Positions 1 to 64,000 of a DNA stretch of 64,000 nt are shown piece by piece. This stretch comes from Paenibacillus sp. 37 (GTDB taxonomy: Bacteria > Bacillota > Bacilli > Paenibacillales > Paenibacillaceae). The translations under genes and the position numbers were made by a program. The notes below the pieces were generated by a model. It was not told the origin of the DNA and did no database searches. It saw only the letters and a list, made by a program, of their open reading frames with translations. How positions within the stretch are numbered: position 1 is the stretch's first letter; every line of letters starts with the position of its first letter. Location of the stretch: contig NZ_CP043761.1 in assembly GCF_008386395.1 (NCBI RefSeq), positions 1,674,001 to 1,738,000 on the forward strand, read 5' to 3'.

Positions 1-428
1 TCCTTTTCCCGTATTTTCTGTTAGGGCTGGTCTTTCTCTGGAGCCGCGCACGCTCGTTGAATGTGCTTGCACTGGGAGAACGTCAAGCGGCACATATCGG
101 GATCGAGGTGGACAGACTCAAGCTGTCGGTACTGGCAGTTGGCACACTGCTGACTGCTGGGGCTGTCTCTGTATCGGGTGTCATCGGATTCGTTGGATTG
201 GTGATCCCCCATATGTTGCGACTGCTGGTGGGACCGGATTACCGACTGCTGGTACCTCTGTCTGCCATTGGTGGAGCCATCTTCATGGTGTGGGCCGATA
301 CCATCGCAAGATCGTTGCTGGCGCCAACTGAAATTCCGCTTGGTGTCGTCACCGCCTTTGTTGGTGCGCCGTTCTTTGCTTACCTGCTGCACCGGAACAA
401 AAAGTTGCAGAAGGGGATGATGCCATGA
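1..428 (+). CDS. FecCD/BtuC-family ABC importer permease, C-terminal part
   Basis: Membrane permease half of an iron-siderophore or cobalamin ABC importer. The reading frame is open from base 3, so the 5' end lies outside the window; about 141 residues are visible. It shows the family's typical C-terminal features: LALGERQAAHIGI (the cytoplasmic loop that contacts the ATPase), followed by hydrophobic segments with GVIGFVGLVIPHMLR and a terminal GAPFFAYLL stretch. The stop TGA overlaps the ATG of the ATPase gene, so the two are translationally coupled. Because B12 assembly genes follow in the same operon, a corrinoid substrate (BtuC-like) is the best inference; a siderophore cannot be excluded from the permease alone. 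Confidence 0.93.
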   Translation, partial: LFPYFLLGLVFLWSRARSLNVLALGERQAAHIGIEVDRLKLSVLAVGTLLTAGAVSVSGVIGFVGLVIPHMLRLLVGPDYRLLVPLSAIGGAIFMVWADTIARSLLAPTEIPLGVVTAFVGAPFFAYLLHRNKKLQKGMMP

Positions 429-1237
429 ATTCCAGTACCAGTTCCAACTCGACTTCACTTATCTCCATTAAGGGAGCAGGGAAGTCATATGGCAATCATC
501 AGGCACTGCGCAATGTAGACTGGCATGTTGGCGAAGGTGACTGGTGGGGAGTTGTCGGGCCAAACGGCAGCGGCAAGTCCACCCTGATCCAGCTTATTGC
601 CGGAACGGAACAGTTAAGCGAAGGTCAGATCCGTATCGATGGTCGAGACATTGGCTCTTACAGCCGTAAGGACCTGTCGCGCATGATCGCTGTATTGCAA
701 CAGGATGGCTTGCCACCCATCTCCTATCCTGTACGAGACGTGGTGGAGATGGGGCGATATCCATACCAGAACTGGCTGGGGCGGGAAGTGGGCGATGGGG
801 CACTTGTGGTGGACAGAGTGCTTGAAGACCTGGGATTGACTCAGCTGGCGGACAGACCGCTGGATGCACTCAGCGGCGGGCAACGTCAGCGGGTCGCACT
901 AGCCAAAGTTATGGCTCAGGAGCCGAGGTTACTACTGCTGGACGAGCCAACCACGTTTCTGGATATTAAATATCAATTGCAATTCATGGAATTGTTATCG
1001 GCATGGCGACAGAGAAATAACATTACGATTGTGGCTGTGCTGCATGATCTGAATCTGGCCGCGTTATTTTGCGATCACATTCTGGCGCTGCGTGAGGGCA
1101 TTGCGGTTGGAAAGGGCACGCCTCACACGTTAATCAACGATGAGAATATTCAGGACATATTTCGCGTCAAACCCGCAATTGTTTCCCATCCCGACCATGC
1201 CATACCTCAACTGCTACTGCGGCGGGACATCGATTAA
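425..1237 (+). CDS. ABC importer ATP-binding protein (FecE/BtuD family)
   Basis: Cytoplasmic ATPase of the importer whose permease precedes it. It has 270 residues, normal for the family. Walker A GPNGSGKST is at residues 45-53, the signature LSGGQRQRV starts near 149, and Walker B LLLLDEPTT has its Asp near 173. The H-loop is in AVLHDLNLAALFCD. The start ATG overlaps the permease stop. The next gene is cobT, so it probably powers cobalamin or cobinamide uptake; this substrate assignment rests on context only. Confidence 0.92.
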   Translation: MNSSTSSNSTSLISIKGAGKSYGNHQALRNVDWHVGEGDWWGVVGPNGSGKSTLIQLIAGTEQLSEGQIRIDGRDIGSYSRKDLSRMIAVLQQDGLPPISYPVRDVVEMGRYPYQNWLGREVGDGALVVDRVLEDLGLTQLADRPLDALSGGQRQRVALAKVMAQEPRLLLLDEPTTFLDIKYQLQFMELLSAWRQRNNITIVAVLHDLNLAALFCDHILALREGIAVGKGTPHTLINDENIQDIFRVKPAIVSHPDHAIPQLLLRRDID

Positions 1238-1282
1238 ATGAAGCGGGGCAACACATATTTTGATGAAGGAAGTGCTGGTTGT

Positions 1283-2404
1283 ATGAATAATGAACAGGTG
1301 TTGGCTCAATTAACGCAAAGGATTACCGCTCCCGACCAGGAAGTGGCGGCAGCGACCTCTGCACACGTGGATTCGTTGACGAAGCCGCCAGGGAGTCTGG
1401 GCAAATTGGAAGAGTTGGTAATCCGCCTGGCAGGTATGACGGGCAATGCACGTCCGCGTTTTGATCACAGGGCGGTCATTGTCATGGCCGCAGATCACGG
1501 CGTAGTGGAAGAAGGTATCAGTGCTTTTCCTGCTGAAGTAACCCCGCAGATGGTCATGAATTTCCTGGCTGGGGGCGCAGCCGTGAATGTGCTTGCACGT
1601 CACGCAGGTGCTGATGTGATCTGTGTGGATATCGGGGTGAATGCCGACCTTGAACATCCAGGCCTGCTCTCCCGTAACATTCGCAAAGGCACGGCCAACA
1701 TGGCCCGAGGGGCAGCGATGACCCGGGATGAGGCAGTTCGGGCGATCCTTGCAGGAGCCGAAGTTGTATCGGCAGAGGTGGCGAAGGGAACACAGCTGTT
1801 TGTCACCGGAGAGATGGGAATTGGCAACACCACTGCAAGTGCTGCGGTAATGAGCGCACTAACCGGAGTTGCCCCTGCCGCCGCCGTGGGGCGAGGAACC
1901 GGCATTGATGATGCAGGCTTACAGCGGAAGGCTGCTGTAGTCAGCCGTGCTCTTAGCGTAAACGCACCGAACCCGGAAGATGCACTGGATGTTCTGTGCA
2001 AGGTGGGTGGACTGGAGATTGCTGGACTCACGGGGGTTATCCTCGCAGCAGCTGCTCATCGTTGCCCGGTCGTTGTAGACGGGTTCATCTCTACCGCAGC
2101 AGCGCTGGTTGCGAGACAACTTGCACCTCTGAGCACAGCCTATATGATCGCTTCTCATACTTCACATGAAAATGGACATGGAGCGCTGCTGCGTGAACTG
2201 GACCTGAAATCGATGCTGGATCTGGACATGCGTCTGGGTGAAGGCACAGGTGGTGTGCTCAGTCTTCATCTGATTGACGCAGCATGTCTCATTCTGAATG
2301 AGATGGCAACCTTTGCAAGCGCGGGTGTCACGGATGGGTCAAGCACTGCTTCGGACACCACTGCGTCGGGTGATTCATCCCTGCAAGGAGAGAGTTCCCG
2401 ATGA
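1283..2404 (+). CDS. cobT: nicotinate-nucleotide--dimethylbenzimidazole phosphoribosyltransferase
   Basis: Transfers phosphoribose from nicotinate mononucleotide to 5,6-dimethylbenzimidazole, making alpha-ribazole phosphate for the lower ligand of B12. The frame extends upstream to an ATG at 1238 that lacks a ribosome binding site; the ATG at 1283 has GAAGGAAG about 10 bases upstream and is preferred (373 residues). Family hallmarks are TKPPGSLGKLEEL near the N terminus, MAADHGV, and RLGEGTGG, which carries the catalytic Glu known from Salmonella CobT. The last 30 or so residues are Ser/Thr/Gly-rich and look like an extra disordered tail. The 3' end overlaps cobU by 4 bases. Confidence 0.95.
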   Translation: MNNEQVLAQLTQRITAPDQEVAAATSAHVDSLTKPPGSLGKLEELVIRLAGMTGNARPRFDHRAVIVMAADHGVVEEGISAFPAEVTPQMVMNFLAGGAAVNVLARHAGADVICVDIGVNADLEHPGLLSRNIRKGTANMARGAAMTRDEAVRAILAGAEVVSAEVAKGTQLFVTGEMGIGNTTASAAVMSALTGVAPAAAVGRGTGIDDAGLQRKAAVVSRALSVNAPNPEDALDVLCKVGGLEIAGLTGVILAAAAHRCPVVVDGFISTAAALVARQLAPLSTAYMIASHTSHENGHGALLRELDLKSMLDLDMRLGEGTGGVLSLHLIDAACLILNEMATFASAGVTDGSSTASDTTASGDSSLQGESSR

Positions 2405-2961
2405 GCGTATTGGTGACGGGGGGGGCACGCAGTGGCAAAAGCTCCTTTGCCGAACGTCTATGCATGCAGCGTTCCTCGGAGGCCTGGTATGTGGCGACAG
2501 CCCAGGCGTACGATGATGAAATGCGTGAGCGTATCACCATGCATCAGCATCAACGCGAGGCATCAGGGTATCTGTGGCACACGATGGAAGAGCCGATACA
2601 TTTGCCTGCTTTGATAAGCCGCATGGGTGAAGGGCATACAGGGACTTCTGCACCCACCATTCTGGTGGATTGCCTGACACTGTGGCTGACGAATGTTTTG
2701 TTAGCACATGAGCATGACGAGAAGCATGTGTTACAGGGACATTTGGACGCGCTGGTTGAAGCGATTCGGGACTATCCAGGTTTACTTGTTCTGGTTACGA
2801 ATGAAGTGGGGGACGGGATCGTACCGGAGTATGCCCTTGGCAGAAAATATCGGGATCTGGCCGGTGTACTGAATCAGCGCATTGCGGCGATATGTGGTGA
2901 AGTGTTTCTGGTGACCGTAGGCATTGCGACTGAACTGAAAAGCAAGGAGTATCGCTTATGA
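2401..2961 (+). CDS. cobU: adenosylcobinamide kinase / adenosylcobinamide-phosphate guanylyltransferase
   Basis: Bifunctional enzyme that phosphorylates adenosylcobinamide and then transfers GMP to it, giving adenosylcobinamide-GDP. It has 186 residues, as expected. The P-loop GGARSGKSS lies at residues 7-15. The ERITMHQHQR segment contains the His region guanylylated in the family, and VTNEVGDGIVPEY is the conserved CobU/CobP motif. The start ATG overlaps the cobT stop and the 3' end overlaps cobS, so the operon is tightly coupled. Confidence 0.95.
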   Translation: MSVLVTGGARSGKSSFAERLCMQRSSEAWYVATAQAYDDEMRERITMHQHQREASGYLWHTMEEPIHLPALISRMGEGHTGTSAPTILVDCLTLWLTNVLLAHEHDEKHVLQGHLDALVEAIRDYPGLLVLVTNEVGDGIVPEYALGRKYRDLAGVLNQRIAAICGEVFLVTVGIATELKSKEYRL

Positions 2962-3848
2962 AGGATGGCACGCCTGCTCCTCAGCGCAAACATGCGGCGG
3001 CAGCCGCTTTTCAATTTTTGTCCCGTTTCCCTGTCAAAATGCACATCGATTTTGTCCCGCCGCTGCTGCGGGAAAGTGTGGTCTTTTATCCGCTGGTCGG
3101 TGCTGCAATAGGTCTGTGTGTCTGGCTCGCCGGAGCCTTAAGCGGTGCAGTGCTTCCCGCCTTTCCCGCTGCGGTCCTGACCTTGACGTTATGGGTATGG
3201 CTCACTGGTGGCCTTCATCTTGACGGATGGATGGATACGGCAGATGGTTTGCTCAGTTATCGTACCCGTGAACGGATGCTGGAGATTATGAAGGACAGCC
3301 GTGTAGGGGCCATGGGGGTAATTGCCTGTGTGCTGCTGCTTATGATGAAAGCTGCGCTGATCGCCGATTTTATTGCCCGGGGCCACTGGGTATACGGTGC
3401 GTTGCTGATTCTGCCCATGATCTGGAGCCGCTGGTTCATGGTATATGCGATGTCGGCCTGGCCGAATGCCCGCGGAGATGATGGACTTGCCGTATTGTTC
3501 AAAGGTCTGGGTGATCGGAAGGAGGTCCAGCGTGCACGCAGCTCAGCCGTTGGCCTGACCTTGATCGCAGGTGCAATTACGTTTGCCGCGGTGTGGCTTT
3601 TCAAGCCGGATATGGGGATTGCGGATGCGATGGTGAGTGGTCTGGGAACACTGCCATGGTGGCTATACCCGGTGACGGCCGTTATTATACTGCCTGTGGC
3701 GTGTTATTACATCGGCCGATTCATGGCTGCCCGGATCAGTGAACGGCTCGGCGGTTTAACCGGAGATACGTATGGTGCCATGAATGAGCTGTTGGAGGCG
3801 GTTTTGTTGACCGTGCTGAGCGTGCTTCAAGGACTGTTCTGGCTTTAA
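2958..3848 (+). CDS. cobS: adenosylcobinamide-GDP ribazoletransferase (cobalamin synthase)
   Basis: Integral membrane enzyme joining adenosylcobinamide-GDP with alpha-ribazole (phosphate) to complete adenosylcobalamin. It has 296 residues with several hydrophobic segments. The acidic metal-binding motif GGLHLDGWMDTADGL is present, and GAMGV / NARGDDGL segments match the family. The ATG overlaps the cobU stop by 4 bases. A gap of about 90 bases separates it from cobQ. Confidence 0.94.
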   Translation: MKDGTPAPQRKHAAAAAFQFLSRFPVKMHIDFVPPLLRESVVFYPLVGAAIGLCVWLAGALSGAVLPAFPAAVLTLTLWVWLTGGLHLDGWMDTADGLLSYRTRERMLEIMKDSRVGAMGVIACVLLLMMKAALIADFIARGHWVYGALLILPMIWSRWFMVYAMSAWPNARGDDGLAVLFKGLGDRKEVQRARSSAVGLTLIAGAITFAAVWLFKPDMGIADAMVSGLGTLPWWLYPVTAVIILPVACYYIGRFMAARISERLGGLTGDTYGAMNELLEAVLLTVLSVLQGLFWL

Positions 3849-3938
3849 CTTTTGAAGTGTGAAGCAGTTTGGATAGCGTTACGCATGAGGTCGGGAGCAA
3901 GGTGATCTGGAGATAACACGGAGACAGGGGGAGAGATC

Positions 3939-5522
3939 GTGGAGGGTAAGCTTGTACAGCAAACAGCGGCGGTACTCATGCTGCAAGGAACGGCTTCTGA
4001 TGTGGGCAAAAGTGTCATCACAACGGCTTTATGCCGTATATTCAAGCAGGATGGCTTCAAGCCAGCCCCGTTCAAGTCACAGAATATGGCGCTGAATTCC
4101 TATGTGACGGAAGATGGCAAGGAGATAGGTAGGGCTCAGGGAGCACAAGCTGAAGCCTGCGGTATTGAGGCGACAACCGACATGAACCCGATCCTGATCA
4201 AGCCGGTGCGGGACATGCATTCGCAGATCGTGGTACACGGTGTACCTTTTGCTCAGATGAGTGCTTCGGACTACCGTCAGCATTTCCTGCCTGAAGCAAA
4301 GCAGACAGTTATGGATGCGTTGAACCGGCTACGGGATACCTATGATATTGTACTGATGGAAGGAGCGGGCAGTCCTGCCGAAATCAATCTGAAGGATCGG
4401 GATATCGTTAATATGAATCTGGCAGGTTGGGCTGATGCACCGGTAATTCTGATCTCCGATATTGATCGGGGCGGGGTATTTGCTTCCATTGTTGGCACAC
4501 TGGAACTGCTAGAGCCGCATGAGGTCCAGCGTGTGAAAGGGTTCATTATCAACAAGTTTCGCGGTGATCTGTCCCTGTTACAGCCAGGACTCGACTGGCT
4601 CGAAGAACGGACAGGCATTCCAGTATTGGGTGTATTGCCTTACATAAGAGATATTCAGATTGAAGCAGAGGATTCAGTGGTGCTGGACTCCATCCGTCAT
4701 GGGAAATTCGGCAAAACCGAGCTGGATCTGGCGGTGATCCGATATCCGCGAATTTCCAACTTTACAGACTTTGATGCACTTTCCCGTGAACCGGATGTGA
4801 ATGTGCGTTACGTGACCTCGCCAGAGGAATTGGGTAGTCCGGATGCCATTCTTCTACCGGGTACGAAGGATACCATAGGTGACCTGGCGTTTCTGCGTGA
4901 GTCTGGGCTGGAGCAGGCGATTGCGAGCCAGACCGAGCGTGATCATGTTCAGCTCGTAGGAATATGTGGCGGGTACCAGATGCTGGGACGACATCTGAAG
5001 GACCCGTTTGCTGTGGAGGCGAATCAGATCCAGGAAGCAAAAGGGCTTGGCTGGCTCCCGCTATCGACAACGTTTCTTCAGGAAAAGCAGACCGTCAGAG
5101 CTTCCGGACGGGTGCAGCCTGATCACCCGATTCGTCTGTATGGTGAGCAAGATGAAGCAGATGCTTCATTACCTGTTAATGGATATGAGATTCATATGGG
5201 CGTTACAGAGTGCCACGAGCCTGAACGTGTAACCGCGTTGTTTGAAATCTCACATCCAGGTGGTCAACCTTTCCAAGAAGGCTGGGGCTCAGCGGATGGC
5301 AGCGTGTGGGGAACCTACTTGCATGGTTTGTTTGAAAGTGATCTGTTCCGCCGTTCTTGGCTTAATGGTTTGCGTGTAGGAAAGGGACTGGCTCCACTTC
5401 AGGAGACGTATAGTGTACATGAACGTAAGGAGATGGAGTTTGATCGGGTAGCCGAATCGTTACGTTCGGCATTGGATATGAAGCGCGTGTACGAGATTAT
5501 GGGTGTTCAGGCACCCGAGTGA
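3939..5522 (+). CDS. cobQ: cobyric acid synthase (adenosylcobyrate synthase)
   Basis: Glutamine-dependent amidotransferase that amidates side chains b, d, e and g of adenosylcobyrinate a,c-diamide. It has 527 residues and starts at GTG with GGGGGAGA just upstream. The N-terminal ATP-binding domain begins with GTASDVGKS. The C-terminal type I glutamine amidotransferase domain has the nucleophile Cys near residue 343 in VGICGGYQMLG and the catalytic His near 462 in TYLHGLFE. It is the last gene of the cob operon. Earlier corrin-ring genes are not in the window, so the operon may serve salvage of imported corrinoids plus late assembly. Confidence 0.95.
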   Translation: MEGKLVQQTAAVLMLQGTASDVGKSVITTALCRIFKQDGFKPAPFKSQNMALNSYVTEDGKEIGRAQGAQAEACGIEATTDMNPILIKPVRDMHSQIVVHGVPFAQMSASDYRQHFLPEAKQTVMDALNRLRDTYDIVLMEGAGSPAEINLKDRDIVNMNLAGWADAPVILISDIDRGGVFASIVGTLELLEPHEVQRVKGFIINKFRGDLSLLQPGLDWLEERTGIPVLGVLPYIRDIQIEAEDSVVLDSIRHGKFGKTELDLAVIRYPRISNFTDFDALSREPDVNVRYVTSPEELGSPDAILLPGTKDTIGDLAFLRESGLEQAIASQTERDHVQLVGICGGYQMLGRHLKDPFAVEANQIQEAKGLGWLPLSTTFLQEKQTVRASGRVQPDHPIRLYGEQDEADASLPVNGYEIHMGVTECHEPERVTALFEISHPGGQPFQEGWGSADGSVWGTYLHGLFESDLFRRSWLNGLRVGKGLAPLQETYSVHERKEMEFDRVAESLRSALDMKRVYEIMGVQAPE

Positions 5523-5527
5523 AACAA

Positions 5528-5590
5528 CAATACCCCCATGTCCGACAACCCGTTCTCTAGAAACGGAATGTTAGCGGCATGGGGGTATTG
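5528..5590. terminator. long hairpin between convergent cobQ and chemoreceptor genes
   Basis: CAATACCCCCATG at 5528-5540 pairs perfectly with CATGGGGGTATTG at 5578-5590, and a second short stem (CCGTT / AACGG) sits inside. There is no clear T-run on either side, so it is a probable bidirectional transcript end rather than a textbook intrinsic terminator. Confidence 0.6.
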
Positions 5591-5648
5591 TATATCCTAT
5601 GATTCAATGAGGTTTAAAACAGGTGATGATAGGTTAATGGTTAACCTG

Positions 5649-7349
5649 TTAGTTTATTTTGAAATTTTTCATAGCGGATTGCAGCTCTACAGCTTGTTCA
5701 TGCAGATGGCGAACCGTATTCGAATGTGAATCCATCTCGCTAAGCTGAAGATCTGCTGTTGAAGCAATCTGTAACATGCTCTCACGGGATTTGGTCGTAA
5801 TCTGTGCCGTTTCTTCAACGGATGCACTCACTTCTTCAGCACCAGCAGATACTTGTTGAGTAGAAGCAGAGACGGTCTGAATGGTCAGATTCACGTTCTG
5901 AATCAATTCATTCAGTTGCTGGAAGGCTGAGCCTGCTTGTTGAACGACAGTTGTGCCTGAACCAATCTCCTGGGTTACACGGTTCATGGCATCAACCGAG
6001 CGTTCAGCATCTTCACGAATGGTACCCAGATAATCCGAAATTTCTTCGGTGGCTGTCTTGGATTGCTCGGCAAGTTTGCGAACTTCTCCAGCAACAACAG
6101 CGAATCCGCGGCCATGCTCTCCGGCACGTGCTGCTTCAATGGAGGCGTTGAGTGACAGCATGTTAATCTGTTTGGTGATTTCAAAAATGGAAGCAACAAT
6201 GGTGCCGATGGCAACCGAACGTTCATTCATAGTTTCAACATAACGCAACGATTCGCTTGCTGTCTGGCCTACACGCTCCATCTGCTCAATGGCATTCTGA
6301 GCCAGTCGGTTACCGTTAACTGCCTCGTTGGCTGCTTCACCAATCTGGTCAGACACTTCAGCGGAAGAAGAAGCAATATGCATGATACCCTGCGTAATTT
6401 CTTCCATAGCTCTGGCGTTCTCGGATGCGCTTGACGCAATGCTGATACTTCCTTTTTCTGCATCTTCTGCGGAGCGGCTGGAGTTTCGTACCATACCGGA
6501 CATCGATTCAACCCGCTGAAGCAGGTCATTGGAGCCTGACACAACTTCATTGGACGTGGACAAGGCACGGCTGATCATTTCTTTCAGGTTATGCGTCATC
6601 GTCTGGAAGCTTGCGGCAAGCTGGGCAATTTCATCTTTGCCTTTGATCTGGAGTTCAGCGGTCAGATCACCTTGGGATATTTGTTTGCTATGTTGGACGA
6701 GCTTGATGATTGGTTTGGTAACTCTTTTGATCATACTAGTGGAGATAAGCCAGCCGAGCACAAACACTAATGCTGTAATCCCAAGACACAACCAGAAAAT
6801 CTGGGTAATCTTGTCTTGAATGAACTGGGCATCCATGCTCACAGCCATAATCATGTTACTTCCTGCAATTGGAATGAATGCTGCCTTATGTACACCGAAG
6901 GAATCGGAATAGACTTCGCTGATTACCATTTCTTTGCTCTCGATGGCTGTATTCATTGCTGGCTCTACAGTGATATCATCCTGGGCTTTCATACCTGAGG
7001 AAGAGTTGGCCACAACGACTTTGGCTGAGCCATCCTGGATAGCGACAACGTAAGCTGCATCCAGATTATGTTCTTTTGCTTTATCTGCCAGATACGATTC
7101 CACGGTCATGGCAGCACCTTCAGAACCGGCTCCGCCACTCTGTACCTGTAGGATTTTGGATGCTGAAGTATTCTTGTATATATCCTGAATGGACGTGTTT
7201 AGGACTTTGTCAAACTGCGGTAGCACGTAGCTTTGAATAATATTCATCGACACGGCATAGAAACTAATACTGAACAACAGGGAAGCAACCAGCAGAACGA
7301 GGAACAAGGTGCCTCTGATTTTACCGGCGACGGTGCGATTACGAAACAT
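5649..7349 (-). CDS. methyl-accepting chemotaxis protein
   Basis: Membrane chemoreceptor of 566 residues. TM1 is at about residues 11-34, an extracellular Cache-like sensor domain at about 35-185, TM2 at about 186-208, and a HAMP domain follows ([17 protein letters not shown]). The long coiled signalling domain carries the conserved hairpin tip [20 protein letters not shown], which contacts CheA and CheW. The start ATG has AAAGGATGATC upstream. It stands alone, divergent from tcyP. Ligand unknown. No convincing SigD promoter was found in the upstream region. Confidence 0.95.
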
Positions 7350-7702
7350 ATGATCATCCTTTCACGTCAAGTTCATTAACATTATCGCTTTTCCGTACTC
7401 ATAAGACCTATCTACCAATGAAGAAAGACCTAAATTATACGTTGAGAAAACTTGGGAATAAGCGGATATACCTATATTACAAAATTAACCGGAGGTTGAA
7501 TAGAACAATTTTCACGAATTGGTGTATTTTTTTCAGAAATACATGAATCTATTACATGCATATTACATAATATCAATTAATACCTACCAGAATAGTTTGT
7601 TATATGTTATATTGTAAAATGTCTTTGTCGGAAGTACAAAAAGATAAAAGAGAAAACCGGATATTTTTCGGTTACACACATGCCTGAGGAGGATTTAAAG
7701 AA
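7350..7702. other. divergent intergenic region between chemoreceptor and tcyP
   Basis: About 350 AT-rich bases that must hold both divergent promoters. A short hairpin (ACCGGATATTTTTCGGT) lies near 7665-7673, and a GAGGAGGA ribosome binding site precedes tcyP. I see no riboswitch or clear CymR site here. Confidence 0.5.
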
Positions 7703-9100
7703 ATGGATACTTTTCTAGTCATATTGAATGTAGTGGTTATGCTTGCCTTACTTGGCATCCTCTACTGGATGCAGAAAAAGCATGTCTCCTTTACGAAACG
7801 CGTATTTGCGGGTCTGGGACTGGGGGTTGTTTACGGGGTTATTCTCCAATTGGTGTACACATCAGGTTCTGATGTAGTTACGAAATCAGTCGATTGGTTC
7901 AATCTGGTCGGTTCAGGATATGTTCGTTTGTTGCAAATGGTCGTGATTCCATTGATCATGGTATCGATCATTTCAGCCATTATGAATCTGAAGGGCAAGC
8001 AAAATCTCGGCAAGATGAGTGTTTCCATTATTGCCATTCTGTTGATCACCACAGCGATTGCCGCAGGGGTTAGCATTGTAACGAGCCTTGGCTTTAACCT
8101 GACTTCCATTGAGATTCAAGGAGGAGAGCGGGAGAATGCGCAGGTTCAGAAGGTGGAGGAACGGCTTGTTGATGTGAAGGATCAGACCATCCCGCAGCAA
8201 GTGCTGGAATTCATTCCTTCGAATCCATTTGCAGATATGACAGGAGAACGTCGTACATCCACACTGGCCGTGGTTATTTTCTCCGCGTTCATCGGTGTAG
8301 CCGTACTTGGACTGGATCGCAAAAAACCTCAGCAGGCGGAGACGTTCCGCGGTATGGTTAATGCCGTATATGCGGTGGTTATGCGGATTGTAACATTGGT
8401 GCTCAGGCTTACACCATACGGGATTCTTGCCCTTATCACCAAAGTAACGGCGACAACGAATCCGGATGAAATTCTCAAGTTGATCAAATTCGTCATTGCG
8501 TCCTACGTGGCCCTCATCGTGATGTTTATCATTCACTTGATCATTATCTCACTGTCCGGGTTCAACCCGATTACGTATGTGAAGAAGGTTCTGCCAACAC
8601 TGGTATTTGCCTTTACATCCCGTTCAAGTGCAGCGTCGATCCCACTGAATGTGGAGACACAGACGAAGAAACTGGGTGTATCCGACGGTATTGCCAACTT
8701 GTCTGCAAGCTTTGGTGCTACTATTGGGCAAAACGGCTGCGCCGGGGTCTATCCGGCCATGCTGGCGGTGATGATTGCTCCGACGGTCGGCATCGACCCG
8801 CTGAGCTGGGACTTCATTGTGACTCTGATCCTCGTAGTCATGATCAGTTCGTTTGGTGTGGCTGGCGTTGGCGGCGGGGCAACCTTCGCTTCCCTGATCG
8901 TATTGTCCACCATGAATCTGCCTGTGGCTCTGGTTGGACTACTCATTTCGGTGGAGCCGCTGATCGACATGGGTCGTACAGCGCTTAACGTGAACGGGTC
9001 CATGACTTCTGGACTTGTAACCAGCAAAATTTTGAAAGAAAATGATCATGACACATTCAATGATCAGAGCCGTGAGCTGGATTCTGCGGCTCAGGCTTAA
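7703..9100 (+). CDS. tcyP: L-cystine / dicarboxylate-cation symporter family transporter
   Basis: Sodium-coupled symporter of the DAACS (SDF) family; 465 residues, close to Bacillus subtilis TcyP in length and overall sequence character. The family motif region FAFTSRSSAASIPLN (serine-rich re-entrant loop) and the later SFGATIGQNGCAGVYPAM and SVEPLIDMGRTALNV segments are present. Multiple transmembrane helices start at residue 5. It is expressed alone, with AGGAGGA upstream and a strong terminator downstream. Cystine is the likely substrate by homology; another acidic amino acid is possible. Confidence 0.88.
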   Translation: MDTFLVILNVVVMLALLGILYWMQKKHVSFTKRVFAGLGLGVVYGVILQLVYTSGSDVVTKSVDWFNLVGSGYVRLLQMVVIPLIMVSIISAIMNLKGKQNLGKMSVSIIAILLITTAIAAGVSIVTSLGFNLTSIEIQGGERENAQVQKVEERLVDVKDQTIPQQVLEFIPSNPFADMTGERRTSTLAVVIFSAFIGVAVLGLDRKKPQQAETFRGMVNAVYAVVMRIVTLVLRLTPYGILALITKVTATTNPDEILKLIKFVIASYVALIVMFIIHLIIISLSGFNPITYVKKVLPTLVFAFTSRSSAASIPLNVETQTKKLGVSDGIANLSASFGATIGQNGCAGVYPAMLAVMIAPTVGIDPLSWDFIVTLILVVMISSFGVAGVGGGATFASLIVLSTMNLPVALVGLLISVEPLIDMGRTALNVNGSMTSGLVTSKILKENDHDTFNDQSRELDSAAQA

Positions 9101-9168
9101 TACAGAATGGATTTAGATAGAGGCTCATATTAAGATAGCTAGAGCCGTCTATAAGCCAAGTGGGAAAG

Positions 9169-9204
9169 CCGTCCTTCGGAGGAATCTGGAGGGCGGTTTT
9201 TTTT
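9169..9204 (+). terminator. intrinsic terminator of tcyP
   Basis: CCGTCCTTC pairs with GGAGGGCGG (two wobble pairs), followed by eight T residues. Confidence 0.9.
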
Positions 9205-9310
9205 GTGGCAATCCAATTATACTGTCACTCAGCCAGACCTGGAGTTATTTAGTTCTGTTCATGGGACGAGAAATGTGATAGAGTATTCATGTTTTGGCCC
9301 TGAGCCAAAC

Positions 9311-9346
9311 CGCGGTTCGTAACCATCCCGCGTAATCAAAACTAGG
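9311..9346 (+). promoter_or_regulatory. preQ1-I (class I) riboswitch
   Basis: CGCGGTTC starts the P1 stem (CGCGG 9311-9315 pairs with CCGCG 9328-9332), and the A-rich tail ends in AAAACTAGG, which forms the pseudoknot in the class I preQ1 aptamer. The conserved GGTTC, the CCC-type 3' P1 strand and the AAAACTARG tail all match the known consensus. The tail overlaps the AGGAAGG ribosome binding site of the next gene (9344-9350), so ligand binding should block translation of the queuosine-precursor transporter. Confidence 0.9.
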
Positions 9347-9352
9347 AAGGCA

Positions 9353-10048
9353 GTGTATGTATTTATGTTTAACTTAGGGTGGGGAGCAGTTTTTGTTCTC
9401 GTAACTTATGGATTTTTCCTGTTGTGTTACCGCTTGTTCGGTAAAAAAGGTCTCTATGCCTGGATTGGTGTGGCTACGGTTATAGCCAACATTCAGGTGA
9501 CCAAAACGATAGATATTATGGGGGTTGTACTGACGCTTGGCAACACGATGTATGTCAGCATGTACCTGACCAGTGATCTGCTCAATGAGAAATATGGACC
9601 AGGTGAGGCACGCAAAGCCGTATGGTTCGGATTCTTTACGTTGATCATGACGACGGTACTGATGCAAATGGTGTTACGCTTTGATCCGGCACCGACGGAC
9701 TTTGCACAGGATTCGATGAAAACATTATTCGGTCTGCTGCCACGTCTGGCTCTCGGAAGTCTGACAGCGTACTTCATCAGTCAGTTCCTGGATGTACGAT
9801 TATACTCCTGGCTGCGCAAGGTGGCCCCAGGACGCAATCAGTTGTGGATTCGTACCAACGGCAGTTCGATCATCAGTTCATTCGTGGATACACTGGTGTT
9901 CTGCACGATTGCGTTTGCGTTCATCTATCCTTGGGACGTTTGGCTGGAAATCTTCCTGACGACGTATATTATCAAATTTGTATTAACTGCGGTTGGAACA
10001 CCGTTCCTGTATGCTGCACGCAGCTTTAAGTTCAAGGATGAAGCTTAG
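9353..10048 (+). CDS. queuosine precursor transporter (VUT/YhhQ family, YpdP-like)
   Basis: Membrane protein of 231 residues with about six hydrophobic segments, in the ECF-related VUT family that imports preQ0/preQ1-type precursors for queuosine in tRNA. NTMYVSMYLTSDLLNEKYGP is the family's signature region. The start is ambiguous: GTG 9353 lies 5 bases after AGGA, while ATG 9365 lies 14 bases after the AGGAAGG. The upstream preQ1-I riboswitch independently supports the function and indicates repression at high preQ1. Confidence 0.92.
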   Translation: MYVFMFNLGWGAVFVLVTYGFFLLCYRLFGKKGLYAWIGVATVIANIQVTKTIDIMGVVLTLGNTMYVSMYLTSDLLNEKYGPGEARKAVWFGFFTLIMTTVLMQMVLRFDPAPTDFAQDSMKTLFGLLPRLALGSLTAYFISQFLDVRLYSWLRKVAPGRNQLWIRTNGSSIISSFVDTLVFCTIAFAFIYPWDVWLEIFLTTYIIKFVLTAVGTPFLYAARSFKFKDEA

Positions 10049-10072
10049 ATAATATTCAAGAGGATCACTTAA

Positions 10073-10126
10073 AATCACCCTTTGCGCAGTCGCTTGTAAT
10101 TCGGACTCTGCAAGGGGATTTTTTAT
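10073..10126 (+). terminator. intrinsic terminator after the queuosine precursor transporter
   Basis: AATCACCCTTTGCGCAGTC pairs imperfectly with GACTCTGCAAGGGGATT, followed by a T-run. Confidence 0.85.
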
Positions 10127-10254
10127 AGAAAACACATTTACCCGAAACAAGAAAAACTCTTTTTACATTATTATGAAAAAGTTATAATATAAACGACCTG
10201 TCGTTATGAGCATGTATCATTAGCACGAAGATTTCAACCAAAGGGGAATCGCAT

Positions 10255-10608
10255 ATGTACTCTACACTGCGTTATACACTGGAAAGCAATGGCACAACCT
10301 ACGAGAATGATAGCATTGATGCCTCACTATTGGTGGATTTGATTACCAATCTGGAATTGCAGGAATACGTAGTACTTACACCTTCAGAGCTGGTGGAGGG
10401 AAGTATGTATATGCAGGCTGCTGCGCTTGAGGAACCAGGGCAGATGGTGGCGGAGATTCGTTTACAGGAAGGTGAGGACGGTTTCCAGCATTACAGCTAC
10501 AGCACAGCAGATCCGACTGTGATTATTCAATGGTTTCTGGATTATTGGGGGAAGCAACAGCTGCCACAGCTGGAATCCTGGCAGGATATCACGCATGAGT
10601 TTGGCTAA
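10255..10608 (+). CDS. hypothetical protein, 117 residues
   Basis: Small acidic soluble protein preceded by AAAGGGG and flanked by terminators on both sides, so it is probably its own transcription unit. No signal peptide, membrane segment or recognisable catalytic motif is seen. The C-terminal half contains aromatic positions (FQHYSYSTADPTVIIQWFLDYWG). I do not recognise the family. Coding is supported by a clean ribosome binding site and by codon use similar to neighbouring genes. Confidence 0.75.
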   Translation: MYSTLRYTLESNGTTYENDSIDASLLVDLITNLELQEYVVLTPSELVEGSMYMQAAALEEPGQMVAEIRLQEGEDGFQHYSYSTADPTVIIQWFLDYWGKQQLPQLESWQDITHEFG

Positions 10609-10660
10609 TGGTACATGAGTGAGCAGGAATAAGACACGTAGGATATGCTTCGTATGAATT

Positions 10661-10702
10661 AAAATCCCGCAACCCATGATATCATGGATTTGCGGGATTT
10701 TT
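10661..10702. terminator. bidirectional terminator
   Basis: AAAATCCCGCAA pairs with TTGCGGGATTTTT across a CCATGAT/ATCATGG inner stem. It sits between convergent genes and has A- and T-runs for both directions. Confidence 0.92.
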
Positions 10703-10717
10703 GAGTTCACAATTGGA

Positions 10718-11830
10718 CTAGTCGGTAAGGATTTGCAGTTCTTTTGGATAAGACGTCAGAACTTCGACACCCGTTTCGGTCACAATTACATCATCCTCAA
10801 TACGGACGCCGCCTGCTGCGGTATATATGCCCGGCTCAATCGTGAATACGGTACCTTCATTCAGGATGTCCATATTCTCTCCATGGAGAGAAGGATACTC
10901 ATGTACGTCAATACCCAGTCCATGACCTACTCTATGCATAAAACGTTCGCCGTATCCGGCTTCTTCCGTGACTTGGCGTGCTGCACGATCCACTTCAGCG
11001 CAGGTGATGCCTGGTTTTACGATTTGGATAGCCGCTTCGTTGGCTGCGAGTACCGTGTTATAGATGGTTTTGAGTTCAGGTGAGATGTCACCAAAGGCGA
11101 ATGTACGCGTGATATCCGAGGCATATCCGCCAGCATACACACCCATATCAAACATCAACAGGTCACCATGTTGCAGTTTCCGTTCACCCGGTGTACCGTG
11201 TGGCAGACCTGTTTTGGGTCCGGTGAGTACCATGGTATCAAAGGAAGGGCCATCGGCACCCAGTTTTTTCATCTGATATTCCATCTCGGCAACAAGTTCA
11301 ATCTCGGTTACGCCTGTGCGAACATGAGAGAGGCCTTGACGCAATGTTTCTTCGATCAGGTGAATGGCGTGGCGAATGCGGGCTACCTCATCCGGAGTTT
11401 TTTTCACACGTAATGTGCGAAGCAACGGGCCTACATCTTCAAAGCTGGCAGCACCAAGAGCGGCAGTAAGCTGCTCATAACGTGCGACTGTCACGTATTC
11501 TTTCTCGAGACCAACCCGGCCCAAGCGCCCCTGATAACGATCAAACAAAGCGTATGGATTATCCGTATCCGTGTGAGTGGCAATGTTGGATACCGAGGAA
11601 GCGGCTGCGGCTGCTTCAGCGTCCAGTGCGGGTACAATCAGCAGGGGCTCTTCGCCGCGTGCGAGAACCAGACCGAGGAAGCGTTCATGCGGATTGCTTG
11701 CAAATCCAGTTAAATAGTAGATATGTTTCGGATCTGTGATCAGCATGGCGTCCAATCCTTGCCCGGACAGATCGGCTTCAAGACGAGATAAAGGGTTTTG
11801 ATTCATAAGTGTAGTTGTCCACCTTTCCAT
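10718..11830 (-). CDS. M24 family aminopeptidase P / Xaa-Pro peptidase
   Basis: Cytoplasmic dinuclear-metal peptidase of 370 residues that removes or hydrolyses Xaa-Pro bonds. A creatinase-like N-terminal domain (about residues 15-145) is followed by a pita-bread catalytic domain. Metal ligands are visible as the two Asp in FDMGVYAGGYASDITRTF, His in HRVGHGLGIDVHE, and Glu in FTIEPGIY and GVRIEDDV. The ATG at 11830 has GAAGGA upstream; an internal ATG at 11806 is also possible. It is transcribed alone. Confidence 0.93.
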   Translation of the reverse strand: MERWTTTLMNQNPLSRLEADLSGQGLDAMLITDPKHIYYLTGFASNPHERFLGLVLARGEEPLLIVPALDAEAAAAASSVSNIATHTDTDNPYALFDRYQGRLGRVGLEKEYVTVARYEQLTAALGAASFEDVGPLLRTLRVKKTPDEVARIRHAIHLIEETLRQGLSHVRTGVTEIELVAEMEYQMKKLGADGPSFDTMVLTGPKTGLPHGTPGERKLQHGDLLMFDMGVYAGGYASDITRTFAFGDISPELKTIYNTVLAANEAAIQIVKPGITCAEVDRAARQVTEEAGYGERFMHRVGHGLGIDVHEYPSLHGENMDILNEGTVFTIEPGIYTAAGGVRIEDDVIVTETGVEVLTSYPKELQILTD

Positions 11831-12068
11831 TCATACTATCCTTCTATTATAAAAGATTATGATGGAATTCCAAACTGCGATGATTTCATGTCCTCGGAAT
11901 CCCTTGCCTTCTTCGTTTAAGCGGCTGGTGTGAAGGGTAATACAGGGCGAAACCGTAATACACATGAATAATAGTGCGACAACTATAGAGAACAATATGT
12001 TAACAATACATTGAAGCTTGGCTTATTTATTTTATACAAAAGATCGATATGCGAAGGGAGATGTATTC

Positions 12069-13280
12069 ATGAATAATCGAGGAATCGTTCCACTGTATGC
12101 TTCATTATTAAGTGTGGCACTGTTGACCGCGTCATGCTCTTCAGGCGAACCCTCAACGGGAGGAGTAGAGCAGACGTCTCAGGGACAGGGAACAGGTCAG
12201 GGACAGACAGCGAATGGAAGCAATACCGGTGCAAGTGGAAATGAGAGTGGAGCGCAGGGAGAGACGGTCATTCCGTATCGGGCTTCCGTTCTGGTTGAAG
12301 GATTGAATGCACCATGGGAGATTGTGAGTGTGCCTGATGGTCGGATGTTCGTAACGGAACGCCCTGGTGCGATTCGAGTCATTGAGGATGGAAAACTAGC
12401 CCCTGAACCACTGATTGAATTCTCAGCCCCATTTAATGAAGAAGGTGAAGGAGGTTTGTTAGGTCTTGCAGCAGATCCGGACTTTGAGGAGAACGGTTAC
12501 TTGTATGCATACCACTCTTATCTGGAAGGCGATGACATTGCCAATCGAGTGTTACGTCTCAAGGTGAATGATGCGAAAGCGGTCATAGATCAAGAGTTGC
12601 TTGGTAACATTCCAGGCGGAATAAATCATAATGGTGGGCGGATCAAAATTGGCCCGGACAAGTTGCTCTATATCACGACAGGTGAACGTTATGAGCCGGA
12701 ATTGTCACAGAACGAAGATAGCCTTGGAGGTAAAATATTGCGGATAGGTCTTGACGGGTCGATCCCGGCAGACAACCCATGGCCGAATTCACCTGTATAC
12801 AGTATGGGACACCGTAACGCACAGGGACTGGCCTGGAACCCAGACAACGGTTACCTCTATTCCACGGAGCATGGTCAGCGTAATCATGATGAGATTAACC
12901 GGATTGTAGCTGGTGAGAATTATGGCTGGCCCGAGGTGGAGGGAGACGATGATGACAATGGCGCATATCAGGCTCCGCTTGCACATAGTGGGAATGATAC
13001 ATGGGCGCCGTCTGGTGTAGCTTTTGTTGAGGAAGGACCTTGGGCTGGATCACTGATTGCTGCAAATCTGCGTGGAGAGCAGTTGCTGAAGGTTACTCTT
13101 TCGGAAGATGGCACACAGGTGGAGAAGGTGGAACCCATCTTCGAAGATGAATGGGGCCGGATTCGTAATGTGAGTGCTGGTGAGGACGGAAAGTTGTATG
13201 TGCTTACGAACAATCGGGATGGACGGGGATCGCCACGAGATGGAGATGACAAGCTGATTGTACTAACTCCGGAGAGCTGA
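12069..13280 (+). CDS. PQQ-dependent sugar dehydrogenase-like lipoprotein (GSDH/Asd family)
   Basis: Secreted, membrane-anchored beta-propeller protein of 403 residues. The ATG at 12069 has GAAGGGAG upstream and opens a lipoprotein signal peptide with lipobox LTASC (Cys 23). A Gly/Ser/Gln-rich linker (about residues 25-60) follows. Family motifs include GLLGLAADPDFEENGYLY, NHNGGRIKIGPD, YITTGE and GHRNAQGLAWNP, which match soluble aldose sugar dehydrogenases. No PQQ biosynthesis gene is in the window, so the true cofactor and substrate are uncertain. Confidence 0.87.
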   Translation: MNNRGIVPLYASLLSVALLTASCSSGEPSTGGVEQTSQGQGTGQGQTANGSNTGASGNESGAQGETVIPYRASVLVEGLNAPWEIVSVPDGRMFVTERPGAIRVIEDGKLAPEPLIEFSAPFNEEGEGGLLGLAADPDFEENGYLYAYHSYLEGDDIANRVLRLKVNDAKAVIDQELLGNIPGGINHNGGRIKIGPDKLLYITTGERYEPELSQNEDSLGGKILRIGLDGSIPADNPWPNSPVYSMGHRNAQGLAWNPDNGYLYSTEHGQRNHDEINRIVAGENYGWPEVEGDDDDNGAYQAPLAHSGNDTWAPSGVAFVEEGPWAGSLIAANLRGEQLLKVTLSEDGTQVEKVEPIFEDEWGRIRNVSAGEDGKLYVLTNNRDGRGSPRDGDDKLIVLTPES

Positions 13281-13287
13281 TTTATTC

Positions 13288-13400
13288 TAACGAACCTGGC
13301 ACACCATAAATAGAGGTATAATGGCGTTTGTAGAATGTAACGAACCTCAGCCACGTTATATCGCCAAAATTCACTCGAAACCTGCGGGAAAATCAACGAA
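13288..13400 (+). repeat. 50-bp-period intergenic repeat (family C, locus 1)
   Basis: Units beginning TAACGAACCT start at 13288 and 13338, exactly 50 bases apart, with a weaker AACGAA unit near 13394. The junction GAATGTAACGAACCTCAG matches the junctions of the units at 45670-45862. The rest of the roughly 500-base gap downstream of the sugar dehydrogenase contains only a hairpin at 13624-13668. Confidence 0.65.
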
Positions 13401-13623
13401 ATGAGTAAATAAGAGGTCTGGTGGAACTCTGTCAAAAATCAAACACTTACGTTACGGATTTTCCGGTGAATTGTTTTGCCAAACGGGCAGGGGAAGATAT
13501 TGTGCGCATGCCGTGGTGTAATATAGCGGTGTGATATAAGATACTGTGTGCATATCGTGCGCAATAGGAGCTGCCATACGGTCAACACCAGTGCAGTGGT
13601 AAATACACATGGTTAATTAATCA

Positions 13624-13668
13624 AAGGAGCTGTCCCCGTCAAATTCATGACTTATGGGACAGCTCCTT
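13624..13668 (-). terminator. 13-bp hairpin, probable terminator
   Basis: AAGGAGCTGTCCC (13624-13636) pairs perfectly with GGGACAGCTCCTT (13656-13668). On the minus strand it is followed by TTGATTAATT, giving a modest T-rich tract downstream of the MBL gene. Confidence 0.6.
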
Positions 13669-13790
13669 GCTTGTAATGTATGTGTCATCCTAATCTTGAA
13701 TGAGTACAACGCACAATGCCGCACGAAGAGAAACAGCGTTAATAGGATGCTTGTGTCGTTCCAAAACACTCACAAGTCCGCTTTCTATTC

Positions 13791-14522
13791 TTACTCTGCG
13801 CTCTCCGCAAGTGTGGCAATGCGCTGAGCCGGATCATTCGTGTACTCTCCACCGTGATAACAGAGAACCTTATTGAGCTTAAGGTCGGTCAGTTTCTTCA
13901 GGCTTCGCAGCGCTTCAGGCATGTCCGGTGTTGCGGGTGGCGCAGGGCCAACCAGTTCATCATCGACCACACGAAGTTCATCGGCAGCGAGCAGGAATTG
14001 TTGCTCCCCGAAATACAGACAGATATGGCCTGGCGTATGTCCCGGTGTATGAATGACCTGTGTACCGCCTTGAAGGGGTAATAAGTCTCCGTCTGCCAGC
14101 GTTCTGCTGATGTTCACTTCAGGCAGCTGCAAGAGCAGTTGGTCTGCCAGTGCCAAAACGGGCGCGGGCAGCAGAGCACGACGTTCAGGTGTGAATTTGA
14201 TCAAAGGTTTCTCACCGGTTAGATATGGAATCTCATCGGCATGTGCCCAGATTTCCAGATCAGGGATGGCATCCAAAAGAGCACCCAAGTTACCGATATG
14301 ATCGATGTCCTGATGAGTAATAATCACCCGTTTAACGTCCGAGAGCTGTACGCCTTCTTGTTCCAATGCGGATTGAAGTTCGGCAAATTGTCCAATCATG
14401 CCCGTATCCACCAAGGTAACGCCATCTTCATCACGAAGCATGACGGGGAATATGGGGCTGTTCCCGGAAGGTGTCGGAATCTGCAGATTTAACACAGTAA
14501 TTGAAGTTGTTGGATGGCTCAT
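13791..14522 (-). CDS. MBL-fold metallohydrolase
   Basis: Metallo-beta-lactamase-fold hydrolase of about 243 residues with metal-binding THQDIDH (HxxxDH type), a preceding LVDTG, and HTPGHTPGHICLY carrying a further His ligand. The substrate cannot be told; relatives include quorum-quenching lactonases and glyoxalase II-like enzymes. The longest frame begins at a GTG at 14549 that abuts the AGGAGG, too close for initiation. The ATG at 14522 is 26 bases from the AGGAGG, but a perfect hairpin occupies 16 of those bases, so it is taken as the start. The gene probably forms an operon with the HEPN-like gene upstream. Confidence 0.88.
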   Translation of the reverse strand: MSHPTTSITVLNLQIPTPSGNSPIFPVMLRDEDGVTLVDTGMIGQFAELQSALEQEGVQLSDVKRVIITHQDIDHIGNLGALLDAIPDLEIWAHADEIPYLTGEKPLIKFTPERRALLPAPVLALADQLLLQLPEVNISRTLADGDLLPLQGGTQVIHTPGHTPGHICLYFGEQQFLLAADELRVVDDELVGPAPPATPDMPEALRSLKKLTDLKLNKVLCYHGGEYTNDPAQRIATLAESAE

Positions 14523-14528
14523 GGTGAT

Positions 14529-14544
14529 CCGGACCGTAGTCCGG
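14529..14544 (-). promoter_or_regulatory. UNCG-capped hairpin between Shine-Dalgarno and start codon
   Basis: On the minus strand CCGGAC-TACG-GTCCGG forms a 6-bp stem with a UACG tetraloop closed by C-G, an exceptionally stable motif. AGGAGG is at 14549-14554, four bases upstream of the stem; six bases follow before ATG 14522. Folding leaves an effective spacer of about 10 bases. Confidence 0.7.
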
Positions 14545-14578
14545 TACACCTCCTTTTCTTTTTTAGCGATGATTGTTG

Positions 14579-15121
14579 TTATTCAGGGCGATTATATTTT
14601 AAGTGTTTTCTATATTTTTTGACCGTATGGAGTAATGCTTCAAACGTTTCTTCTTCATTACTGCCATCCTTAACGATGGAGACAAACGAGAAGTTCTCAT
14701 GAACAAGTTTGTTCCTTGTCTGAAATACCAGACCAAGGGCTTCAGCGAAGTGTTCTTTTTCGGATTCCAGAGCAATGAACTCTTTACTCAGTTCGGCTTG
14801 AATGATCTCCATGTTGGAGCGTGCACGGTAGGCAGGAGTTTTCATCAGCTGGGTCGAATTAAACTTTTTCTGATATACGTCTCTGTACAGTTGATGTAAC
14901 ATTTGTTCAATAATGGCGCATAGTTCGATGACGAGTGAAGCATATCTTCGGTTTTTGCGTTTTCGGGTGAGTTCACGTGTTTCTTCTTTGTCCAAAATAC
15001 CGTATTTTTCATACAGCGTAGAATCAACGTTCTGCAAGATTTCCTGATATTCCTGTTCGAGTAGTGCGATTTCAAGTTTGGCTTGTTTTTTAACTTTTTT
15101 AAAATCTTCTTTGGTCAGCAT
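14579..15121 (-). CDS. HEPN-like helical protein, 180 residues
   Basis: Mostly helical, charged protein with coiled-coil character at residues 5-65. Near the C terminus QTRNKLVHENF contains RNKLVH, an R-x4-H arrangement typical of HEPN ribonuclease or HEPN-like domains. The start ATG at 15121 follows GGGAGGA with 6 bases spacing; upstream in-frame codons lack a binding site. There is no adjacent nucleotidyltransferase antitoxin. The next gene in the same direction is the MBL hydrolase. HEPN assignment rests on one motif and predicted helicity, so function is open. Confidence 0.6.
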   Translation of the reverse strand: MLTKEDFKKVKKQAKLEIALLEQEYQEILQNVDSTLYEKYGILDKEETRELTRKRKNRRYASLVIELCAIIEQMLHQLYRDVYQKKFNSTQLMKTPAYRARSNMEIIQAELSKEFIALESEKEHFAEALGLVFQTRNKLVHENFSFVSIVKDGSNEEETFEALLHTVKKYRKHLKYNRPE

Positions 15122-15225
15122 ACTTGTCCTCCCATGGAAACCGAGATGTGATCCTATCATTATCTCATATTGTCCGTCGTCGCGCCTCTAATTTCAGAAC
15201 CTCAGGTTCAGAAGGGAAGTACCTC

Positions 15226-16089
15226 ATGTCCAATCAGACAGCAATTGTAACAGGAGCTAACTCAGGTATGGGGTTGGCGACCACCATTGAACTTGCAAGA
15301 CAAGGATATCGCGTAATCATGGCATGCCGCAGTGAGAAGCGCGGACAGGAGGCTCTTCAGGAAGCTGTGCGTCAGTCCGGCTCTTCTGCGATTGAATTGA
15401 TGCTGTGTGACCTGGGTTCACTCGAAAGTATACGCCAGTTTGCCCGCACATTCCGCGAGCGTCATGATCGCCTTGACGTTCTGGTTAATAATGCGGGGGT
15501 GGTGATGGTCAAGCGGAAGGAAACCTCAGATGGGTTCGAACAAAGTATCGGGATTAACCATCTGGGACATTTCCTGCTGACTTTACTTTTGATCGAACCT
15601 CTGAAAGCTGCGAAGCAGGGACGGGTTGTGAACGTTTCGTCAGGTGCTTACAAGGCCGGCAAAATCCACTTCGAAGATCCACATCTGCACACAGGTTATA
15701 ATCCGATCAAAAGCTATGCTCAATCCAAATTGGCGAACGTGCTGTTCACTCGTGCACTGGCTCGCAAACTGTCAGGTACGTCTGTCACAGTAAACTGTCT
15801 ACACCCTGGTGCGGTGGGAACGAGTATTGGCGTAGATCGCAATACCGGATTTGGCACACGCATTATGGCGTTTGCAGGTAAACTTCCATTCTTTCTGTCC
15901 CCTGAAGAAGGGGCACGAACGGCTGTTTATCTGGCTACAAGCCCTGAAGTCGTCGGGATCACCGGGCGTTACTTCTATCAACAGAAAGAGCAGCAACTGA
16001 AGAAACATGCCGTTGATGATGCTTCAGCTGAGCGTTTCTGGACATGGAGCGAAGAACAGGTGGGGCTAAAGCCTGACGAGAAGTTGTGA
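15226..16089 (+). CDS. short-chain dehydrogenase/reductase
   Basis: NAD(P)-dependent oxidoreductase of 287 residues with a classical Rossmann start TGANSGMG (residues 9-16), NNAG near residue 90, and catalytic YAQSK at 164-168 preceded by a Ser in NVSSGAY. The sequence resembles retinol dehydrogenase/WW-oxidoreductase-like SDRs. The ATG at 15226 has GAAGGGAAG upstream; the frame extends 34 codons further but that part overlaps the divergent gene's start region. Substrate unknown. Confidence 0.9.
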   Translation: MSNQTAIVTGANSGMGLATTIELARQGYRVIMACRSEKRGQEALQEAVRQSGSSAIELMLCDLGSLESIRQFARTFRERHDRLDVLVNNAGVVMVKRKETSDGFEQSIGINHLGHFLLTLLLIEPLKAAKQGRVVNVSSGAYKAGKIHFEDPHLHTGYNPIKSYAQSKLANVLFTRALARKLSGTSVTVNCLHPGAVGTSIGVDRNTGFGTRIMAFAGKLPFFLSPEEGARTAVYLATSPEVVGITGRYFYQQKEQQLKKHAVDDASAERFWTWSEEQVGLKPDEKL

Positions 16090-16101
16090 TGCGGATGTGG
16101 T

Positions 16102-18102
16102 TCAGACTTTTGCCTTCACCGCTTGTTGGATCATTTCAATAACAGCTTCAATACGTTGAATGCCTTGATCTCCCTGACCGTATGCACGGACTGAGGCGGA
16201 TGAGGCATTTTTCTCATTCTCACCAAGCACGAGCGAATAAGGCACTTTTTCCATCTGGGCTTCACGGATTTTGTACCCGAGCTTCTCGCTACGCAGATCT
16301 GTTTCTACCCGAATGCCCGCCGCACGGAGTTGGCTCTGTACTTGGAGCGCATAGTCTGCGTAATGATCCGACACAGGTAGGAGCTTCACTTGCACGGGGG
16401 CAAGCCAGAGTGGGAACGCTCCTGCATAGTGCTCAGTCAGGATGCCGATGAAACGATCGATGGAACCATAGATGGCACGGTGGATTACGACCGGACGGTG
16501 TTTCAGGCTATCCTCGCCAATATAAGTGAGGTCGAACTTCTCCGGCATCTGAAAATCAAGCTGGATTGTTCCGCATTGCCAGCTGCGTTTGAGCGCATCG
16601 AGGATATGAAAGTCAATTTTCGGTCCATAAAAGGCACCGTCCCCTACGTTAATGCGATATTCCACGCCACGACGATCCAGTACATTTTGCAATGCGCGTT
16701 CCGCCTGATCCCACAGCTCTTCCGATCCCATGGAATCTTCCGGGCGAGTGGACAATTCAATCTTATATTCGAATCCAAAGATATCGTACATACGTCCAAT
16801 CAGTGAGATCGCTTGATTGATCTCGTCCTCGATCTGCTCTGGCATGACGTAGAGATGGGCATCATCCTGACAGAATGTCCGCACACGCATCATGCCGTTC
16901 AGGGCACCTGAGAATTCATGACGGTGAACCTGACCAAATTCCATCATGCGAATCGGTAATTCGCGATAGGAATGGAGTGTATTTTTGAAGATCAGCATGT
17001 GGCCAGGACAGTTCATCGGTTTAAGTGCAAAAGTGGCATCGTCCACTTCGGAGAAATACATGTTGTCCTTGTAATGCTCCCAGTGGCCAGATTGCTCCCA
17101 CAGCCTGTTGTTCATCATGAGAGGAGTCCGAACTTCCTGATAACCTTCTTGTAATTGCAACTCACGGGAGAATTGCTCCAGTTCAGTGCGAACAGTCATG
17201 CCTTTAGGCAGATAGAAGGGCATGCCGGGCGCTTCTTCGGAGAACATGAACAGTTCAAGCTCTTTGCCGAGTTTACGATGATCCCGTTTTTTTGCTTCTT
17301 CGAGCATGTGCAGATATTCATCCAGCTGGGCTTTGTTCGGGAAAGCAGTGCCGTAGATGCGTTGCAGCATCTTATTATCCGAGTTGCCGCGCCAGTACGC
17401 ACCGGCCACATTCAGCAGCTTGAACGCTTTGATCCGGCCAGTGGATGGAAGATGGGGACCGCGACACAGATCGAAGAACTCTCCTTGATCATAGATTGAA
17501 AGTTCGGCATCCTCTGGCAAATCCTGAATGAGTTCAAGCTTGTAAGGGTCCTGGATTTCTCCGAAGATACGGAGGGCTTCTTCCCGGCTAACGACCCGTC
17601 GACTGATCTTTTCATTTTCCTGAATAATTTTGTTCATTTCCCGTTCAATGGCAGCCAGATCACTGATGGACAAGGCATGCTCCAGATCAACATCGTAATA
17701 GAATCCATCTTCAATGACTGGGCCGATACCCAGTTTCACTTGATCTGCACCGTAGATGCGTTTGAGTGCCTGTGCGAGCACATGTGCTGCGCTGTGACGA
17801 TAACGATACAGACCTTCCACGCTGTCCAAAGTAACGATAACGAGTTCGCAATCTTGCTTGAGCACCCCATCGAGATCGACATTCTGACCGTCTACAATAC
17901 CGCCAATCGCCTGTTTTCCCAGGCTTGTGCTGATAGATGAGGCAACCGCACCTACAGTGATGCCTGCTTCGTAAGAACGTACCGCGTCACCTTGCAGACG
18001 GACCTTAATGGAATGACTGGATGGTTGAAGATCATTTGCGTGGTTGTTTACTTCGTTACCTGATTTGTTGCTTGCGGAGTTACTGTTTTCTTGTTTGCTC
18101 AT
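16102..18102 (-). CDS. thrS: threonine--tRNA ligase
   Basis: Charges tRNA-Thr. It has 666 residues from the ATG at 18102, which has GGAGAG upstream; a longer frame reaches 18138 but overlaps the leader terminator. Domains in order are TGS (about 40-100), editing domain, class II catalytic core with MNCPGHM (zinc-binding Cys) and RPVVIHRAIYGSIDRF (motif 3 region), and anticodon-binding domain. An unusual hydrophilic N-terminal extension of about 35 Ser/Asn-rich residues precedes TGS. It is controlled by the T-box leader directly upstream. Confidence 0.97.
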   Translation of the reverse strand: MSKQENSNSASNKSGNEVNNHANDLQPSSHSIKVRLQGDAVRSYEAGITVGAVASSISTSLGKQAIGGIVDGQNVDLDGVLKQDCELVIVTLDSVEGLYRYRHSAAHVLAQALKRIYGADQVKLGIGPVIEDGFYYDVDLEHALSISDLAAIEREMNKIIQENEKISRRVVSREEALRIFGEIQDPYKLELIQDLPEDAELSIYDQGEFFDLCRGPHLPSTGRIKAFKLLNVAGAYWRGNSDNKMLQRIYGTAFPNKAQLDEYLHMLEEAKKRDHRKLGKELELFMFSEEAPGMPFYLPKGMTVRTELEQFSRELQLQEGYQEVRTPLMMNNRLWEQSGHWEHYKDNMYFSEVDDATFALKPMNCPGHMLIFKNTLHSYRELPIRMMEFGQVHRHEFSGALNGMMRVRTFCQDDAHLYVMPEQIEDEINQAISLIGRMYDIFGFEYKIELSTRPEDSMGSEELWDQAERALQNVLDRRGVEYRINVGDGAFYGPKIDFHILDALKRSWQCGTIQLDFQMPEKFDLTYIGEDSLKHRPVVIHRAIYGSIDRFIGILTEHYAGAFPLWLAPVQVKLLPVSDHYADYALQVQSQLRAAGIRVETDLRSEKLGYKIREAQMEKVPYSLVLGENEKNASSASVRAYGQGDQGIQRIEAVIEMIQQAVKAKV

Positions 18103-18136
18103 GTGTACCACTCTCCATTTCATCAAATGAAAGCGC

Positions 18137-18440
18137 AAAAAACACCCGTCCCGGAAAAGGGACGAGTGCGCTTGGCTCGTGGTTCCACCCTAATTTGGTT
18201 ATAGTGCACTCTGCTCTCGGCCAGCCGCCGTGAACAGGAAACATCATAACCCTCATTGGAATCCGTTATCGGGGATCAGGCGGTGAACTCTACTGGCAAC
18301 AAGCCGAACATCCGAGGAGGTCCGAAATGCTGAGGTTCGAGGTCACGGCTGCAGAGGGGTAATTCCGGTCCGTTCACTGAAGAAGGTTTCACCAATCCCC
18401 TCTCTCTCTGGGCAGCACGCAAACGAAATCTTGTCTCTGG
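18137..18440 (-). promoter_or_regulatory. T-box leader of thrS
   Basis: Minus-strand RNA with the diagnostic T-box AGGGTGGAACCACG (18179-18192), followed by an intrinsic terminator CACTCGTCCC/GGGACGGGTG plus a T6 run (18137-18168). Upstream Stem I features include AGAGAGAG and a GAATTACC stretch; ACC at 18358-18360 is the candidate threonine specifier codon. Uncharged tRNA-Thr should favour the antiterminator and thrS expression. Confidence 0.93.
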
Positions 18441-18572
18441 TCATCGCCAAATATGTTAGATCAACTCATCAGATGATCCTGAAATGTGTTGTATTCAATA
18501 TCAATATATTGGAACAGGTGTTATTGAGTGTCGATTATATAGACTGAAAATGGAAAGGTCAAGCGGAACATT

Positions 18573-20333
18573 TTAATTCGTTTCGGACGGCCCATCCCAT
18601 ATTAAGCGAATGATCGTTCCTTCACCAGGGGTGGACTGTACCTCAATATGCCCTTTCATCGCTTCAATCAACCCTTTGGTTACGGCCATACCCAGCCCTG
18701 ATCCAACGTCCGATGTACCTGTATCTGTACCGCGATAGTATCGTTCAAATAACTTCCATACCGTCTCGGGGTCCATGCCTCGTCCATTATCGGCAAACTG
18801 AATGCTGAATGCATCTGCATGTTCACCAGAATGCACACTGACAACGAGGATGGACTCGGGTGGATTATGAAGAAGGGCATTGGCGGTCAGATTATCCACA
18901 ATTCGTTCAAACGACGGAATATGGACAAGTCCATACACAGGCACTTCGGAAGGTTGGAATAGGATGCGACCTTCTCCATATGCCGGATTCCGTTCTGCGC
19001 GCTGGATCAGATCACGGAGCAACGTATTTACGTCAGTCTCTTCCACTACAGGTTGATATCCTCCACTGCGTAATCGATAGGTCATGGCAAGGTCGTTGAC
19101 AAGCCTGTCCATATACATGGATTTATCGAGCATGATGCCTGCAAATTCCCTGACTTCCTCCGCGGTCCAGCTATACTTATCCGCCTCAAGCATATGAGCG
19201 TATCCCTGAATGGAGGAGAGGGGTGTCTTCAGATCATGTGTTATGCCCGCAATCCACTCCTCCCGCAGAGAATCGTTCTGTTTCCGAAGTTCTTCATCTT
19301 GCTTCAAAGTGTGAGACAGGGCCTGCATGGAGCGAAGGACTTCAGCATACACGTTGTATTTTCGCTTCCACTTTCCGTTACGACGCTGACTGCGAGGGAT
19401 TCCGAAGGCTCCGGTAGGTTCCTCGTAATGCCCTCTCTCCAGACGTTGTAACCATTGGAGCATATGCAGCATGGGTGAGCCGAAGCGGTTGGCATACCAG
19501 AAGGCAAGCAAAATGAGCAGAATGATGATGGATACGATCAATATGACCAATGCCGGTTCCAAGATAAAATTGTAGGGGTTTTGATTTCCGGTCGCCAATG
19601 GATTACTAGGTATGCTAATCAGCCAGGTAGTTTCATTCTGTTCGTCGTACCACGTTGCAACAGACATACCTGATCGACTCGGATAGCGAACTTGCAGAAC
19701 GAGTTCCTGAATGGTGTATTCGCTAGGTACGCCCATGGCCGGTTTGTTATAGGAGGAGAGTTCGCTTCCTGACGCGTCCAATACTTGAAGATAAGCATTG
19801 GCGGCACGAAGGGCCTCCTGTTGATCGGGCTGAAGATCAAGTTTTCCGTTGGTGAAAGCAAGGTCTGAACGAATGTTATTCATTAAGGACTTAGCTGGGT
19901 TAATCTCGCCATATAACAAGGTGAATTCCTTCCCATTTTTCTCCCGGATCAGCATCACAATCTGATAAGGGAACGGCTTCTGGCTTTCCCAGTATGCAAT
20001 CAATTCCCCTGGTTTATAGTGAGTGGGGACATCAGCGGGTGTGTGATATTCATCAATGGCGTAACCTTGTTCATCCAGAACCTGGAGCCAGCCGTTATTT
20101 TTATCCACTTGTTTCAGCAATTCGGGGTCATATCGGATCGTATTATCTGGCAGAATTTCTGCTGTATTAATCAATTGATCCAGACCGTTAAGTGCAAAAT
20201 CATCCACCAAGTTCACTTCATTTACCCTTTGAACGACCCAGTAAGTGGCTACAGACCCAAGCAGGATGATAAGAACGACTGCACCGGCAAGCATCCCGAT
20301 AAACCGGGTCATTAACCTGCGACGAATACTCAT
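18573..20333 (-). CDS. sensor histidine kinase
   Basis: Membrane kinase of 586 residues. TM1 is at about residues 10-34, a long extracellular sensor region at about 35-265, TM2 at about 268-290, then a HAMP-like linker. The H-box is AGITHDLKTPLSS with the phospho-accepting His near 366. ATPase boxes follow: NLTANALLHNP (N), DNGRGMD (G1), FERYYRG (F) and GSGLGMA (G2). The start overlaps the stop of the response regulator gene by 4 bases, so the two form a coupled pair. Signal unknown. Confidence 0.95.
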   Translation of the reverse strand: MSIRRRLMTRFIGMLAGAVVLIILLGSVATYWVVQRVNEVNLVDDFALNGLDQLINTAEILPDNTIRYDPELLKQVDKNNGWLQVLDEQGYAIDEYHTPADVPTHYKPGELIAYWESQKPFPYQIVMLIREKNGKEFTLLYGEINPAKSLMNNIRSDLAFTNGKLDLQPDQQEALRAANAYLQVLDASGSELSSYNKPAMGVPSEYTIQELVLQVRYPSRSGMSVATWYDEQNETTWLISIPSNPLATGNQNPYNFILEPALVILIVSIIILLILLAFWYANRFGSPMLHMLQWLQRLERGHYEEPTGAFGIPRSQRRNGKWKRKYNVYAEVLRSMQALSHTLKQDEELRKQNDSLREEWIAGITHDLKTPLSSIQGYAHMLEADKYSWTAEEVREFAGIMLDKSMYMDRLVNDLAMTYRLRSGGYQPVVEETDVNTLLRDLIQRAERNPAYGEGRILFQPSEVPVYGLVHIPSFERIVDNLTANALLHNPPESILVVSVHSGEHADAFSIQFADNGRGMDPETVWKLFERYYRGTDTGTSDVGSGLGMAVTKGLIEAMKGHIEVQSTPGEGTIIRLIWDGPSETN

Positions 20334-21091
20334 GGGCGTGACACATGTTCCGGCTGAATCAGTTTGTAACCCAGACCCCGGACGTTGACGAGAAACACAG
20401 GATTGGAAGGATCGGCTTCAATGCGCTCCCGAATGCGGTGAATATGAACCATCACGGTATTGTCATCACTAATGGCTTCAGAGCCCCAGACCCGTTCATA
20501 TAGATCTGATTTGGTGAAGATTCGATTGGGATGTTTGCAGAAAAAGAGCAGTAGTTGAAACACAAGTGCCGGACAGGATACGGACTCTCCTTCAACCCGA
20601 AGCTCACCAGCCCACTCCAGTACCTGAAATCGTCCAAAGTCGTACACGCCTTCCGATGTGCTGGGAGATGACGTATTTACGTTAGATGGGACGTGATCCG
20701 AGATCGCTGCGGTTTTAGATGGTAAATAACGCTTCAGTAATGATTTAATTCGAGCAACGACTTCCAGCGGATTAAAGGGTTTGGCAACATAATCGTCACC
20801 ACCAACGGCGAATCCGGTTAATTTGTCATAATCGGTTGTTTTGGCCGTCAGAAACAGGATGGGCGCATCGGTGACCTGTCGTAGAAAAGGACAGATTTCC
20901 AGTCCGCTTTTGCCAGGAAGCATGATGTCGAGCACGATGCAATGATACGTCTTGTTGTTGCATGCCTCAATGGCAGCTTCACCTGTTGTAACGGTATCAA
21001 TATCGAGAAACTGCTCTTTGAGCAGAACGGTTTTGAGCATATGCAGAATCGCCTGTTCATCATCCACAAGCAGTAATGAGACGTTATCCAT
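20330..21091 (-). CDS. OmpR/PhoB-family response regulator
   Basis: Cytoplasmic DNA-binding regulator of 253 residues. The receiver domain starts LLVDDEQAI, has the phospho-acceptor Asp in CIVLDIMLPGKSG, the conserved Thr/Ser in LFLTAKT and Lys in YVAKPFNP. A linker rich in Ser/Thr (about residues 125-150) leads to a winged-helix output domain with HIHRIRERIE and a terminal NVRGLGYKL. It is the partner of the adjacent kinase and the first gene of the operon. Confidence 0.95.
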   Translation of the reverse strand: MDNVSLLLVDDEQAILHMLKTVLLKEQFLDIDTVTTGEAAIEACNNKTYHCIVLDIMLPGKSGLEICPFLRQVTDAPILFLTAKTTDYDKLTGFAVGGDDYVAKPFNPLEVVARIKSLLKRYLPSKTAAISDHVPSNVNTSSPSTSEGVYDFGRFQVLEWAGELRVEGESVSCPALVFQLLLFFCKHPNRIFTKSDLYERVWGSEAISDDNTVMVHIHRIRERIEADPSNPVFLVNVRGLGYKLIQPEHVSRP

Positions 21092-21312
21092 AGTTTAAAA
21101 ATGACCTCCTGATCCTTCTGTTGTGTGTATTGCTAATCATACCATCCAAGAAGGCTGTATAGCGTATGAGCTATCTTAACGGAATCTTAATTATACAACC
21201 TCAAAAGGCGTTACAAGTTTAACTACATGTAAGATGGGGTTAGACGAAGGATAAGACTCATTCTGTACACTTAACTGGAAAGTATAATGAATTAGCAGAA
21301 AGGATGTTGAAA

Positions 21313-22413
21313 ATGAAGAGGGAAGGTCATCTGAAATCAGAGCAACATACACATTCGAAATTACAGAATAGAAAAGGCTGGAAGGTGCTTGCAATTACCC
21401 TTGGAGCTTGCGTGATATTGTCTGCTTGTGGCAACAGCAATTCCATTACTTCTGACCAGGCGGAGCAGCAGTCGGCCGAACAGGCGTCCAATAATGAAGC
21501 AAGCGAGAAATCCAATCAGGAACAGAATTCCACTTCAGAAGGTACTGCAATGGTTACACCCGACAATTTTGTTGATACCCTGATGAAGGGTTCCATTGAA
21601 GATATTTACCGTCAGTTGAGTCCTCAAATGAAGGAAGCGATCACACTTGAAAAGCTTAAAACGTCTGCTGACGAGTTCCTGGAGGGAGTAACTTCCCTGG
21701 ATCAAGTATTCGCAGCTGAGATGAACAATCTGACCGAGTTCGCCTGGAAGGATCAAACAGGGACAAAAGGGATTCGAGCCTATTTTACCGAGGCCAATCA
21801 GATTGATGGTCTGTTGATCCAGCCGCTAGAAACGCATGAGGATACAGATCAAAAGTTCACCAAAACCGAATTCCATTTCCCTTTAAAGGGTGAATGGTAT
21901 GTGTTCTGGGGAGGCAACGATGTGATGTCGAACTATCATTATGAGCATGAAACACAGCGCTATGCGTTGGATATCATTCGGTCAAAAGAAGGTTTCAGTT
22001 ATAACGGGGATGCCAAGGTAAACGCAAGCTACCATGCTTTTGGTGAACCACTCTATGCTGCTGCGGATGGAACCGTCGTTGAAATCAAGAACGATATTCC
22101 GGACAATGTACCCGGTGAGATGAATCCGGAAGAGCCGGCGGGTAACTATGTAATAATTGACCATGGCAAAGGTGAATACAGCATCACAGCACATATCAAG
22201 AAAGGCAGTGTTTCGGTCAAAAAAGGAGATAAACTCAAGCAGGGGGACCTCATCGGTGAGCTGGGCAATTCGGGTAACTCCAGTGAAGCTCATCTGCATT
22301 TCCAAGTATCGGATGGCCCGGATCTGTTCACATCTCGCTCGATGAACATTCGCTGGGCAGACCAGAGTCAGCAGTTCACTCGTGGCAACACAGTTCAGGG
22401 ACTTCCAGAGTAA
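21313..22413 (+). CDS. M23 (LytM-type) peptidase lipoprotein
   Basis: Secreted cell-wall peptidase candidate of 366 residues. The ATG at 21313 has AGAAAGGA at a better distance than the in-frame ATG at 21304. The signal segment ends in the lipobox LSAC (Cys 39), followed by a Gln/Ser/Asn/Glu-rich linker to about residue 80. A middle domain (about 85-200) resembles DUF3887-like regions. The C-terminal M23 domain carries the His/Asp region YALDIIRS, a His in TAHIKKG and the metal-binding HLHF. The long charged n-region before the hydrophobic core is unusual for a signal peptide. Confidence 0.87.
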   Translation: MKREGHLKSEQHTHSKLQNRKGWKVLAITLGACVILSACGNSNSITSDQAEQQSAEQASNNEASEKSNQEQNSTSEGTAMVTPDNFVDTLMKGSIEDIYRQLSPQMKEAITLEKLKTSADEFLEGVTSLDQVFAAEMNNLTEFAWKDQTGTKGIRAYFTEANQIDGLLIQPLETHEDTDQKFTKTEFHFPLKGEWYVFWGGNDVMSNYHYEHETQRYALDIIRSKEGFSYNGDAKVNASYHAFGEPLYAAADGTVVEIKNDIPDNVPGEMNPEEPAGNYVIIDHGKGEYSITAHIKKGSVSVKKGDKLKQGDLIGELGNSGNSSEAHLHFQVSDGPDLFTSRSMNIRWADQSQQFTRGNTVQGLPE

Positions 22414-22425
22414 TTCTATATATAA

Positions 22426-22555
22426 GTTAAAGCATTGAATTTACACTTAACTACTACGCGGACAGAACCATCTTCCGATCGCTGTTATCCCCAGATTTTA
22501 TTGATTCCCTTTGTCAGCATGTTAGGGATGACGAAAACTTCTCTTCTCCGTTATA
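22426..22555 (+). repeat. family B intergenic repeat, shorter copy
   Basis: The block at 22461-22514 (GACAGAAC...GATCGCTGTTATCCCCAG...ATTCC) is nearly identical to 26924-26976. The flanking TTTACACT on the left and CTTCTCCGTT on the right also match. The right half is shorter than in the 26.9-kb copy. Confidence 0.7.
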
Positions 22556-22602
22556 ATATCCTCTATGATAATAGAACGATCTGAAATGATGGAGGAATAG
22601 CG

Positions 22603-23106
22603 ATGAAACTGGAAGATGTGCAGATTGAATATGCGCGCCTGGAGGACTTGCCAAGGATTGTGGAAATTTATAATTCTACCATTGAGGGCCGTATGGCAAC
22701 AGCGGATTTGGAACCGGTGACAGTGGAGAAACGTGTTCCGTGGTTCGAAGAGCATTCACCGGATCATCGTCCGCTTTGGGTGATGAAGCAGGCAGGGAAT
22801 GTGGTAGCTTGGGCAAGTCTCAGCTCGTTCTATGGACGACCTGCGTATAATGGAACGGTGGAAGTTAGTGTATACGTGGATCAGCAATGTCGCGGAATTG
22901 GGGCCGGTGGACGTCTGCTCGAAACCGTATTTGCGGCGTGTCCTGCACTGGGCATTACGACCATTCTTGGATTTGTCTTTGGGCATAATGAACCGAGTCT
23001 GGGATTATTGCGCAAGCATGGTTTTGAACAGTGGGGATATTATCCCGAAGTGGCCGTGTTGGATGGTATGAATAGAGATCTGGCGATTTTGGGAAAAAAA
23101 ATATAA
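22603..23106 (+). CDS. GNAT acetyltransferase, phosphinothricin acetyltransferase-like
   Basis: Acetyl-CoA dependent N-acetyltransferase of 167 residues. The N terminus (ARLEDLPRIVEIYNSTI) and the middle EVSVYVDQQCRGIGAGGRLL, with the R/Q-x-x-G-x-G/A acetyl-CoA loop, match the Pat/Bar and YwnH-like methionine sulfoximine acetyltransferases. ATG follows GGAGGAATAGCG. It is a single-gene unit closed by a strong terminator. Confidence 0.9.
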   Translation: MKLEDVQIEYARLEDLPRIVEIYNSTIEGRMATADLEPVTVEKRVPWFEEHSPDHRPLWVMKQAGNVVAWASLSSFYGRPAYNGTVEVSVYVDQQCRGIGAGGRLLETVFAACPALGITTILGFVFGHNEPSLGLLRKHGFEQWGYYPEVAVLDGMNRDLAILGKKI

Positions 23107-23137
23107 GTGTCGTTCTTATTCGTAGAAAAGAACATTG

Positions 23138-23176
23138 AAAACCTCCAACCTTATTAATAGGATTGGAGGTTTTTTG
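23138..23176. terminator. bidirectional terminator
   Basis: AAAACCTCCAA (23138-23148) pairs with TTGGAGGTTTTTT (23163-23175) between convergent genes. Confidence 0.92.
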
Positions 23177-23219
23177 TCGTTCAACTATATTCTTCGCTAT
23201 GTGAAAGTGTAGGTTGTGC

Positions 23220-23711
23220 TTACACGCCAAGCTGCTGTTTGATCTCTTGAATCTGTCCCAGATGACGCTCCTCATGATAACTTGTAAAGTCAATCCATTG
23301 GGTTAGATCCATCTCACCAAATACGGGATGAGGAAAGGACTTGCTGCGCAGCAGGTCAGGATCATGATCCAATGCAAAGTTATTTAACACTTTATGAGAT
23401 TCGTCCAGATCATTGCGTACGTCTGCGAGTGCTTCAGGCGCAGCTGGAGGCTGAAGATGAGGTGGTGCTTCGACGGAGCGGCTGCGGTCCACCGATAATT
23501 CATATGGTTTTTTGTCCACAGCCACCGTCTGTTCCTTCTCTAGTGCAAGGCGAGCTTGTTTTCCAATTACATTCTCCATCAGGTTCAGATGACGTAGTAC
23601 TTGCATAATACTCCACTGTTCGGGTGAAGGTTTTCGGTTCAATTGTTCTTCTTCGAGTCCCGAGACAGCTTCCCAGATTTGGTTGCGTATATCGTCATTA
23701 CGAGTAAACAT
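23220..23711 (-). CDS. DinB-family protein
   Basis: Four-helix-bundle protein of 163 residues in the DinB/YfiT-like superfamily, whose members bind a divalent metal and often act as thiol-dependent transferases. Candidate metal-binding His residues are in LRHLNLMEN and in SYHEERHLGQIQEI. ATG has GGAGAGG upstream. Specific activity unknown. Confidence 0.87.
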   Translation of the reverse strand: MFTRNDDIRNQIWEAVSGLEEEQLNRKPSPEQWSIMQVLRHLNLMENVIGKQARLALEKEQTVAVDKKPYELSVDRSRSVEAPPHLQPPAAPEALADVRNDLDESHKVLNNFALDHDPDLLRSKSFPHPVFGEMDLTQWIDFTSYHEERHLGQIQEIKQQLGV

Positions 23712-23867
23712 TGTGCAATCCTCTCCTTATATACGGGTTCTATAATGCGGGTAGTCTGTGTATGTTCATTACCCCAAATGTGGATGCTTATTCTATAAGC
23801 ATAGGGGATGGAAAAAGTGAATGCGAATCCAGGCGAGATTAGCCTTGTTAGATGTATTATGTACCCA

Positions 23868-23896
23868 ATAAAAAAAGCCGTTCTCTCTGAACGGTT
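23868..23896 (-). terminator. orphan minus-strand terminator upstream of the amt operon
   Basis: On the minus strand ACCGTTC pairs with GAACGGC, followed by seven T residues and ATT. No minus-strand gene ends here: the region is the divergent promoter space between the DinB gene and the 23997 gene. Confidence 0.75.
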
Positions 23897-23996
23897 CATT
23901 TCAATCCATACCAAGTCCAAAAAAAGATTGACGGGCAGACCCCGGGAAACTATAATCGGTACAAGTAACTTGATATGTAAGGAGTCCTGACATGAT

Positions 23997-24416
23997 ATGT
24001 TAGTAATCGACGAGGTTTATCACCACACAGCATTGCAAATATCATCGTCCGATTTATTGTACCTTATCGAACGGCTGAAGGTCAAAAAAGAAAATGAGAT
24101 CCAAACGCTCAAGCAGAAGATCGAACAGTTCGAACAGAAGCGTCGAGCGGAAGAGGTTGCTTATCAATCGTTGTCGACCGTACGCAAGTGGTTTGCGGGA
24201 CGCCCTGCAACCCATCATCAGGCGGTGGAATATATGGTTCAGGTGAAGGAACGTTTTCGCAAGATGGAACAGATTCGCAGACGTATACGTGAATTGGATC
24301 AGATCGCAGAACGAATTAAACATCCGGACAGCATTGAGCGGGACGAGATTGAGCTTGCGCCCGATACAATCCGTGAGCTCAGACAGCTTAGTGAAACGGA
24401 GGATGTACAAACATGA
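23997..24416 (+). CDS. coiled-coil protein upstream of the ammonium transporter
   Basis: Unrecognised cytoplasmic protein of 139 residues, rich in Lys/Glu/Arg/Gln. Long coiled-coil stretches lie at about residues 25-60 and 80-110, separated by a short TVRKWFAGRPATHH segment. The gene overlaps amt by 4 bases, so it is co-translated with the transporter. This is where a PII (GlnK) gene is commonly found, but the sequence is not PII. The AAGGAG at 23979-23984 is ideally spaced for an out-of-frame ATG at 23992 (a 3-codon frame), and 12 bases from the real ATG. Confidence 0.78.
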   Translation: MLVIDEVYHHTALQISSSDLLYLIERLKVKKENEIQTLKQKIEQFEQKRRAEEVAYQSLSTVRKWFAGRPATHHQAVEYMVQVKERFRKMEQIRRRIRELDQIAERIKHPDSIERDEIELAPDTIRELRQLSETEDVQT

Positions 24417-25702
24417 CTTTGGAGACGTTAAGCACCGGGATTGATACGGTCTGGGTCGTACTGAGTGCAGCGATGATTTTATTGATGGAGGGTGGATTCG
24501 CCCTGCTCGAGGCTGGCTTTGTGCGTTATAAAAATAGTGTGAACATTATTATGAAGGTTTTTGCTGACATTACGATTGGGACGTTACTGTTCTATGCGAT
24601 CGGTTTTGGACTGATGTATGGTTCGGACGTAGGTGGTTTTGCGGGAGTAACGGGATTTTTCCTGAATGGGGATTTGTCTCATCTGGACGTGCCGGTATCT
24701 CTGGAGACATTCTGGTTGTTCCAGGCGGCCTTTACCATTGCTGTTATTTCCATCGTTTCAGGAGCCGTAGCCGAGCGGATCAACTTCCGTGCCTACCTGT
24801 TGTATATCATATTGATGACGGCGATCATCTATCCAATTGGTGGACACTGGGCATGGGGCGGCGGCTGGCTTAGTCAGCTGGGGATGCAGGACTTTGCCGG
24901 TTCGGCTGTCATCCATGCGCTCGGCGGATTCTCGGCACTGGCGGCTGCGATTATCATTGGTCCGCGTAAAGGGAAGTACACACCACTTGGCGTAAGTGCT
25001 ATTGCACTTCCGAGCAATCTGCCACTGGCATCTGTGGGTGCATTTTTGTTATGGTTCGGCTGGTTTGGCTTCAATGCGGGTAGTACACTCAGCGCCACGG
25101 ATGTAAGAATTGGTCACATTGCGATTGTTACGATGTTATCCGCGGCCTCAGGTGGTGCAGCTACGTTGCTGTACACGTTATTCCGCTTCAATCGTTCTGA
25201 TGCACCCTCGGTCATTAACGGTTCGCTTGCAGGACTGGTCGGAATTACAGCAGGCTGTGCTTTTGTTGGCGATGTAGCAGCGATATTCATTGGGGCAGTC
25301 TCCGGCTTATTGATGATGGCAGCCACCAACTGGCTGGACCGTCGGCAGATTGATGATCCAGTTGGTGCTTTCCCGGTGCATGCCGTATCAGGAATGTGGG
25401 GCACGATTGCTGTAGGTCTGTTTGCCACGGATGGTGGATTATTCATGGGTGGCGGCTGGAGGTTGCTGGGGGTTCAGGCACTTGGCCTTACAGCACTGGT
25501 CATCTGGGGATTCGCCATGACCTGGATCGGGTTAAAGTTGATTAGCAAAATTGTGCCTGTACGTTCGACAGAAGAAGAGGAAGATCTGGGTCTGGATATC
25601 AGCTATCATGGTGTGATGGCAGCCCATCAGGCCCATGAATTCCTGGACGGTGAGGAGCATATGCGTGCTTACCAGGAAAAGTCTTCTGATCCAAATCGTT
25701 AA
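24413..25702 (+). CDS. amt: ammonium transporter (Amt family)
   Basis: Membrane ammonium channel/transporter of 429 residues with about 11 transmembrane helices. Family signatures include GGFALLEAGFVRYKN, GHWAWGGGWL, DFAGSAVIHALGG with the first pore His, and FPVHAVSGMWG with the second pore His. The C terminus is cytoplasmic and acidic. No glnK follows; the co-translated partner is the coiled-coil gene upstream. Confidence 0.96.
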   Translation: MTLETLSTGIDTVWVVLSAAMILLMEGGFALLEAGFVRYKNSVNIIMKVFADITIGTLLFYAIGFGLMYGSDVGGFAGVTGFFLNGDLSHLDVPVSLETFWLFQAAFTIAVISIVSGAVAERINFRAYLLYIILMTAIIYPIGGHWAWGGGWLSQLGMQDFAGSAVIHALGGFSALAAAIIIGPRKGKYTPLGVSAIALPSNLPLASVGAFLLWFGWFGFNAGSTLSATDVRIGHIAIVTMLSAASGGAATLLYTLFRFNRSDAPSVINGSLAGLVGITAGCAFVGDVAAIFIGAVSGLLMMAATNWLDRRQIDDPVGAFPVHAVSGMWGTIAVGLFATDGGLFMGGGWRLLGVQALGLTALVIWGFAMTWIGLKLISKIVPVRSTEEEEDLGLDISYHGVMAAHQAHEFLDGEEHMRAYQEKSSDPNR

Positions 25703-25724
25703 ATGGAATATAGGATAAGGAAGT

Positions 25725-25755
25725 AGACTGACAAGCAATGTCAGTCTCTTTTTTT
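25725..25755 (+). terminator. intrinsic terminator of the amt operon
   Basis: AGACTGACA pairs perfectly with TGTCAGTCT, followed by C and a T7 run. Confidence 0.95.
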
Positions 25756-25851
25756 GCTAGAAGCAGGGAAAGACGACTGGGCGGAAGAATATACAGGTGT
25801 GAACCTGAATATGTCTCAGCATAGGTGTATTGTCAAAAGGGGAGGATCTAT

Positions 25852-26793
25852 ATGATTAAGCCAGAACAATGTGAACGTCTGACCAGAAAAGCCCGTAAAA
25901 CACTTGAGGAATATGGTTTGGGAGTTGCTGCCGATCTGCTGTTGTCCTCAAGCCGCTGGGGAATTCGCCTCGATGTATCCACACTGGACGAATATCGCAG
26001 GACAGGAAACTCACGTGTAGGTGGACATCCGGATTTGCCGAGTGGCATGGAGTGGCCCGTAACACAAGAAGGAGTTCCGATGACTTTCCTAGCCCAGTTG
26101 AACCTGGTGGATCTGTCGCCGTATACGCCGAATGATGGGCGCGGGACTTTGCCTGAACGCGGAATGTTATACTTTTTCGTTGGCACGGATGAATCTGCTA
26201 GTCCCATTGAACATCGTGTGATTTTTGAGCCGAGTTCTCATAACCTGATAAGGCGAGAGTCAGAAGGTGATACTGCGCTGGATGGAGCACCGTTTGTTGC
26301 ACATTCGGTGACCGTGCTACCTAATCTTGAGTTTCCTACATATGCATATATTGACGCCAACGCGCTGAATGAGCTATCGCCGCCGAGGCTCGAGAACGAT
26401 GAGGCCGAAGCGGAAGTGAGTTTGTATGACCGTTATCTTGAATTCGAGTCGAGTTGGAATCATCCAAGTACGCTGAATTGGGGGGGGATGTTTGGATATC
26501 CTGACGGGCAGCATCCGGATGCCGAGCATCGTGCCTTGTTACAGATCGCACTGGGAGAAGAGTACGATTATAATGAGCAGGCGTGTGAGAAGAAGCTGAC
26601 CAAGTATTACGGCGGAGATGAGGATCGGACATGGCAGGAACTATCCGATACGCTGCTGCTGCTGAAGATAGATACACATGATGCTATTGGTTTCCAATGG
26701 TGGGATTGCGGGGAACTGCAATTTTTCATTCGCAAGTCTGACTTGGAGGCTGAACGATTCGAGCAAACGTATTGTTCGTTATACTCAAGTTGA
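25852..26793 (+). CDS. YwqG-family (DUF1963) protein
   Basis: Cytoplasmic protein of 313 residues. The ATG at 25852 follows GGGGAGGA, so the upstream in-frame GTG is disregarded. The domain features VGGHPDLPSGMEWP, MTFLAQLNL and LYFFVGTDE are typical of DUF1963/YwqG, as are GWWDCGELQFFI-like C-terminal residues (here FQWWDCGELQFFI). Molecular function is not established for the family. Confidence 0.9.
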   Translation: MIKPEQCERLTRKARKTLEEYGLGVAADLLLSSSRWGIRLDVSTLDEYRRTGNSRVGGHPDLPSGMEWPVTQEGVPMTFLAQLNLVDLSPYTPNDGRGTLPERGMLYFFVGTDESASPIEHRVIFEPSSHNLIRRESEGDTALDGAPFVAHSVTVLPNLEFPTYAYIDANALNELSPPRLENDEAEAEVSLYDRYLEFESSWNHPSTLNWGGMFGYPDGQHPDAEHRALLQIALGEEYDYNEQACEKKLTKYYGGDEDRTWQELSDTLLLLKIDTHDAIGFQWWDCGELQFFIRKSDLEAERFEQTYCSLYSS

Positions 26794-26872
26794 GCAAAGA
26801 TTTGAAAACAAATAGGCAACAAAATGTCCTGAATCCCGTCTATATGAAGGAGGAAGGACTTTTTTTGTTCGT

Positions 26873-27076
26873 AAATTGTTATATAAATTGAACTAAAGAA
26901 TATTTACACTGTACACTCCGATGACAGAACAACCTTCTGATCGCTGTTATCCCCAGATTTTTTTAATTCCTTTTATAAAGGGGAAATCTCGGGATAAAGG
27001 CGAACGCTCCGCTTCTTCAGGTCCTTTCTGTCCTCTCCGTTTTGTGTAAATGTTTTGTTCAATTTATATAAATTTG
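26873..27076 (+). repeat. family B palindromic element, full copy
   Basis: A roughly 204-base near-palindrome. The outer arms 26873-26893 and 27057-27075 (TATATAAATTGAAC / GTTCAATTTATATA) are inverted repeats, TTTACAC / GTGTAAA continues inward, and the core TTATCCCCAGATTT / AAATCTCGGGATAA (26947-26960, 26984-26997) forms a 13-pair stem with one mismatch. The middle shares a nearly identical block with 22461-22514. No open frame. Confidence 0.75.
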
Positions 27077-27156
27077 GGGTATATATTAAGGAGGGATATG
27101 TTGGTCGATAACCGATCATATGTTCTGTATAATGGGATAAAAAGGAAGTGTGTCTG

Positions 27157-27615
27157 TTGATTCAATCTGCGTTCAAACATATTGACGTGGCTGTAACATC
27201 GTTAATTGATATATGTGATCAGCTGTCGGAAGAAGACTTGGCTTTGACTCCAATTGAAGGTAAACGGCCTGTTGGAGAGTTACTAGCTCATCTGTCTGTG
27301 ATCTGCCGAGCGGATGTTTATATTTCCGAAGGTGCCTCGGAGGAAGAGATGGCTCAATTCTATGTAGAGAATCAGGTGCATTCTCTCGGTGAGATCAAGC
27401 AGGCTTTGATTGATAACCAGATGTATCTATACCAACGTTACAGGCAGTTTAACACGGAAGAGTTATTACATGTGACGGATTCGTACTGGGGAGCCTCCTA
27501 TAGTCGGCTGGAGTGGTTACTTGAGATTATGGGGCATGTATATCATCACAGGGGACAATTGTATACGATGCTGACCCTGACGGGTAAAGAACCTGAATCA
27601 GTTCTTTTTAAATAG
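27157..27615 (+). CDS. DinB-family protein
   Basis: About 152 residues, four-helix DinB superfamily; start taken as TTG 27157, which lies 8 bases after AGGAAG, rather than the GTG at 27148 that touches it. Candidate metal ligands are the His in ELLAHLSVICRAD and the His pair in GHVYHHRGQLYTML, matching the family pattern. Not in an obvious operon. Function unknown. Confidence 0.87.
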   Translation: MIQSAFKHIDVAVTSLIDICDQLSEEDLALTPIEGKRPVGELLAHLSVICRADVYISEGASEEEMAQFYVENQVHSLGEIKQALIDNQMYLYQRYRQFNTEELLHVTDSYWGASYSRLEWLLEIMGHVYHHRGQLYTMLTLTGKEPESVLFK

Positions 27616-27890
27616 AAAGGTATTATTCTCTACGAGACATAAGGTAATGATAGAAACGGATAGAATACATATAAACATGTTACGGGGAACATTAGGGGTT
27701 AACATGGGGATAGACCAACGAAATTACACGTAAATGTAGTTAGTCAGGAAACAGGAAGTCGTGCATAGTTAGGTAAGCACAAGGTAGTAGGGAAAACGGG
27801 AATAACACGTTCCGTTCGTCCTCTAAAATACACAGAATCCAGATTTTAATGTATAATATGTTGTCTTATCTAGTGTAAAAGGAGGATGAA

Positions 27891-28442
27891 ATGGAAGGTC
27901 AATACAGTAACTCGGATGCAGATACGGATATAAACGCACTGCAACCCAAAACTGGTGTCAGACCGGAACGGCCTGGTATCTCCGGATTAGGTGGATGGCT
28001 TATTTTAATCCAGATCAGTCTTTGGCTTGCCCTGGTGTTTCTCATCTCGGATGTATCGCAGGTGAATGTCATCATGGACCCTGCCAGATGGGAAGTCGGT
28101 CGTGGTGTCGATCCTCAGATCTACACGGAGATGGTTCGTCCACTTCTGTGGTTTGGCTTCATAAGCAGTATCATTCTATTGATGATCGTTATTGTGAATC
28201 TCATTCTTTTATATAAACGGAAGAGACAGTTTCCACGTATGATGATGGTGATGTACGGGATGAATGTGATCATAAGCATCGTGACCTGGATTCTGATTGC
28301 GCGAAATGAAATCCCAAGAGAACAGCATGTGCTTGATGCAACTTCGGCTTTTCATCTGATCGTACGATCCATTCTGGTGTGTAGTATCTTCATTCCGTAT
28401 TTCCTGAGGTCGGTACGTGTGAAGAATACGTTTGTGAAGTAA
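27891..28442 (+). CDS. DUF2569-family membrane protein
   Basis: Inner-membrane protein of 183 residues. A hydrophilic N terminus of about 28 residues is followed by GLGGWLILIQISLWLALVF, the family's characteristic opening, and three further hydrophobic segments near 82-104, 115-133 and 150-172. ATG has AAAGGAGGATGAA upstream. No function is assigned to the family. Confidence 0.8.
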   Translation: MEGQYSNSDADTDINALQPKTGVRPERPGISGLGGWLILIQISLWLALVFLISDVSQVNVIMDPARWEVGRGVDPQIYTEMVRPLLWFGFISSIILLMIVIVNLILLYKRKRQFPRMMMVMYGMNVIISIVTWILIARNEIPREQHVLDATSAFHLIVRSILVCSIFIPYFLRSVRVKNTFVK

Positions 28443-28465
28443 AAAGGTTGGATTGGAATAGTAAT

Positions 28466-28520
28466 ACGTAAGGCCCGCTGGAATACAAGAGCTCATCCTG
28501 TATGCCAACGGGCCTTACGT
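28466..28520. terminator. 12-bp hairpin between convergent genes
   Basis: ACGTAAGGCCCG (28466-28477) pairs perfectly with CGGGCCTTACGT (28509-28520), with a further inner ATACA/TGTAT stem. No long T-run. Confidence 0.7.
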
Positions 28521-28544
28521 GTGTTGAATTTATGAAAAGAATAA

Positions 28545-29012
28545 TCATTTCGATGATGATTTTGTCCGCAGTGAGGCGGGAATTCGGCGTATCATCTGGT
28601 TTAATACCTCGGACAGCACAAGGCCTACGGCAATAGCGCCGGATAACATGAGTGCCTTGGCGGCCATCTCCATAGCGGCACTGTAGTCATTTTGCACAAA
28701 ACTTCGCATCGCATTATACGCCAGTCCACCAGGAACCAGAGGGATGATGCCTGCGACGCTAAAGATGATAACGGGTGCGCGAAACATGCGAGAGAATACC
28801 TGGCTAATGACACCTACGGCTATGGTTGCTGCAAGTGTAGCAGGTACCGCATCCGCTGCATATTCAAGTACGATATAGATGATCCAGCCGATCATGCCGA
28901 CAAATCCACCGTGGAGCAGCATGCGCCGTGGTGCGTTGAAGATGATTCCAAACGCGGCTGAAGCGACAAAACTGGTTAAAGCTTGTTCAATAAAATGGAG
29001 CATATCCTGCAT
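28545..29012 (-). CDS. ThrE-family exporter, C-terminal-type subunit (YjjB-like)
   Basis: Membrane protein of 155 residues with four to five hydrophobic segments and the DUF3815/YjjB motif IPLVPGGLAYNAMRSFV. Together with the neighbouring YjjP-like protein it makes up the two halves of the threonine/serine exporter fold that is fused in ThrE of Corynebacterium. Exported substrate is uncertain (amino acid or dicarboxylate). It lies 9 bases after the partner gene, so the two are an operon. Confidence 0.9.
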   Translation of the reverse strand: MQDMLHFIEQALTSFVASAAFGIIFNAPRRMLLHGGFVGMIGWIIYIVLEYAADAVPATLAATIAVGVISQVFSRMFRAPVIIFSVAGIIPLVPGGLAYNAMRSFVQNDYSAAMEMAAKALMLSGAIAVGLVLSEVLNQMIRRIPASLRTKSSSK

Positions 29013-29021
29013 TCCTCCGTC

Positions 29022-29783
29022 TTACATAAAAAGTGAAAATACAACTGCAATGCCGGTACCTATGGCAAAAGCAGTGAGAAATGCCTCGGCTCCCTTGGAT
29101 AATCCGGATACGAGGTGCCCAGCCATCAAGTCGCGTACAGCATTGGTAATCAGTAGCCCCGGAACCAGCGGCATAACCGAACCAATGATGATTTTGTCCC
29201 GTTCATGACCTACTCCCATGTAGATGAGGAAAAAAGCGAGCATGCCAATGACAAAGGATGCCGTAAGCTCGGCAAAGAATTTGACCCGCACCAACCGGTG
29301 AAAGGCAATAACGGCTGCATAACCTATACCCCCGCAGATTAGCGCCGGAAGAAAGTCGCTCCAGCCCCCGCCAAACATAATGGTAAAACAACCACTGGAT
29401 AACGCTGCGGCCGTAAGCTGCACAGCCGTTGAATAGGAGGAGGGCTTACCTTCGATCTGCACCAACAGTTCATGGGCTTCCTGCGCGGATAGCTCACCTT
29501 GTCCGATGCGGCGGGAGACCGCATTCACCTCGGATACCTTGTCCAGATCCGTTGTACGCTCGGAGATACGAATCAGCTTGGCGGGTTCGGTTGCATCAAC
29601 AGAGAAGAAGATGCCTGTAGGCACAACGTAACTGTGTGAATGGGGTAAACCGAGCGCAGCGGCCATACGTTTCATCGTATCTTCCACACGGTAGGTTTCA
29701 CCACCGCTTTGCAGCATGATTTTGCCTGCGAGTAGACAGATGGCAATCACGCGGGATTGTTCAGTAGGGTTGCTGCCAATCAT
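29022..29783 (-). CDS. ThrE-family exporter, N-terminal-type subunit (YjjP-like)
   Basis: About 253 residues from ATG 29783. A soluble N-terminal domain (LLAGKIMLQSGGETYRVEDTMKRM, YVVPTGIFFSV) is followed by about five transmembrane segments and IMPLVPGLLITNAVRDLM, the DUF1212/YjjP signature. The open frame reaches 30023 but crosses the terminator of the upstream gene (29937-29985), so the true start is inside. TTG 29834 with GGAG ten bases upstream is an alternative that would give 270 residues. Confidence 0.87.
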   Translation of the reverse strand: MIGSNPTEQSRVIAICLLAGKIMLQSGGETYRVEDTMKRMAAALGLPHSHSYVVPTGIFFSVDATEPAKLIRISERTTDLDKVSEVNAVSRRIGQGELSAQEAHELLVQIEGKPSSYSTAVQLTAAALSSGCFTIMFGGGWSDFLPALICGGIGYAAVIAFHRLVRVKFFAELTASFVIGMLAFFLIYMGVGHERDKIIIGSVMPLVPGLLITNAVRDLMAGHLVSGLSKGAEAFLTAFAIGTGIAVVFSLFM

Positions 29784-29936
29784 ACCCGTCTCGACTTGTG
29801 ATACGGGTGATGAATCATGACGTATGTATTCCAACCGGATCAAGCTCCGTTTCATAAGTGATATGGGGTGGTGCGACACCATTGTATCATATTTCACACG
29901 CTCGCAAAGAATCATACCGCACCATCGCCAAGACCA

Positions 29937-29985
29937 TAAAAAAGCTTCGTTCCCAAGATTTGAAGATCTCAGGAGCGAAGCTTCG
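29937..29985 (-). terminator. intrinsic terminator (minus strand)
   Basis: On the minus strand AAGCTTCGCTCC pairs with GGAACGAAGCTT, followed by a T6 run. It ends the 30029-30334 transcript and marks the latest point at which the exporter operon transcript can start. Confidence 0.9.
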
Positions 29986-30028
29986 TGGAACAGGTTCGGA
30001 TATAAAAGGATCAACAGGAACAATACCC

Positions 30029-30334
30029 CTACATCAACAGGGTGATAACCAACAATTCATACAGCACAAGCGGCAAAATCGTGGGTCCAAACAAGGCGCG
30101 CGGTTCAGGGTATCCATGCATCGGGGTAACCTGGAGATACAAAATCCCCCGGTCTGCACTGATGATGACACCTTCCCACACTTGCCCATCGATATTCTGG
30201 ACTTGTACCTTCTTGCCTACATGCTGCCGGGCTGTATGATGAAGCATATTCCGCACACTTTGCACGGATTGAAGCATCGGTTGATTGGCTTGATACACGA
30301 CACGTGTGGATGGCGTGGATGTGGATTCAGACAT
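30029..30334 (-). CDS. hypothetical protein with Sm-like core, 101 residues
   Basis: Small protein. The ATG at 30334 lies 9 bases after GAGGAAGGG; an upstream TTG is too close. The middle section GKKVQVQNIDGQVWEGVIIS reads like a small beta-barrel of the Sm/KOW kind, and the C terminus is hydrophobic (TILPLVLYELLVITLL). I do not recognise a named family. It could be a spore or envelope-associated protein; that is a guess. It has its own terminator. Confidence 0.7.
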   Translation of the reverse strand: MSESTSTPSTRVVYQANQPMLQSVQSVRNMLHHTARQHVGKKVQVQNIDGQVWEGVIISADRGILYLQVTPMHGYPEPRALFGPTILPLVLYELLVITLLM

Positions 30335-30398
30335 GATGCACAACCCTTCCTCAAAATAAGTTCTTACTTCAAGGTATGCATCTGCCTATAAAAGGTGA

Positions 30399-31442
30399 TT
30401 ACACAAACGCCGTCTCAAGGCTCCCACATCCATTTTCATAAGCGACTTTGCCCAATGCTCCATTCACAAAGGTGAGCTGGGGCGGAACATGGCCGAGATC
30501 CACATCGTACAGTACAGGGACATCCAGATCCCCAAGTGCAGAGGATAGGGCATCAGTAAAATTGAAATCGGCTGTATCGGAATAACCCGCAGGTCGGCCA
30601 AACATGAAACCTTTCACACCTGCAAACCAGCCAGCCTGTTTCATCTGCCACAGATGACGGTAGATATCCCCCGCATTCATCTCACAGCTTTCCAGATACC
30701 AGATCGTTCCTTCGTCTGCACAGTACTGATCCAGATACGATTGGACGGGTGCATACGGCGTACCAATCAGACTAGTGATCGTATCCATACAGCCACCGAT
30801 CAGCCGACCGGAGAACACCACATCTGTGTCTGCATCTTCCGAGTGGTCGAGCTGTTTCCAGCGCGAAGGTGTATCCAGGTTAAATCCAGGAGATTCCGGT
30901 TTCCATGCCGATTGATAATGTGTGGAAGACGATTGTGTGATCTGTCCGCCGTATTTGGTCTGTAACACATCAATCCAGCGCGCAGTCACGGGATCGAGGG
31001 CGTTTGATCTTAGATCAACATAATTGGTGCCATGTGCTGATGCTGTTCCGGTGATCAGGGTGTATGCGAACAGGAACGTGCTGATATCCGAATATCCCAT
31101 GACCCATTTGGGCGGCAATGTTCTCAAAGCTTCCCAATCCAGCAGTGGCAGGATATCCATGAGAAACTCCCCGCCCCATGGAGGGATAATGGCTTGAATA
31201 GTTGGATTGCGGAAAAATTCATTCATCTCTTCGGCGCGTTCTTCTTTGGAGGCACTCACACATTTGGTATTGTGGCGGAGCGACGGGCTTTCCATCACGC
31301 CAAAACCAAGGCGCACCATGTTGCGTTTGCTCTCCTCAAGGTAATGGTGCAGGGATTCGCCTACACCGCTGGAGGGTGCTGCTACACCGATCATGTCCCC
31401 TTGCGCGAGTGGTTGCGGATAACGGATGGAACGATTATTCAT
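30399..31442 (-). CDS. S66-family LD-carboxypeptidase / MccF-like peptidase
   Basis: Cytoplasmic serine peptidase of 347 residues. The start at 31442 follows AAAGGGTG. S66 features are visible: IGVAAPSSGV near the N terminus, nucleophile Ser in MGYSDIS, Glu in WYLESCEMN and His in VDLGHVPPQL, completing the Ser-Glu-His triad. Family members cleave the L,D bond of murein tetrapeptide (LdcA) or detoxify microcin C-like nucleotide peptides (MccF). Sequence style favours the MccF-like branch, with moderate certainty. Confidence 0.9.
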   Translation of the reverse strand: MNNRSIRYPQPLAQGDMIGVAAPSSGVGESLHHYLEESKRNMVRLGFGVMESPSLRHNTKCVSASKEERAEEMNEFFRNPTIQAIIPPWGGEFLMDILPLLDWEALRTLPPKWVMGYSDISTFLFAYTLITGTASAHGTNYVDLRSNALDPVTARWIDVLQTKYGGQITQSSSTHYQSAWKPESPGFNLDTPSRWKQLDHSEDADTDVVFSGRLIGGCMDTITSLIGTPYAPVQSYLDQYCADEGTIWYLESCEMNAGDIYRHLWQMKQAGWFAGVKGFMFGRPAGYSDTADFNFTDALSSALGDLDVPVLYDVDLGHVPPQLTFVNGALGKVAYENGCGSLETAFV

Positions 31443-31553
31443 TGCGGAAACACCCTTTCCTGTAAACATATCAATTTAATGTAGTTGTTTAATATTTTCA
31501 TTATAGTGCATGAATACGTCGTGTGGCTTGCAATTATGGCTGTTACATTTTCT

Positions 31554-32870
31554 TTAGGGAGTCACAGGAATTTCAATAGAGAACGGTGCACGAATTTGAT
31601 CAGGGTAAGAGAATATTTCCATTGTCAGATCTCCTTTGGCTGCGGCTCCATTTTTAATGACAACTCTTGCTTCAAAGACGGAAGGGCTCCAGCTTACTTC
31701 ATTAATGTCGAAGGGGTTTCCTTTACTGTCCTCAATATTGGTAAATGATAGCCCTGATGTAGCATTTTGAGCATCTGCAATTGAAAACTCGAGGATCAGA
31801 TTTTTGCCCTGGACCGTGCTTTGCAGCAATTTCAAACTCGATGGGCCGCCTTGTATTTCACCTGAAGAGGGATCGATACTGATAACCAGTTCCTCCTTAT
31901 CCACTGCTGAAAGGCCAGATCCTTGCAAAGTCAGTTTTTTCGGAGTGGAAAAGTACATGCTTTCGAAAAAGACGGAATTTCCAGAGCCTCCGATGGAAGA
32001 TGAATCGGTTCTCCATGCTCGGCCTTGCTCATCTACCAAGTGCAGATCACGAATGCCAAAGATTTTTTTGGTGTTGTTCCGATCATATTCGATATCAAGT
32101 ACAAGACGAGTGGGATACAGAACGGCCTGTTTCACATGAATATGCTGCCCGTCCACGGTCATAGTTTGGTTTACGGGGATGATTTTTTTCATGTCTTTCG
32201 TTAAGCTGTGATCCACTGGGAAGGTGATTTTCCACTTATTATTCGTTTTCTTACCTCGTTCTTTAAATATAATGGTTAGCTCTTGTGGCGGTAAAGATTC
32301 GGTGAATGAGACATCGATTTTATCCTCATAAACACCACTTTCTGAAGCCGGTTTAGGTGAAAAATAACTAAACGCAACAGGCAGATTTTTACCGTTCTCA
32401 TCAAGCAAATCGATATCATAGTTGAATTTCTCGGGATCTTTCATGCCTTTCATCGTGTAAAAAATAACCATGCGTGACTCGTCTGTGATAATACCTTCAA
32501 CGGTCACGGAAGCACCATCATGTTCGTCGGTGACGCCGACCTTCTGCAAGAGGGACTGATCAATCGCCATCATTAATCCTTTGTCCTGGCGAATCATGCT
32601 AACAATGCCTTCCATGCCAGGCAATTGCTCCACGAAGGACGCAAAAGCGGGAGAGACACGGATACATCCCGTAAACAGCAGGATGAGGGCAGCTGCCGAG
32701 ATGGAACTCATATACCAGCGCAACCGGGACTTTCGCTTACGAGCAGCCTGGCGGATTCCGGACTGCACAGCCTGATAGGCGGCATCGGGCACAGGTATGG
32801 TTTCGTACTCCGTCTTGCGAGCATTCAGACGTTCTTCCAATGCGTCAAATGATTGTTGTTCATCCGTCAT
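31554..32870 (-). CDS. DUF4179-type anti-sigma factor
   Basis: Membrane protein of 438 residues cotranscribed with the sigma gene. The N-terminal cytoplasmic part (about 1-50, with RQAARKRKSRLRW before the membrane) is where ECF sigma binding is expected. One transmembrane segment lies at about 52-72. The extracellular part comprises a DUF4179-like domain followed by DUF5643-like beta-rich repeats. The ATG overlaps the sigma gene's stop by 4 bases and has AAAGGAGATG. Signal unknown; cell-envelope stress is plausible. Confidence 0.88.
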   Translation of the reverse strand: MTDEQQSFDALEERLNARKTEYETIPVPDAAYQAVQSGIRQAARKRKSRLRWYMSSISAAALILLFTGCIRVSPAFASFVEQLPGMEGIVSMIRQDKGLMMAIDQSLLQKVGVTDEHDGASVTVEGIITDESRMVIFYTMKGMKDPEKFNYDIDLLDENGKNLPVAFSYFSPKPASESGVYEDKIDVSFTESLPPQELTIIFKERGKKTNNKWKITFPVDHSLTKDMKKIIPVNQTMTVDGQHIHVKQAVLYPTRLVLDIEYDRNNTKKIFGIRDLHLVDEQGRAWRTDSSSIGGSGNSVFFESMYFSTPKKLTLQGSGLSAVDKEELVISIDPSSGEIQGGPSSLKLLQSTVQGKNLILEFSIADAQNATSGLSFTNIEDSKGNPFDINEVSWSPSVFEARVVIKNGAAAKGDLTMEIFSYPDQIRAPFSIEIPVTP

Positions 32871-33382
32871 GAGGATGCATCTCCTTTCGTTTCAAGTTGA
32901 TTCCGGAGTTGTCCGAGTGCCCGATGTAATCGGGATTTTACGGTTCCGATCGGGATGTCGAGAATATCGGCAACTTCAGTTAAAGAGAAACCTTCGAAAT
33001 AACTCAGAATAATAATCTGTTTGCAATCTCGGTCAAGGGTGGAGACGGCGGCGTCAAGATCGGGGTCCGCAGGACGATCCCAACTGCTGGATTCATGAAT
33101 CTTGGTGACGGGACTGAACCGATTTTTGCGTTTGCGTTCGTCTGCACAGTAGTTGAGCAGAATGCGGATGAGCCAAGTGCCAAAGTAGGAGGGCTCTTTT
33201 AATTTTTTGAGTTTATGGAACGCCCTGAATGTTGATTCCTGAATCGCTTCGAGCGCATCACCTTCGTCATGCAGGTAGGCATAGGCGATACGGTACAGTT
33301 GGCTCTGATGTAATTCCATTAGGGCTGCAAAAGCCTCGGCATCCCCTTTTTGTGCGGCGATGGTGAGCTGAGTAGGGGTCAC
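32867..33382 (-). CDS. ECF RNA polymerase sigma factor
   Basis: 171 residues. Sigma region 2 covers about residues 10-75 (LYRIAYAYLHDEGDALEAIQES, FGTWLIRILLNYC). Region 4 covers about 105-160, with the helix-turn-helix EVADILDIPIGTVKSRLHRAL. The start GTG follows AGGAGG by 6 bases. It is co-translated with the DUF4179 anti-sigma factor, which identifies it as a membrane-signalling ECF sigma factor. Confidence 0.95.
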   Translation of the reverse strand: MTPTQLTIAAQKGDAEAFAALMELHQSQLYRIAYAYLHDEGDALEAIQESTFRAFHKLKKLKEPSYFGTWLIRILLNYCADERKRKNRFSPVTKIHESSSWDRPADPDLDAAVSTLDRDCKQIIILSYFEGFSLTEVADILDIPIGTVKSRLHRALGQLRNQLETKGDASS

Positions 33383-33412
33383 ATGGCTCCTCCTTTCATG
33401 GATATGTTGAGT

Positions 33413-33441
33413 ATTAGACCGTGTAAGGCGTCAAAAGGTTC
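33413..33441 (-). promoter_or_regulatory. candidate ECF auto-promoter of the sigma operon
   Basis: Minus strand GAACCTTTT (33433-33441) and GGTCTAAT (33413-33420) are separated by 12 bases, resembling the AACC / GTCTA elements recognised by ECF sigma factors of this type. ECF operons are commonly self-activated. Pattern-based only. Confidence 0.5.
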
Positions 33442-33524
33442 TTGTTTTCTGAAAAAATATGATGTATTGCGATTTCTATAGAAGTTGAACTACGTATGTA
33501 TCCGAGAACGTAGAGGACAACACA

Positions 33525-33575
33525 AATAACCGTCAGACCTTCTCTTTGTACTCCAAAAAGAGTTCTGGCGGTTGT
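33525..33575 (-). terminator. terminator of the ankyrin gene
   Basis: Minus strand AACCGCCAGAAC pairs with GGTCTGACGGTT around a CTCTTTTTGG loop region, followed by ATTTGTGTT. Confidence 0.7.
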
Positions 33576-33609
33576 TCGTGGTAATGCTCACGTTATCTAA
33601 TCATTGTTG

Positions 33610-34131
33610 CTACTGCGCTGCAACGGCTGCTTGCAAGCATGAAGCTGTAGACGTGTTACCACGTTCAAGTGAAATATCCAGTGCGGTCTGGCCAGCTGAG
33701 TTCAGCGCGTTTGGATCAGCTCCATGCTGAAGTAACATCTCGATAAGTTCGATCTGATCCGTATGGAATGCTGCCGAGTGCAACGCATATTGTCCATCGC
33801 TGTCCAGAATACTCGTGGATGCCCCATGTTCGAGTAAAAGTTGGATAACTTCTGGCGAACGTTCTCCCGCAAGCGCGGCATGTAGTGCAGTATTGGACGG
33901 AATAAAGGAAATCTTGGAATGAGAAAGGGCGTTAGCATCCGCTCCATGCTCCAGAAGAAGACGAACTGCTCCTGCTTGTCCATAATGAGATGCATATCCC
34001 AGCGGAGTTAACCCATCCTGATTTTCAGTATTGGTGAGTTCCGGGTGAGAAGCGAGCAATAATTGCAGGTTGGCCACATCTCCAGCCTGTGCAGCCTGAA
34101 ATAGTTGATTAATCTGTTCTGCATGATTCAT
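33610..34131 (-). CDS. ankyrin-repeat protein
   Basis: 173 residues made of about four ankyrin repeats. Repeat signatures are DGLTPLGYASHYGQAGAVRLLLEHGAD, SNTALHAALAGE, DGQYALHSAAFH and AGQTALDISLERG (fragments). No signal peptide, so it acts in the cytoplasm, probably in protein-protein contact. ATG has GGAGG 9 bases upstream. It follows the AraC gene by about 69 bases on the same strand and may share its transcript. Confidence 0.93.
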   Translation of the reverse strand: MNHAEQINQLFQAAQAGDVANLQLLLASHPELTNTENQDGLTPLGYASHYGQAGAVRLLLEHGADANALSHSKISFIPSNTALHAALAGERSPEVIQLLLEHGASTSILDSDGQYALHSAAFHTDQIELIEMLLQHGADPNALNSAGQTALDISLERGNTSTASCLQAAVAAQ

Positions 34132-34200
34132 AAAGGAATACCTCCATCTGATGAGATAATGTAATTATAGATGTTCCTCTTCAGAGGTTCTTCTTCATAA

Positions 34201-35064
34201 TCACCTTTTTGCCCGCAGCTGGGAAGGAGAGCTATGGAAGCGTCTAGTGAATAATGAACTGAACGAACCGAGGCTTTCGAAGCCCACATCATAACAGATA
34301 TTGGTGACAGACCTGTCCGATTCTAGCAAAAGCCGCTTCGCAGCCAATAGTCTGCATTCAGTCAGATAACGATGGGGTGAAGTACCAAACAACTTTTTAT
34401 AATTGCGTAGAAAATGATTCACGGATAGTTGTGCAGCCGATGCTGTCTGTTCTAGCGTTAACGGCTGATCATAGTAGGCGGAGATATACTCATGCCCGAT
34501 ATACACTCTTCGATACAACTCTTCTCGGGTTGAACGTCTGATCATATCCAGTTCGTTGATCTCTTGCTGAACGTTACGGTGTAGATCCAGCATGTGAACA
34601 GCAAGCTGATGAAGCTGCTCCGCTATTGCCCAGGAATCCAGCATGTCTTGACTGTAGAAATTATGCAACTGATTCAGGGCTGCGCCAAGCCGATTATTCA
34701 TCGCGTATGTACGTTCTACCCACTCCATCTTGCTTGAGGGTAAATAACGATACGGCTCATCAAGTAGCCGAAGATCACTGGTAATCAGATTCCGACCGAT
34801 CTCTTCCACATAACCGGGAGGGAAGAAGATACAGAAGGATTCAACTGGCGTAGATGAATCAATGTGAAGACCATATTCCTGGCCCTCATTCAGAAGCAGA
34901 TAGTTCTCATTAGTGACTGCGAAGTGACCGCGTCCCGCTTCATAGAGCGTTTTTCCGTTACGGAATGTTTTCAGTGATAGCGAGCCGCTGCCTTTCCAAT
35001 CGAATTGGGAACTCGATTCATGCAGAATGAAGGGTACAGGTCGAGGAAGAGGAATCTCCAACAC
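34201..35064 (-). CDS. AraC-family transcriptional regulator
   Basis: About 287 residues. An N-terminal cupin-type ligand-binding region (about 1-170) precedes a C-terminal double helix-turn-helix (LEQTASAAQLSVNHFLRNYKK; ICYDVGFESLGSFSSLFTRR). The longest frame starts at TTG 35070, only 3 bases from GGAGG; GTG 35064 sits at 9 bases and is preferred. It is 18 bases downstream of the GNAT-Nudix gene and probably in its operon. Effector unknown. Confidence 0.9.
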   Translation of the reverse strand: MLEIPLPRPVPFILHESSSQFDWKGSGSLSLKTFRNGKTLYEAGRGHFAVTNENYLLLNEGQEYGLHIDSSTPVESFCIFFPPGYVEEIGRNLITSDLRLLDEPYRYLPSSKMEWVERTYAMNNRLGAALNQLHNFYSQDMLDSWAIAEQLHQLAVHMLDLHRNVQQEINELDMIRRSTREELYRRVYIGHEYISAYYDQPLTLEQTASAAQLSVNHFLRNYKKLFGTSPHRYLTECRLLAAKRLLLESDRSVTNICYDVGFESLGSFSSLFTRRFHSSPSQLRAKR

Positions 35065-35082
35065 TTGCAAGCACCTCCAAGA

Positions 35083-36183
35083 TTAATTCTGGTTGTATAA
35101 CTTCTTCACAGCTTCCAGCCCAGGCACGGCAAAGCAGGCGAGTGGAGAAGGCAGATCATTCAATGGGAACCAGCCGATCTCACCAATGGCTCCGCCTTCT
35201 TCCAGATTACGAGCATGGCCGCCAATCACCTTGGTGGAATAGAGCACGGATATCCAATGTTCCTTCTGTTGTGGCTGGATCGTCTCCGCTGTGCAAAGCA
35301 GACTGTCAATGGCAATATCCAGATTCACTTCTTCCTTGATTTCACGGATAACGGCGGTTTCCAGTGTTTCGTAGGGATCGACTTTCCCGCCGGGAATACT
35401 CCAGGTGTGCTGCTCGGGCTGACGATTCCGCCAGGCAAGAAGCACTTCGCCCCGTTCATTGAGGATGACCGCACCTACGCCGATGCGAGGTGAAATTTCA
35501 GATTCACCTTTTGGATCTGAACTTAATTCCGACAGGGACAGCGCAGCTTGTTCGTTCCCATTACGCTGTGAGAAACCACCCGCTACCCTTTCCCCAGATT
35601 CAGGAGTACGAGTAGATTGGAATGACAATGGAAGCCCAGACTGCGCCGACCATTCCTCGGCAAGGATACTCATCGAGATCAGGTCGTAATGCATGCCATC
35701 CCGCAAAACTGCTGAACGCTGGCGCCCCTCTTCCCGGAATCCAGCTTTTAGGTACGCACGTCTAGCCGCTTCATTGTATTCGATGACTTCCAGCGCAATC
35801 CGGTTCAGGTTCAATTCGTGGAAGCCATACCGAAGAATCAGAGCCAGAGCGTCGCTTCCGTATCCTTTACCCCGATCATTTTCTTCACCGATGCCAATGG
35901 CGAGACGAGCAGACCGATTGTTCCATTCAATCCGGTAGAGGGCTGTGAATCCAATAAATCGGTTACCCTCCAGTGTACGTAATGCAAATTCAAATCCGTT
36001 GTCTCGGCGGACAGAGGAGGACCCTATCTCATCCGGCGTTAACGGGATCGCGATATCGGTATCCATGTTGCGTAAATATTCATAATCGTCTGTGAAGCGG
36101 GAGAGACGCATGCAATCTTCCGGGCATGGGGCCGCTAATCTGACTTTGGAGCCTTGAAAACCATTTAAATGACGTGGAGTCAT
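35083..36183 (-). CDS. GNAT acetyltransferase - Nudix hydrolase fusion
   Basis: 366-residue two-domain protein. Residues about 8-175 form a RimJ/RimL-type GNAT domain (acetyl-CoA loop ENDRGKGYGSDAL; NEAARRAYLKAGFREEG). A polar linker of about 45 residues follows. Residues about 235-360 form a Nudix domain whose box GGKVDPYETLETAVIREIKE-E fits GX5EX7REUXEE, with Asn replacing the final conserved Gly. The GNAT part may acetylate a protein or amino group; the Nudix part hydrolyses a nucleoside diphosphate derivative. Either could be inactive; no substrate can be named. Confidence 0.9.
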   Translation of the reverse strand: MTPRHLNGFQGSKVRLAAPCPEDCMRLSRFTDDYEYLRNMDTDIAIPLTPDEIGSSSVRRDNGFEFALRTLEGNRFIGFTALYRIEWNNRSARLAIGIGEENDRGKGYGSDALALILRYGFHELNLNRIALEVIEYNEAARRAYLKAGFREEGRQRSAVLRDGMHYDLISMSILAEEWSAQSGLPLSFQSTRTPESGERVAGGFSQRNGNEQAALSLSELSSDPKGESEISPRIGVGAVILNERGEVLLAWRNRQPEQHTWSIPGGKVDPYETLETAVIREIKEEVNLDIAIDSLLCTAETIQPQQKEHWISVLYSTKVIGGHARNLEEGGAIGEIGWFPLNDLPSPLACFAVPGLEAVKKLYNQN

Positions 36184-36294
36184 GTTGCACCTCTTTTGTT
36201 CGATATGAAATCAATCGTTTCTCCCCATTATACTACGAACAGGAGAGGATACCGAAAAATGGCACCAAACGAGCTACATTCAGGTGAAAAACAA

Positions 36295-36322
36295 CAAAAA
36301 AAAGCAGCCGTTTCGGGCTGCT
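36295..36322 (-). terminator. intrinsic terminator of the FlgB-like gene
   Basis: Minus strand AGCAGCC-CGAAAC-GGCTGCT followed by a T-run. Confidence 0.95.
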
Positions 36323-36332
36323 TGTACATTCA

Positions 36333-36743
36333 TTATTTCAGATCATTCAATAAATTCTTCATTTTTTTGTAATGTCCACTGACCCGATCGACCATGTAGT
36401 TATACATGAGCTGATTCTCCGAAAGATTCGCCATTTCCTTGTCAATGTCAACGTTATTGTTGTTATTGTTCATGGCTGTTTCGTTGTTCTCGACAATTCG
36501 GTACTGTACGATGGAAGAATTGGGATCACTGATAGGAAAGTGTTTGTCATGAGTCCGCTTCATGGCGAGCTGATCTGTTTTGCCATTTTCAACGATACGT
36601 CTAAGCTCTTCCTGAAACTCTACCGTTTTCTTTTTGTAGTTGGGCGTGTCTGCATTGGCAATGTTATTGGTGATGGCATTGTGTTGTGCAGTCAGTGCTT
36701 GTAACAGTGATTCGTTACGTCTTGTCGTATTCGTTTCGATCAC
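36333..36743 (-). CDS. FlgB-like flagellar rod protein, stand-alone
   Basis: 136 residues from GTG 36743, placed 9 bases after AAGGAG; a more upstream GTG lacks a site. The N-terminal ITNNIANADTPNYKKKTVEF is the flagellar rod/hook signature, and NVDIDKEMANLSENQLMYNY matches the FlgB C-terminal region. FlgB normally forms the proximal rod at the cytoplasmic membrane and is encoded first in the large fla/che operon, but no other flagellar gene is here. An Asn run (AMNNNNNNVD) precedes the C-terminal motif. It is probably a paralogue or a relocated gene. Confidence 0.88.
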   Translation of the reverse strand: MIETNTTRRNESLLQALTAQHNAITNNIANADTPNYKKKTVEFQEELRRIVENGKTDQLAMKRTHDKHFPISDPNSSIVQYRIVENNETAMNNNNNNVDIDKEMANLSENQLMYNYMVDRVSGHYKKMKNLLNDLK

Positions 36744-36928
36744 GGGCTCAGTCTCCTTCACTGTAGATTGATACAGTTACTTCTATAATAAGAAATAAAG
36801 TTGCACACTGTCAACATAACAAAGAAAAAGACAAGCACATGCCGGAGGTTCCCTGATAAGAAGAACCCTGCCTTCATGAAATCTTGTCTTAGACCTTGCC
36901 CTTATGGGATCAGCGTTGAACAACCTCT

Positions 36929-37744
36929 TTAAGAGGGACGATTAATATTTTTGCCGTAATAGATCTCGTCCATCTCCAGCTTCAGCCACTCCGTAATCTC
37001 CTGTTGTTCCTTCTTGCTGAGCTTATCTTTGGTGTACCCAAACAGATAATTGTCGAGATCAAATTCCCTCAGTTTACACTTGGTGTGAAAAATATTCTCC
37101 TGATAGACGTTCACGTCAATCATATCGAAGCTGCTCTTGATCTCGTCCGGAATATAATTCTGTATCGAGCCGATCTCATGGTCAATGAACAGCTTGCGTC
37201 CGCTCGTATCCCGCGTAAAACCACGCACCCGGTAATCCATCGTCATAATGTCCGTATCAAAGGAGTGGATCAGATAATTCAGCGCCTTAAGCGGTGAGAT
37301 CTCACCGCAGGTGGAGACATCAATGTCCGCACGGAAAGTACTAATACCTTCACTAGGATGGAACTCAGGATAGGTGTGCACAGTGATATGGCTTTTATCC
37401 AGCTGCATAACGACGTTATCTGGCAACGGGCCGGGAGATTCATCGAGTGATTCCTCGGGGATCTCCACGATTGGACCTTCGGAGACCAGCATCGTCACAC
37501 TCGCACCTTGAGGCACGTAATCCTGCTGCGCAACATTCAGCACGTGGGCTCCGATGATATCGGAGACGTTGTTCAGAATTTTACTCAACCGGGCGGCGTT
37601 ATACTGTTCATCAATATATTCAATGTAAGCTTCGCGTTCGTCTTTGGTTTTGGTATAACAAATATCGTACATATTAAAGCTCAATGACTTGGTCAGGTTG
37701 TTAAATCCATGCAGTTGAATGCGCTGCTCTGGCGTAATTGTCAT
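36929..37744 (-). CDS. speD: S-adenosylmethionine decarboxylase proenzyme, E. coli type
   Basis: Makes decarboxylated SAM for spermidine synthesis. 271 residues, the long bacterial class like E. coli SpeD (not the short Bacillus/Thermotoga class). Self-cleavage site [13 protein letters not shown] is present, with cleavage expected between Lys117 and Ser118 to create the pyruvoyl cofactor; [18 protein letters not shown] carries the conserved Cys. Start ATG 37744 follows AAGGGG. A speE gene is not adjacent. Confidence 0.95.
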
Positions 37745-37901
37745 GGTTGCAGTTCCCCTTATCCCATACGACATATCATCGCAGTTATAATACTACTTAT
37801 ACCCAACCTGCCTCGAAAAAAAACATATGTACGTCATTCGAAATACGATTCTCCTCTGATCACGGCTATGCATGAAAGGACTTCAGATAATCTACATTTT
37901 T

Positions 37902-38480
37902 TCAGAATGAAGAATCGTCAAAGTCTATAACATCGTTCATGCGCTCATCCTCAGCTACAGATTGAATATCCTCTGAAGTGACACTGATGATTGTATAGTC
38001 CTCGTTCTGCTGTTTCTTCACGGCTTTTTCCTTCACAAAACGGGGACTGCCTTCTCCAGCATCTTCGTCATAGACGAGCAGAAGACCGTCGCTTTTACGC
38101 AGCAACAGGTCATCCCGTGCAGTGAACTGCCACGGCCCGATATAAGGTTGATTGCTAATCGCACCGTAATAGTCCACACCCGAGAGGATGGAACGGTAAT
38201 ACTCCTGTTTGTCTTCTTTCCATTGTTCCTCCGGGTTCTGAAAGGCAGTAATAATTGACAGCTTTAGATGCGGATACGTCTTCTTCAGATCAATTACCAC
38301 TTCGCAGGCCCACAGATCCACACCGTATTGTCCCGGCGTCAGCACCCATTCCAGACCATCCTCGACAAGAGGCGTTAAGCGGGAAGAGATGGCCTTTTTG
38401 ATAAAAGGAATACCTTCATGCTTCTGTCCAAAAATCTGTAATTCATGTGCCCGGTAACCGGTAATCAACAGATTTTTCAG
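37902..38480 (-). CDS. ypsA: YpsA-family (SLOG/DUF1273) protein
   Basis: About 192 residues, SLOG-superfamily fold linked in Bacillus to cell-division control. The motifs ITGYRAHEL, GLEWVLTPGQYGVDLWA, KEDKQEYY and KSDGLLLVYDEDAGEGSP match YpsA. The probable start is CTG 38480, reading MKNLLITGYR, which matches the usual start of the family and lies 8 bases after AGGAGG. The first ordinary start codon in frame (TTG 38468) would remove the beginning of the first beta-strand and sits 20 bases from the binding site. Confidence 0.88.
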   Translation of the reverse strand: MKNLLITGYRAHELQIFGQKHEGIPFIKKAISSRLTPLVEDGLEWVLTPGQYGVDLWACEVVIDLKKTYPHLKLSIITAFQNPEEQWKEDKQEYYRSILSGVDYYGAISNQPYIGPWQFTARDDLLLRKSDGLLLVYDEDAGEGSPRFVKEKAVKKQQNEDYTIISVTSEDIQSVAEDERMNDVIDFDDSSF

Positions 38481-38552
38481 TGTCCGTTCCTCCTTTCAGG
38501 CGTGATCAATGGATCAGTGAATTTTCTATATATGCACACATTAGAGGTGCAG

Positions 38553-39701
38553 TTATTTCGCAGGTGGAGTTTCTGCACGGAACGGATACAGGAATGGCTT
38601 TGGAATATCCGTTTCGAATGACATTAACTCATCCGTTGTGGGATGGATAAACGAGAGTATACGTGCATGAAGTCCGAGACGGCCAAGGTCTCTTGTGCGT
38701 GCGCCGTATTTTCTGTCACCGGCAATCGGATGTCCGAGATCTTCCATATGCACACGAATCTGATTTTTACGCCCTGTCTCCAGACGCACTTCCAGCAAGG
38801 AGAATTCACGGTTCGACTTCAGACGCTTGTAATGTGTAATGGCATGTTGTCCATCATTTGGACGAGAGCTGGAGTACATTTTCAGCGTTTTGGTTTCCTT
38901 CAGCCAGGAAGAGATGGTGCCTTCTTCTTTGGCTACTGAACCTTCAACAAGCGCAACGTATACGCGGTCCTGCACATTTTCCTTCCAGTTGTTTTGCAGC
39001 TTCTGTTGTACTTCTTCACTTTTGGCAAACATCATTACACCCGATGTATCCCGATCGAGACGATGGACAACAAAGATCCGGTTGAGCGGATTGGTGCGGC
39101 GCACATGCTCTGTCAGTTGGCGATAAGCCGTCAGGTCATCCGTCTTGTCAGCGGCAATGGACAACAGTCCGGCTTCCTTGCGGATCACAATGATATCATC
39201 GTCTTCATGCAAAATGTTAATGCCTGTCAAGGACGGAGCGGCGACTGCACCTTCTTTTCGGATGTAGACAATCTGACCTGGCGTCAGCGCTTCATTAAAC
39301 TTGGTTACGACCTTCTGATCCACGGACACCTGTCCACGACCCAGAATGGACTTCACTGCGTTCCGTCCTGATTTCAAATGCTGCAACAGGAAGTTCAACA
39401 GTTCATCCGGTTCGGTCACTTTATACTGGCGTGGTGGTTCCTGCTTGCGATAATAGGAATTGCCTGGTCGTTTGGATGCGCTGGCATTTTTGGGTTTGTT
39501 GCCTCCAGCTTTCTTGGGTGCACCCGATGATTTCGCGGCTAATGGCTTCTTATTCTCCTCCGTATTGCGTGATGCGGAAGCACCTGATGATTTTGCAGAT
39601 GAGAAGTTAGACTTGCCGGACCGTACTGAAGATGAACCTGCATAAGATTTCCCCTTGGCCGAGGCCGATGTCTTGCTTGTTGGACGTTTGCGTTTATTCA
39701 T
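38553..39701 (-). CDS. RluA-family pseudouridine synthase
   Basis: 382 residues from ATG 39701, which has AAGGAGATT upstream. The first 75 or so residues are a Lys/Ser/Ala/Gly-rich, probably disordered extension. An S4-like RNA-binding segment (about 90-150; GRGQVSVDQKVV) follows, and then the synthase domain with catalytic Asp in VHRLDRDTSGVMMFAKS and the later GRKNQIRVHMEDLGHPIAGD and LGLHA motifs. It isomerises a uridine in rRNA or tRNA; the site cannot be told. The basic extension is larger than usual. Confidence 0.93.
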   Translation of the reverse strand: MNKRKRPTSKTSASAKGKSYAGSSSVRSGKSNFSSAKSSGASASRNTEENKKPLAAKSSGAPKKAGGNKPKNASASKRPGNSYYRKQEPPRQYKVTEPDELLNFLLQHLKSGRNAVKSILGRGQVSVDQKVVTKFNEALTPGQIVYIRKEGAVAAPSLTGINILHEDDDIIVIRKEAGLLSIAADKTDDLTAYRQLTEHVRRTNPLNRIFVVHRLDRDTSGVMMFAKSEEVQQKLQNNWKENVQDRVYVALVEGSVAKEEGTISSWLKETKTLKMYSSSRPNDGQHAITHYKRLKSNREFSLLEVRLETGRKNQIRVHMEDLGHPIAGDRKYGARTRDLGRLGLHARILSFIHPTTDELMSFETDIPKPFLYPFRAETPPAK

Positions 39702-39890
39702 GAATAGTAATCTCCTTCTGAACAGCCTGTACCGCTTGTGTGCATACGATCCGTTCATTTTCGTTATGCAGTTCAATATACCATTAACAGTCGACAAATA
39801 AAAATAGGTTCATGCAATCTGCATACATCCAATCATAAGAGTAGTGAGATTCATAGGATAGGGTATCCCATAGCATTGGAGGTGTTACTC

Positions 39891-40298
39891 ATGGGTGTGT
39901 TTCTCGATATGAGAACTTCGATGAACTCGGCAACCGTAGGACAGCCCGGTTTGTCACTGTCAGAATCTCCGACCGCTTTTGGCACCATTGGTCTACAGAC
40001 GCAGGGCGTGGTGAATCCCATTATTACGTTGAACGGGACAGTAGGTGTTACGGGAGAACTGGGAGATACCTTTGTTGTGGAGCTTGTGCGGGGTTTTTTA
40101 TATGATCCTTTCTATATCATCTACCGTGCTGAAGGTACGATTGGACAGAACGGAGGTGCCGAATTTCATTCGTTCACAGCTCAGGATCTAGCTGCACCAC
40201 CAGCATTGGAAAGTGTGTATACTTCGTTCATCTCGGGGGTGTCCACAGCAGTAAGAACCGGGCCGGAGATGTTATACGGTATTGCAGCCACCGGTTAG
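39891..40298 (+). CDS. hypothetical protein, 135 residues
   Basis: ATG follows GGAGGTG. No signal peptide; composition is rich in Gly, Thr, Val and Ser, with beta-type stretches (ITLNGTVGVTGELGDTFVVELVRG; FYIIYRAEGTIGQNGGAEFHSF). The pattern suggests an all-beta domain such as those at the C termini of spore-surface or exosporium proteins, but I do not recognise the family. It is monocistronic, with a strong terminator downstream. Confidence 0.72.
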   Translation: MGVFLDMRTSMNSATVGQPGLSLSESPTAFGTIGLQTQGVVNPIITLNGTVGVTGELGDTFVVELVRGFLYDPFYIIYRAEGTIGQNGGAEFHSFTAQDLAAPPALESVYTSFISGVSTAVRTGPEMLYGIAATG

Positions 40299-40420
40299 TA
40301 GTGAAAGGCGAAATATTACAAGCAGAGTGCTTCGTCATCACTTCCGTTGACGGCAGAGTTCGCTTCATACCCCAGAAACGCAAGACAATGTAGCGATAGG
40401 TCTCGACTAGCGCCAGCAAG

Positions 40421-40451
40421 AAACCCCCGGCTTAAGAAGTCGGGGGTTTTT
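40421..40451. terminator. bidirectional terminator
   Basis: AAACCCCCG pairs with CGGGGGTTTTT between convergent genes. Confidence 0.95.
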
Positions 40452-40514
40452 GCCGTACAAGCATCTGCATGTTTCAATACAACTCACGAATCTAAAGTTT
40501 GGACCTGTCCATGA

Positions 40515-41225
40515 TCAGTTGGCACGGCCTTTCAGAATGATGTTGTTGGCTTTGCCAAAATCGATGGCAACTTTACATGCGAGTGCAGCTGTTCGCTCCG
40601 CAAGGATAACCGCATTGACGCCACAGGAGAAGAGAGCGACATCAAATATAGTTTGATTATTCTGAATCCAATGCAGCGTTTCATCCATTTGATCATAGCT
40701 GTCAAAGGGCAGGGCAGTCACAATGTTCAGATTATACGGCTCACGTTCGAGCATGACACGCAGTGCCTCAATCTCACGAGTAACAAGTAATACACGCTTG
40801 CCTGCAAGCATCTGCCAGAAACGCGGGTTCTGCGCCAGTTCCCGATTAACACAGGCGTGACAAGTCATCGGAGGAGAGATGCCAAAGTGTGCAAACACCA
40901 TATCGGTCAGAGGTCTTTTGAGATAATCCGGCGCGTTAATGGTACTGTCACCACGAGGAAGAACGCCGACGATATCCGCCCGTTTCAAGGAAGCAGCGAC
41001 TTCATCCCGGAGCTGCGGGTTGGGAAGACGCAATCCCTTTTGTCCTAAATTGGCTTTCTTGGCCCAACGCTCCTGAAGGACCTGTTCCGTGGTCCACACG
41101 GTTTCTTGAGACATGACGATATTCTCGCCATCACCGACTCGCACAAGCGAGAGCGGACGCTGTTCACGAAGCGCCGCTTCAAGCTGCTCAAGCACACCTT
41201 CCAGTTCAAGATAGATCGAATCCAT
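40515..41225 (-). CDS. GT-D fold domain glycosyltransferase
   Basis: 236 residues. The LSLVRVGDGENIVM region is the metal/nucleotide-binding motif of the GT-D fold (GlyD/DUF1792 type), found in glycosylation of serine-rich adhesins and in Paenibacillus/Bacillus glycan clusters. Later VLLVTREIEALRV and DVALFSCGVNAVILAER suggest a Rossmann-like second half. It is divergent from the glycan genes that follow and probably belongs with them functionally. Donor and acceptor unknown. Confidence 0.85.
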   Translation of the reverse strand: MDSIYLELEGVLEQLEAALREQRPLSLVRVGDGENIVMSQETVWTTEQVLQERWAKKANLGQKGLRLPNPQLRDEVAASLKRADIVGVLPRGDSTINAPDYLKRPLTDMVFAHFGISPPMTCHACVNRELAQNPRFWQMLAGKRVLLVTREIEALRVMLEREPYNLNIVTALPFDSYDQMDETLHWIQNNQTIFDVALFSCGVNAVILAERTAALACKVAIDFGKANNIILKGRAN

Positions 41226-41536
41226 TCAGCGATTGCCCCCTTTGAAAATAGAACTGCTCTATTCTATGTTGCGACTGGAACAACGATATGTACGTTCGAC
41301 CCGCAGGGCTCCATCTTCAGGCGTATATGAATCTATTTATATGGAAAGTTAGTACATCTGTCGGTACCGCTTCTACTAACGTTTCATACGTTATAGAGTG
41401 CGGGATTCCAAAGGAGATGTTGCTTGGAAGTGATCAGATAGATAGAAGATGGTTTTCGTAGGAAGACGGCATCGAAACTATGAAAACAGTCTGCATCCGA
41501 TAAACGGAACTTGCAGTGTCTATGAGGAGGAATGTT
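41226..41536. other. divergent intergenic region in the glycan cluster
   Basis: About 310 bases between the GT-D gene and the plus-strand glycan operon. They presumably hold both promoters; TTATAG near 41390 may be a -10 box. A ribosome-site-like AAAGGAG at 41411 followed by a 14-codon frame is probably fortuitous. No riboswitch or repeat is seen. Confidence 0.45.
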
Positions 41537-42226
41537 ATGTCCAGGAAAGTTGTAATTGAGATTAACTTCAACAATTATGGGATGGACCCGCAGCGATTAA
41601 CGCGGGAGTGGCTGGAGCGTCGGATGGGCATCTTCCGCACGTTCACATTGCATTGCCTGAAGGCACAGACGAATCAGAATTTTCTGACCGTGGTGAAGCT
41701 GTCCAAGGAATCGGGGGACTTGATGAAGGAGATTCTGGCAGGTCAAGAGCCGCTCCCTCCCAATATCCGTTTTGGAACAAATATTGAAAGTGTGCGTGCC
41801 ATTTTGGCTTTTGCTGAAGGCGCAGAGGATATCTATATTGCCCGTCTGGATTCGGATGATCTGTACCATAGAACCTTTGTCCAACAACTCTACGATATTC
41901 AGCCACAGCCGCAGACGGTAGCACTGATTAATCAGAACGGTTATCTCTGGGATAGCGTGAACAACGAGATGGCACCAGCGTTTCATCGTTCTCCGCAATT
42001 CTATGTCTACCTGTATAAAACAGCGGAGTACGCATCCGGATACCGGGTCAAGCTTCCGGGCAGAGGTACACATGGCAATGTCATTGACTTGCCGCATGAA
42101 CTTCTTGCTCCGCGCAATTATGTCAATATCGTACATTCAAACAATACTTCAGTGAAAAAAGTACCGCCCAAGGACCGATTAAGCCGGGATGAGATGGCAC
42201 AGGTATTACGCGAATTCATGATCTGA
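41537..42226 (+). CDS. putative rhamnosyltransferase / GT-A glycosyltransferase
   Basis: 229 residues; ATG follows GAGGAGG at 6 bases. It resembles the family of putative rhamnosyltransferases (PF11316-like): MGIFRTFTLHCLKAQTNQNF near the N terminus and a DxD-type IYIARLDSDDLYHRTFV in the middle, followed by LINQNGYLWD. First gene of a likely operon with the two nucleotide-sugar enzymes. Acceptor unknown. Confidence 0.82.
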   Translation: MSRKVVIEINFNNYGMDPQRLTREWLERRMGIFRTFTLHCLKAQTNQNFLTVVKLSKESGDLMKEILAGQEPLPPNIRFGTNIESVRAILAFAEGAEDIYIARLDSDDLYHRTFVQQLYDIQPQPQTVALINQNGYLWDSVNNEMAPAFHRSPQFYVYLYKTAEYASGYRVKLPGRGTHGNVIDLPHELLAPRNYVNIVHSNNTSVKKVPPKDRLSRDEMAQVLREFMI

Positions 42227-42244
42227 TCAGGGAGGGATTCATCC

Positions 42245-43234
42245 ATGATTAAAGGACAAACGATTCTGATCACCGGAGGAACAGGCTCCTGGGGTCAAAA
42301 GCTGACCGAGGTGCTGCTGGAGCAGGACCCGGCTGAGATTCGCCTTCTGTCACGCAATGAATACGCCCAGATTGCGATGCAGCGTGAGTTCAACCATGAC
42401 CCGCGTCTGCGATTCATCATTGGAGATATCCGGGATTATCGGGCAGTGGAAGATGTATGCAGGGGCGTGGATGTGCTTTTCCATTTGGCTGCGCTGAAGC
42501 ATGTTCCGGTCTGCGAGGACCAGCCGGATGAGGCGTTCAAGACCAATGTGATCGGCACACAGAACATTATTCGGGCTGCGATCCGTATGCAGATTCCCAA
42601 AGTTATTGATGTGTCCACGGATAAGGCGGTAGATCCGATTAACGTATATGGCATGACAAAGGCTTTGGGTGAAAAAATGATGATCCGTGCCAATTGGCTG
42701 AGTGAAGGGACCCGGTTTGTCTGCATCCGCGGCGGTAATGTGCTTGGAACCAGCGGAAGTGTTGTGCCCTTGTTCCGTCGTCAGATCGATGAAGGCAAGA
42801 GCCTGACCATTACAGACAAAGGCATGACCCGCTTTTTCCTGACACGAACCGAAGCTATACATTTACTGCTTAAGGCCGCTGAGGCAGCCGTGGGCGGAGA
42901 GACGTTTGTGATGAAAATGAAAGCTTGCAAGATGACGGAACTTGCATCCGTCATGTTGGAACAGGCAGGTCGCCCATCCTTCGATTATAAGGTGACGGGA
43001 ATTCGTCCGGGGGAGAAATTGCATGAAGTGCTGATCTCGCCCTTTGAAGCACCGCGCACTCGTCAATACGATGCGCAGTATTATGTGATCCTGCCGGAGC
43101 ACCAGGACAAGGGACTGACGGAACATTACAGCAGCCTGCCTCGTGTGAACTTCTCCGAGTATCGTTCGGACAGTGCCATGATGAACAAATCAGCGATTGC
43201 CCGGTTTTTGCGTGCAGGCGGTTATATCGATTAG
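42245..43234 (+). CDS. UDP-GlcNAc 4,6-dehydratase-like enzyme (PseB/CapE type)
   Basis: 329-residue short SDR with Rossmann TGGTGSWGQKL at the N terminus, DIRDYRAVEDV and LAALKHVPVCEDQP (family signature). The DVSTDKAVDPINVYGMTK segment holds the altered catalytic Asp/Lys and Tyr-x3-Lys of inverting 4,6-dehydratases. The product would be a UDP-4-keto-6-deoxy-HexNAc sugar. RBS GGGAGG; it follows the glycosyltransferase by 18 bases. Retention or inversion at C5 cannot be read with certainty. Confidence 0.9.
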   Translation: MIKGQTILITGGTGSWGQKLTEVLLEQDPAEIRLLSRNEYAQIAMQREFNHDPRLRFIIGDIRDYRAVEDVCRGVDVLFHLAALKHVPVCEDQPDEAFKTNVIGTQNIIRAAIRMQIPKVIDVSTDKAVDPINVYGMTKALGEKMMIRANWLSEGTRFVCIRGGNVLGTSGSVVPLFRRQIDEGKSLTITDKGMTRFFLTRTEAIHLLLKAAEAAVGGETFVMKMKACKMTELASVMLEQAGRPSFDYKVTGIRPGEKLHEVLISPFEAPRTRQYDAQYYVILPEHQDKGLTEHYSSLPRVNFSEYRSDSAMMNKSAIARFLRAGGYID

Positions 43235-43277
43235 GGTGTGTCTCAAAACGGCTTTTTCGGAGTTTTCAGACACGCCC
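43234..43277 (+). other. intercistronic hairpin at the end of the dehydratase gene
   Basis: GGGTGTGTCT (43234-43243) pairs with AGACACGCCC (43268-43277), with one G-U, then one mismatch and AAAAC/GTTTT inside. It begins on the last base of the stop codon and ends just before the next ribosome site. Confidence 0.65.
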
Positions 43278-43297
43278 AGCGAAGGGAGGCGGAGCAT

Positions 43298-44824
43298 TTG
43301 GAGTTGGAAGGAATGGAAGAGAATCATCACCATGAGCAGCACGAAGGAAATGAAGAATTACAGCCACCGACCCCAATACAACCTATTCATGACCGCTCCT
43401 TGAAAGCTGTTGTCATCGGTCTCGGTTATGTAGGTTTGCCCATGGCCATCGAGATGGCCCAGGCAGGATATCAGGTTCACGGGATCGATATCGATACCTC
43501 CAAGGTAGCCAAGCTGAGTGCGGGACAATCGTATGTCATCGGTATAGATGATACAGTCCTGCAGTCTCTCATGAAGGCAGGTTTGTTCACGGCCAGTACG
43601 GATTATGCAGCGGTGGCAGAGGCGAATGTCATTGTAATCTGTGTGCCCACTCCGCTGACTGCCGAGCACCAACCGGACATCTCGTATATTGCGGCGGCGG
43701 TGGATGGCATGACTCCGTATTTGCAGGAGGGCAGTCTTGTTATATTGGAAAGCACGACTTATCCGGGCACGACGGAAGAGCGCGTGAAACATCCGATAGA
43801 AGCGGCAAACGGCTGGCGGGCGGGAGAACAGTTCTACGTTTGCTATTCTCCCGAGCGGGTAGATCCGGGCAGTGTGCATTATGGTGTGAAAAATACACCA
43901 AAGATCATTGGCGGCTCTACTCCTGCCTGTCTGGATTATGGTAAACAGTTCTACGGCTCGATCCTCAACGAAGTTGTTCCGGTCAGTTCGACGACGGTAG
44001 CAGAGACGGCAAAGCTGTTCGAAAATACGTTTCGCAGTGTCAACATTGCACTTGTAAATGAGCTGACTCCGGCCTGTGAACAGATGGGGGTAAACATCTG
44101 GGAGGTATTGGGTGCGGCGGCGACCAAGCCGTTTGGTTACATGCCATTCTATCCCGGTCCCGGCATCGGCGGACACTGTATCCCAATCGATCCGATCTAT
44201 CTGTCCTGGGCTGCGAACCGTCAGGGATCGGAACTGCGGTTCATCCAGCTGGCGGATATAACCAATCGGCAAATGCCAGAGAGAGTGGTGAAGCGTGCCT
44301 CGGAGTTGCTGGAGCAGAATGGTGTAACTGTGCGAGGAGCACGTGTTGTACTGGCGGGTATGGCTTACAAAAAAGATATTGATGACCTGCGTGAATCGCC
44401 AGCATTGGATGTCTTCCGGCTGCTGAGCGCAGCGGGTGCAGATGTGGTTTTCACCGATCCAATGGTGCCTGTTTTCCGCAAGGATGATGGGACAGTGCTG
44501 CACGCTAGTCCGGCGGTGCCGGAATTGTGGGCATGGGCTGACTTGGTGATCATCACAACGGATCATTCGGGATTCAATTATCAGGAGATGGCAGATCATG
44601 CGAAGCTGATCTTCGATACACGTAACGCAACGGCCGACTGCCACGGGGGAAATATTGTGGTGCTGGGCCAGCCTATACGGCCTAAGGTGAAGGGAGTTCG
44701 CGAGCAACAGGAGAGTGTAGCACGGGTAGGACAAAAAGAAACGGCAGTCGAGGATACTGCAGCTCACCATGAAGTTGCCATCGGCCTCGACAAGGATCAG
44801 GGAGATGCCCATGGCAAATCATGA
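43298..44824 (+). CDS. nucleotide-sugar (UDP-HexNAc/UDP-Glc type) dehydrogenase
   Basis: About 508 residues; start taken as TTG 43298, 8 bases after AGGGAGG, since the upstream GTG lies inside a hairpin. Residues about 30-38 hold VVIGLGYVG (NAD-binding), and the catalytic Cys is in YPGPGIGGHCIPIDP, the form seen in UDP-GlcNAc/ManNAc-type 6-dehydrogenases such as WbpA. A His/Glu-rich leader of about 30 residues precedes the domain, and a charged tail of about 35 residues follows it. It oxidises C6 of a UDP-sugar to a uronic acid. It overlaps the methyltransferase gene by 14 bases. Confidence 0.92.
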   Translation: MELEGMEENHHHEQHEGNEELQPPTPIQPIHDRSLKAVVIGLGYVGLPMAIEMAQAGYQVHGIDIDTSKVAKLSAGQSYVIGIDDTVLQSLMKAGLFTASTDYAAVAEANVIVICVPTPLTAEHQPDISYIAAAVDGMTPYLQEGSLVILESTTYPGTTEERVKHPIEAANGWRAGEQFYVCYSPERVDPGSVHYGVKNTPKIIGGSTPACLDYGKQFYGSILNEVVPVSSTTVAETAKLFENTFRSVNIALVNELTPACEQMGVNIWEVLGAAATKPFGYMPFYPGPGIGGHCIPIDPIYLSWAANRQGSELRFIQLADITNRQMPERVVKRASELLEQNGVTVRGARVVLAGMAYKKDIDDLRESPALDVFRLLSAAGADVVFTDPMVPVFRKDDGTVLHASPAVPELWAWADLVIITTDHSGFNYQEMADHAKLIFDTRNATADCHGGNIVVLGQPIRPKVKGVREQQESVARVGQKETAVEDTAAHHEVAIGLDKDQGDAHGKS

Positions 44825-45557
44825 TCGAGTGAGTGAGCGCTATTATGGCGAGATTAATTCGGAAGATTCTCATGAAGCGACGAGAACGCGTATCCACTGG
44901 ATGTGCCGTGAGGCCACAGGCAAACGCATTCTGGATGTCGGGTGCAGTCAGGGGATTACCTCAATTCTGCTGGCACGTGAAGGATTTCGTGTCACTGGCA
45001 TTGATCTGGAGGAAGAGAGCATTAGGTATGCACAAGAAGAGCTTGCCAAAGAGTCTAGGCCAGTTCGGAACAATGTAGATTTTAGAATGCTGGATATTAC
45101 GCAATGGAAAGTCAGAACGACTTTTGACACGGTACTGCTTGGAGAAGTGCTGGAACATTTTGCTCATCCAGAGACTTTACTGATCCAGATTCATCGGCTG
45201 TTGCAAGAAGAGGGGACGCTGGTTGTAACCGTGCCATATGGATATCATCCGTTCTATGATCACAAGCAGACCTTCTATGCAGGAAATCTGGCGATGTGTC
45301 TAATGCCATATTTCGAAGTCTTGAAACTGGAAGTTCATCATAAATATCTATGTTGCGTGGCCCGCAGACGGCGGAGAACACAGCTGCATATGTCGCCAAC
45401 GTTAGATCAACTGATGGAGTGGATGGAGCTGGATCATGCATATTTTGCCGAGGTGGAGCAACAGCATCTACGCGCAATGAAACAGCGCAAGAAGGCTCTG
45501 GACAGTGCGGTGGAGCAGGTGAAACGACTTCGTCGTCAGGAGAGTGGAGAAGGGTAG
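44811..45557 (+). CDS. class I SAM-dependent methyltransferase
   Basis: 248 residues; ATG 44811 follows AGGGAG and overlaps the preceding gene. Motif I is RILDVGCSQGITSILLAREG, followed by VTGIDLEEESI, LGEVLEHFAHP (motif IV region) and GTLVVTVPYG. The C-terminal 60 residues are a charged Gln/Arg/Glu-rich helix, likely coiled coil. Placement suggests O- or N-methylation of a glycan, but a lipid or small molecule is possible. Confidence 0.9.
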   Translation: MANHDRVSERYYGEINSEDSHEATRTRIHWMCREATGKRILDVGCSQGITSILLAREGFRVTGIDLEEESIRYAQEELAKESRPVRNNVDFRMLDITQWKVRTTFDTVLLGEVLEHFAHPETLLIQIHRLLQEEGTLVVTVPYGYHPFYDHKQTFYAGNLAMCLMPYFEVLKLEVHHKYLCCVARRRRRTQLHMSPTLDQLMEWMELDHAYFAEVEQQHLRAMKQRKKALDSAVEQVKRLRRQESGEG

Positions 45558-45669
45558 CAGTGAAGGTAGGGACAGAGACAGCGGCAAGGCGAGGGTTAGG
45601 GCCACAAGAGCATCTTTTATTCCTCCCTGTTGTTTAGTGTGACGGCAGAGCTAGAGCTATTCTATATTC

Positions 45670-45862
45670 TAACGAATCTCACACGCCTTATTTTGATGAT
45701 TTAGAAGAGATGAGAAATGTGACGAATCTCAGCGGTGCTATTTCATCTGAAAGCTTTGATAAACGACGAATAGTTCCCTGAAATGCAAGAATAGAGGGTC
45801 TCAGATTCGTTACATTTTCCAAGTAGCTGAAATACACCAAATAGCGTCACCTCAGTTCGTTA
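45670..45862. repeat. 50-bp-period repeat, head-to-head dimers (family C, locus 2)
   Basis: Plus-strand units start at 45670 (TAACGAATCTC) and 45720 (TGACGAATCTC). Minus-strand units start at 45862 (TAACGAACTGA) and 45812 (TAACGAATCTGA). Each pair is spaced exactly 50 bases. The junctions read GAAATGTGACGAATCTC and GAAAATGTAACGAATCTG. The whole is an imperfect palindrome in the roughly 520-base gap between the methyltransferase and the GT2 gene. Confidence 0.72.
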
Positions 45863-45879
45863 GCCAAGGCGAAGATGAA

Positions 45880-46089
45880 ATGAATTCTTTATTGGACATT
45901 GAGATTTGGAAGAATGAGCGTGTGAAAGCAACCGCTTGTAGTGGTAGTGCGGATAATCTTGGATTACAAGTTCCTCGCAAGTTTGAAGAGGATATTGGGG
46001 TGGCTTAGTACCCGTACCTAGCCAATGAAGAACAGACCCGTTATGACATTTTGCAATACGCGTACGACAGGAAGGGGCTCAAAACGTGA
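45880..46089 (+). pseudogene. amber-interrupted short reading frame before the GT2 gene
   Basis: ATG 45880 opens 42 codons ending RKFEEDIGVA and a TAG at 46006-46008. The same frame continues for 26 more codons (YPYLANEEQTRYDILQYAYD...) to a TGA at 46087-46089 that overlaps the GTG start of the next gene, as a coupled gene would. No family recognised. It may be the remnant of a glycan gene's end, or chance. Confidence 0.4.
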
Positions 46090-47216
46090 TCACCATCAGT
46101 CTGTGCATGATTGTGAAGAACGAGGAACGCACGCTGGCGCACTGTCTGGATTCGGTTGCCGGCATCGCGGACGAGATCGTCATTGTGGATACCGGTTCAT
46201 CAGATCGTACGATGGACATCGCTGCGCAGTATACCGACCATGTCTACACGTATGAATGGAAGGAAGACTTTGCCGCAGCGCGGAATGAGTCATTCGCCAA
46301 GGCCACGCAGGAGTACATCCTGTGGCTTGATGCGGATGATGTGCTGCTGCCCGCGGAACGGGCGAAGCTGGAGGTGTTGAAGCAGCAGCTTCCGTCCGGG
46401 GGGAAGACGGAAGCTGTGATCTTGAACTACACGCTGGCCGAGGGAGCGGAGGGGAGTCCACTTGTGACGGACCGACGCCTTCGCCTGGTCAAGCGGGATG
46501 CCGGGTGCCGCTGGCATGGCCGGCTGCACGAGCAGCTCAGCTTCCCGCAGGGCGAGGTCATTACGGCAGACATTGCCGTCACGCATCGCCGCGAAGCGGG
46601 ACATCATTCGGCGCGAAACGTGCGCATTTTGCGCAAATGGATCGCCGAAGAGGGCGTAGCCCAAGGTCGCCTGCTGTTCTATTATGCAGGCGAATGTTAT
46701 GACCGCCAGCGTTATGCGGCGGCGGCACGCGGGTACGCGAAGCTGCTGGAACAGCCAAGCGGTTACCGCGAGGACTGCCTAATTGCCTGCGCGCGGCTGG
46801 CGGAATGTTATGAACGACTGGGTGAGCCGGGCCGTAAGCTCGGCGCACTGCTGCAGTCGTTCCAGTATGATCTGCCGCATGCCGACTTCTGCTGCGCCAT
46901 TGCGGCTTGTTTCCATGAGCGGCAGGAACCCGTCTCGGCGATCTACTGGTATATGCAGGCGGTGGACGTGAGCAGCCGCGATCCGGGTCTGCGCCCGGTG
47001 CCTATGGCTTGCCGCACCTGGCTGCCACATGCTCGTTTATCCCTTTGTTATGCCCATCTGGGCAACTGGGAGCAGGCATTGATGCATAACACCAGAGCCC
47101 GTGAGTACTTGCCAAACGATCCCGGATTGCTTGCCAATCGGCAGAAGCTCGAAGTTGTGGTACGCAAAGAGATGAAGGAGCGGGAAGAACGTGGTGAAGT
47201 GTCACCGCGTAAGTAG
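46086..47216 (+). CDS. family 2 glycosyltransferase with C-terminal TPR-like region
   Basis: 376 residues; GTG start after AGGAAGGGG. N-terminal GT-A domain: ISLCMIVKNEERTLAHCLDSV, DEIVIVDTGSSDRT, and DxD-type YILWLDADDVLL; WKEDFAAARNESFAKA is typical of this subfamily (SunS-like and Paenibacillus glycan GTs). Residues about 200-360 form TPR-like helices (AGECYDRQRYAAAARGYAKLL; LSLCYAHLGNWEQALMHNTRA). The gene is visibly more GC-rich than its neighbours. Confidence 0.92.
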   Translation: MITISLCMIVKNEERTLAHCLDSVAGIADEIVIVDTGSSDRTMDIAAQYTDHVYTYEWKEDFAAARNESFAKATQEYILWLDADDVLLPAERAKLEVLKQQLPSGGKTEAVILNYTLAEGAEGSPLVTDRRLRLVKRDAGCRWHGRLHEQLSFPQGEVITADIAVTHRREAGHHSARNVRILRKWIAEEGVAQGRLLFYYAGECYDRQRYAAAARGYAKLLEQPSGYREDCLIACARLAECYERLGEPGRKLGALLQSFQYDLPHADFCCAIAACFHERQEPVSAIYWYMQAVDVSSRDPGLRPVPMACRTWLPHARLSLCYAHLGNWEQALMHNTRAREYLPNDPGLLANRQKLEVVVRKEMKEREERGEVSPRK

Positions 47217-47249
47217 GGAGACGAACTGGGACAGATAATGAACAAGAGC

Positions 47250-47290
47250 AGCCCCGCTTAACCGAAAGAGTCGGTGAGTGGGGCTTGTTA
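47250..47290 (+). terminator. hairpin terminator after the GT2 gene
   Basis: AGCCCC and GGGGCT enclose an ACCGA/TCGGT inner stem; the T-run is weak (TGTTACGTTT). Confidence 0.6.
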
Positions 47291-47461
47291 CGTTTCTCAT
47301 GCCGCGTGTATTTCTTGCCATGGTGTAATGAAGTAGCATTTGGTGAAATTTTCACAAGGCTTACACAGCGTAGAACTTTTGATGTACGTTGCAGTGAGTA
47401 TTACGCGTCACAAGATGAGACCTTGAGTGCTCGGGGCCGTCATTTTAGCTGCTAAGTTGCT

Positions 47462-47992
47462 TTACTTTTCAGGTGCCCAGCATCGCACATACTGGTCTTT
47501 CATCCGTAAGCTTTTGCACGCCCAGCCCCATCCATCATATATTTCGTCATCGATATTGAGGGTAATGGTCTCATCCGTGTATTCATTCCAGTTTTCAATC
47601 CGGAGTGTGTTTTCATTTTCCCATTCAAGATGGTTATTTCCGTGGTGCTCGGCACGATAGATCGTTTGTACTGTGGCATCCTCAGGTACATTTGTCTTCT
47701 TCACATCGACCCAGATTGTAACGCCGCCTGCCGCACCACCATAGGGCACACCATAAATCTCGGCAGTATACTCACCATTCCTTGAAGGAATGGAATAACT
47801 CAATTCCCCCAGTTCGGAACGGTCAAATGTGGAGAAGTATGGGCGGAGCCAGAAATACAGGAATAAGGCAACGAACAGCACAAGAATCAATAATGTAAAT
47901 ATGGTGAAAAACGGGTGTGTACGTATCCAAGGTTTGCGAGAATCTGTATGGGATGAACTTGAATTAGCTTGAGTATTTTGATCCATAAGCAT
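47462..47992 (-). CDS. DUF5412-like membrane protein
   Basis: 176 residues. A polar N terminus is followed by a single transmembrane anchor (FFTIFTLLILVLFVALFLYFW, about residues 28-49) and an extracellular beta-rich domain with GEYTAEIYGVPYGGAAGGVT and the C-terminal ENTLRIENW. GGAGG precedes two in-frame ATGs (47992, spacing 4; 47986, spacing 10). The family has no known function. Same strand and 18 bases downstream of the AraC/GyrI regulator, so possibly cotranscribed. Confidence 0.78.
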   Translation of the reverse strand: MLMDQNTQANSSSSHTDSRKPWIRTHPFFTIFTLLILVLFVALFLYFWLRPYFSTFDRSELGELSYSIPSRNGEYTAEIYGVPYGGAAGGVTIWVDVKKTNVPEDATVQTIYRAEHHGNNHLEWENENTLRIENWNEYTDETITLNIDDEIYDGWGWACKSLRMKDQYVRCWAPEK

Positions 47993-48010
47993 TGGACCTC
48001 CATTTGCAGC

Positions 48011-48904
48011 TTACAGTGAAATTTGCTTTGCAGGGATATAAATGTCCATTTCTCCGTAGTGGTCCTGAGCCAGACTGCCATCAATTCGTTCAAAGTAGTA
48101 TGAGTCACTCTTCTCGTACCCTGAATGGCTCTGCCAATATTCATCAATAAATGTCCAGACACTGTCCAGATGATCAATGTTGATCAGACTTGGATGGAAA
48201 TCACAGACGAATTTGAATACGGCATACTGGTTGGCCGGGACCTCAATTCCGTCCAGTTCTTCAGGAATATGATCCAGACTGGTTACTTCTACAGACGGCT
48301 GATATGTACTGTAATCCTCGTTAATTTCATTGGTAAATCCGATATATACGTTGGGTTGCAGCACGTTAGGAATCGAATGAAAGTGTTTTTCAAAAAAATC
48401 GTTGCCTGCTGAATTGGCTTCATAATGCTCTTCGTTATCTGCATACCGAATATGGGAACGCTGTCCGATGAGTTTCATAGCCGGTTTTCTTACATACGTT
48501 GGTGTGAAAATATATCCGTACGGAAGCATCGTGATCATGGACGAAGTCAGACGGGCTGTGAATTCAAGGTCTCCAGCTCCCTGTTTGCGATATTGCAAGG
48601 GGGTGATCCCAAAGGTTTGTTTGAAAGCACGTATGTAGGATTGTTCATGTTCAAAAGCGTAATGTCCACTGATATCGATAATCTTCCAATTCAAATTCAC
48701 CAATTGCTCCAGGCTGCGCGCCAATTTGCGTGAACGAATGTATTCTCCAGGCAATTGCCCACTCACATGTTTGAACATACGATGCAGGTGGAACTTGGAT
48801 ATATGAGTCACGGATGCCAGATGATCCAGTGTTAATTTGTCTTGAATATGGTCTTCTATGTAGTCGAATAGCTTATCAAGTGTGTCTAGCAAATCATGTT
48901 GCAT
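48011..48904 (-). CDS. AraC-family regulator with GyrI-like effector domain
   Basis: 297 residues. An N-terminal AraC double helix-turn-helix (about 8-105; LDHLASVTHISKFHLHRMFKH, fragments) is fused to a C-terminal GyrI/RobA-like effector-binding domain (about 125-296), like E. coli Rob and Bacillus BltR-type partners that sense hydrophobic compounds. Divergent from the ABC exporter pair, which is its probable target. Confidence 0.92.
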   Translation of the reverse strand: MQHDLLDTLDKLFDYIEDHIQDKLTLDHLASVTHISKFHLHRMFKHVSGQLPGEYIRSRKLARSLEQLVNLNWKIIDISGHYAFEHEQSYIRAFKQTFGITPLQYRKQGAGDLEFTARLTSSMITMLPYGYIFTPTYVRKPAMKLIGQRSHIRYADNEEHYEANSAGNDFFEKHFHSIPNVLQPNVYIGFTNEINEDYSTYQPSVEVTSLDHIPEELDGIEVPANQYAVFKFVCDFHPSLINIDHLDSVWTFIDEYWQSHSGYEKSDSYYFERIDGSLAQDHYGEMDIYIPAKQISL

Positions 48905-49018
48905 ATCAATCTCCCTACTTCGAATAGTACTTACAGCAATAAATGTTCATTTTTTCCTTATCACCGATGATATCATAACCAAGTACATAATTTAATGACA
49001 AGATTGGAGAAACCATCC

Positions 49019-50839
49019 ATGTTAGCTGACAAAAGAACGTATACAACGTTAGGCATGATAACTCGATTATGGACATTAACGGGCAAGTACCGTGTGTTCA
49101 TCATTCTGTTACTATTCGCCGCATGTATGGTCTCCCTGATTGAGGTCGGTTATTTGGAATCGATCCGAAGACTGGTCAAAGGTGCTACCGAAGCACAGTT
49201 TTCGTTACTCTACTCAGGTTTGATCATAGGCGTTAGCATTGTAGTATTGCGATTGATTGTAACCGCATTCATGACGAGGGTCGAGACGTTATTCCAGCAA
49301 AAGACATTATTGTCTATGCAGTCTCTACTGTTCTCATCTCTAGGCAACACAGAGACACGCGATCTGGCACATTATCATACGGGTGACTTAACCTCTAGGG
49401 TCTGGACTTCAGCCAAGGAAGCACAGAAGGGGATCAACCAACATGGCATTGAACTCGTAAAAAATATCATTCAGCTGATTCTTGCCTTTGCTTACTTCAG
49501 CTGGGTGAACTTGCCGTTGTCATTGGCTATCATTGCATTCACGTTAATCTATCCTCTTGTAACAGTAGGATTGGGTAAACGTCTGCAGCGACAGCATGAT
49601 CAGTTAAATGCCAGCGCAGCGTCAAGAGATGAGATGCTAACTGAAATCATCCAAGCCCCGGTTGAGATCCGAAGTTACGGACTCGCGGGTTATGTACACC
49701 ATCATTTTAAAGAGCGAATGGATCAGGTGTTCAAATATACGATGTCCGTATCTGTGTTACAACGACTTTCGGAAGCAGCCGGACGGGTCTCGACGTATGG
49801 TGGCATGATTCTGATTCTCTATCTAGGCGGCATGCAGGTCCTGAATGGACATATGGATGTAGGAGGACTGGCTGCTTTTCTGGTAGCAAGCAGTCAATTA
49901 ACTCGTCCGATTGAATCGTTATCTGGGCTGTGGAATGATTTTATTGGTTCGGCTTCTCATGCGTCCAGAATCTTTGAGGTGTTGGATTTGGAGAAAAAGA
50001 ACACGGTTGCTAATACCAGTACAAAATCATATGTACGATCCGATACGCATTTGGGGCAGCTTGAAAAACAATCTAAACTGGCTGGCATCAACGCACAGCA
50101 TGTGTCTTATAAGTATGCAGAGCAAGAAGAAGTGTTAACGGATATTACTTTTGAAGCCAAGAAAGGAAAGCTTACTGTAATCACTGGGCCAAGCGGATGT
50201 GGGAAGACGACGTTATTGAAATTAATAGCCGGTTTAGATAGACCTGTTACTGGTTCGATCCAGGTCATGAATCAGAAGAATTCACTGAATGGTGTGAACG
50301 AAGTTCAGACAACACATGTCAATCAGGTTTATGTTCCGCAACAAGCTTTTATTTTCACAGGCACAGTGGAAGAGAATATTGTTTTTGGACAAGAGGGGAT
50401 ATCTGCCGATCAGGTAGAGGTTGCGGCCCACATGACGCATGCACATGACGCGATTATGCGTCAATCACTTGGCTATGGGACAGAGCTTCAGCCGCAAGGC
50501 GGGACGATGTCAGGTGGTGAGCTTCAGCGTATCAGTCTAGCCAGAGCGCTGCTGAGGAATCCGGATATTCTATTGTTGGATGAACCGACGTCATCTCAAG
50601 ACCCGTGGCATGAGCAACGATTGAATGATCTCTTTGCGAGAATTACTGCTGACAAAGGCACAACGGTTATTGCAGTTACTCATCGATTATCGCTGATAGA
50701 ACGGGCGGACCAGGTCATCTATATTCAGAAGGGACGCGTCGAAGATACAGGGACTCATCGTGAATTGCTGGATCGTGCAAACGGATATCGAAGTTATATT
50801 GCGGAACAGGATACGGAAGTGGAGGAACAGCATGAGTAA
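49019..50839 (+). CDS. ABC exporter half-transporter 1
   Basis: 606 residues; ATG 49019 follows TTGGAGA. Six transmembrane helices (about 15-320) lead into an ATPase domain with Walker A GPSGCGKTT, signature MSGGELQRIS, Walker B ILLLDEPTSSQD and H-loop VTHRLS. All catalytic elements look intact. With the overlapping second half it should form a heterodimeric type IV exporter. The divergent GyrI-domain regulator suggests a drug, lipid or peptide substrate. Confidence 0.92.
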   Translation: MLADKRTYTTLGMITRLWTLTGKYRVFIILLLFAACMVSLIEVGYLESIRRLVKGATEAQFSLLYSGLIIGVSIVVLRLIVTAFMTRVETLFQQKTLLSMQSLLFSSLGNTETRDLAHYHTGDLTSRVWTSAKEAQKGINQHGIELVKNIIQLILAFAYFSWVNLPLSLAIIAFTLIYPLVTVGLGKRLQRQHDQLNASAASRDEMLTEIIQAPVEIRSYGLAGYVHHHFKERMDQVFKYTMSVSVLQRLSEAAGRVSTYGGMILILYLGGMQVLNGHMDVGGLAAFLVASSQLTRPIESLSGLWNDFIGSASHASRIFEVLDLEKKNTVANTSTKSYVRSDTHLGQLEKQSKLAGINAQHVSYKYAEQEEVLTDITFEAKKGKLTVITGPSGCGKTTLLKLIAGLDRPVTGSIQVMNQKNSLNGVNEVQTTHVNQVYVPQQAFIFTGTVEENIVFGQEGISADQVEVAAHMTHAHDAIMRQSLGYGTELQPQGGTMSGGELQRISLARALLRNPDILLLDEPTSSQDPWHEQRLNDLFARITADKGTTVIAVTHRLSLIERADQVIYIQKGRVEDTGTHRELLDRANGYRSYIAEQDTEVEEQHE

Positions 50840-52805
50840 CAAGATCGAAGATGCAGCATATGCCGATGACGTTGAAATGAAAAGCAGTCATGAGAAAAGT
50901 GGAGCATATGAGATAAATGAAAATAATGAAATAGAAAATATCGAAAATGAAGCTCATCATCAGATAAACGAAAGTGATGTTCCAGATGACCCAAAACAAG
51001 CTGTATCACTGGCAACGGTATGGCCCGTTATTTATCGCTGGATGAAGCCTTATGGATTAGCTGTAGCGATCTTGCTCATTTTTATCGCAGCAGATGCAGT
51101 CTTTGATTGGGGACTTGCCTTTGTACAGGGATTCTTCGTGGATGCTATTCATGATGGGGGACAGGAGCAGTTAAACGCTACAGCGTTGATCTTTATCGCC
51201 ATTCTGGCAGGGTTTATCGTATTGCTCGCGATGCATCGGTATGTGCTGGTATGGCTCAAGGAATCGATGCAACGGGATATGTCCATGGATCTGTTGAAAC
51301 TGTTAAACCGGATGCCTTATTCTTGGGTGCGCAGACAGAAGTCCGGGGATGTGATGCTTCGCATCAAGGAAGACACCAAGCATGGTGCAGAAGTTGTGGA
51401 GGCTATTGCAGAGGGTGTTACGGTTGTATTCATCATTGCTCTATCGCTGGGATACTTGTACAGAGCAGATGCATGGGTTGCGGTTATCGCCTTGGTAAGT
51501 GCAGGGGCAATCTGGTTCACGGCGAGGTTGTATGATCAGCGGATTGTACATCTGTCCGATGAGGTCGAATCCAGGGAAGGCGAGTCCCAAGAACAGATCC
51601 AGCAGTATGTTGAAGGGATACCGGTGATTCAGATGTATGATGCTTCACCGTGGTTTCTCACTCGTTTTCGAACACAGCAACAATCATTGAATCGTGTTCA
51701 GGCCAAGTTGCAGATGACCCTGAGTATGTCGGATAACGTGGCGATGGCGGTGTTTGGTCTGGCTCAATTGGCAGCGTTGTTTCTTATTGCTCTGTCAGCG
51801 GCTAGGGGAACTCTGTCTCCGGGCATGGTTGTTGCAAGTAGTCTGTTGTTTGAATTGGTGGTGTGGCCGGTACTCGGCTTGTCAAGCCAGTGGAGTCAGA
51901 TGCAAGCCAGCGTGGGTGCATTTGGACGTATCTCTGCATGGTTTAAGTTAGGGGATCACAAGAAGACAGACTCATCCAATACTAAGGACGTGAAGCTTGC
52001 ACAGGGAATGTATGACCAAGATCAGGGGAGTACACCAAAAGGGGCACATGAAAAGAACGAAGTGGCTATGCTACGTCTACAACAGGTTACGGTAACCGAC
52101 GAAGACAGTGGTCGAAAAATTCTGGATCAGATTTCGCTTAGTCTGGTTCCTGGTGAATTGGTTGCGGTAGTTGGCCCCAGCGGGGCAGGCAAATCTACAT
52201 TATGCCAAGTGTGTGCAGGGCTGATCGAGCCAACAAACGGAAGCGCATTGCTGGGTGATCAACATGTTGCAGAGTATATAGAGATGGATAATGAAATGGA
52301 TAAGCAATCCAGACTGACGTATATGCCGCAGACCCCAACTTTTTTTACAGGAACGATCGAAGACAATATCCGTCTGAGTTCAGACGTTACATTGGACAGA
52401 GTGAAGCTTGCGGCAGTGCAGGCAGGTTTGCATGAATACATTGAGGCACAGGAAGGACAATACGCAGCCATGTTGCAAGAGAAAGGCTCCAATATATCTG
52501 GAGGACAACAGCAGCGACTGTCGCTGGCCAGGCTTTTTATGAGGTCATCCGATCTGTACATTCTGGACGAACCGACGTCATCACTGGATATTCAGACAGA
52601 ACAGAAGGTGATGAATCACTTGCTGAACTTTATGAAAGGCAGTATCGGGTTGCTTGTCACACATCGCATGGAGGTCGCTCGTCAGTGTTCTCGTATCCTT
52701 GTAATGGAGAAAGGCCGAATTGCCGAAGATGGAACGCATGAACAGTTGATGCAGAGGAAAGGATTGTATTATCGGATGAATGCAAGAGGCGGTGATACAA
52801 CATGA
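50832..52805 (+). CDS. ABC exporter half-transporter 2
   Basis: 657 residues; ATG 50832 overlaps the end of half 1 by 8 bases and follows GTGGAGGA. An unusual acidic, Glu/Asn/His-rich cytoplasmic head of about 50 residues precedes the membrane domain (about 60-350). The ATPase has Walker A GPSGAGKST, signature ISGGQQQRLS, Walker B LYILDEPTSSLD and VTHRM. Polar insertion before the ATPase (about 375-415). Confidence 0.92.
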   Translation: MSNKIEDAAYADDVEMKSSHEKSGAYEINENNEIENIENEAHHQINESDVPDDPKQAVSLATVWPVIYRWMKPYGLAVAILLIFIAADAVFDWGLAFVQGFFVDAIHDGGQEQLNATALIFIAILAGFIVLLAMHRYVLVWLKESMQRDMSMDLLKLLNRMPYSWVRRQKSGDVMLRIKEDTKHGAEVVEAIAEGVTVVFIIALSLGYLYRADAWVAVIALVSAGAIWFTARLYDQRIVHLSDEVESREGESQEQIQQYVEGIPVIQMYDASPWFLTRFRTQQQSLNRVQAKLQMTLSMSDNVAMAVFGLAQLAALFLIALSAARGTLSPGMVVASSLLFELVVWPVLGLSSQWSQMQASVGAFGRISAWFKLGDHKKTDSSNTKDVKLAQGMYDQDQGSTPKGAHEKNEVAMLRLQQVTVTDEDSGRKILDQISLSLVPGELVAVVGPSGAGKSTLCQVCAGLIEPTNGSALLGDQHVAEYIEMDNEMDKQSRLTYMPQTPTFFTGTIEDNIRLSSDVTLDRVKLAAVQAGLHEYIEAQEGQYAAMLQEKGSNISGGQQQRLSLARLFMRSSDLYILDEPTSSLDIQTEQKVMNHLLNFMKGSIGLLVTHRMEVARQCSRILVMEKGRIAEDGTHEQLMQRKGLYYRMNARGGDTT

Positions 52806-53095
52806 ATGAATCTGGGGTTAAGAAAGTAATGGATACGCTGGAGTTCTTGAGTCAGGATCGGGAGGCGCGTCGTTTGTATGAAGAACGGCAGAAGTATTTG
52901 CATGATGAAGCTTCCATGATTGAGTAGGCTACGGAAAAGGGGATAGCTCAAGGAATAGAAAAGGGATTAGTAGAAGGGGAAAAAAGGAAGGCGATTGAAA
53001 TTGCAAAAAACATGCTCTCATTCGGGATTGAAGTTTCAGTTATTGCCAAAACAAGTGGTCTAACTGTGTCTGAAGTTGAGGCGCTAAAAGATTAG
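52802..53095 (+). pseudogene. Rpn/YhgA-like nuclease-transposase C-terminal remnant
   Basis: Frame of 97 codons from ATG 52802 with an internal TAG at 52925-52927. Before the stop: MDTLEFLSQDREARRLYEER; after it: EKGIAQGIEKGLVEGEKRK and IAKNMLSFGIEVSVIAKTSG, the characteristic C-terminal part of Rpn family PD-(D/E)XK recombination-promoting proteins. The nuclease domain is absent. It directly overlaps the ABC gene's stop, probably by chance of the deletion. Confidence 0.75.
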
Positions 53096-53311
53096 CAAGT
53101 GTACTTTAATTCAAACAATCGTCTTGTCCCTAAAAAGGCATGCGATTGTTTTTAATTTGTCCTAGAGTCCTAGAATGTTCAATTACATCTAATTTACTTG
53201 CGATCTTTCCTATCATTCAGGTTATACACCACTGTCACACATTTGCAAAAGATCGTTTTACAGTAAAACGCGGTTGCTCATTCGGGGCTGGGCCGTTAAA
53301 CTAAAGGGAGC

Positions 53312-53349
53312 GGCGTTTGCTTGACGGACAAGTCATGAGAACGCCATTT
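53312..53349 (+). terminator. hairpin upstream of recQ
   Basis: GGCGTTTGCTTGAC (53312-53325) pairs with GTCATGAGAACGCC (53332-53345) with two mismatches, followed by ATTTTGTTG. A transcript end or leader hairpin in the 350-base gap between the Rpn remnant and recQ. Nothing else stands out there. Confidence 0.45.
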
Positions 53350-53447
53350 TGTTGTCAAGGATGCGGTACATGAGCCGCTTTCGGATGTCAGAATCGGATC
53401 GGACCAAGCTGGTGGAAGAACACCGGTGATAAGTAAGGAGTCTTTAC

Positions 53448-55328
53448 ATGAGTGTGCAAACACCAACTATTGAAGAAGCGCAGGGTCTCCTGCAAAAATA
53501 TTATGGCTACCCCGACTTTCGTGAGGGACAGAAAAAGATCGTAGCCAGCCTGCTCGAACGTGAAGATACGCTCGGCATTATGCCAACCGGGGGCGGTAAG
53601 TCGATCTGTTATCAGATCCCCGCCCTGTTATATTCGGGTCTGACGCTTGTTGTCTCCCCGTTGATCTCATTGATGAAGGACCAGGTCGATGCGTTGACGA
53701 CCGCCGGAATTGCTGCCGCGTATATTAATAGTACACTTAGCGGCAAAGAAGTGAATGATCGCATCCGCGCGGCGCAGCGCGGTGAGCTGAAGTTGCTCTA
53801 TGTCGCGCCTGAGCGACTGGAGCTGGATTGGTTCCGCGAGGAGATGGGCTATTTGCCGATCTCGTGCGTTGCTGTGGATGAGGCCCACTGTGTGTCACAG
53901 TGGGGACATGATTTTCGGACAAGCTACCTGGCGGTAGCGTCGTTTGTGGACAGTTTGCCGGAGCGGCCGGTGGTTGCGGCCTTCACGGCAACAGCGACGC
54001 CCGAGGTCATGGGTGATATTCTGCGGCTGCTGCGTTTGCAGGACCCGCAGACGTATGTGACCGGACTTGGGCGGGATAATCTGGCGTTTAGCGTGCTGCG
54101 CGGCGAGAGCAAGAAGGACTTTGTCCTGAATTATGCGCGCGAGCATGCCAGCGAGCCTGGGATTGTGTATGCCGCGACCCGTAAGGACGTGGATGATCTG
54201 CATCAGCGTTTGTTGCAGGCGGGATTGCCCGCTGGACGCTACCATGCTGGCATGACGGACGATGAACGGTCCCAGAGCCAGGAAGCTTTTTTGTACGATG
54301 ATATCCGAGTGATGGTGGCAACGAATGCGTTCGGGATGGGGATTGATAAATCGAACGTGCGTTACGTGATTCATAACAGTATGCCGAAGAATATGGAGGC
54401 ATACGTACAGGAAGCGGGGCGTGCGGGACGGGACGGAGAGCCCAGTCAGTGTATTCTGCTATTCGGGGCACAGGACATTATCACCCAGAAGTTCCTGATT
54501 GAGCAGAATCCGATGGAGGGCGACCGCAAACAGAACGATTACCGCAAGCTGCAACAGATGGTGGATTACTGTTACACGACGCGTTGTCTGCGCAGTGCGC
54601 AGCTGGATTATTTCGGTGAGGTGCATGACGACACGCCTTGCGGTATTTGCAGTTCCTGTACGGACGACCGTGAGCTGGTAGACATGACGATTGATGCACA
54701 GAAAATATTCAGCTGCATTCACCGCATGCGTGAACGGTATGGTGTATCGCTGGTCGCTTCGGTGCTCAAAGGCTCCCGTGCCAAAAAGGTGCTCGATTAC
54801 GGCTTCAATTCCCTGCCAACCTATGGTGTGATGGGAAATCGGACAGAGCGCGAGATATCAGAGATCATCAACGTGATGGTATCGGAAGGATATCTGATGC
54901 TGTCCGAGGGGCAGTATCCAGTTGTACGTCTGCAACCACTTGCGGTGGAAGTGCTGAAGGGTCAACGTGAGGTGATGCAGCGTGTTGTCCGCAAGACAGT
55001 TGCGGCGGCTTCGGGTACAAACTATGGTGGACGTCGTGGACGCGATGCGATGCCATCTGCGGTTAACGAGACGGTATTTGAACAACTTCGTCTGATCCGT
55101 CGTGATCTGGCGGCGAAAGAGCATGTGCCGTCGTACATTATCTTCAATGACGCGACCCTTCGCGAGATGAGTGTGGTATGTCCACAGACGGAACGTGACA
55201 TGCTGGATATCAAAGGGGTCGGTGAGGTCAAGTATCGCAAGTACGGACTGCCGTTCCTGGAGTTTTTCCAGAAGCAATCGGGCGAAGAAGTGGATACGGA
55301 TGATGATGCATTTTACGAGTTTGAGTAG
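53448..55328 (+). CDS. recQ: ATP-dependent DNA helicase RecQ
   Basis: 3'-5' helicase of 626 residues acting in recombination and fork repair. Helicase motifs: [12 protein letters not shown] (motif I), [15 protein letters not shown] (motif II, DEAH at 144-147), FTATATP (III), [11 protein letters not shown] (IV), [18 protein letters not shown] (V) and [10 protein letters not shown] (VI). The zinc-binding RQC region has CYTTRC and CGICSSC, and a C-terminal HRDC-like domain ends at [14 protein letters not shown] follows AAGGAG. Single gene. Confidence 0.96.
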
Positions 55329-55665
55329 TATGCGAAGGTATAAGTAAGTATGAGTGAGTGTGAGATGAATGTGAGCGAGCTTGGCTAGTTGGGATGTAGT
55401 AAGAATTTTTTTTACATTCGCCATTTCAAGTCTTTGAAGTTCATGACACGTAAAGCTTAATTGATCAAAAAGTTGATAGATATGCTTCATGCAAGTCGAT
55501 GGTTTGTCCATGATACGGGGGAAGCGTTCGGTAGAGGTTCGAGGCTAAAGCTTAAAGGCTCAATGCAGTAAAATGTGGATATCTATTGTGGATGGAATGT
55601 GAACGAGGTCTTTACAGGGTGAAGTTGATTTTTGTGTCTCTGTATTGTGGACAAATTAAGGTGAA

Positions 55666-55822
55666 TTGTCTTTCAAAGGGTGGACATTGGCGTTAGGGAT
55701 GTCTGAAAGTAGCATATACAATATGTAGTTTTATTTAGTTGGTTGCGCACTGTATGTTGTGTTTTTGGTTTGGCGGGGTGTATATGTCTTTTTGAAAAGA
55801 GTGTCCACTCTTTGAAAGACAA
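55666..55822. repeat. 157-bp segment bounded by 21-bp inverted repeats (element D)
   Basis: TTGTCTTTCAAAG-G-GTGGACA (55666-55686) is the reverse complement of TGTCCAC-T-CTTTGAAAGACAA (55802-55822) with one mismatch in 21. No open frame inside. The surrounding 630-base gap between recQ and the radical SAM gene is AT-rich and otherwise featureless. Confidence 0.75.
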
Positions 55823-55960
55823 AAGTAGAAAATGTCCATGAGACATGGAATGGCTAGTTCAAAAGAGGTTTGCATGAACAGCATCCGGGGCAGGATGGCT
55901 GTGCAGCTTTACTTTTACCAAAAAAATATGGTCTGGATGTCCAGGCAAAGGTTGTGAACC

Positions 55961-58003
55961 ATGAAGGTTATTCTTTCTACATTAAATGCAAAGTACATCC
56001 ATACCTCCTTGGCCTTGCGTTGTCTGAAGGCGTACAGTGAGAAGGATTTTGATATTGACCTGGCGGAGTATACGATCAAAGATCCAGTCATGAACATTGT
56101 GTCTGATCTATACCAGCGCGGCGCGGACGTGATTGGTTTCTCGTGTTACATCTGGAACATTGAAGAGACGATTAAGGTCATTGATAATCTGAAAAAGGTT
56201 ATGCCTGGCGTGAAAATTTTGCTGGGCGGGCCGGAGGTGTCCTACGACACGGAATATTGGATGAACCGGATTCCCAATGTGGATTTCATCGTGATGGGTG
56301 AAGGGGAAGAGACGCTGCATCAGCTGTTGACGGAGCTGGAAGGAAGTAAGAAGTTCCACTTCGTGTATGGACTGGCGTATCGCAAAGGGGAAGAGGTCAT
56401 TCTCATGCCAGGTCGGCCGAAAGCGGATCTGAACGATCTGCCGTCACCGCACCGATTTGAAGAGGATATTCCCGACCTCGGGAAGCGTGTGGTTTATTTT
56501 GAGACCAGCCGGGGCTGTCCGTTTAGTTGTCAGTTCTGTCTGTCCAGTATTGAGGTCGGCGTGCGGTATTACGATATTGAGCGGACGAAGTCGGACATTC
56601 TGTACCTGATTGAGAAGGGTGCGAAGCTGATCAAGTTTGTGGATCGGACGTTCAACATCAAGCGGGATTATGCGCTCGAAATGTTCAAATTCCTGATTGA
56701 GAATCATCAGGGGACGGTGTTCCAGTTTGAAATTACGGCGGACATTATGCGTCCCGAGGTACTGGATTATCTGGCAGAGAATGCGCCGCCTGGCACATTC
56801 CGGTTCGAGATCGGGGTTCAATCCACGAATGATCCGACAAATGAACTGGTGAAACGTCGCCAGAACTTTACGAAGCTAAGCCGCACGGTAAACAAAGTTA
56901 AAGCCAGCGGCAAAATCGACCAGCATCTGGATCTCATCGCCGGATTGCCGGAGGAAGATTACAATACGTTCCGCAAAACGTTTAACGATGTGTTTGCCTT
57001 GGGGCCGGAAGAGCTTCAGCTCGGATTCCTTAAAATGTTGCGTGGTACGGGTCTGCGTCTGGATGCGGAAAAATACAACTATACGTATATGGATCACGCG
57101 CCGTATGAGATTTTGGGTAGTGACGTGCTGCCGTTCAGCGACATTGTGCGCTTGAAGCGGCTGGAAGATGTGCTGGAGAAATACTGGAACGCACACCGGA
57201 TGGACTACACGCTGAAATATCTGATGGAGCAGGAGTTCAATTCGCCGTTTGATTTCTTCCAGGCGTTTGGGGATTACTGGGAGGGTCAGGGCTGGCAGAA
57301 GATTGGTCACCAACTGGAGGATCTGTTTACTCGTCTGCACAGCTTCCTGGAGTCGCGGAATACGCCGCATATGGATGTCGTGCTCGGCCTGATGAAGCTG
57401 GATTATTTCCTTGGCCACAAATACAAACCACGCAAAATCTGGTGGGAAGATCCGCTCCAGAAAGATCAGTGGGCGGGTTATATGAAAACGTTGGCTGAAC
57501 GTCCGGAAGACGTTCGTCTGCCACGTGTTGCCGGTGCCGCTGGCACGGCATGGCTGGAAAGCAGCGGCACGGGTCCGAGTGCCGCTGTGGCAAGTTCGGC
57601 TGCTGCCGGGGAGAACTCTGCCGCAGATGCGGCGGGTGTAATCGGCAGCGAAGCCGGGGGTGAAGCGTCGCTCACTTCGGGCGACGCAACAGGGTCCGCC
57701 GCGGATGGAGCGGCGGACGGGGAAGACGGCAACGCTTCGCGTGCGTTGCCGATGACCTCGGCCATGACCGCACAGACGGTCATGGGTGCCCGTGCTTTCG
57801 CCGACCTTGGTCTCGGCGAAAAGGAACTGCAGAAGCACACCGTACTGGATGTGCTTCCGTTCCGGCTTGAGCGTGTGCTAGCTGGCGCCAGCCCGCTTGC
57901 CGCGAAAGGCCGGACGCTGCTGGTCGTAGTGTACCAGCAGCATGAAGGGCAGCAGGCGCAGTATTACACGCTGCCGCTGGGAGAAGAAGCCGCTGCCATG
58001 TAG
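55961..58003 (+). CDS. B12-binding-domain radical SAM protein (DUF4080 type)
   Basis: 680 residues. The N-terminal B12-binding-like domain (about 1-140; GADVIGFSCYIWN, ILLGGPEVS) is followed by a radical SAM core with the [4Fe-4S] motif CPFSCQFC (Cys 186, 190, 193), FVDRTFNIKR and FEIGVQS, and a C-terminal DUF4080-like region. Residues about 525-595 are a low-complexity Ala/Gly/Ser/Asp insertion encoded by GC-rich DNA, before a conserved end (KHTVLDVLPFRLERVL). Reaction unknown; relatives include methyltransferases and methylthiotransferases. Confidence 0.92.
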   Translation: MKVILSTLNAKYIHTSLALRCLKAYSEKDFDIDLAEYTIKDPVMNIVSDLYQRGADVIGFSCYIWNIEETIKVIDNLKKVMPGVKILLGGPEVSYDTEYWMNRIPNVDFIVMGEGEETLHQLLTELEGSKKFHFVYGLAYRKGEEVILMPGRPKADLNDLPSPHRFEEDIPDLGKRVVYFETSRGCPFSCQFCLSSIEVGVRYYDIERTKSDILYLIEKGAKLIKFVDRTFNIKRDYALEMFKFLIENHQGTVFQFEITADIMRPEVLDYLAENAPPGTFRFEIGVQSTNDPTNELVKRRQNFTKLSRTVNKVKASGKIDQHLDLIAGLPEEDYNTFRKTFNDVFALGPEELQLGFLKMLRGTGLRLDAEKYNYTYMDHAPYEILGSDVLPFSDIVRLKRLEDVLEKYWNAHRMDYTLKYLMEQEFNSPFDFFQAFGDYWEGQGWQKIGHQLEDLFTRLHSFLESRNTPHMDVVLGLMKLDYFLGHKYKPRKIWWEDPLQKDQWAGYMKTLAERPEDVRLPRVAGAAGTAWLESSGTGPSAAVASSAAAGENSAADAAGVIGSEAGGEASLTSGDATGSAADGAADGEDGNASRALPMTSAMTAQTVMGARAFADLGLGEKELQKHTVLDVLPFRLERVLAGASPLAAKGRTLLVVVYQQHEGQQAQYYTLPLGEEAAAM

Positions 58004-58240
58004 GTGCAGCGGCCTTCCACAAGCTACATGGCCAACTGGCATGATGCAGAAGGGAGAGGTGCCACGGCTTTGGGGTCGTGGCACTTTATTGGCAGGCATC
58101 ACGGGTGATGCCTGCATTGATGAGCACCGCGTCAATGAACGTGGTGCATCCTCATAAGGTGCTTGCACCCATCGGGCGCAGCACCTCACCCTTACGCGGC
58201 TTGCCGTTGCATATGCCGCGCTCCCGCTTTACCTTTTCAA
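58004..58240 (+). repeat. family A hairpin-array repeat, copy 1
   Basis: Series of stems: GTGCCACG/CGTGGCAC (58059-58066, 58077-58084), GCAGGCATCA/TGATGCCTGC (58092-58101, 58106-58115), GCACCGCG/CGTGGTGC (58124-58131, 58140-58147), then an AGGTGCT/AGCACCT stem around 58158-58187, and a conserved 3' tail CGCGGCTTGCCGTTGCATA. It aligns along its whole length with 63650-63928. Confidence 0.8.
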
Positions 58241-58289
58241 CATCATATTTCCGAAACCATCGGAAGGTCATCTGATTCCCAAACGGGAT

Positions 58290-58310
58290 GAAGAATGATC
58301 TTCTTTTTTT
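58290..58310 (+). terminator. small terminator downstream of repeat A copy 1
   Basis: GAAGA-ATGA-TCTTC followed by seven T residues. It probably ends the radical SAM transcript, placing repeat A in its 3' untranslated region. Confidence 0.6.
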
Positions 58311-58363
58311 GTTTGCCAGTTACATAGAATCACATGTCGAATTCAGTCAAAGGAGTGTTTCGT

Positions 58364-58495
58364 ATGAATGATAAGACCAGAACCGAAGAGACAATCACTG
58401 TACCTAAAGGTTCAGCTGACTCACTACATGTCCATATTCCCTATAACGCTGTACATATTCAACACATTCGTCAGATATCGGGTAGACGAATTTAG
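58364..58495 (+). CDS. small open reading frame, 43 residues
   Basis: ATG with AAAGGAG 7 bases upstream; the product begins MNDKTRTEETITVPKG and ends QISGRRI. Not recognised; the strong ribosome site is the main support. It could be the truncated start of a lost gene, since it stops abruptly before the regulator's promoter region. Confidence 0.4.
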   Translation: MNDKTRTEETITVPKGSADSLHVHIPYNAVHIQHIRQISGRRI

Positions 58496-58641
58496 AGATC
58501 CATTCAGCGAAGCTAAACCTAGAATTCCACGATAACCTTCTGTATTGACGCCTGTACAATCATCAAGCCTCTAGGAGGCACTCGACCTTCTTCAAGGAAT
58601 ACCACAATCCCACCCAGTAACTTTGCGAATTACTTCTTGTG

Positions 58642-58660
58642 TAATATACTTAGTATATTA
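58642..58660. promoter_or_regulatory. palindromic operator at the regulator promoter
   Basis: TAATATAC-TTA-GTATATTA is a perfect 19-base palindrome. It overlaps a candidate -10 (TATACT 58645-58650) with TTGCGA 16 bases upstream. The same core recurs at 60038-60053. Predicted autoregulatory site of the adjacent GntR-LacI regulator. Confidence 0.7.
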
Positions 58661-58684
58661 ATATTATGATGTCAGGGTGGTTTT

Positions 58685-59809
58685 GTGGAATTGCATTTAT
58701 ATGAGCAGATATATAGCTATATTGTACAAGAGATTAAAGAAGGTCGCTTAAACGAAGGTGACCGGGTCTCTTCTGAAAAAGAGTTGGCTGAACAATTTGG
58801 CGTCAGTCGTATTACATCTAAAAAGGCTCTGGAGAAATTGGCAGATTCTGGGGTGATTAAACGAATACAAGGAAAAGGTTCATATGTAGCCGATGGTATC
58901 ATTGGAGGACAAGAACCGAAGCATTATTCAGAGGTAAGAACAACTTTGGTTCCTGAGGACGATAAGCGGGTGATCGGGTTTATTATACCGAATTTTTCTG
59001 ACGAGTTTGGCCTGGAACTTCTTAGATCGATGGAAAAGCGGAGTGCTGAGCATAATTATCAACTCGTTATTAAGCGAACTTGCGGGGATCGGGATGAGGA
59101 AAAACGTGCGATTGACTTATTTATTGGTTTAGGCATCAAAGGATTAATCGTGACCCCCATTCATGGTCAACACTATAATTCTGAACTGCTCCGACTTGTA
59201 TTAGATCGGTTTCCAATTGTTTTGGCCGATAGATATCTAAAAGGAATTCCGGTTTGTTCGGTTTACACAGACAATAAGAAAGCAGCCATGGATCTTACGC
59301 GTCATCTGATTAGCAAAGGTCATAAAAAAATTGCCTTTTTATCTCCGCCGGAAGAGAACACTTCAACATTGGAGGAAAGGCTGCTCGGATATACGTTTGC
59401 CTTCACCCAGGAAGGAATGAATTTGAACAAAAACTATGTATTGACGAACTTGAAGGGCACCCTTCCCAAGAACATAAATGGAACAGCGATTGAAAGTGAT
59501 AAAGAAACAGTAAAGCATTTTTTGAAACAACACCCTGATGTAAAGGCGTTTGTCGCATCGGAATTTCTAATAGCTACCATGCTGGCTCAAGTCATCCACT
59601 CGATGGGGAAATCTCTGGAGGAATACGAGATCGTTTGTTTCGACTCCCTGAACGATCACCTGGGTCAACCCATCTTCACTCATATTAAACAGGATGAGAA
59701 GCAGATGGGTGAATTGGCAGTGGATATGTTAATCTCTCAATTGCATGGAACAGCAGTTCCCGAGCTGAACATTATTAAACATCGTATGGTCGTGAAAAAT
59801 AACGGGTAG
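58685..59809 (+). CDS. GntR-LacI hybrid transcriptional regulator (AraR-like)
   Basis: 374 residues; GTG start after AGGGTGG. An N-terminal GntR-type winged helix (about 1-70; LAEQFGVSRITSKKALEKLADSGVI) is fused to a LacI/periplasmic-binding-type sugar sensor (about 90-374; RVIGFIIPNFSDEFGLELLR, KGLIVTPIH, ISKGHKKIAFLSP). This architecture is that of AraR, the arabinose repressor of Bacillus, and of related sugar regulators. Likely represses the downstream ABC importer and itself. Confidence 0.93.
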   Translation: MELHLYEQIYSYIVQEIKEGRLNEGDRVSSEKELAEQFGVSRITSKKALEKLADSGVIKRIQGKGSYVADGIIGGQEPKHYSEVRTTLVPEDDKRVIGFIIPNFSDEFGLELLRSMEKRSAEHNYQLVIKRTCGDRDEEKRAIDLFIGLGIKGLIVTPIHGQHYNSELLRLVLDRFPIVLADRYLKGIPVCSVYTDNKKAAMDLTRHLISKGHKKIAFLSPPEENTSTLEERLLGYTFAFTQEGMNLNKNYVLTNLKGTLPKNINGTAIESDKETVKHFLKQHPDVKAFVASEFLIATMLAQVIHSMGKSLEEYEIVCFDSLNDHLGQPIFTHIKQDEKQMGELAVDMLISQLHGTAVPELNIIKHRMVVKNNG

Positions 59810-59849
59810 GGTTTATACAAGTGCAGCTAAACCAAAGCAGTTGTTCAAA

Positions 59850-59889
59850 GTGTCGAGAAGTCCTGAGGGGCTTATCGGCACTTTTTTTG
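59850..59889 (+). terminator. intrinsic terminator of the regulator gene
   Basis: GTGTCGA pairs with TCGGCAC (one wobble), followed by seven T residues. Confidence 0.9.
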
Positions 59890-60013
59890 ATATCAGACAT
59901 ATAAACTTCGAAGCAGAGACCTTCCTGACCGGAGATTAACCAACCTTGAAACGTCGAATTCTATATCTAAATTATAGCCATACATCATGAATAGTGATGT
60001 CGTAATATTGCAA

Positions 60014-60056
60014 TTGACATGTTTTATGATGTCATATTAATATACTTAGTATAACT
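60014..60056 (+). promoter_or_regulatory. promoter and operator of the sugar ABC operon
   Basis: A -35 TTGACA (60014-60019) and -10-like TAATAT (60038-60043) are 18 bases apart. The -10 lies inside TAATATACTTAGTATAAC, which shares TAATATACTTAGTATA with the palindrome upstream of the regulator. TTATGATGTCA also occurs at both promoters. Binding of the regulator here would block initiation. Confidence 0.7.
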
Positions 60057-60124
60057 AGTGGGTTCCTATAAAAAATTCACGGTGTTCATCATTTTCTGAT
60101 TTTAATAGTTCATATCACCAGAGT

Positions 60125-60140
60125 TGTTAGCGCTTACATA
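60125..60140 (+). promoter_or_regulatory. cre site (CcpA binding)
   Basis: TTGTTAGCGCTTACAT fits the consensus WTGNNARCGNWWWCAW at every position. It lies downstream of the promoter and 80 bases before the start codon, consistent with a CcpA roadblock giving catabolite repression. Confidence 0.85.
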
Positions 60141-60221
60141 AGTTATGGATGATCAGAAAATGAAGTGGATCCTATAGGAATTCAAGTTAAACGAATTCAT
60201 TTAACTTAAGGGGGACTTTGA

Positions 60222-61523
60222 ATGAGGAGATCCAAAAGATTCGCATTTCCAATTCTTGTTTGCTTTCTGGTTATGGTACTACTTGTAACGGCTTGTTCAA
60301 CGAATGGAGGCTCTAGCGATCAGGCCGGAGAGGGGATTACAACGGTTACGATGTGGCATGGTCTTACCTCAATTGATTTAGATAATATGAATAAAGTCGT
60401 GAAGGCATTTGAAGAGAAAAACCCTACGATCAAAATGAATTTGGTTTATACAGAATCCAACGAGGGATCCGATCAGAAGCTGCTGACTGCAGTCGCAGGC
60501 GGCAATCCTCCTGACGTTGCACTATTCGACCGTTTTAAGGTCGGTACATGGGCTGCGCAAGGTTCTCTGACTGACTTATCCTCGATGGCAGCAGAATCCG
60601 GAATACGTAAGGAAATGTATTATCCATTTGCATGGGAGGAGTCCAGTTATCAAGGAAAGCTTTATGCAATGCCAATGGATACAGACTCTCGTCTGCTATT
60701 TTACAATAAGGATCATTTCAAAGAAGTGGGGTTGGATCCCAACAAACCACCACAAACGATCGCCGAGCTTGAAGCGGCCGCCGATAAGTTAACCATCAAG
60801 GAAGGTAAACGTTTCAAACGGATTGGGTTCATCCCATGGTATTCGCAAGGCTGGCTGTATACTTGGGGATGGGCATTTGGAGGAGAATTCCAGGATACTG
60901 CCACCGGCAAAATTACGGCAAATGATCCTAAAGTCGTGGAAGCGCTACAATGGATGACCGACTTCGGCAAAAAATACAATGTCGAGGATATTGCGGGATT
61001 CACAAGCGCAGCAGGAACGGAGGAAATGGATCCGTTCATTTCTGGTCAAGTCAGCATGAAGATAAGTGGAAACTTTACGGTGAAGGGTATCGAAAAATTT
61101 AAGCCGGATTTAAATTACGGTGTTGCACCCATACCGACCCCAACAGGTACTAATTTTACGACATGGTCGGGAGGCGGGTCCGCTATTATCCCTAAAGGCG
61201 CCAAGAACGTCGCTGCTGCTTGGAAATTCCTCGAATTCTTAGGGAAAGAAGAAGGGCAAACGTTATTAAACGCTGACTCTCAAATTTCCGTTATTGATTC
61301 GGTTAACGACAAATACGGTTACAAAGACGATCCGATTATGAAGGAATTTATTAATATTTTGCCCAATTCACACAACCGCCCAGTTATTCCTGAAGGACAA
61401 CTGCTGTGGAATGAGTTAGCTTCCGCTACGGAAAAGGCAACCCGCGGTAACGGTACTCCGAAAGAGAACCTGGATAGAGTAACAGAGACTGTTAATAAGG
61501 CTTTAGAAAAATACGACAAATAG
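60222..61523 (+). CDS. sugar ABC transporter substrate-binding lipoprotein
   Basis: 433 residues, family 1 extracellular solute-binding protein. Signal peptide with lipobox LVTAC (Cys 25), then TTVTMWHGLTSIDLDNMNK, AVAGGNPPDVALFDRF and a C-terminal GGGSAIIPKGAKN / AAWKFLEFL pattern typical of oligosaccharide or glycerol-phosphate type binding proteins. RBS AAGGGGGA. First gene of the importer operon; the exact sugar cannot be inferred. Confidence 0.94.
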   Translation: MRRSKRFAFPILVCFLVMVLLVTACSTNGGSSDQAGEGITTVTMWHGLTSIDLDNMNKVVKAFEEKNPTIKMNLVYTESNEGSDQKLLTAVAGGNPPDVALFDRFKVGTWAAQGSLTDLSSMAAESGIRKEMYYPFAWEESSYQGKLYAMPMDTDSRLLFYNKDHFKEVGLDPNKPPQTIAELEAAADKLTIKEGKRFKRIGFIPWYSQGWLYTWGWAFGGEFQDTATGKITANDPKVVEALQWMTDFGKKYNVEDIAGFTSAAGTEEMDPFISGQVSMKISGNFTVKGIEKFKPDLNYGVAPIPTPTGTNFTTWSGGGSAIIPKGAKNVAAAWKFLEFLGKEEGQTLLNADSQISVIDSVNDKYGYKDDPIMKEFINILPNSHNRPVIPEGQLLWNELASATEKATRGNGTPKENLDRVTETVNKALEKYDK

Positions 61524-61532
61524 AGTGCTCGG

Positions 61533-61564
61533 TAGGCAGGGAGCGAACTCTCTCTCCTTGCCTA
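61533..61564 (+). other. intercistronic hairpin after the binding-protein gene
   Basis: TAGGCAGGGAG (61533-61543) pairs with CTCCTTGCCTA (61554-61564), 11 pairs with one wobble and no T-run. Such hairpins often protect the binding-protein mRNA and allow its excess over the permeases. Confidence 0.75.
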
Positions 61565-61595
61565 TTCATGAATGACACTTGGAAGGAGAATGTAC

Positions 61596-62531
61596 ATGGT
61601 GAAACTGGCCGATCCAGTTCAAGTAAAAGCAATTCCATCGGCAAGTAAACGAGCACTCCACAGAACTAACGCGATTGGGTGGCTGTTTGCTTCACCTTGG
61701 GCTATAGGGCTGCTATGCTTTTATGCAATTCCGATGCTAATGTCCATCTACTTCAGCTTCACTACTTACAGCATTCTGCAGCCTGGTGAATTTATCGGAA
61801 TGAATAATTATAAAGAGCTTTTTCATGATCCTCTATTTTGGAAATCCATATACAACACGATTTATTTTACGGTATTTTTTGTTCCATTAAGTATATTTTT
61901 CGGTGTGGCACTCGCTATGATGTTGAATATGAAGGTCAAGGGGATGGCTGTATTCAGAACAATCTTTTTCTTACCTACTCTCGTGCCACAAGTGGCTCTG
62001 GCTGTTCTGTGGATGTGGCTGTTACATCCAAACTTCGGATTGGTGAACGGGATGTTAGCGAATATCGGTATCGATGGGCCCGCTTGGCTTGGTGGTGAGT
62101 CGTGGTCCAAGCCCTCTCTCATTCTGATGTCGCTTTGGGGTATTGGGCAAGCTGTCGTTATCTACCTTGCTGGATTAGGAGACATCCCTGAGGAGTACTA
62201 TGAAGCGGCGCAAATCGATGGAGCTAACTGGTTTCAGAAAACGAGAAAGGTAACCTTACCTTTGCTCACTCCCGTTATTTTCTACAACCTTGTCATGGGA
62301 ATGATTGGTGCATTCCAACAGTTTACTCTTCCCTATACATTGACCAAAGGGCAAGGAACTCCTGCAAATTCCATGACTTTTTACGTCATGTATTTATATG
62401 AGAACGGCTTCAGGTATTTCAAAATGGGTTATGCCTCCGCAATGGCCTGGATCTTATTTATTATCGTTATGGCATTAACCGGAATTATTTTTATTACGTC
62501 TAAACGCTGGGTTCATTATCAGGGGAAATAA
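61596..62531 (+). CDS. sugar ABC transporter permease 1 (MalF/UgpA type)
   Basis: 311 residues; ATG 61596 is 8 or so bases after AAGGAG, whereas the nearer ATG 61590 is too close. Six transmembrane segments; the EAA loop EEYYEAAQIDGANWFQKTRKVTLPLL contacts the ATPase (shown in fragments EAAQIDGA and TLPLL). Pairs with the next permease. Confidence 0.94.
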   Translation: MVKLADPVQVKAIPSASKRALHRTNAIGWLFASPWAIGLLCFYAIPMLMSIYFSFTTYSILQPGEFIGMNNYKELFHDPLFWKSIYNTIYFTVFFVPLSIFFGVALAMMLNMKVKGMAVFRTIFFLPTLVPQVALAVLWMWLLHPNFGLVNGMLANIGIDGPAWLGGESWSKPSLILMSLWGIGQAVVIYLAGLGDIPEEYYEAAQIDGANWFQKTRKVTLPLLTPVIFYNLVMGMIGAFQQFTLPYTLTKGQGTPANSMTFYVMYLYENGFRYFKMGYASAMAWILFIIVMALTGIIFITSKRWVHYQGK

Positions 62532-62548
62532 GGAGGAGGAAGTAAGGG

Positions 62549-63385
62549 ATGAATCCTACCGCTATCAAAAGAATCAATCGTGCCTTAGCCTATGTATGTC
62601 TAATTGTTGCTTCTGCATTTTTCATGATTCCGTTCATTTGGCTGCTTTCGACTTCTCTTAAACCACTCACACAAATCTTTACATTCCCACCAGAGTGGAT
62701 TCCGCGTCCAATTCTGTGGAGTAATTATTCCCGTGCTGTTGAGTATATCCCTTTCTGGACATATCTGAAAAACACGGCGATTATAACTATTGTTAGTACG
62801 CTTGGTGTGATCATATCCTGTCCCTTGGTTGCATATAGTTTTGCCAAGTTAGAGTACCGTGGGAGAGGTATACTTTTCTTTGTTACCCTTGCTGTTATGA
62901 TGATCCCCGGACAGGTGACCATGATTCCTCTATTCCTGTTGTTTACTAAATTAGGTTGGGTAGGAACACCTCTTCCACTGATTGTACCCCAATTTTTTGG
63001 AGTGCCCATTTACATTTTTCTGTTGCGTCAGTTTTTCATGGGACTGCCTGATGCCCTGCGCGAAGCGGCCCGCTTAGACGGCGCTAGTGAGTTCCGCATA
63101 TATTTACAGATCATGTTTCCACTAGCCAAATCCGCCGTATTAGCCGTGGCATTGTTTCAATTTATGGGGAGCTGGACTGATTTCATGGGCCCCTTGCTTT
63201 ATTTAACCAATGAACCATCTTACACGGTTTCGCTCGGATTGCAGCAATTTCAGAGTCAAAAGGGATCCGAATGGGGTCTATTAATGGCGGTATCCACCTT
63301 GATGACATTACCTATTATTGTTCTATTCTTTTTTCTTCAAAAGACGTTTATTAGCGGCATTACATTTAGCGGTATAAAAGGTTGA
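62549..63385 (+). CDS. sugar ABC transporter permease 2 (MalG/UgpE type)
   Basis: 278 residues, six transmembrane segments; FMIPFIWLLSTSLKP at the N terminus and the EAA loop DALREAARLDGASEFRIY match the family. RBS GGAGGAGG. No ATPase or glycosidase gene follows in the window, so the importer must use a shared MsmX-type ATPase encoded elsewhere. Confidence 0.94.
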   Translation: MNPTAIKRINRALAYVCLIVASAFFMIPFIWLLSTSLKPLTQIFTFPPEWIPRPILWSNYSRAVEYIPFWTYLKNTAIITIVSTLGVIISCPLVAYSFAKLEYRGRGILFFVTLAVMMIPGQVTMIPLFLLFTKLGWVGTPLPLIVPQFFGVPIYIFLLRQFFMGLPDALREAARLDGASEFRIYLQIMFPLAKSAVLAVALFQFMGSWTDFMGPLLYLTNEPSYTVSLGLQQFQSQKGSEWGLLMAVSTLMTLPIIVLFFFLQKTFISGITFSGIKG

Positions 63386-63649
63386 ACATCATTTGTATGA
63401 ATTAAGCTCCAGCGATGCGGAACCCCAGGGATGTTAAGACGGACCATTCCGCGACATGGATCGGCTGTTATGGACCCACAGGCATCAATGGCATTATCGA
63501 TCAGATCGCTCAGGCTCTGTTGGCTTGAGAGGCAGCTTTTAGATGAGGAGAAACATCCAGCTCGTGGTCTGTTCCCTAAGTCGTAAATGATTAGCATAGC
63601 CCCATTGTTAAAATTGTAAAATCGAAAGAAAACGTTATGCTGCACCTAT
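63386..63649 (+). other. gap after the importer, with a possible 37-codon remnant
   Basis: ATG 63415 to TGA 63528 reads MRNPRDVKTDHSATWIGCYG and on to IIDQIAQALLA, without a ribosome site. It might be the 3' remnant of a cassette gene deleted next to repeat A; not recognised. The rest is featureless. Confidence 0.3.
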
Positions 63650-63928
63650 GGGATGCAGCAGCGTAACACAAGCTGCATGGCCGATTGGCATTATGCAGCA
63701 GGAGGAAGCGCCACGACGATGAGGTCGCGGCGCTTTTTTGCGTGCATCACGGCGCAGCTATCGTGATGCACCAAGTGTTGCCATCATGCAAGTGTGCTCG
63801 TGATGGCAGCATGAGCACCGCGCTAATGCACGCGGTGCAACCTCATGAGGTGCTGCCCATTGGGCGCAGCACCTCATCCAGACGCGGCTTGCCATTGCAT
63901 AAGCAGCGCTCCGTTTCACCTTTTACAA
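63650..63928 (+). repeat. family A hairpin-array repeat, copy 2
   Basis: Stems: AGCGCC/GGCGCT (63707-63712, 63729-63734), GTGCATCACG/CGTGATGCAC (63742-63751, 63762-63771), TGCCATCA/TGATGGCA (63779-63786, 63801-63808; extra relative to copy 1), GCACCGCG/CGCGGTGC (63815-63822, 63831-63838), TGAGGTGCTG/CAGCACCTCA (63846-63855, 63867-63876), then GACGCGGCTTGCCATTGCAT. Same orientation as copy 1. Confidence 0.8.
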
Positions 63929-63966
63929 CACTAAAAGCATCATTTAAATCGGAGAAAACAACATGA

Positions 63967-64000
63967 TATAATCAAAGCAAAACGGATCAAGGCAGGAGAG
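63967..64000 (+). promoter_or_regulatory. promoter and ribosome site of the next gene
   Basis: TATAAT at 63967-63972 is a perfect -10 box, with only a weak TTTAAA at 63943-63948 upstream. The window ends in GGCAGGAGAG, a likely Shine-Dalgarno for a plus-strand gene starting just outside. Confidence 0.6.

What the first reader, a model, noticed from the sequence alone, without database searches (positions are those of the whole stretch)
58004..63928. A hairpin-array repeat whose stems covary between two copies
Copies at 58004-58240 and 63650-63928 keep the same order of stem-loops although the paired bases differ. GTGCCACG/CGTGGCAC becomes GCGCCACG/CGCGGCGC (a U-A to C-G change in one pair, with an A-C mismatch elsewhere). 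GCAGGCATCA/TGATGCCTGC becomes GTGCATCACG/CGTGATGCAC. GCACCGCG/CGTGGTGC becomes GCACCGCG/CGCGGTGC. The imperfect AGGTGCT stem becomes a perfect 10-pair stem. Copy 2 has one additional hairpin, as if stems are gained or lost as modules. Conserved single-stranded links and a conserved 3' tail separate the stems. Base-pair maintenance suggests selection on folded RNA or DNA. I know no named family for it.
Basis: partly seen in the sequence, partly recalled or inferred. Interest (0 to 1): 0.78.

Follow-up and report, generated by a model that had tools for sequence, protein, structure and literature searches.

The report
Phased DNA-hairpin array beside an integron
Two stretches of tightly spaced hairpins in a Paenibacillus chromosome are parts of a regular hairpin array that runs through the end of a gene and stops at the edge of a gene-capturing system (an integron), and the matching of the hairpin arms looks more like a property of the DNA than of an RNA.

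Summary
Copy 1 is the end of a phased palindrome array: inverted repeats of ~26 nt every ~35 nt, running through the last ~440 nt of a B12/radical-SAM (DUF4080) gene, across its stop codon, into the 3' flank. The coding part is in all 48 genomes of one Paenibacillus clade (P. amylolyticus group); the other 27 genus genomes have at most one such coding hairpin. Stems are constrained: four-fold-site diversity 0.023 against 0.251 upstream. Covariation is real but modest: 4 of 61 coding and 4 of 29 flank pairs change on both sides. G-U and A-C mismatches are equal in the aligned stems, so I prefer DNA-level pairing to RNA; looser counts lean mildly to G-U, so this is not settled.

The array ends at a tyrosine recombinase (34 of 48 clade genomes; a remnant here) heading a chromosomal integron with attI core, attC sites and cassette chaining (23 of 31). 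attC matches occur in 74 of 75 genus genomes. Copy 2 sits where a cassette's attC should be. The array is no general integron part: 63 of 80 related recombinase loci lack it. Its job is inferred. My searches found no paper describing either.

The parts
55961..58003 (+). B12-binding radical SAM protein with DUF4080 domain, 680 aa; its last ~440 nt are palindromic
   Evidence: ORF, Pfam PF13311, PF02310, PF04055; present in 75 of 75 genus genomes
57562..58013 (.). coding part of the array: hairpins 57562-57587, 57665-57687, 57694-57718, 57727-57751, 57762-57785, 57796-57821, 57832-57857, 57916-57941, 57989-58013 (the last spans the stop codon)
   Evidence: coordinates less 1,674,000; folds; 7-10 coding hairpins in 46 of 46 intact clade A genomes, 0-1 in 27 clade B genomes
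58014..58245 (.). copy 1, flank part of the array; hairpins at about 58059-58084, 58092-58115, 58124-58147, 58156-58187, 58194-58222
58248..58312 (+). leader or terminator-like element that precedes the recombinase gene (TTCCGAAA...ATCGGAAGG type), degraded here
   Evidence: by eye; conserved before recombinase copies of clade A and G013; not flagged by the terminator scan
58364..58486 (+). remnant of the integron recombinase gene (about residues 1-41)
   Evidence: tblastn, 58% identity
58685..63385 (+). module between the two copies: GntR/LacI-type regulator (58685-59809), solute-binding protein (60222-61523), two permeases (61572-62531, 62549-63385)
63636..63935 (.). copy 2 of the array; hairpins 63638-63660, 63672-63699, 63706-63735, 63742-63771, 63779-63808, 63815-63838, 63845-63877, about 63882-63909
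63943..63972 (+). promoter-like site (TTTAAA, 18 nt, TATAAT) before a cassette gene that starts at window position 64010, just outside
   Evidence: 18 such sites found, 10.8 expected in the region; gene start

Best explanation
The two copies belong to a phased array of inverted repeats that arose in the ancestor of the P. amylolyticus group over the 3' end of the DUF4080 gene and its flank. Shown: ~35-nt spacing; presence in the clade and absence outside; low silent-site diversity in stems; some coupled two-sided changes; gain and loss of whole units; equal numbers of G-U and A-C mismatches in the aligned stems; position at the edge of a chromosomal integron; a second copy at a cassette boundary; one genome in which the two copies are fused with no recombinase between. 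Inferred: what is kept is the ability of the DNA to pair with itself (cruciform or single-stranded hairpins on either strand), not a folded RNA, and the array works as a structured DNA boundary between the housekeeping gene and the integron, where direct copies can recombine. Whether selection alone or also template-switch correction keeps the arms equal is open.
For: Phasing: 355 of 534 centre gaps in the 30-38 nt bins, 115 more at 60-92. Codon-shuffle control: 6.8 coding hairpins of 8+ pairs per genome v 0.69 in 920 shuffles. Four-fold diversity 0.023 in 23 stem sites, 0.095 in 43 non-stem sites of the same region, 0.251 in 210 upstream sites; stem v upstream P 4e-10, stem v non-stem P 0.014. 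Stem sites whose partner is a first codon position: 0.000 (9 sites); partner a third position: 0.032 (11 sites). Two-sided changes in 4 of 61 coding pairs (4 of 500 shuffles) and 4 of 29 flank pairs (6 of 500). Strand symmetry 12:12 and 18:16. Recombinase 3' of DUF4080 in 34 of 48 clade A and 0 of 27 clade B genomes. Copy 2 in place of an attC. Fused array in G028.
Against: Looser mismatch counts lean to G-U. Shuffle controls ignore relatedness, and the array is one evolutionary event, so clade counts are not independent. The whole region, not only stems, has low silent diversity (0.095 v 0.251), which recent exchange between species could also cause. The array does not accompany related recombinases elsewhere, so a role in the integron is not implied. 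No direct evidence that the DNA folds in the cell.
Confidence: 0.4

Rival explanations
1. A folded RNA: the end of the DUF4080 transcript is a chain of hairpins that protects, processes or terminates the mRNA, or yields a stable 3'-derived RNA.
For: The primary array is co-oriented with the gene and runs from coding sequence into the 3' flank; RNA fold z -5.5 and -7.4; silent-site constraint would fit RNA as well; loose mismatch counts lean to G-U.
Against: Equal G-U and A-C in aligned stems. Copy 2 keeps good stems away from DUF4080. By eye a hairpin followed by six T lies in the middle of copy 2 (63706-63739), but the terminator scan did not flag it, so this counts little. No Rfam match.
Confidence: 0.25
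2. A palindromic tract without function: units arise and are kept perfect by template switching or gene conversion between arms, helped by recombination in an integron neighbourhood.
For: Palindromes with arms kept equal are known in hairworm mitochondrial genes, where the authors discuss such conversion (PMC6649704, abstract and Discussion read). Mismatches are symmetric. Coupled-arm pattern of silent sites. A coupled missense change (28 A-U, 17 G-C, no exception).
Against: Regular ~35-nt spacing inside a conserved domain is hard to get this way. Stem silent sites are less diverse than non-stem sites (P 0.014); for the 11 sites with a third-position partner alone (0.032) I did not test the difference from 0.095.
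Confidence: 0.22
3. The units are non-canonical binding or recombination sites of the integron recombinase, read by shape.
For: The array ends 134-471 nt before recombinase homology in 34 of 48 clade A genomes; integron recombinases act on folded hairpins (bottom strand of attC, abstract of PMC2727003 seen in the listing); copy 2 stands in place of an attC. Arms of ~9 and centre of ~8 resemble a tyrosine-recombinase core in size (recalled).
Against: No attC match in the window; 63 of 80 recombinase loci, including second copies in the same clade, have no such array 5' of the gene; the attI core lies on the other side of the gene.
Confidence: 0.1

Closest known systems
Coding palindromes of nematomorph mitochondrial genes (PMC6649704)
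   Same: Perfect inverted repeats inside functional coding sequence; arms stay matched; units gained and lost
   Different: There long repeats (up to 284 bp) scattered over mitochondrial genes; here ~26-nt units, evenly spaced, in one gene end and its flank, in a bacterial chromosome
Rickettsia palindromic elements (recalled; mentioned in PMC6649704)
   Same: Palindromes within open reading frames of a bacterium, adding residues in frame
   Different: RPEs are dispersed copies of one element that lose repeat identity; here units differ in sequence, sit at one locus and also occupy a conserved domain without insertion
REP/BIME repeats (recalled)
   Same: Short palindromic units in clusters
   Different: Only two places in the genome by blastn, and the units lie in coding sequence
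Integron attC sites
   Same: Hairpin-rich, variable in sequence, in the same chromosomal region; copy 2 stands in an attC position
   Different: Array units lack the R and L boxes; the attC model has no match in the window
Integron integrase IntI4, PDB 2a3v (for the neighbouring recombinase)
   Same: Best profile match in the PDB, 5.8e-47, closely followed by XerA-like 4a8e, 1.6e-46 (the single sequence ranks 4a8e first)
   Different: IntI4 residues 183-239 face only ~15 residues of the recombinase; it has ~100 extra N-terminal residues

Membership tests
Integron (neighbouring system, not the array) | tyrosine recombinase of the integron type | tested here: inconclusive
   PF00589 and PF13495; below both model cut-offs: NF040815 216 v 220 bits, TIGR02249 203 v 265
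Integron (neighbouring system, not the array) | IntI-specific extra segment (recalled as defining) between the catalytic motifs | tested here: not met
   IntI4 183-239 unmatched in both alignments
Integron (neighbouring system, not the array) | attC sites with R'', L'', L', R' boxes and variable middle | tested here: met
   model matches in 74 of 75 genus genomes at E 1e-4, four of them at E 1e-8 or weaker
Integron (neighbouring system, not the array) | cassette chain: R'' complementary to the core at the start of its own cassette | tested here: met
   23 of 31 consecutive pairs, v 3 of 31 for the same-site core and 1.85 (maximum 7) at random
Integron (neighbouring system, not the array) | attI next to the recombinase gene | tested here: met
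   core at a fixed distance; matches first R'' in 8 of 10 loci with an attC half-site, of 15 examined
Integron (neighbouring system, not the array) | recombination activity | not testable with these tools
   needs an assay
attC site (the array units) | match to the attC model | tested here: not met
   window was among 41 sources and has no match at E 0.01
REP/BIME or other dispersed repeat | many copies over the genome | tested here: not met
   two places in the own genome by blastn; RAYT genes were not searched
Rickettsia-type palindromic elements | one element consensus inserted in many genes | tested here: not met
   array-like clusters in none of 16 control regions away from attC clusters and one of four near them; a whole-genome hairpin scan was not possible
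Known structured RNA | Rfam match at gathering score | tested here: not met
   0 matches in the window
Structured RNA in general | G-U tolerated over A-C in stems | tested here: inconclusive
   12:12 and 18:16 cells; 28:18, 10:6, 23:14
Structured RNA in general | stable transcript | not testable with these tools
   no RNA-seq on hand

The most novel reading that the evidence does not exclude
The array is a structural DNA module of a Bacillota integron platform: shape-recognised folded-DNA units that anchor the fixed end of the platform and serve as recombination points, partly written into a housekeeping gene by choice of codons, in an integron whose integrase lacks most of the IntI-specific segment.
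Probability: 0.12. Interest if true: 0.92.

Novelty: new variant of a known kind. Interest (0 to 1): 0.7.

Why it matters
A bacterial gene whose silent sites are held so that its DNA keeps a ladder of evenly spaced palindromes is unusual; the nearest precedent I found is in hairworm mitochondria. Close relatives without the array make selection on nucleic-acid structure inside coding sequence directly testable. [quoted passage not shown]

Tried and rejected
Considered and dropped: a dispersed repeat (two genomic places); a known RNA family; array units as attC sites; the array as a general part of these integrons (17 of 80 recombinase loci have four or more clustered hairpins within 1500 nt 5' of the gene, all 17 Paenibacillus; 63 do not); an intrinsic terminator inside copy 2 as an argument against RNA (seen by eye, not flagged by the scan, which found 4 terminator-like sites in 57480-64000 against 7.0 in shuffles, none on the + strand of the array).

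Led nowhere: automatic stem picking on the coding alignment mixed in long-range chance stems; its counts are not used. The leader pattern matched nothing, so only its printed flanks were used. In one search the printed list of genomes without recombinase is empty and the distance list holds 14 placeholders because of a scripting slip; the counts were formed before it. The AlphaFold model of the recombinase (mean pLDDT 76, pTM 0.48) was not searched further.

Rows dropped: coding alignment A3 has 45 of 48 clade A genomes (without G054, frameshifted; G073, Ns; one identical row). Flank alignment A4 has 23 of the 26 flank references (two fused longer arrays and one short one left out) plus copy 2; 22 clade genomes gave no reference. 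One search used 31 of 46 genes, those held complete. One search kept 76 of 150 aligned attC rows. The cassette-chain test used a strict pattern and so saw only part of the sites.
Full report
WHAT WAS CHECKED. Both copies exist, fold far better than shuffles as RNA and match no Rfam family at gathering score. With copy 2 as query, blastn gives matches in 44 of 75 genus genomes, 1-6 per genome; in most genomes with several matches these lie within about 60 kb on one strand (exceptions include a weak distant match in G054, an opposite-strand piece in G055 and matches on two contigs in G043).

THE ARRAY IS LARGER THAN REPORTED. Copy 1 follows a B12/radical-SAM DUF4080 gene. Folding showed back-to-back hairpins through the last ~440 nt of that gene and across its stop codon. 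All 75 genus genomes have the gene. In 48 (clade A) the protein carries an Ala/Gly/Ser-rich stretch, and both that stretch and the C-terminal domain are palindromic: 7-10 perfect coding hairpins of at least 7 pairs in 46 genomes, 7 in G073 (with Ns), 5 in G054 (frameshift). Of the other 27 (clade B) 26 have none and one has one. In 17 loci of other genera (18 taken, one without the anchor motif) there were 0-1. In the flank, units come and go: G003, G005, G029, G051, G053 and G069 pass almost directly from the stop codon to the recombinase leader, G028 has nine hairpins in 500 nt.

PHASING. In 46 clade A arrays 355 of 534 centre-to-centre gaps fall in the 30-38 nt bins and 115 more at 60-92; stems are most often 9 bp, loops 8, median hairpin 26 and linker 10 nt. 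The phasing also holds inside the C-terminal domain, where relatives show no length change, so tandem duplication alone cannot explain it there (inference).

CONSTRAINT AND COVARIATION. Shuffling synonymous codons leaves 0.69 hairpins of 8 or more pairs per coding tail against 6.8 observed. Four-fold-site diversity in 31 full genes is 0.251 upstream, 0.095 in non-stem sites of the array region and 0.023 in stems. In the coding alignment (45 sequences, 61 pairs) 99.2% of cells pair, 47 pairs never vary and four change on both sides, a number reached by 4 of 500 shuffles. One of the four couples a missense site (Ala/Thr) to a silent one: 28 A-U, 17 G-C, no exception. In the flank alignment (24 sequences, 21 distinct, 29 pairs) 95.5% of cells pair and four pairs change on both sides (6 of 500 shuffles). 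The shuffles do not correct for relatedness. Part of that constraint is regional: non-stem sites are also low, and exchange between species near an integron could contribute.

DNA OR RNA? A sense-strand RNA should tolerate G-U and avoid A-C. In aligned stems they are equal: 12 v 12 cells (8 v 7 positions) coding, 18 v 16 (7 v 7) flank. Controls go the expected way: clade B 3' flanks 15 v 5 contexts (P 0.02); attC sites on the top strand 29 v 46 cells, though 16 v 16 positions. Looser per-stem counts of the array give G-U: A-C 28:18 and 10:6, 23:14, and 13:14 and 9:4; none is significant at 5% where tested (P 0.09, 0.23, 0.09). Silent stem sites paired with a first codon position are frozen (9 sites, 0.000), those paired with a third position vary slightly (11 sites, 0.032), as coupled arms would. 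I favour DNA-level pairing with moderate confidence, and state that RNA is not excluded.

THE NEIGHBOUR IS AN INTEGRON. In clade A a leader element and a 371-aa tyrosine recombinase or its remains follow: homology starts 134-471 nt past the DUF4080 stop in 34 of 48 genomes, 25 of them with at least 340 residues covered; in clade B 0 of 27. In this window a remnant is left (58364-58486). The recombinase profile matches IntI4 best in the PDB, closely followed by a XerA-like enzyme (the single sequence ranks them the other way). It is below the NCBI cut-offs for XerA/integron (216 v 220 bits) and integron integrase (203 v 265), lacks most of the segment facing IntI4 183-239 and has ~100 extra N-terminal residues. 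Downstream lie genes separated by sites of ~96 nt or longer with R''-L''-variable middle-L'-R'; in 18 of them 9 of 32 pairs change on both sides (140 of 500 shuffles reach that count, but 0 of 500 reach the 32 cells). The model matches 74 of 75 genus genomes and, in a family sample, 73 of 148 genomes and 15 of 19 genera. The decisive test is the chain: R'' of a site is fully complementary to the core at the start of its own cassette in 23 of 31 consecutive pairs, against 3 of 31 for the core of the same site and 1.85 at random. Of 15 recombinase loci, 10 had an attC half-site downstream, and in 8 the attI core at a fixed distance 3' of the recombinase is complementary to the first R''; G025 and the second copy of G001 fail. 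Of eight cassette-region proteins six have no Pfam match, one is a protein kinase domain, one DUF2716. Named relatives of the recombinase include Saccharibacillus, Cohnella and clostridia (capped list); attC matches on the + strand follow it in 25 of 55 of these loci by my count, all Paenibacillaceae but one weak match in Acididesulfobacillus.

HOW THE COPIES RELATE. The gene that starts just after copy 2 (MDDFTKKRIQKIMD...; interrupted after 25 codons in this genome) is a cassette gene: in G013, G006 and G033 it follows an attC right half (model matches in G013 and G033, by eye in G006), whereas here and in G028, G051, G032 and G055 the array stands in that place. In G032 and G067 the left edge of copy 2 reads as an attC R'' with its spacer (by eye). 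In G028 the DUF4080 array runs straight into the copy-2 type array and that cassette gene, and the genome has no close match to this recombinase: the state expected after recombination between direct copies, though the reverse order of events is not excluded. G055 holds what looks by eye like a decayed duplicate of DUF4080 end, array and recombinase.

WHAT IT IS NOT. Array units are not attC sites, and the array does not accompany this recombinase in general (17 of 80 loci). It is a property of the DUF4080 end in one clade, at an integron's edge.

LITERATURE. Searches for integrons with Paenibacillus, Paenibacillaceae or Firmicutes terms (listings seen) showed no title or abstract start that describes an integron in Paenibacillus. 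Passages of PMC4909258 and PMC7691350 that name Paenibacillus concern distant homologues; in the P. vortex genome paper the only mention of integrons is in the reference list (passages). IntegronFinder 2.0 (PMC9024848, passages) and The Natural History of Integrons (PMC8618304, one passage, which lists Firmicutes among phyla with integrons) give the background. One search covered palindromes in genes; of PMC6649704 I read abstract and Discussion. Subscription papers and preprints were not searchable, so novelty is provisional.

Noticed in passing
G034:C1:1655799-1680400; G001:C1:426832-437100 and 463763-480000; G200:C1:3486522-3505402; remnant in window 58364-58486: Chromosomal integrons in Paenibacillaceae: recombinase, attI core, attC sites, cassette chain. 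The recombinase lacks most of the IntI-specific segment.
   Followed up: partly
   Followed up: no
58248-58312; G001:C1:463640-463720; L192:9859: A leader with TTCCGAAAGCATCGGAAGG followed by a terminator-like stem precedes recombinase genes in clade A, including second copies, and in G013.
   Followed up: no
58642-58657 and 60038-60053: TAATATACTTAGTATA occurs before the GntR/LacI-type regulator and again before the solute-binding protein gene; it looks like the operator of that regulator.
   Followed up: no
G000:C1:1758912-1759715 and 1765906-1766129: Two further groups of recombinase fragments ~27 and ~34 kb downstream of DUF4080; attC sites follow the second at 1767717 and 1769936.
   Followed up: partly
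G054:C1:2368501-2370204 and onward (L117): A clade A genome in which the DUF4080 frame is broken within the array region, while the downstream palindromes are still there.
   Followed up: no
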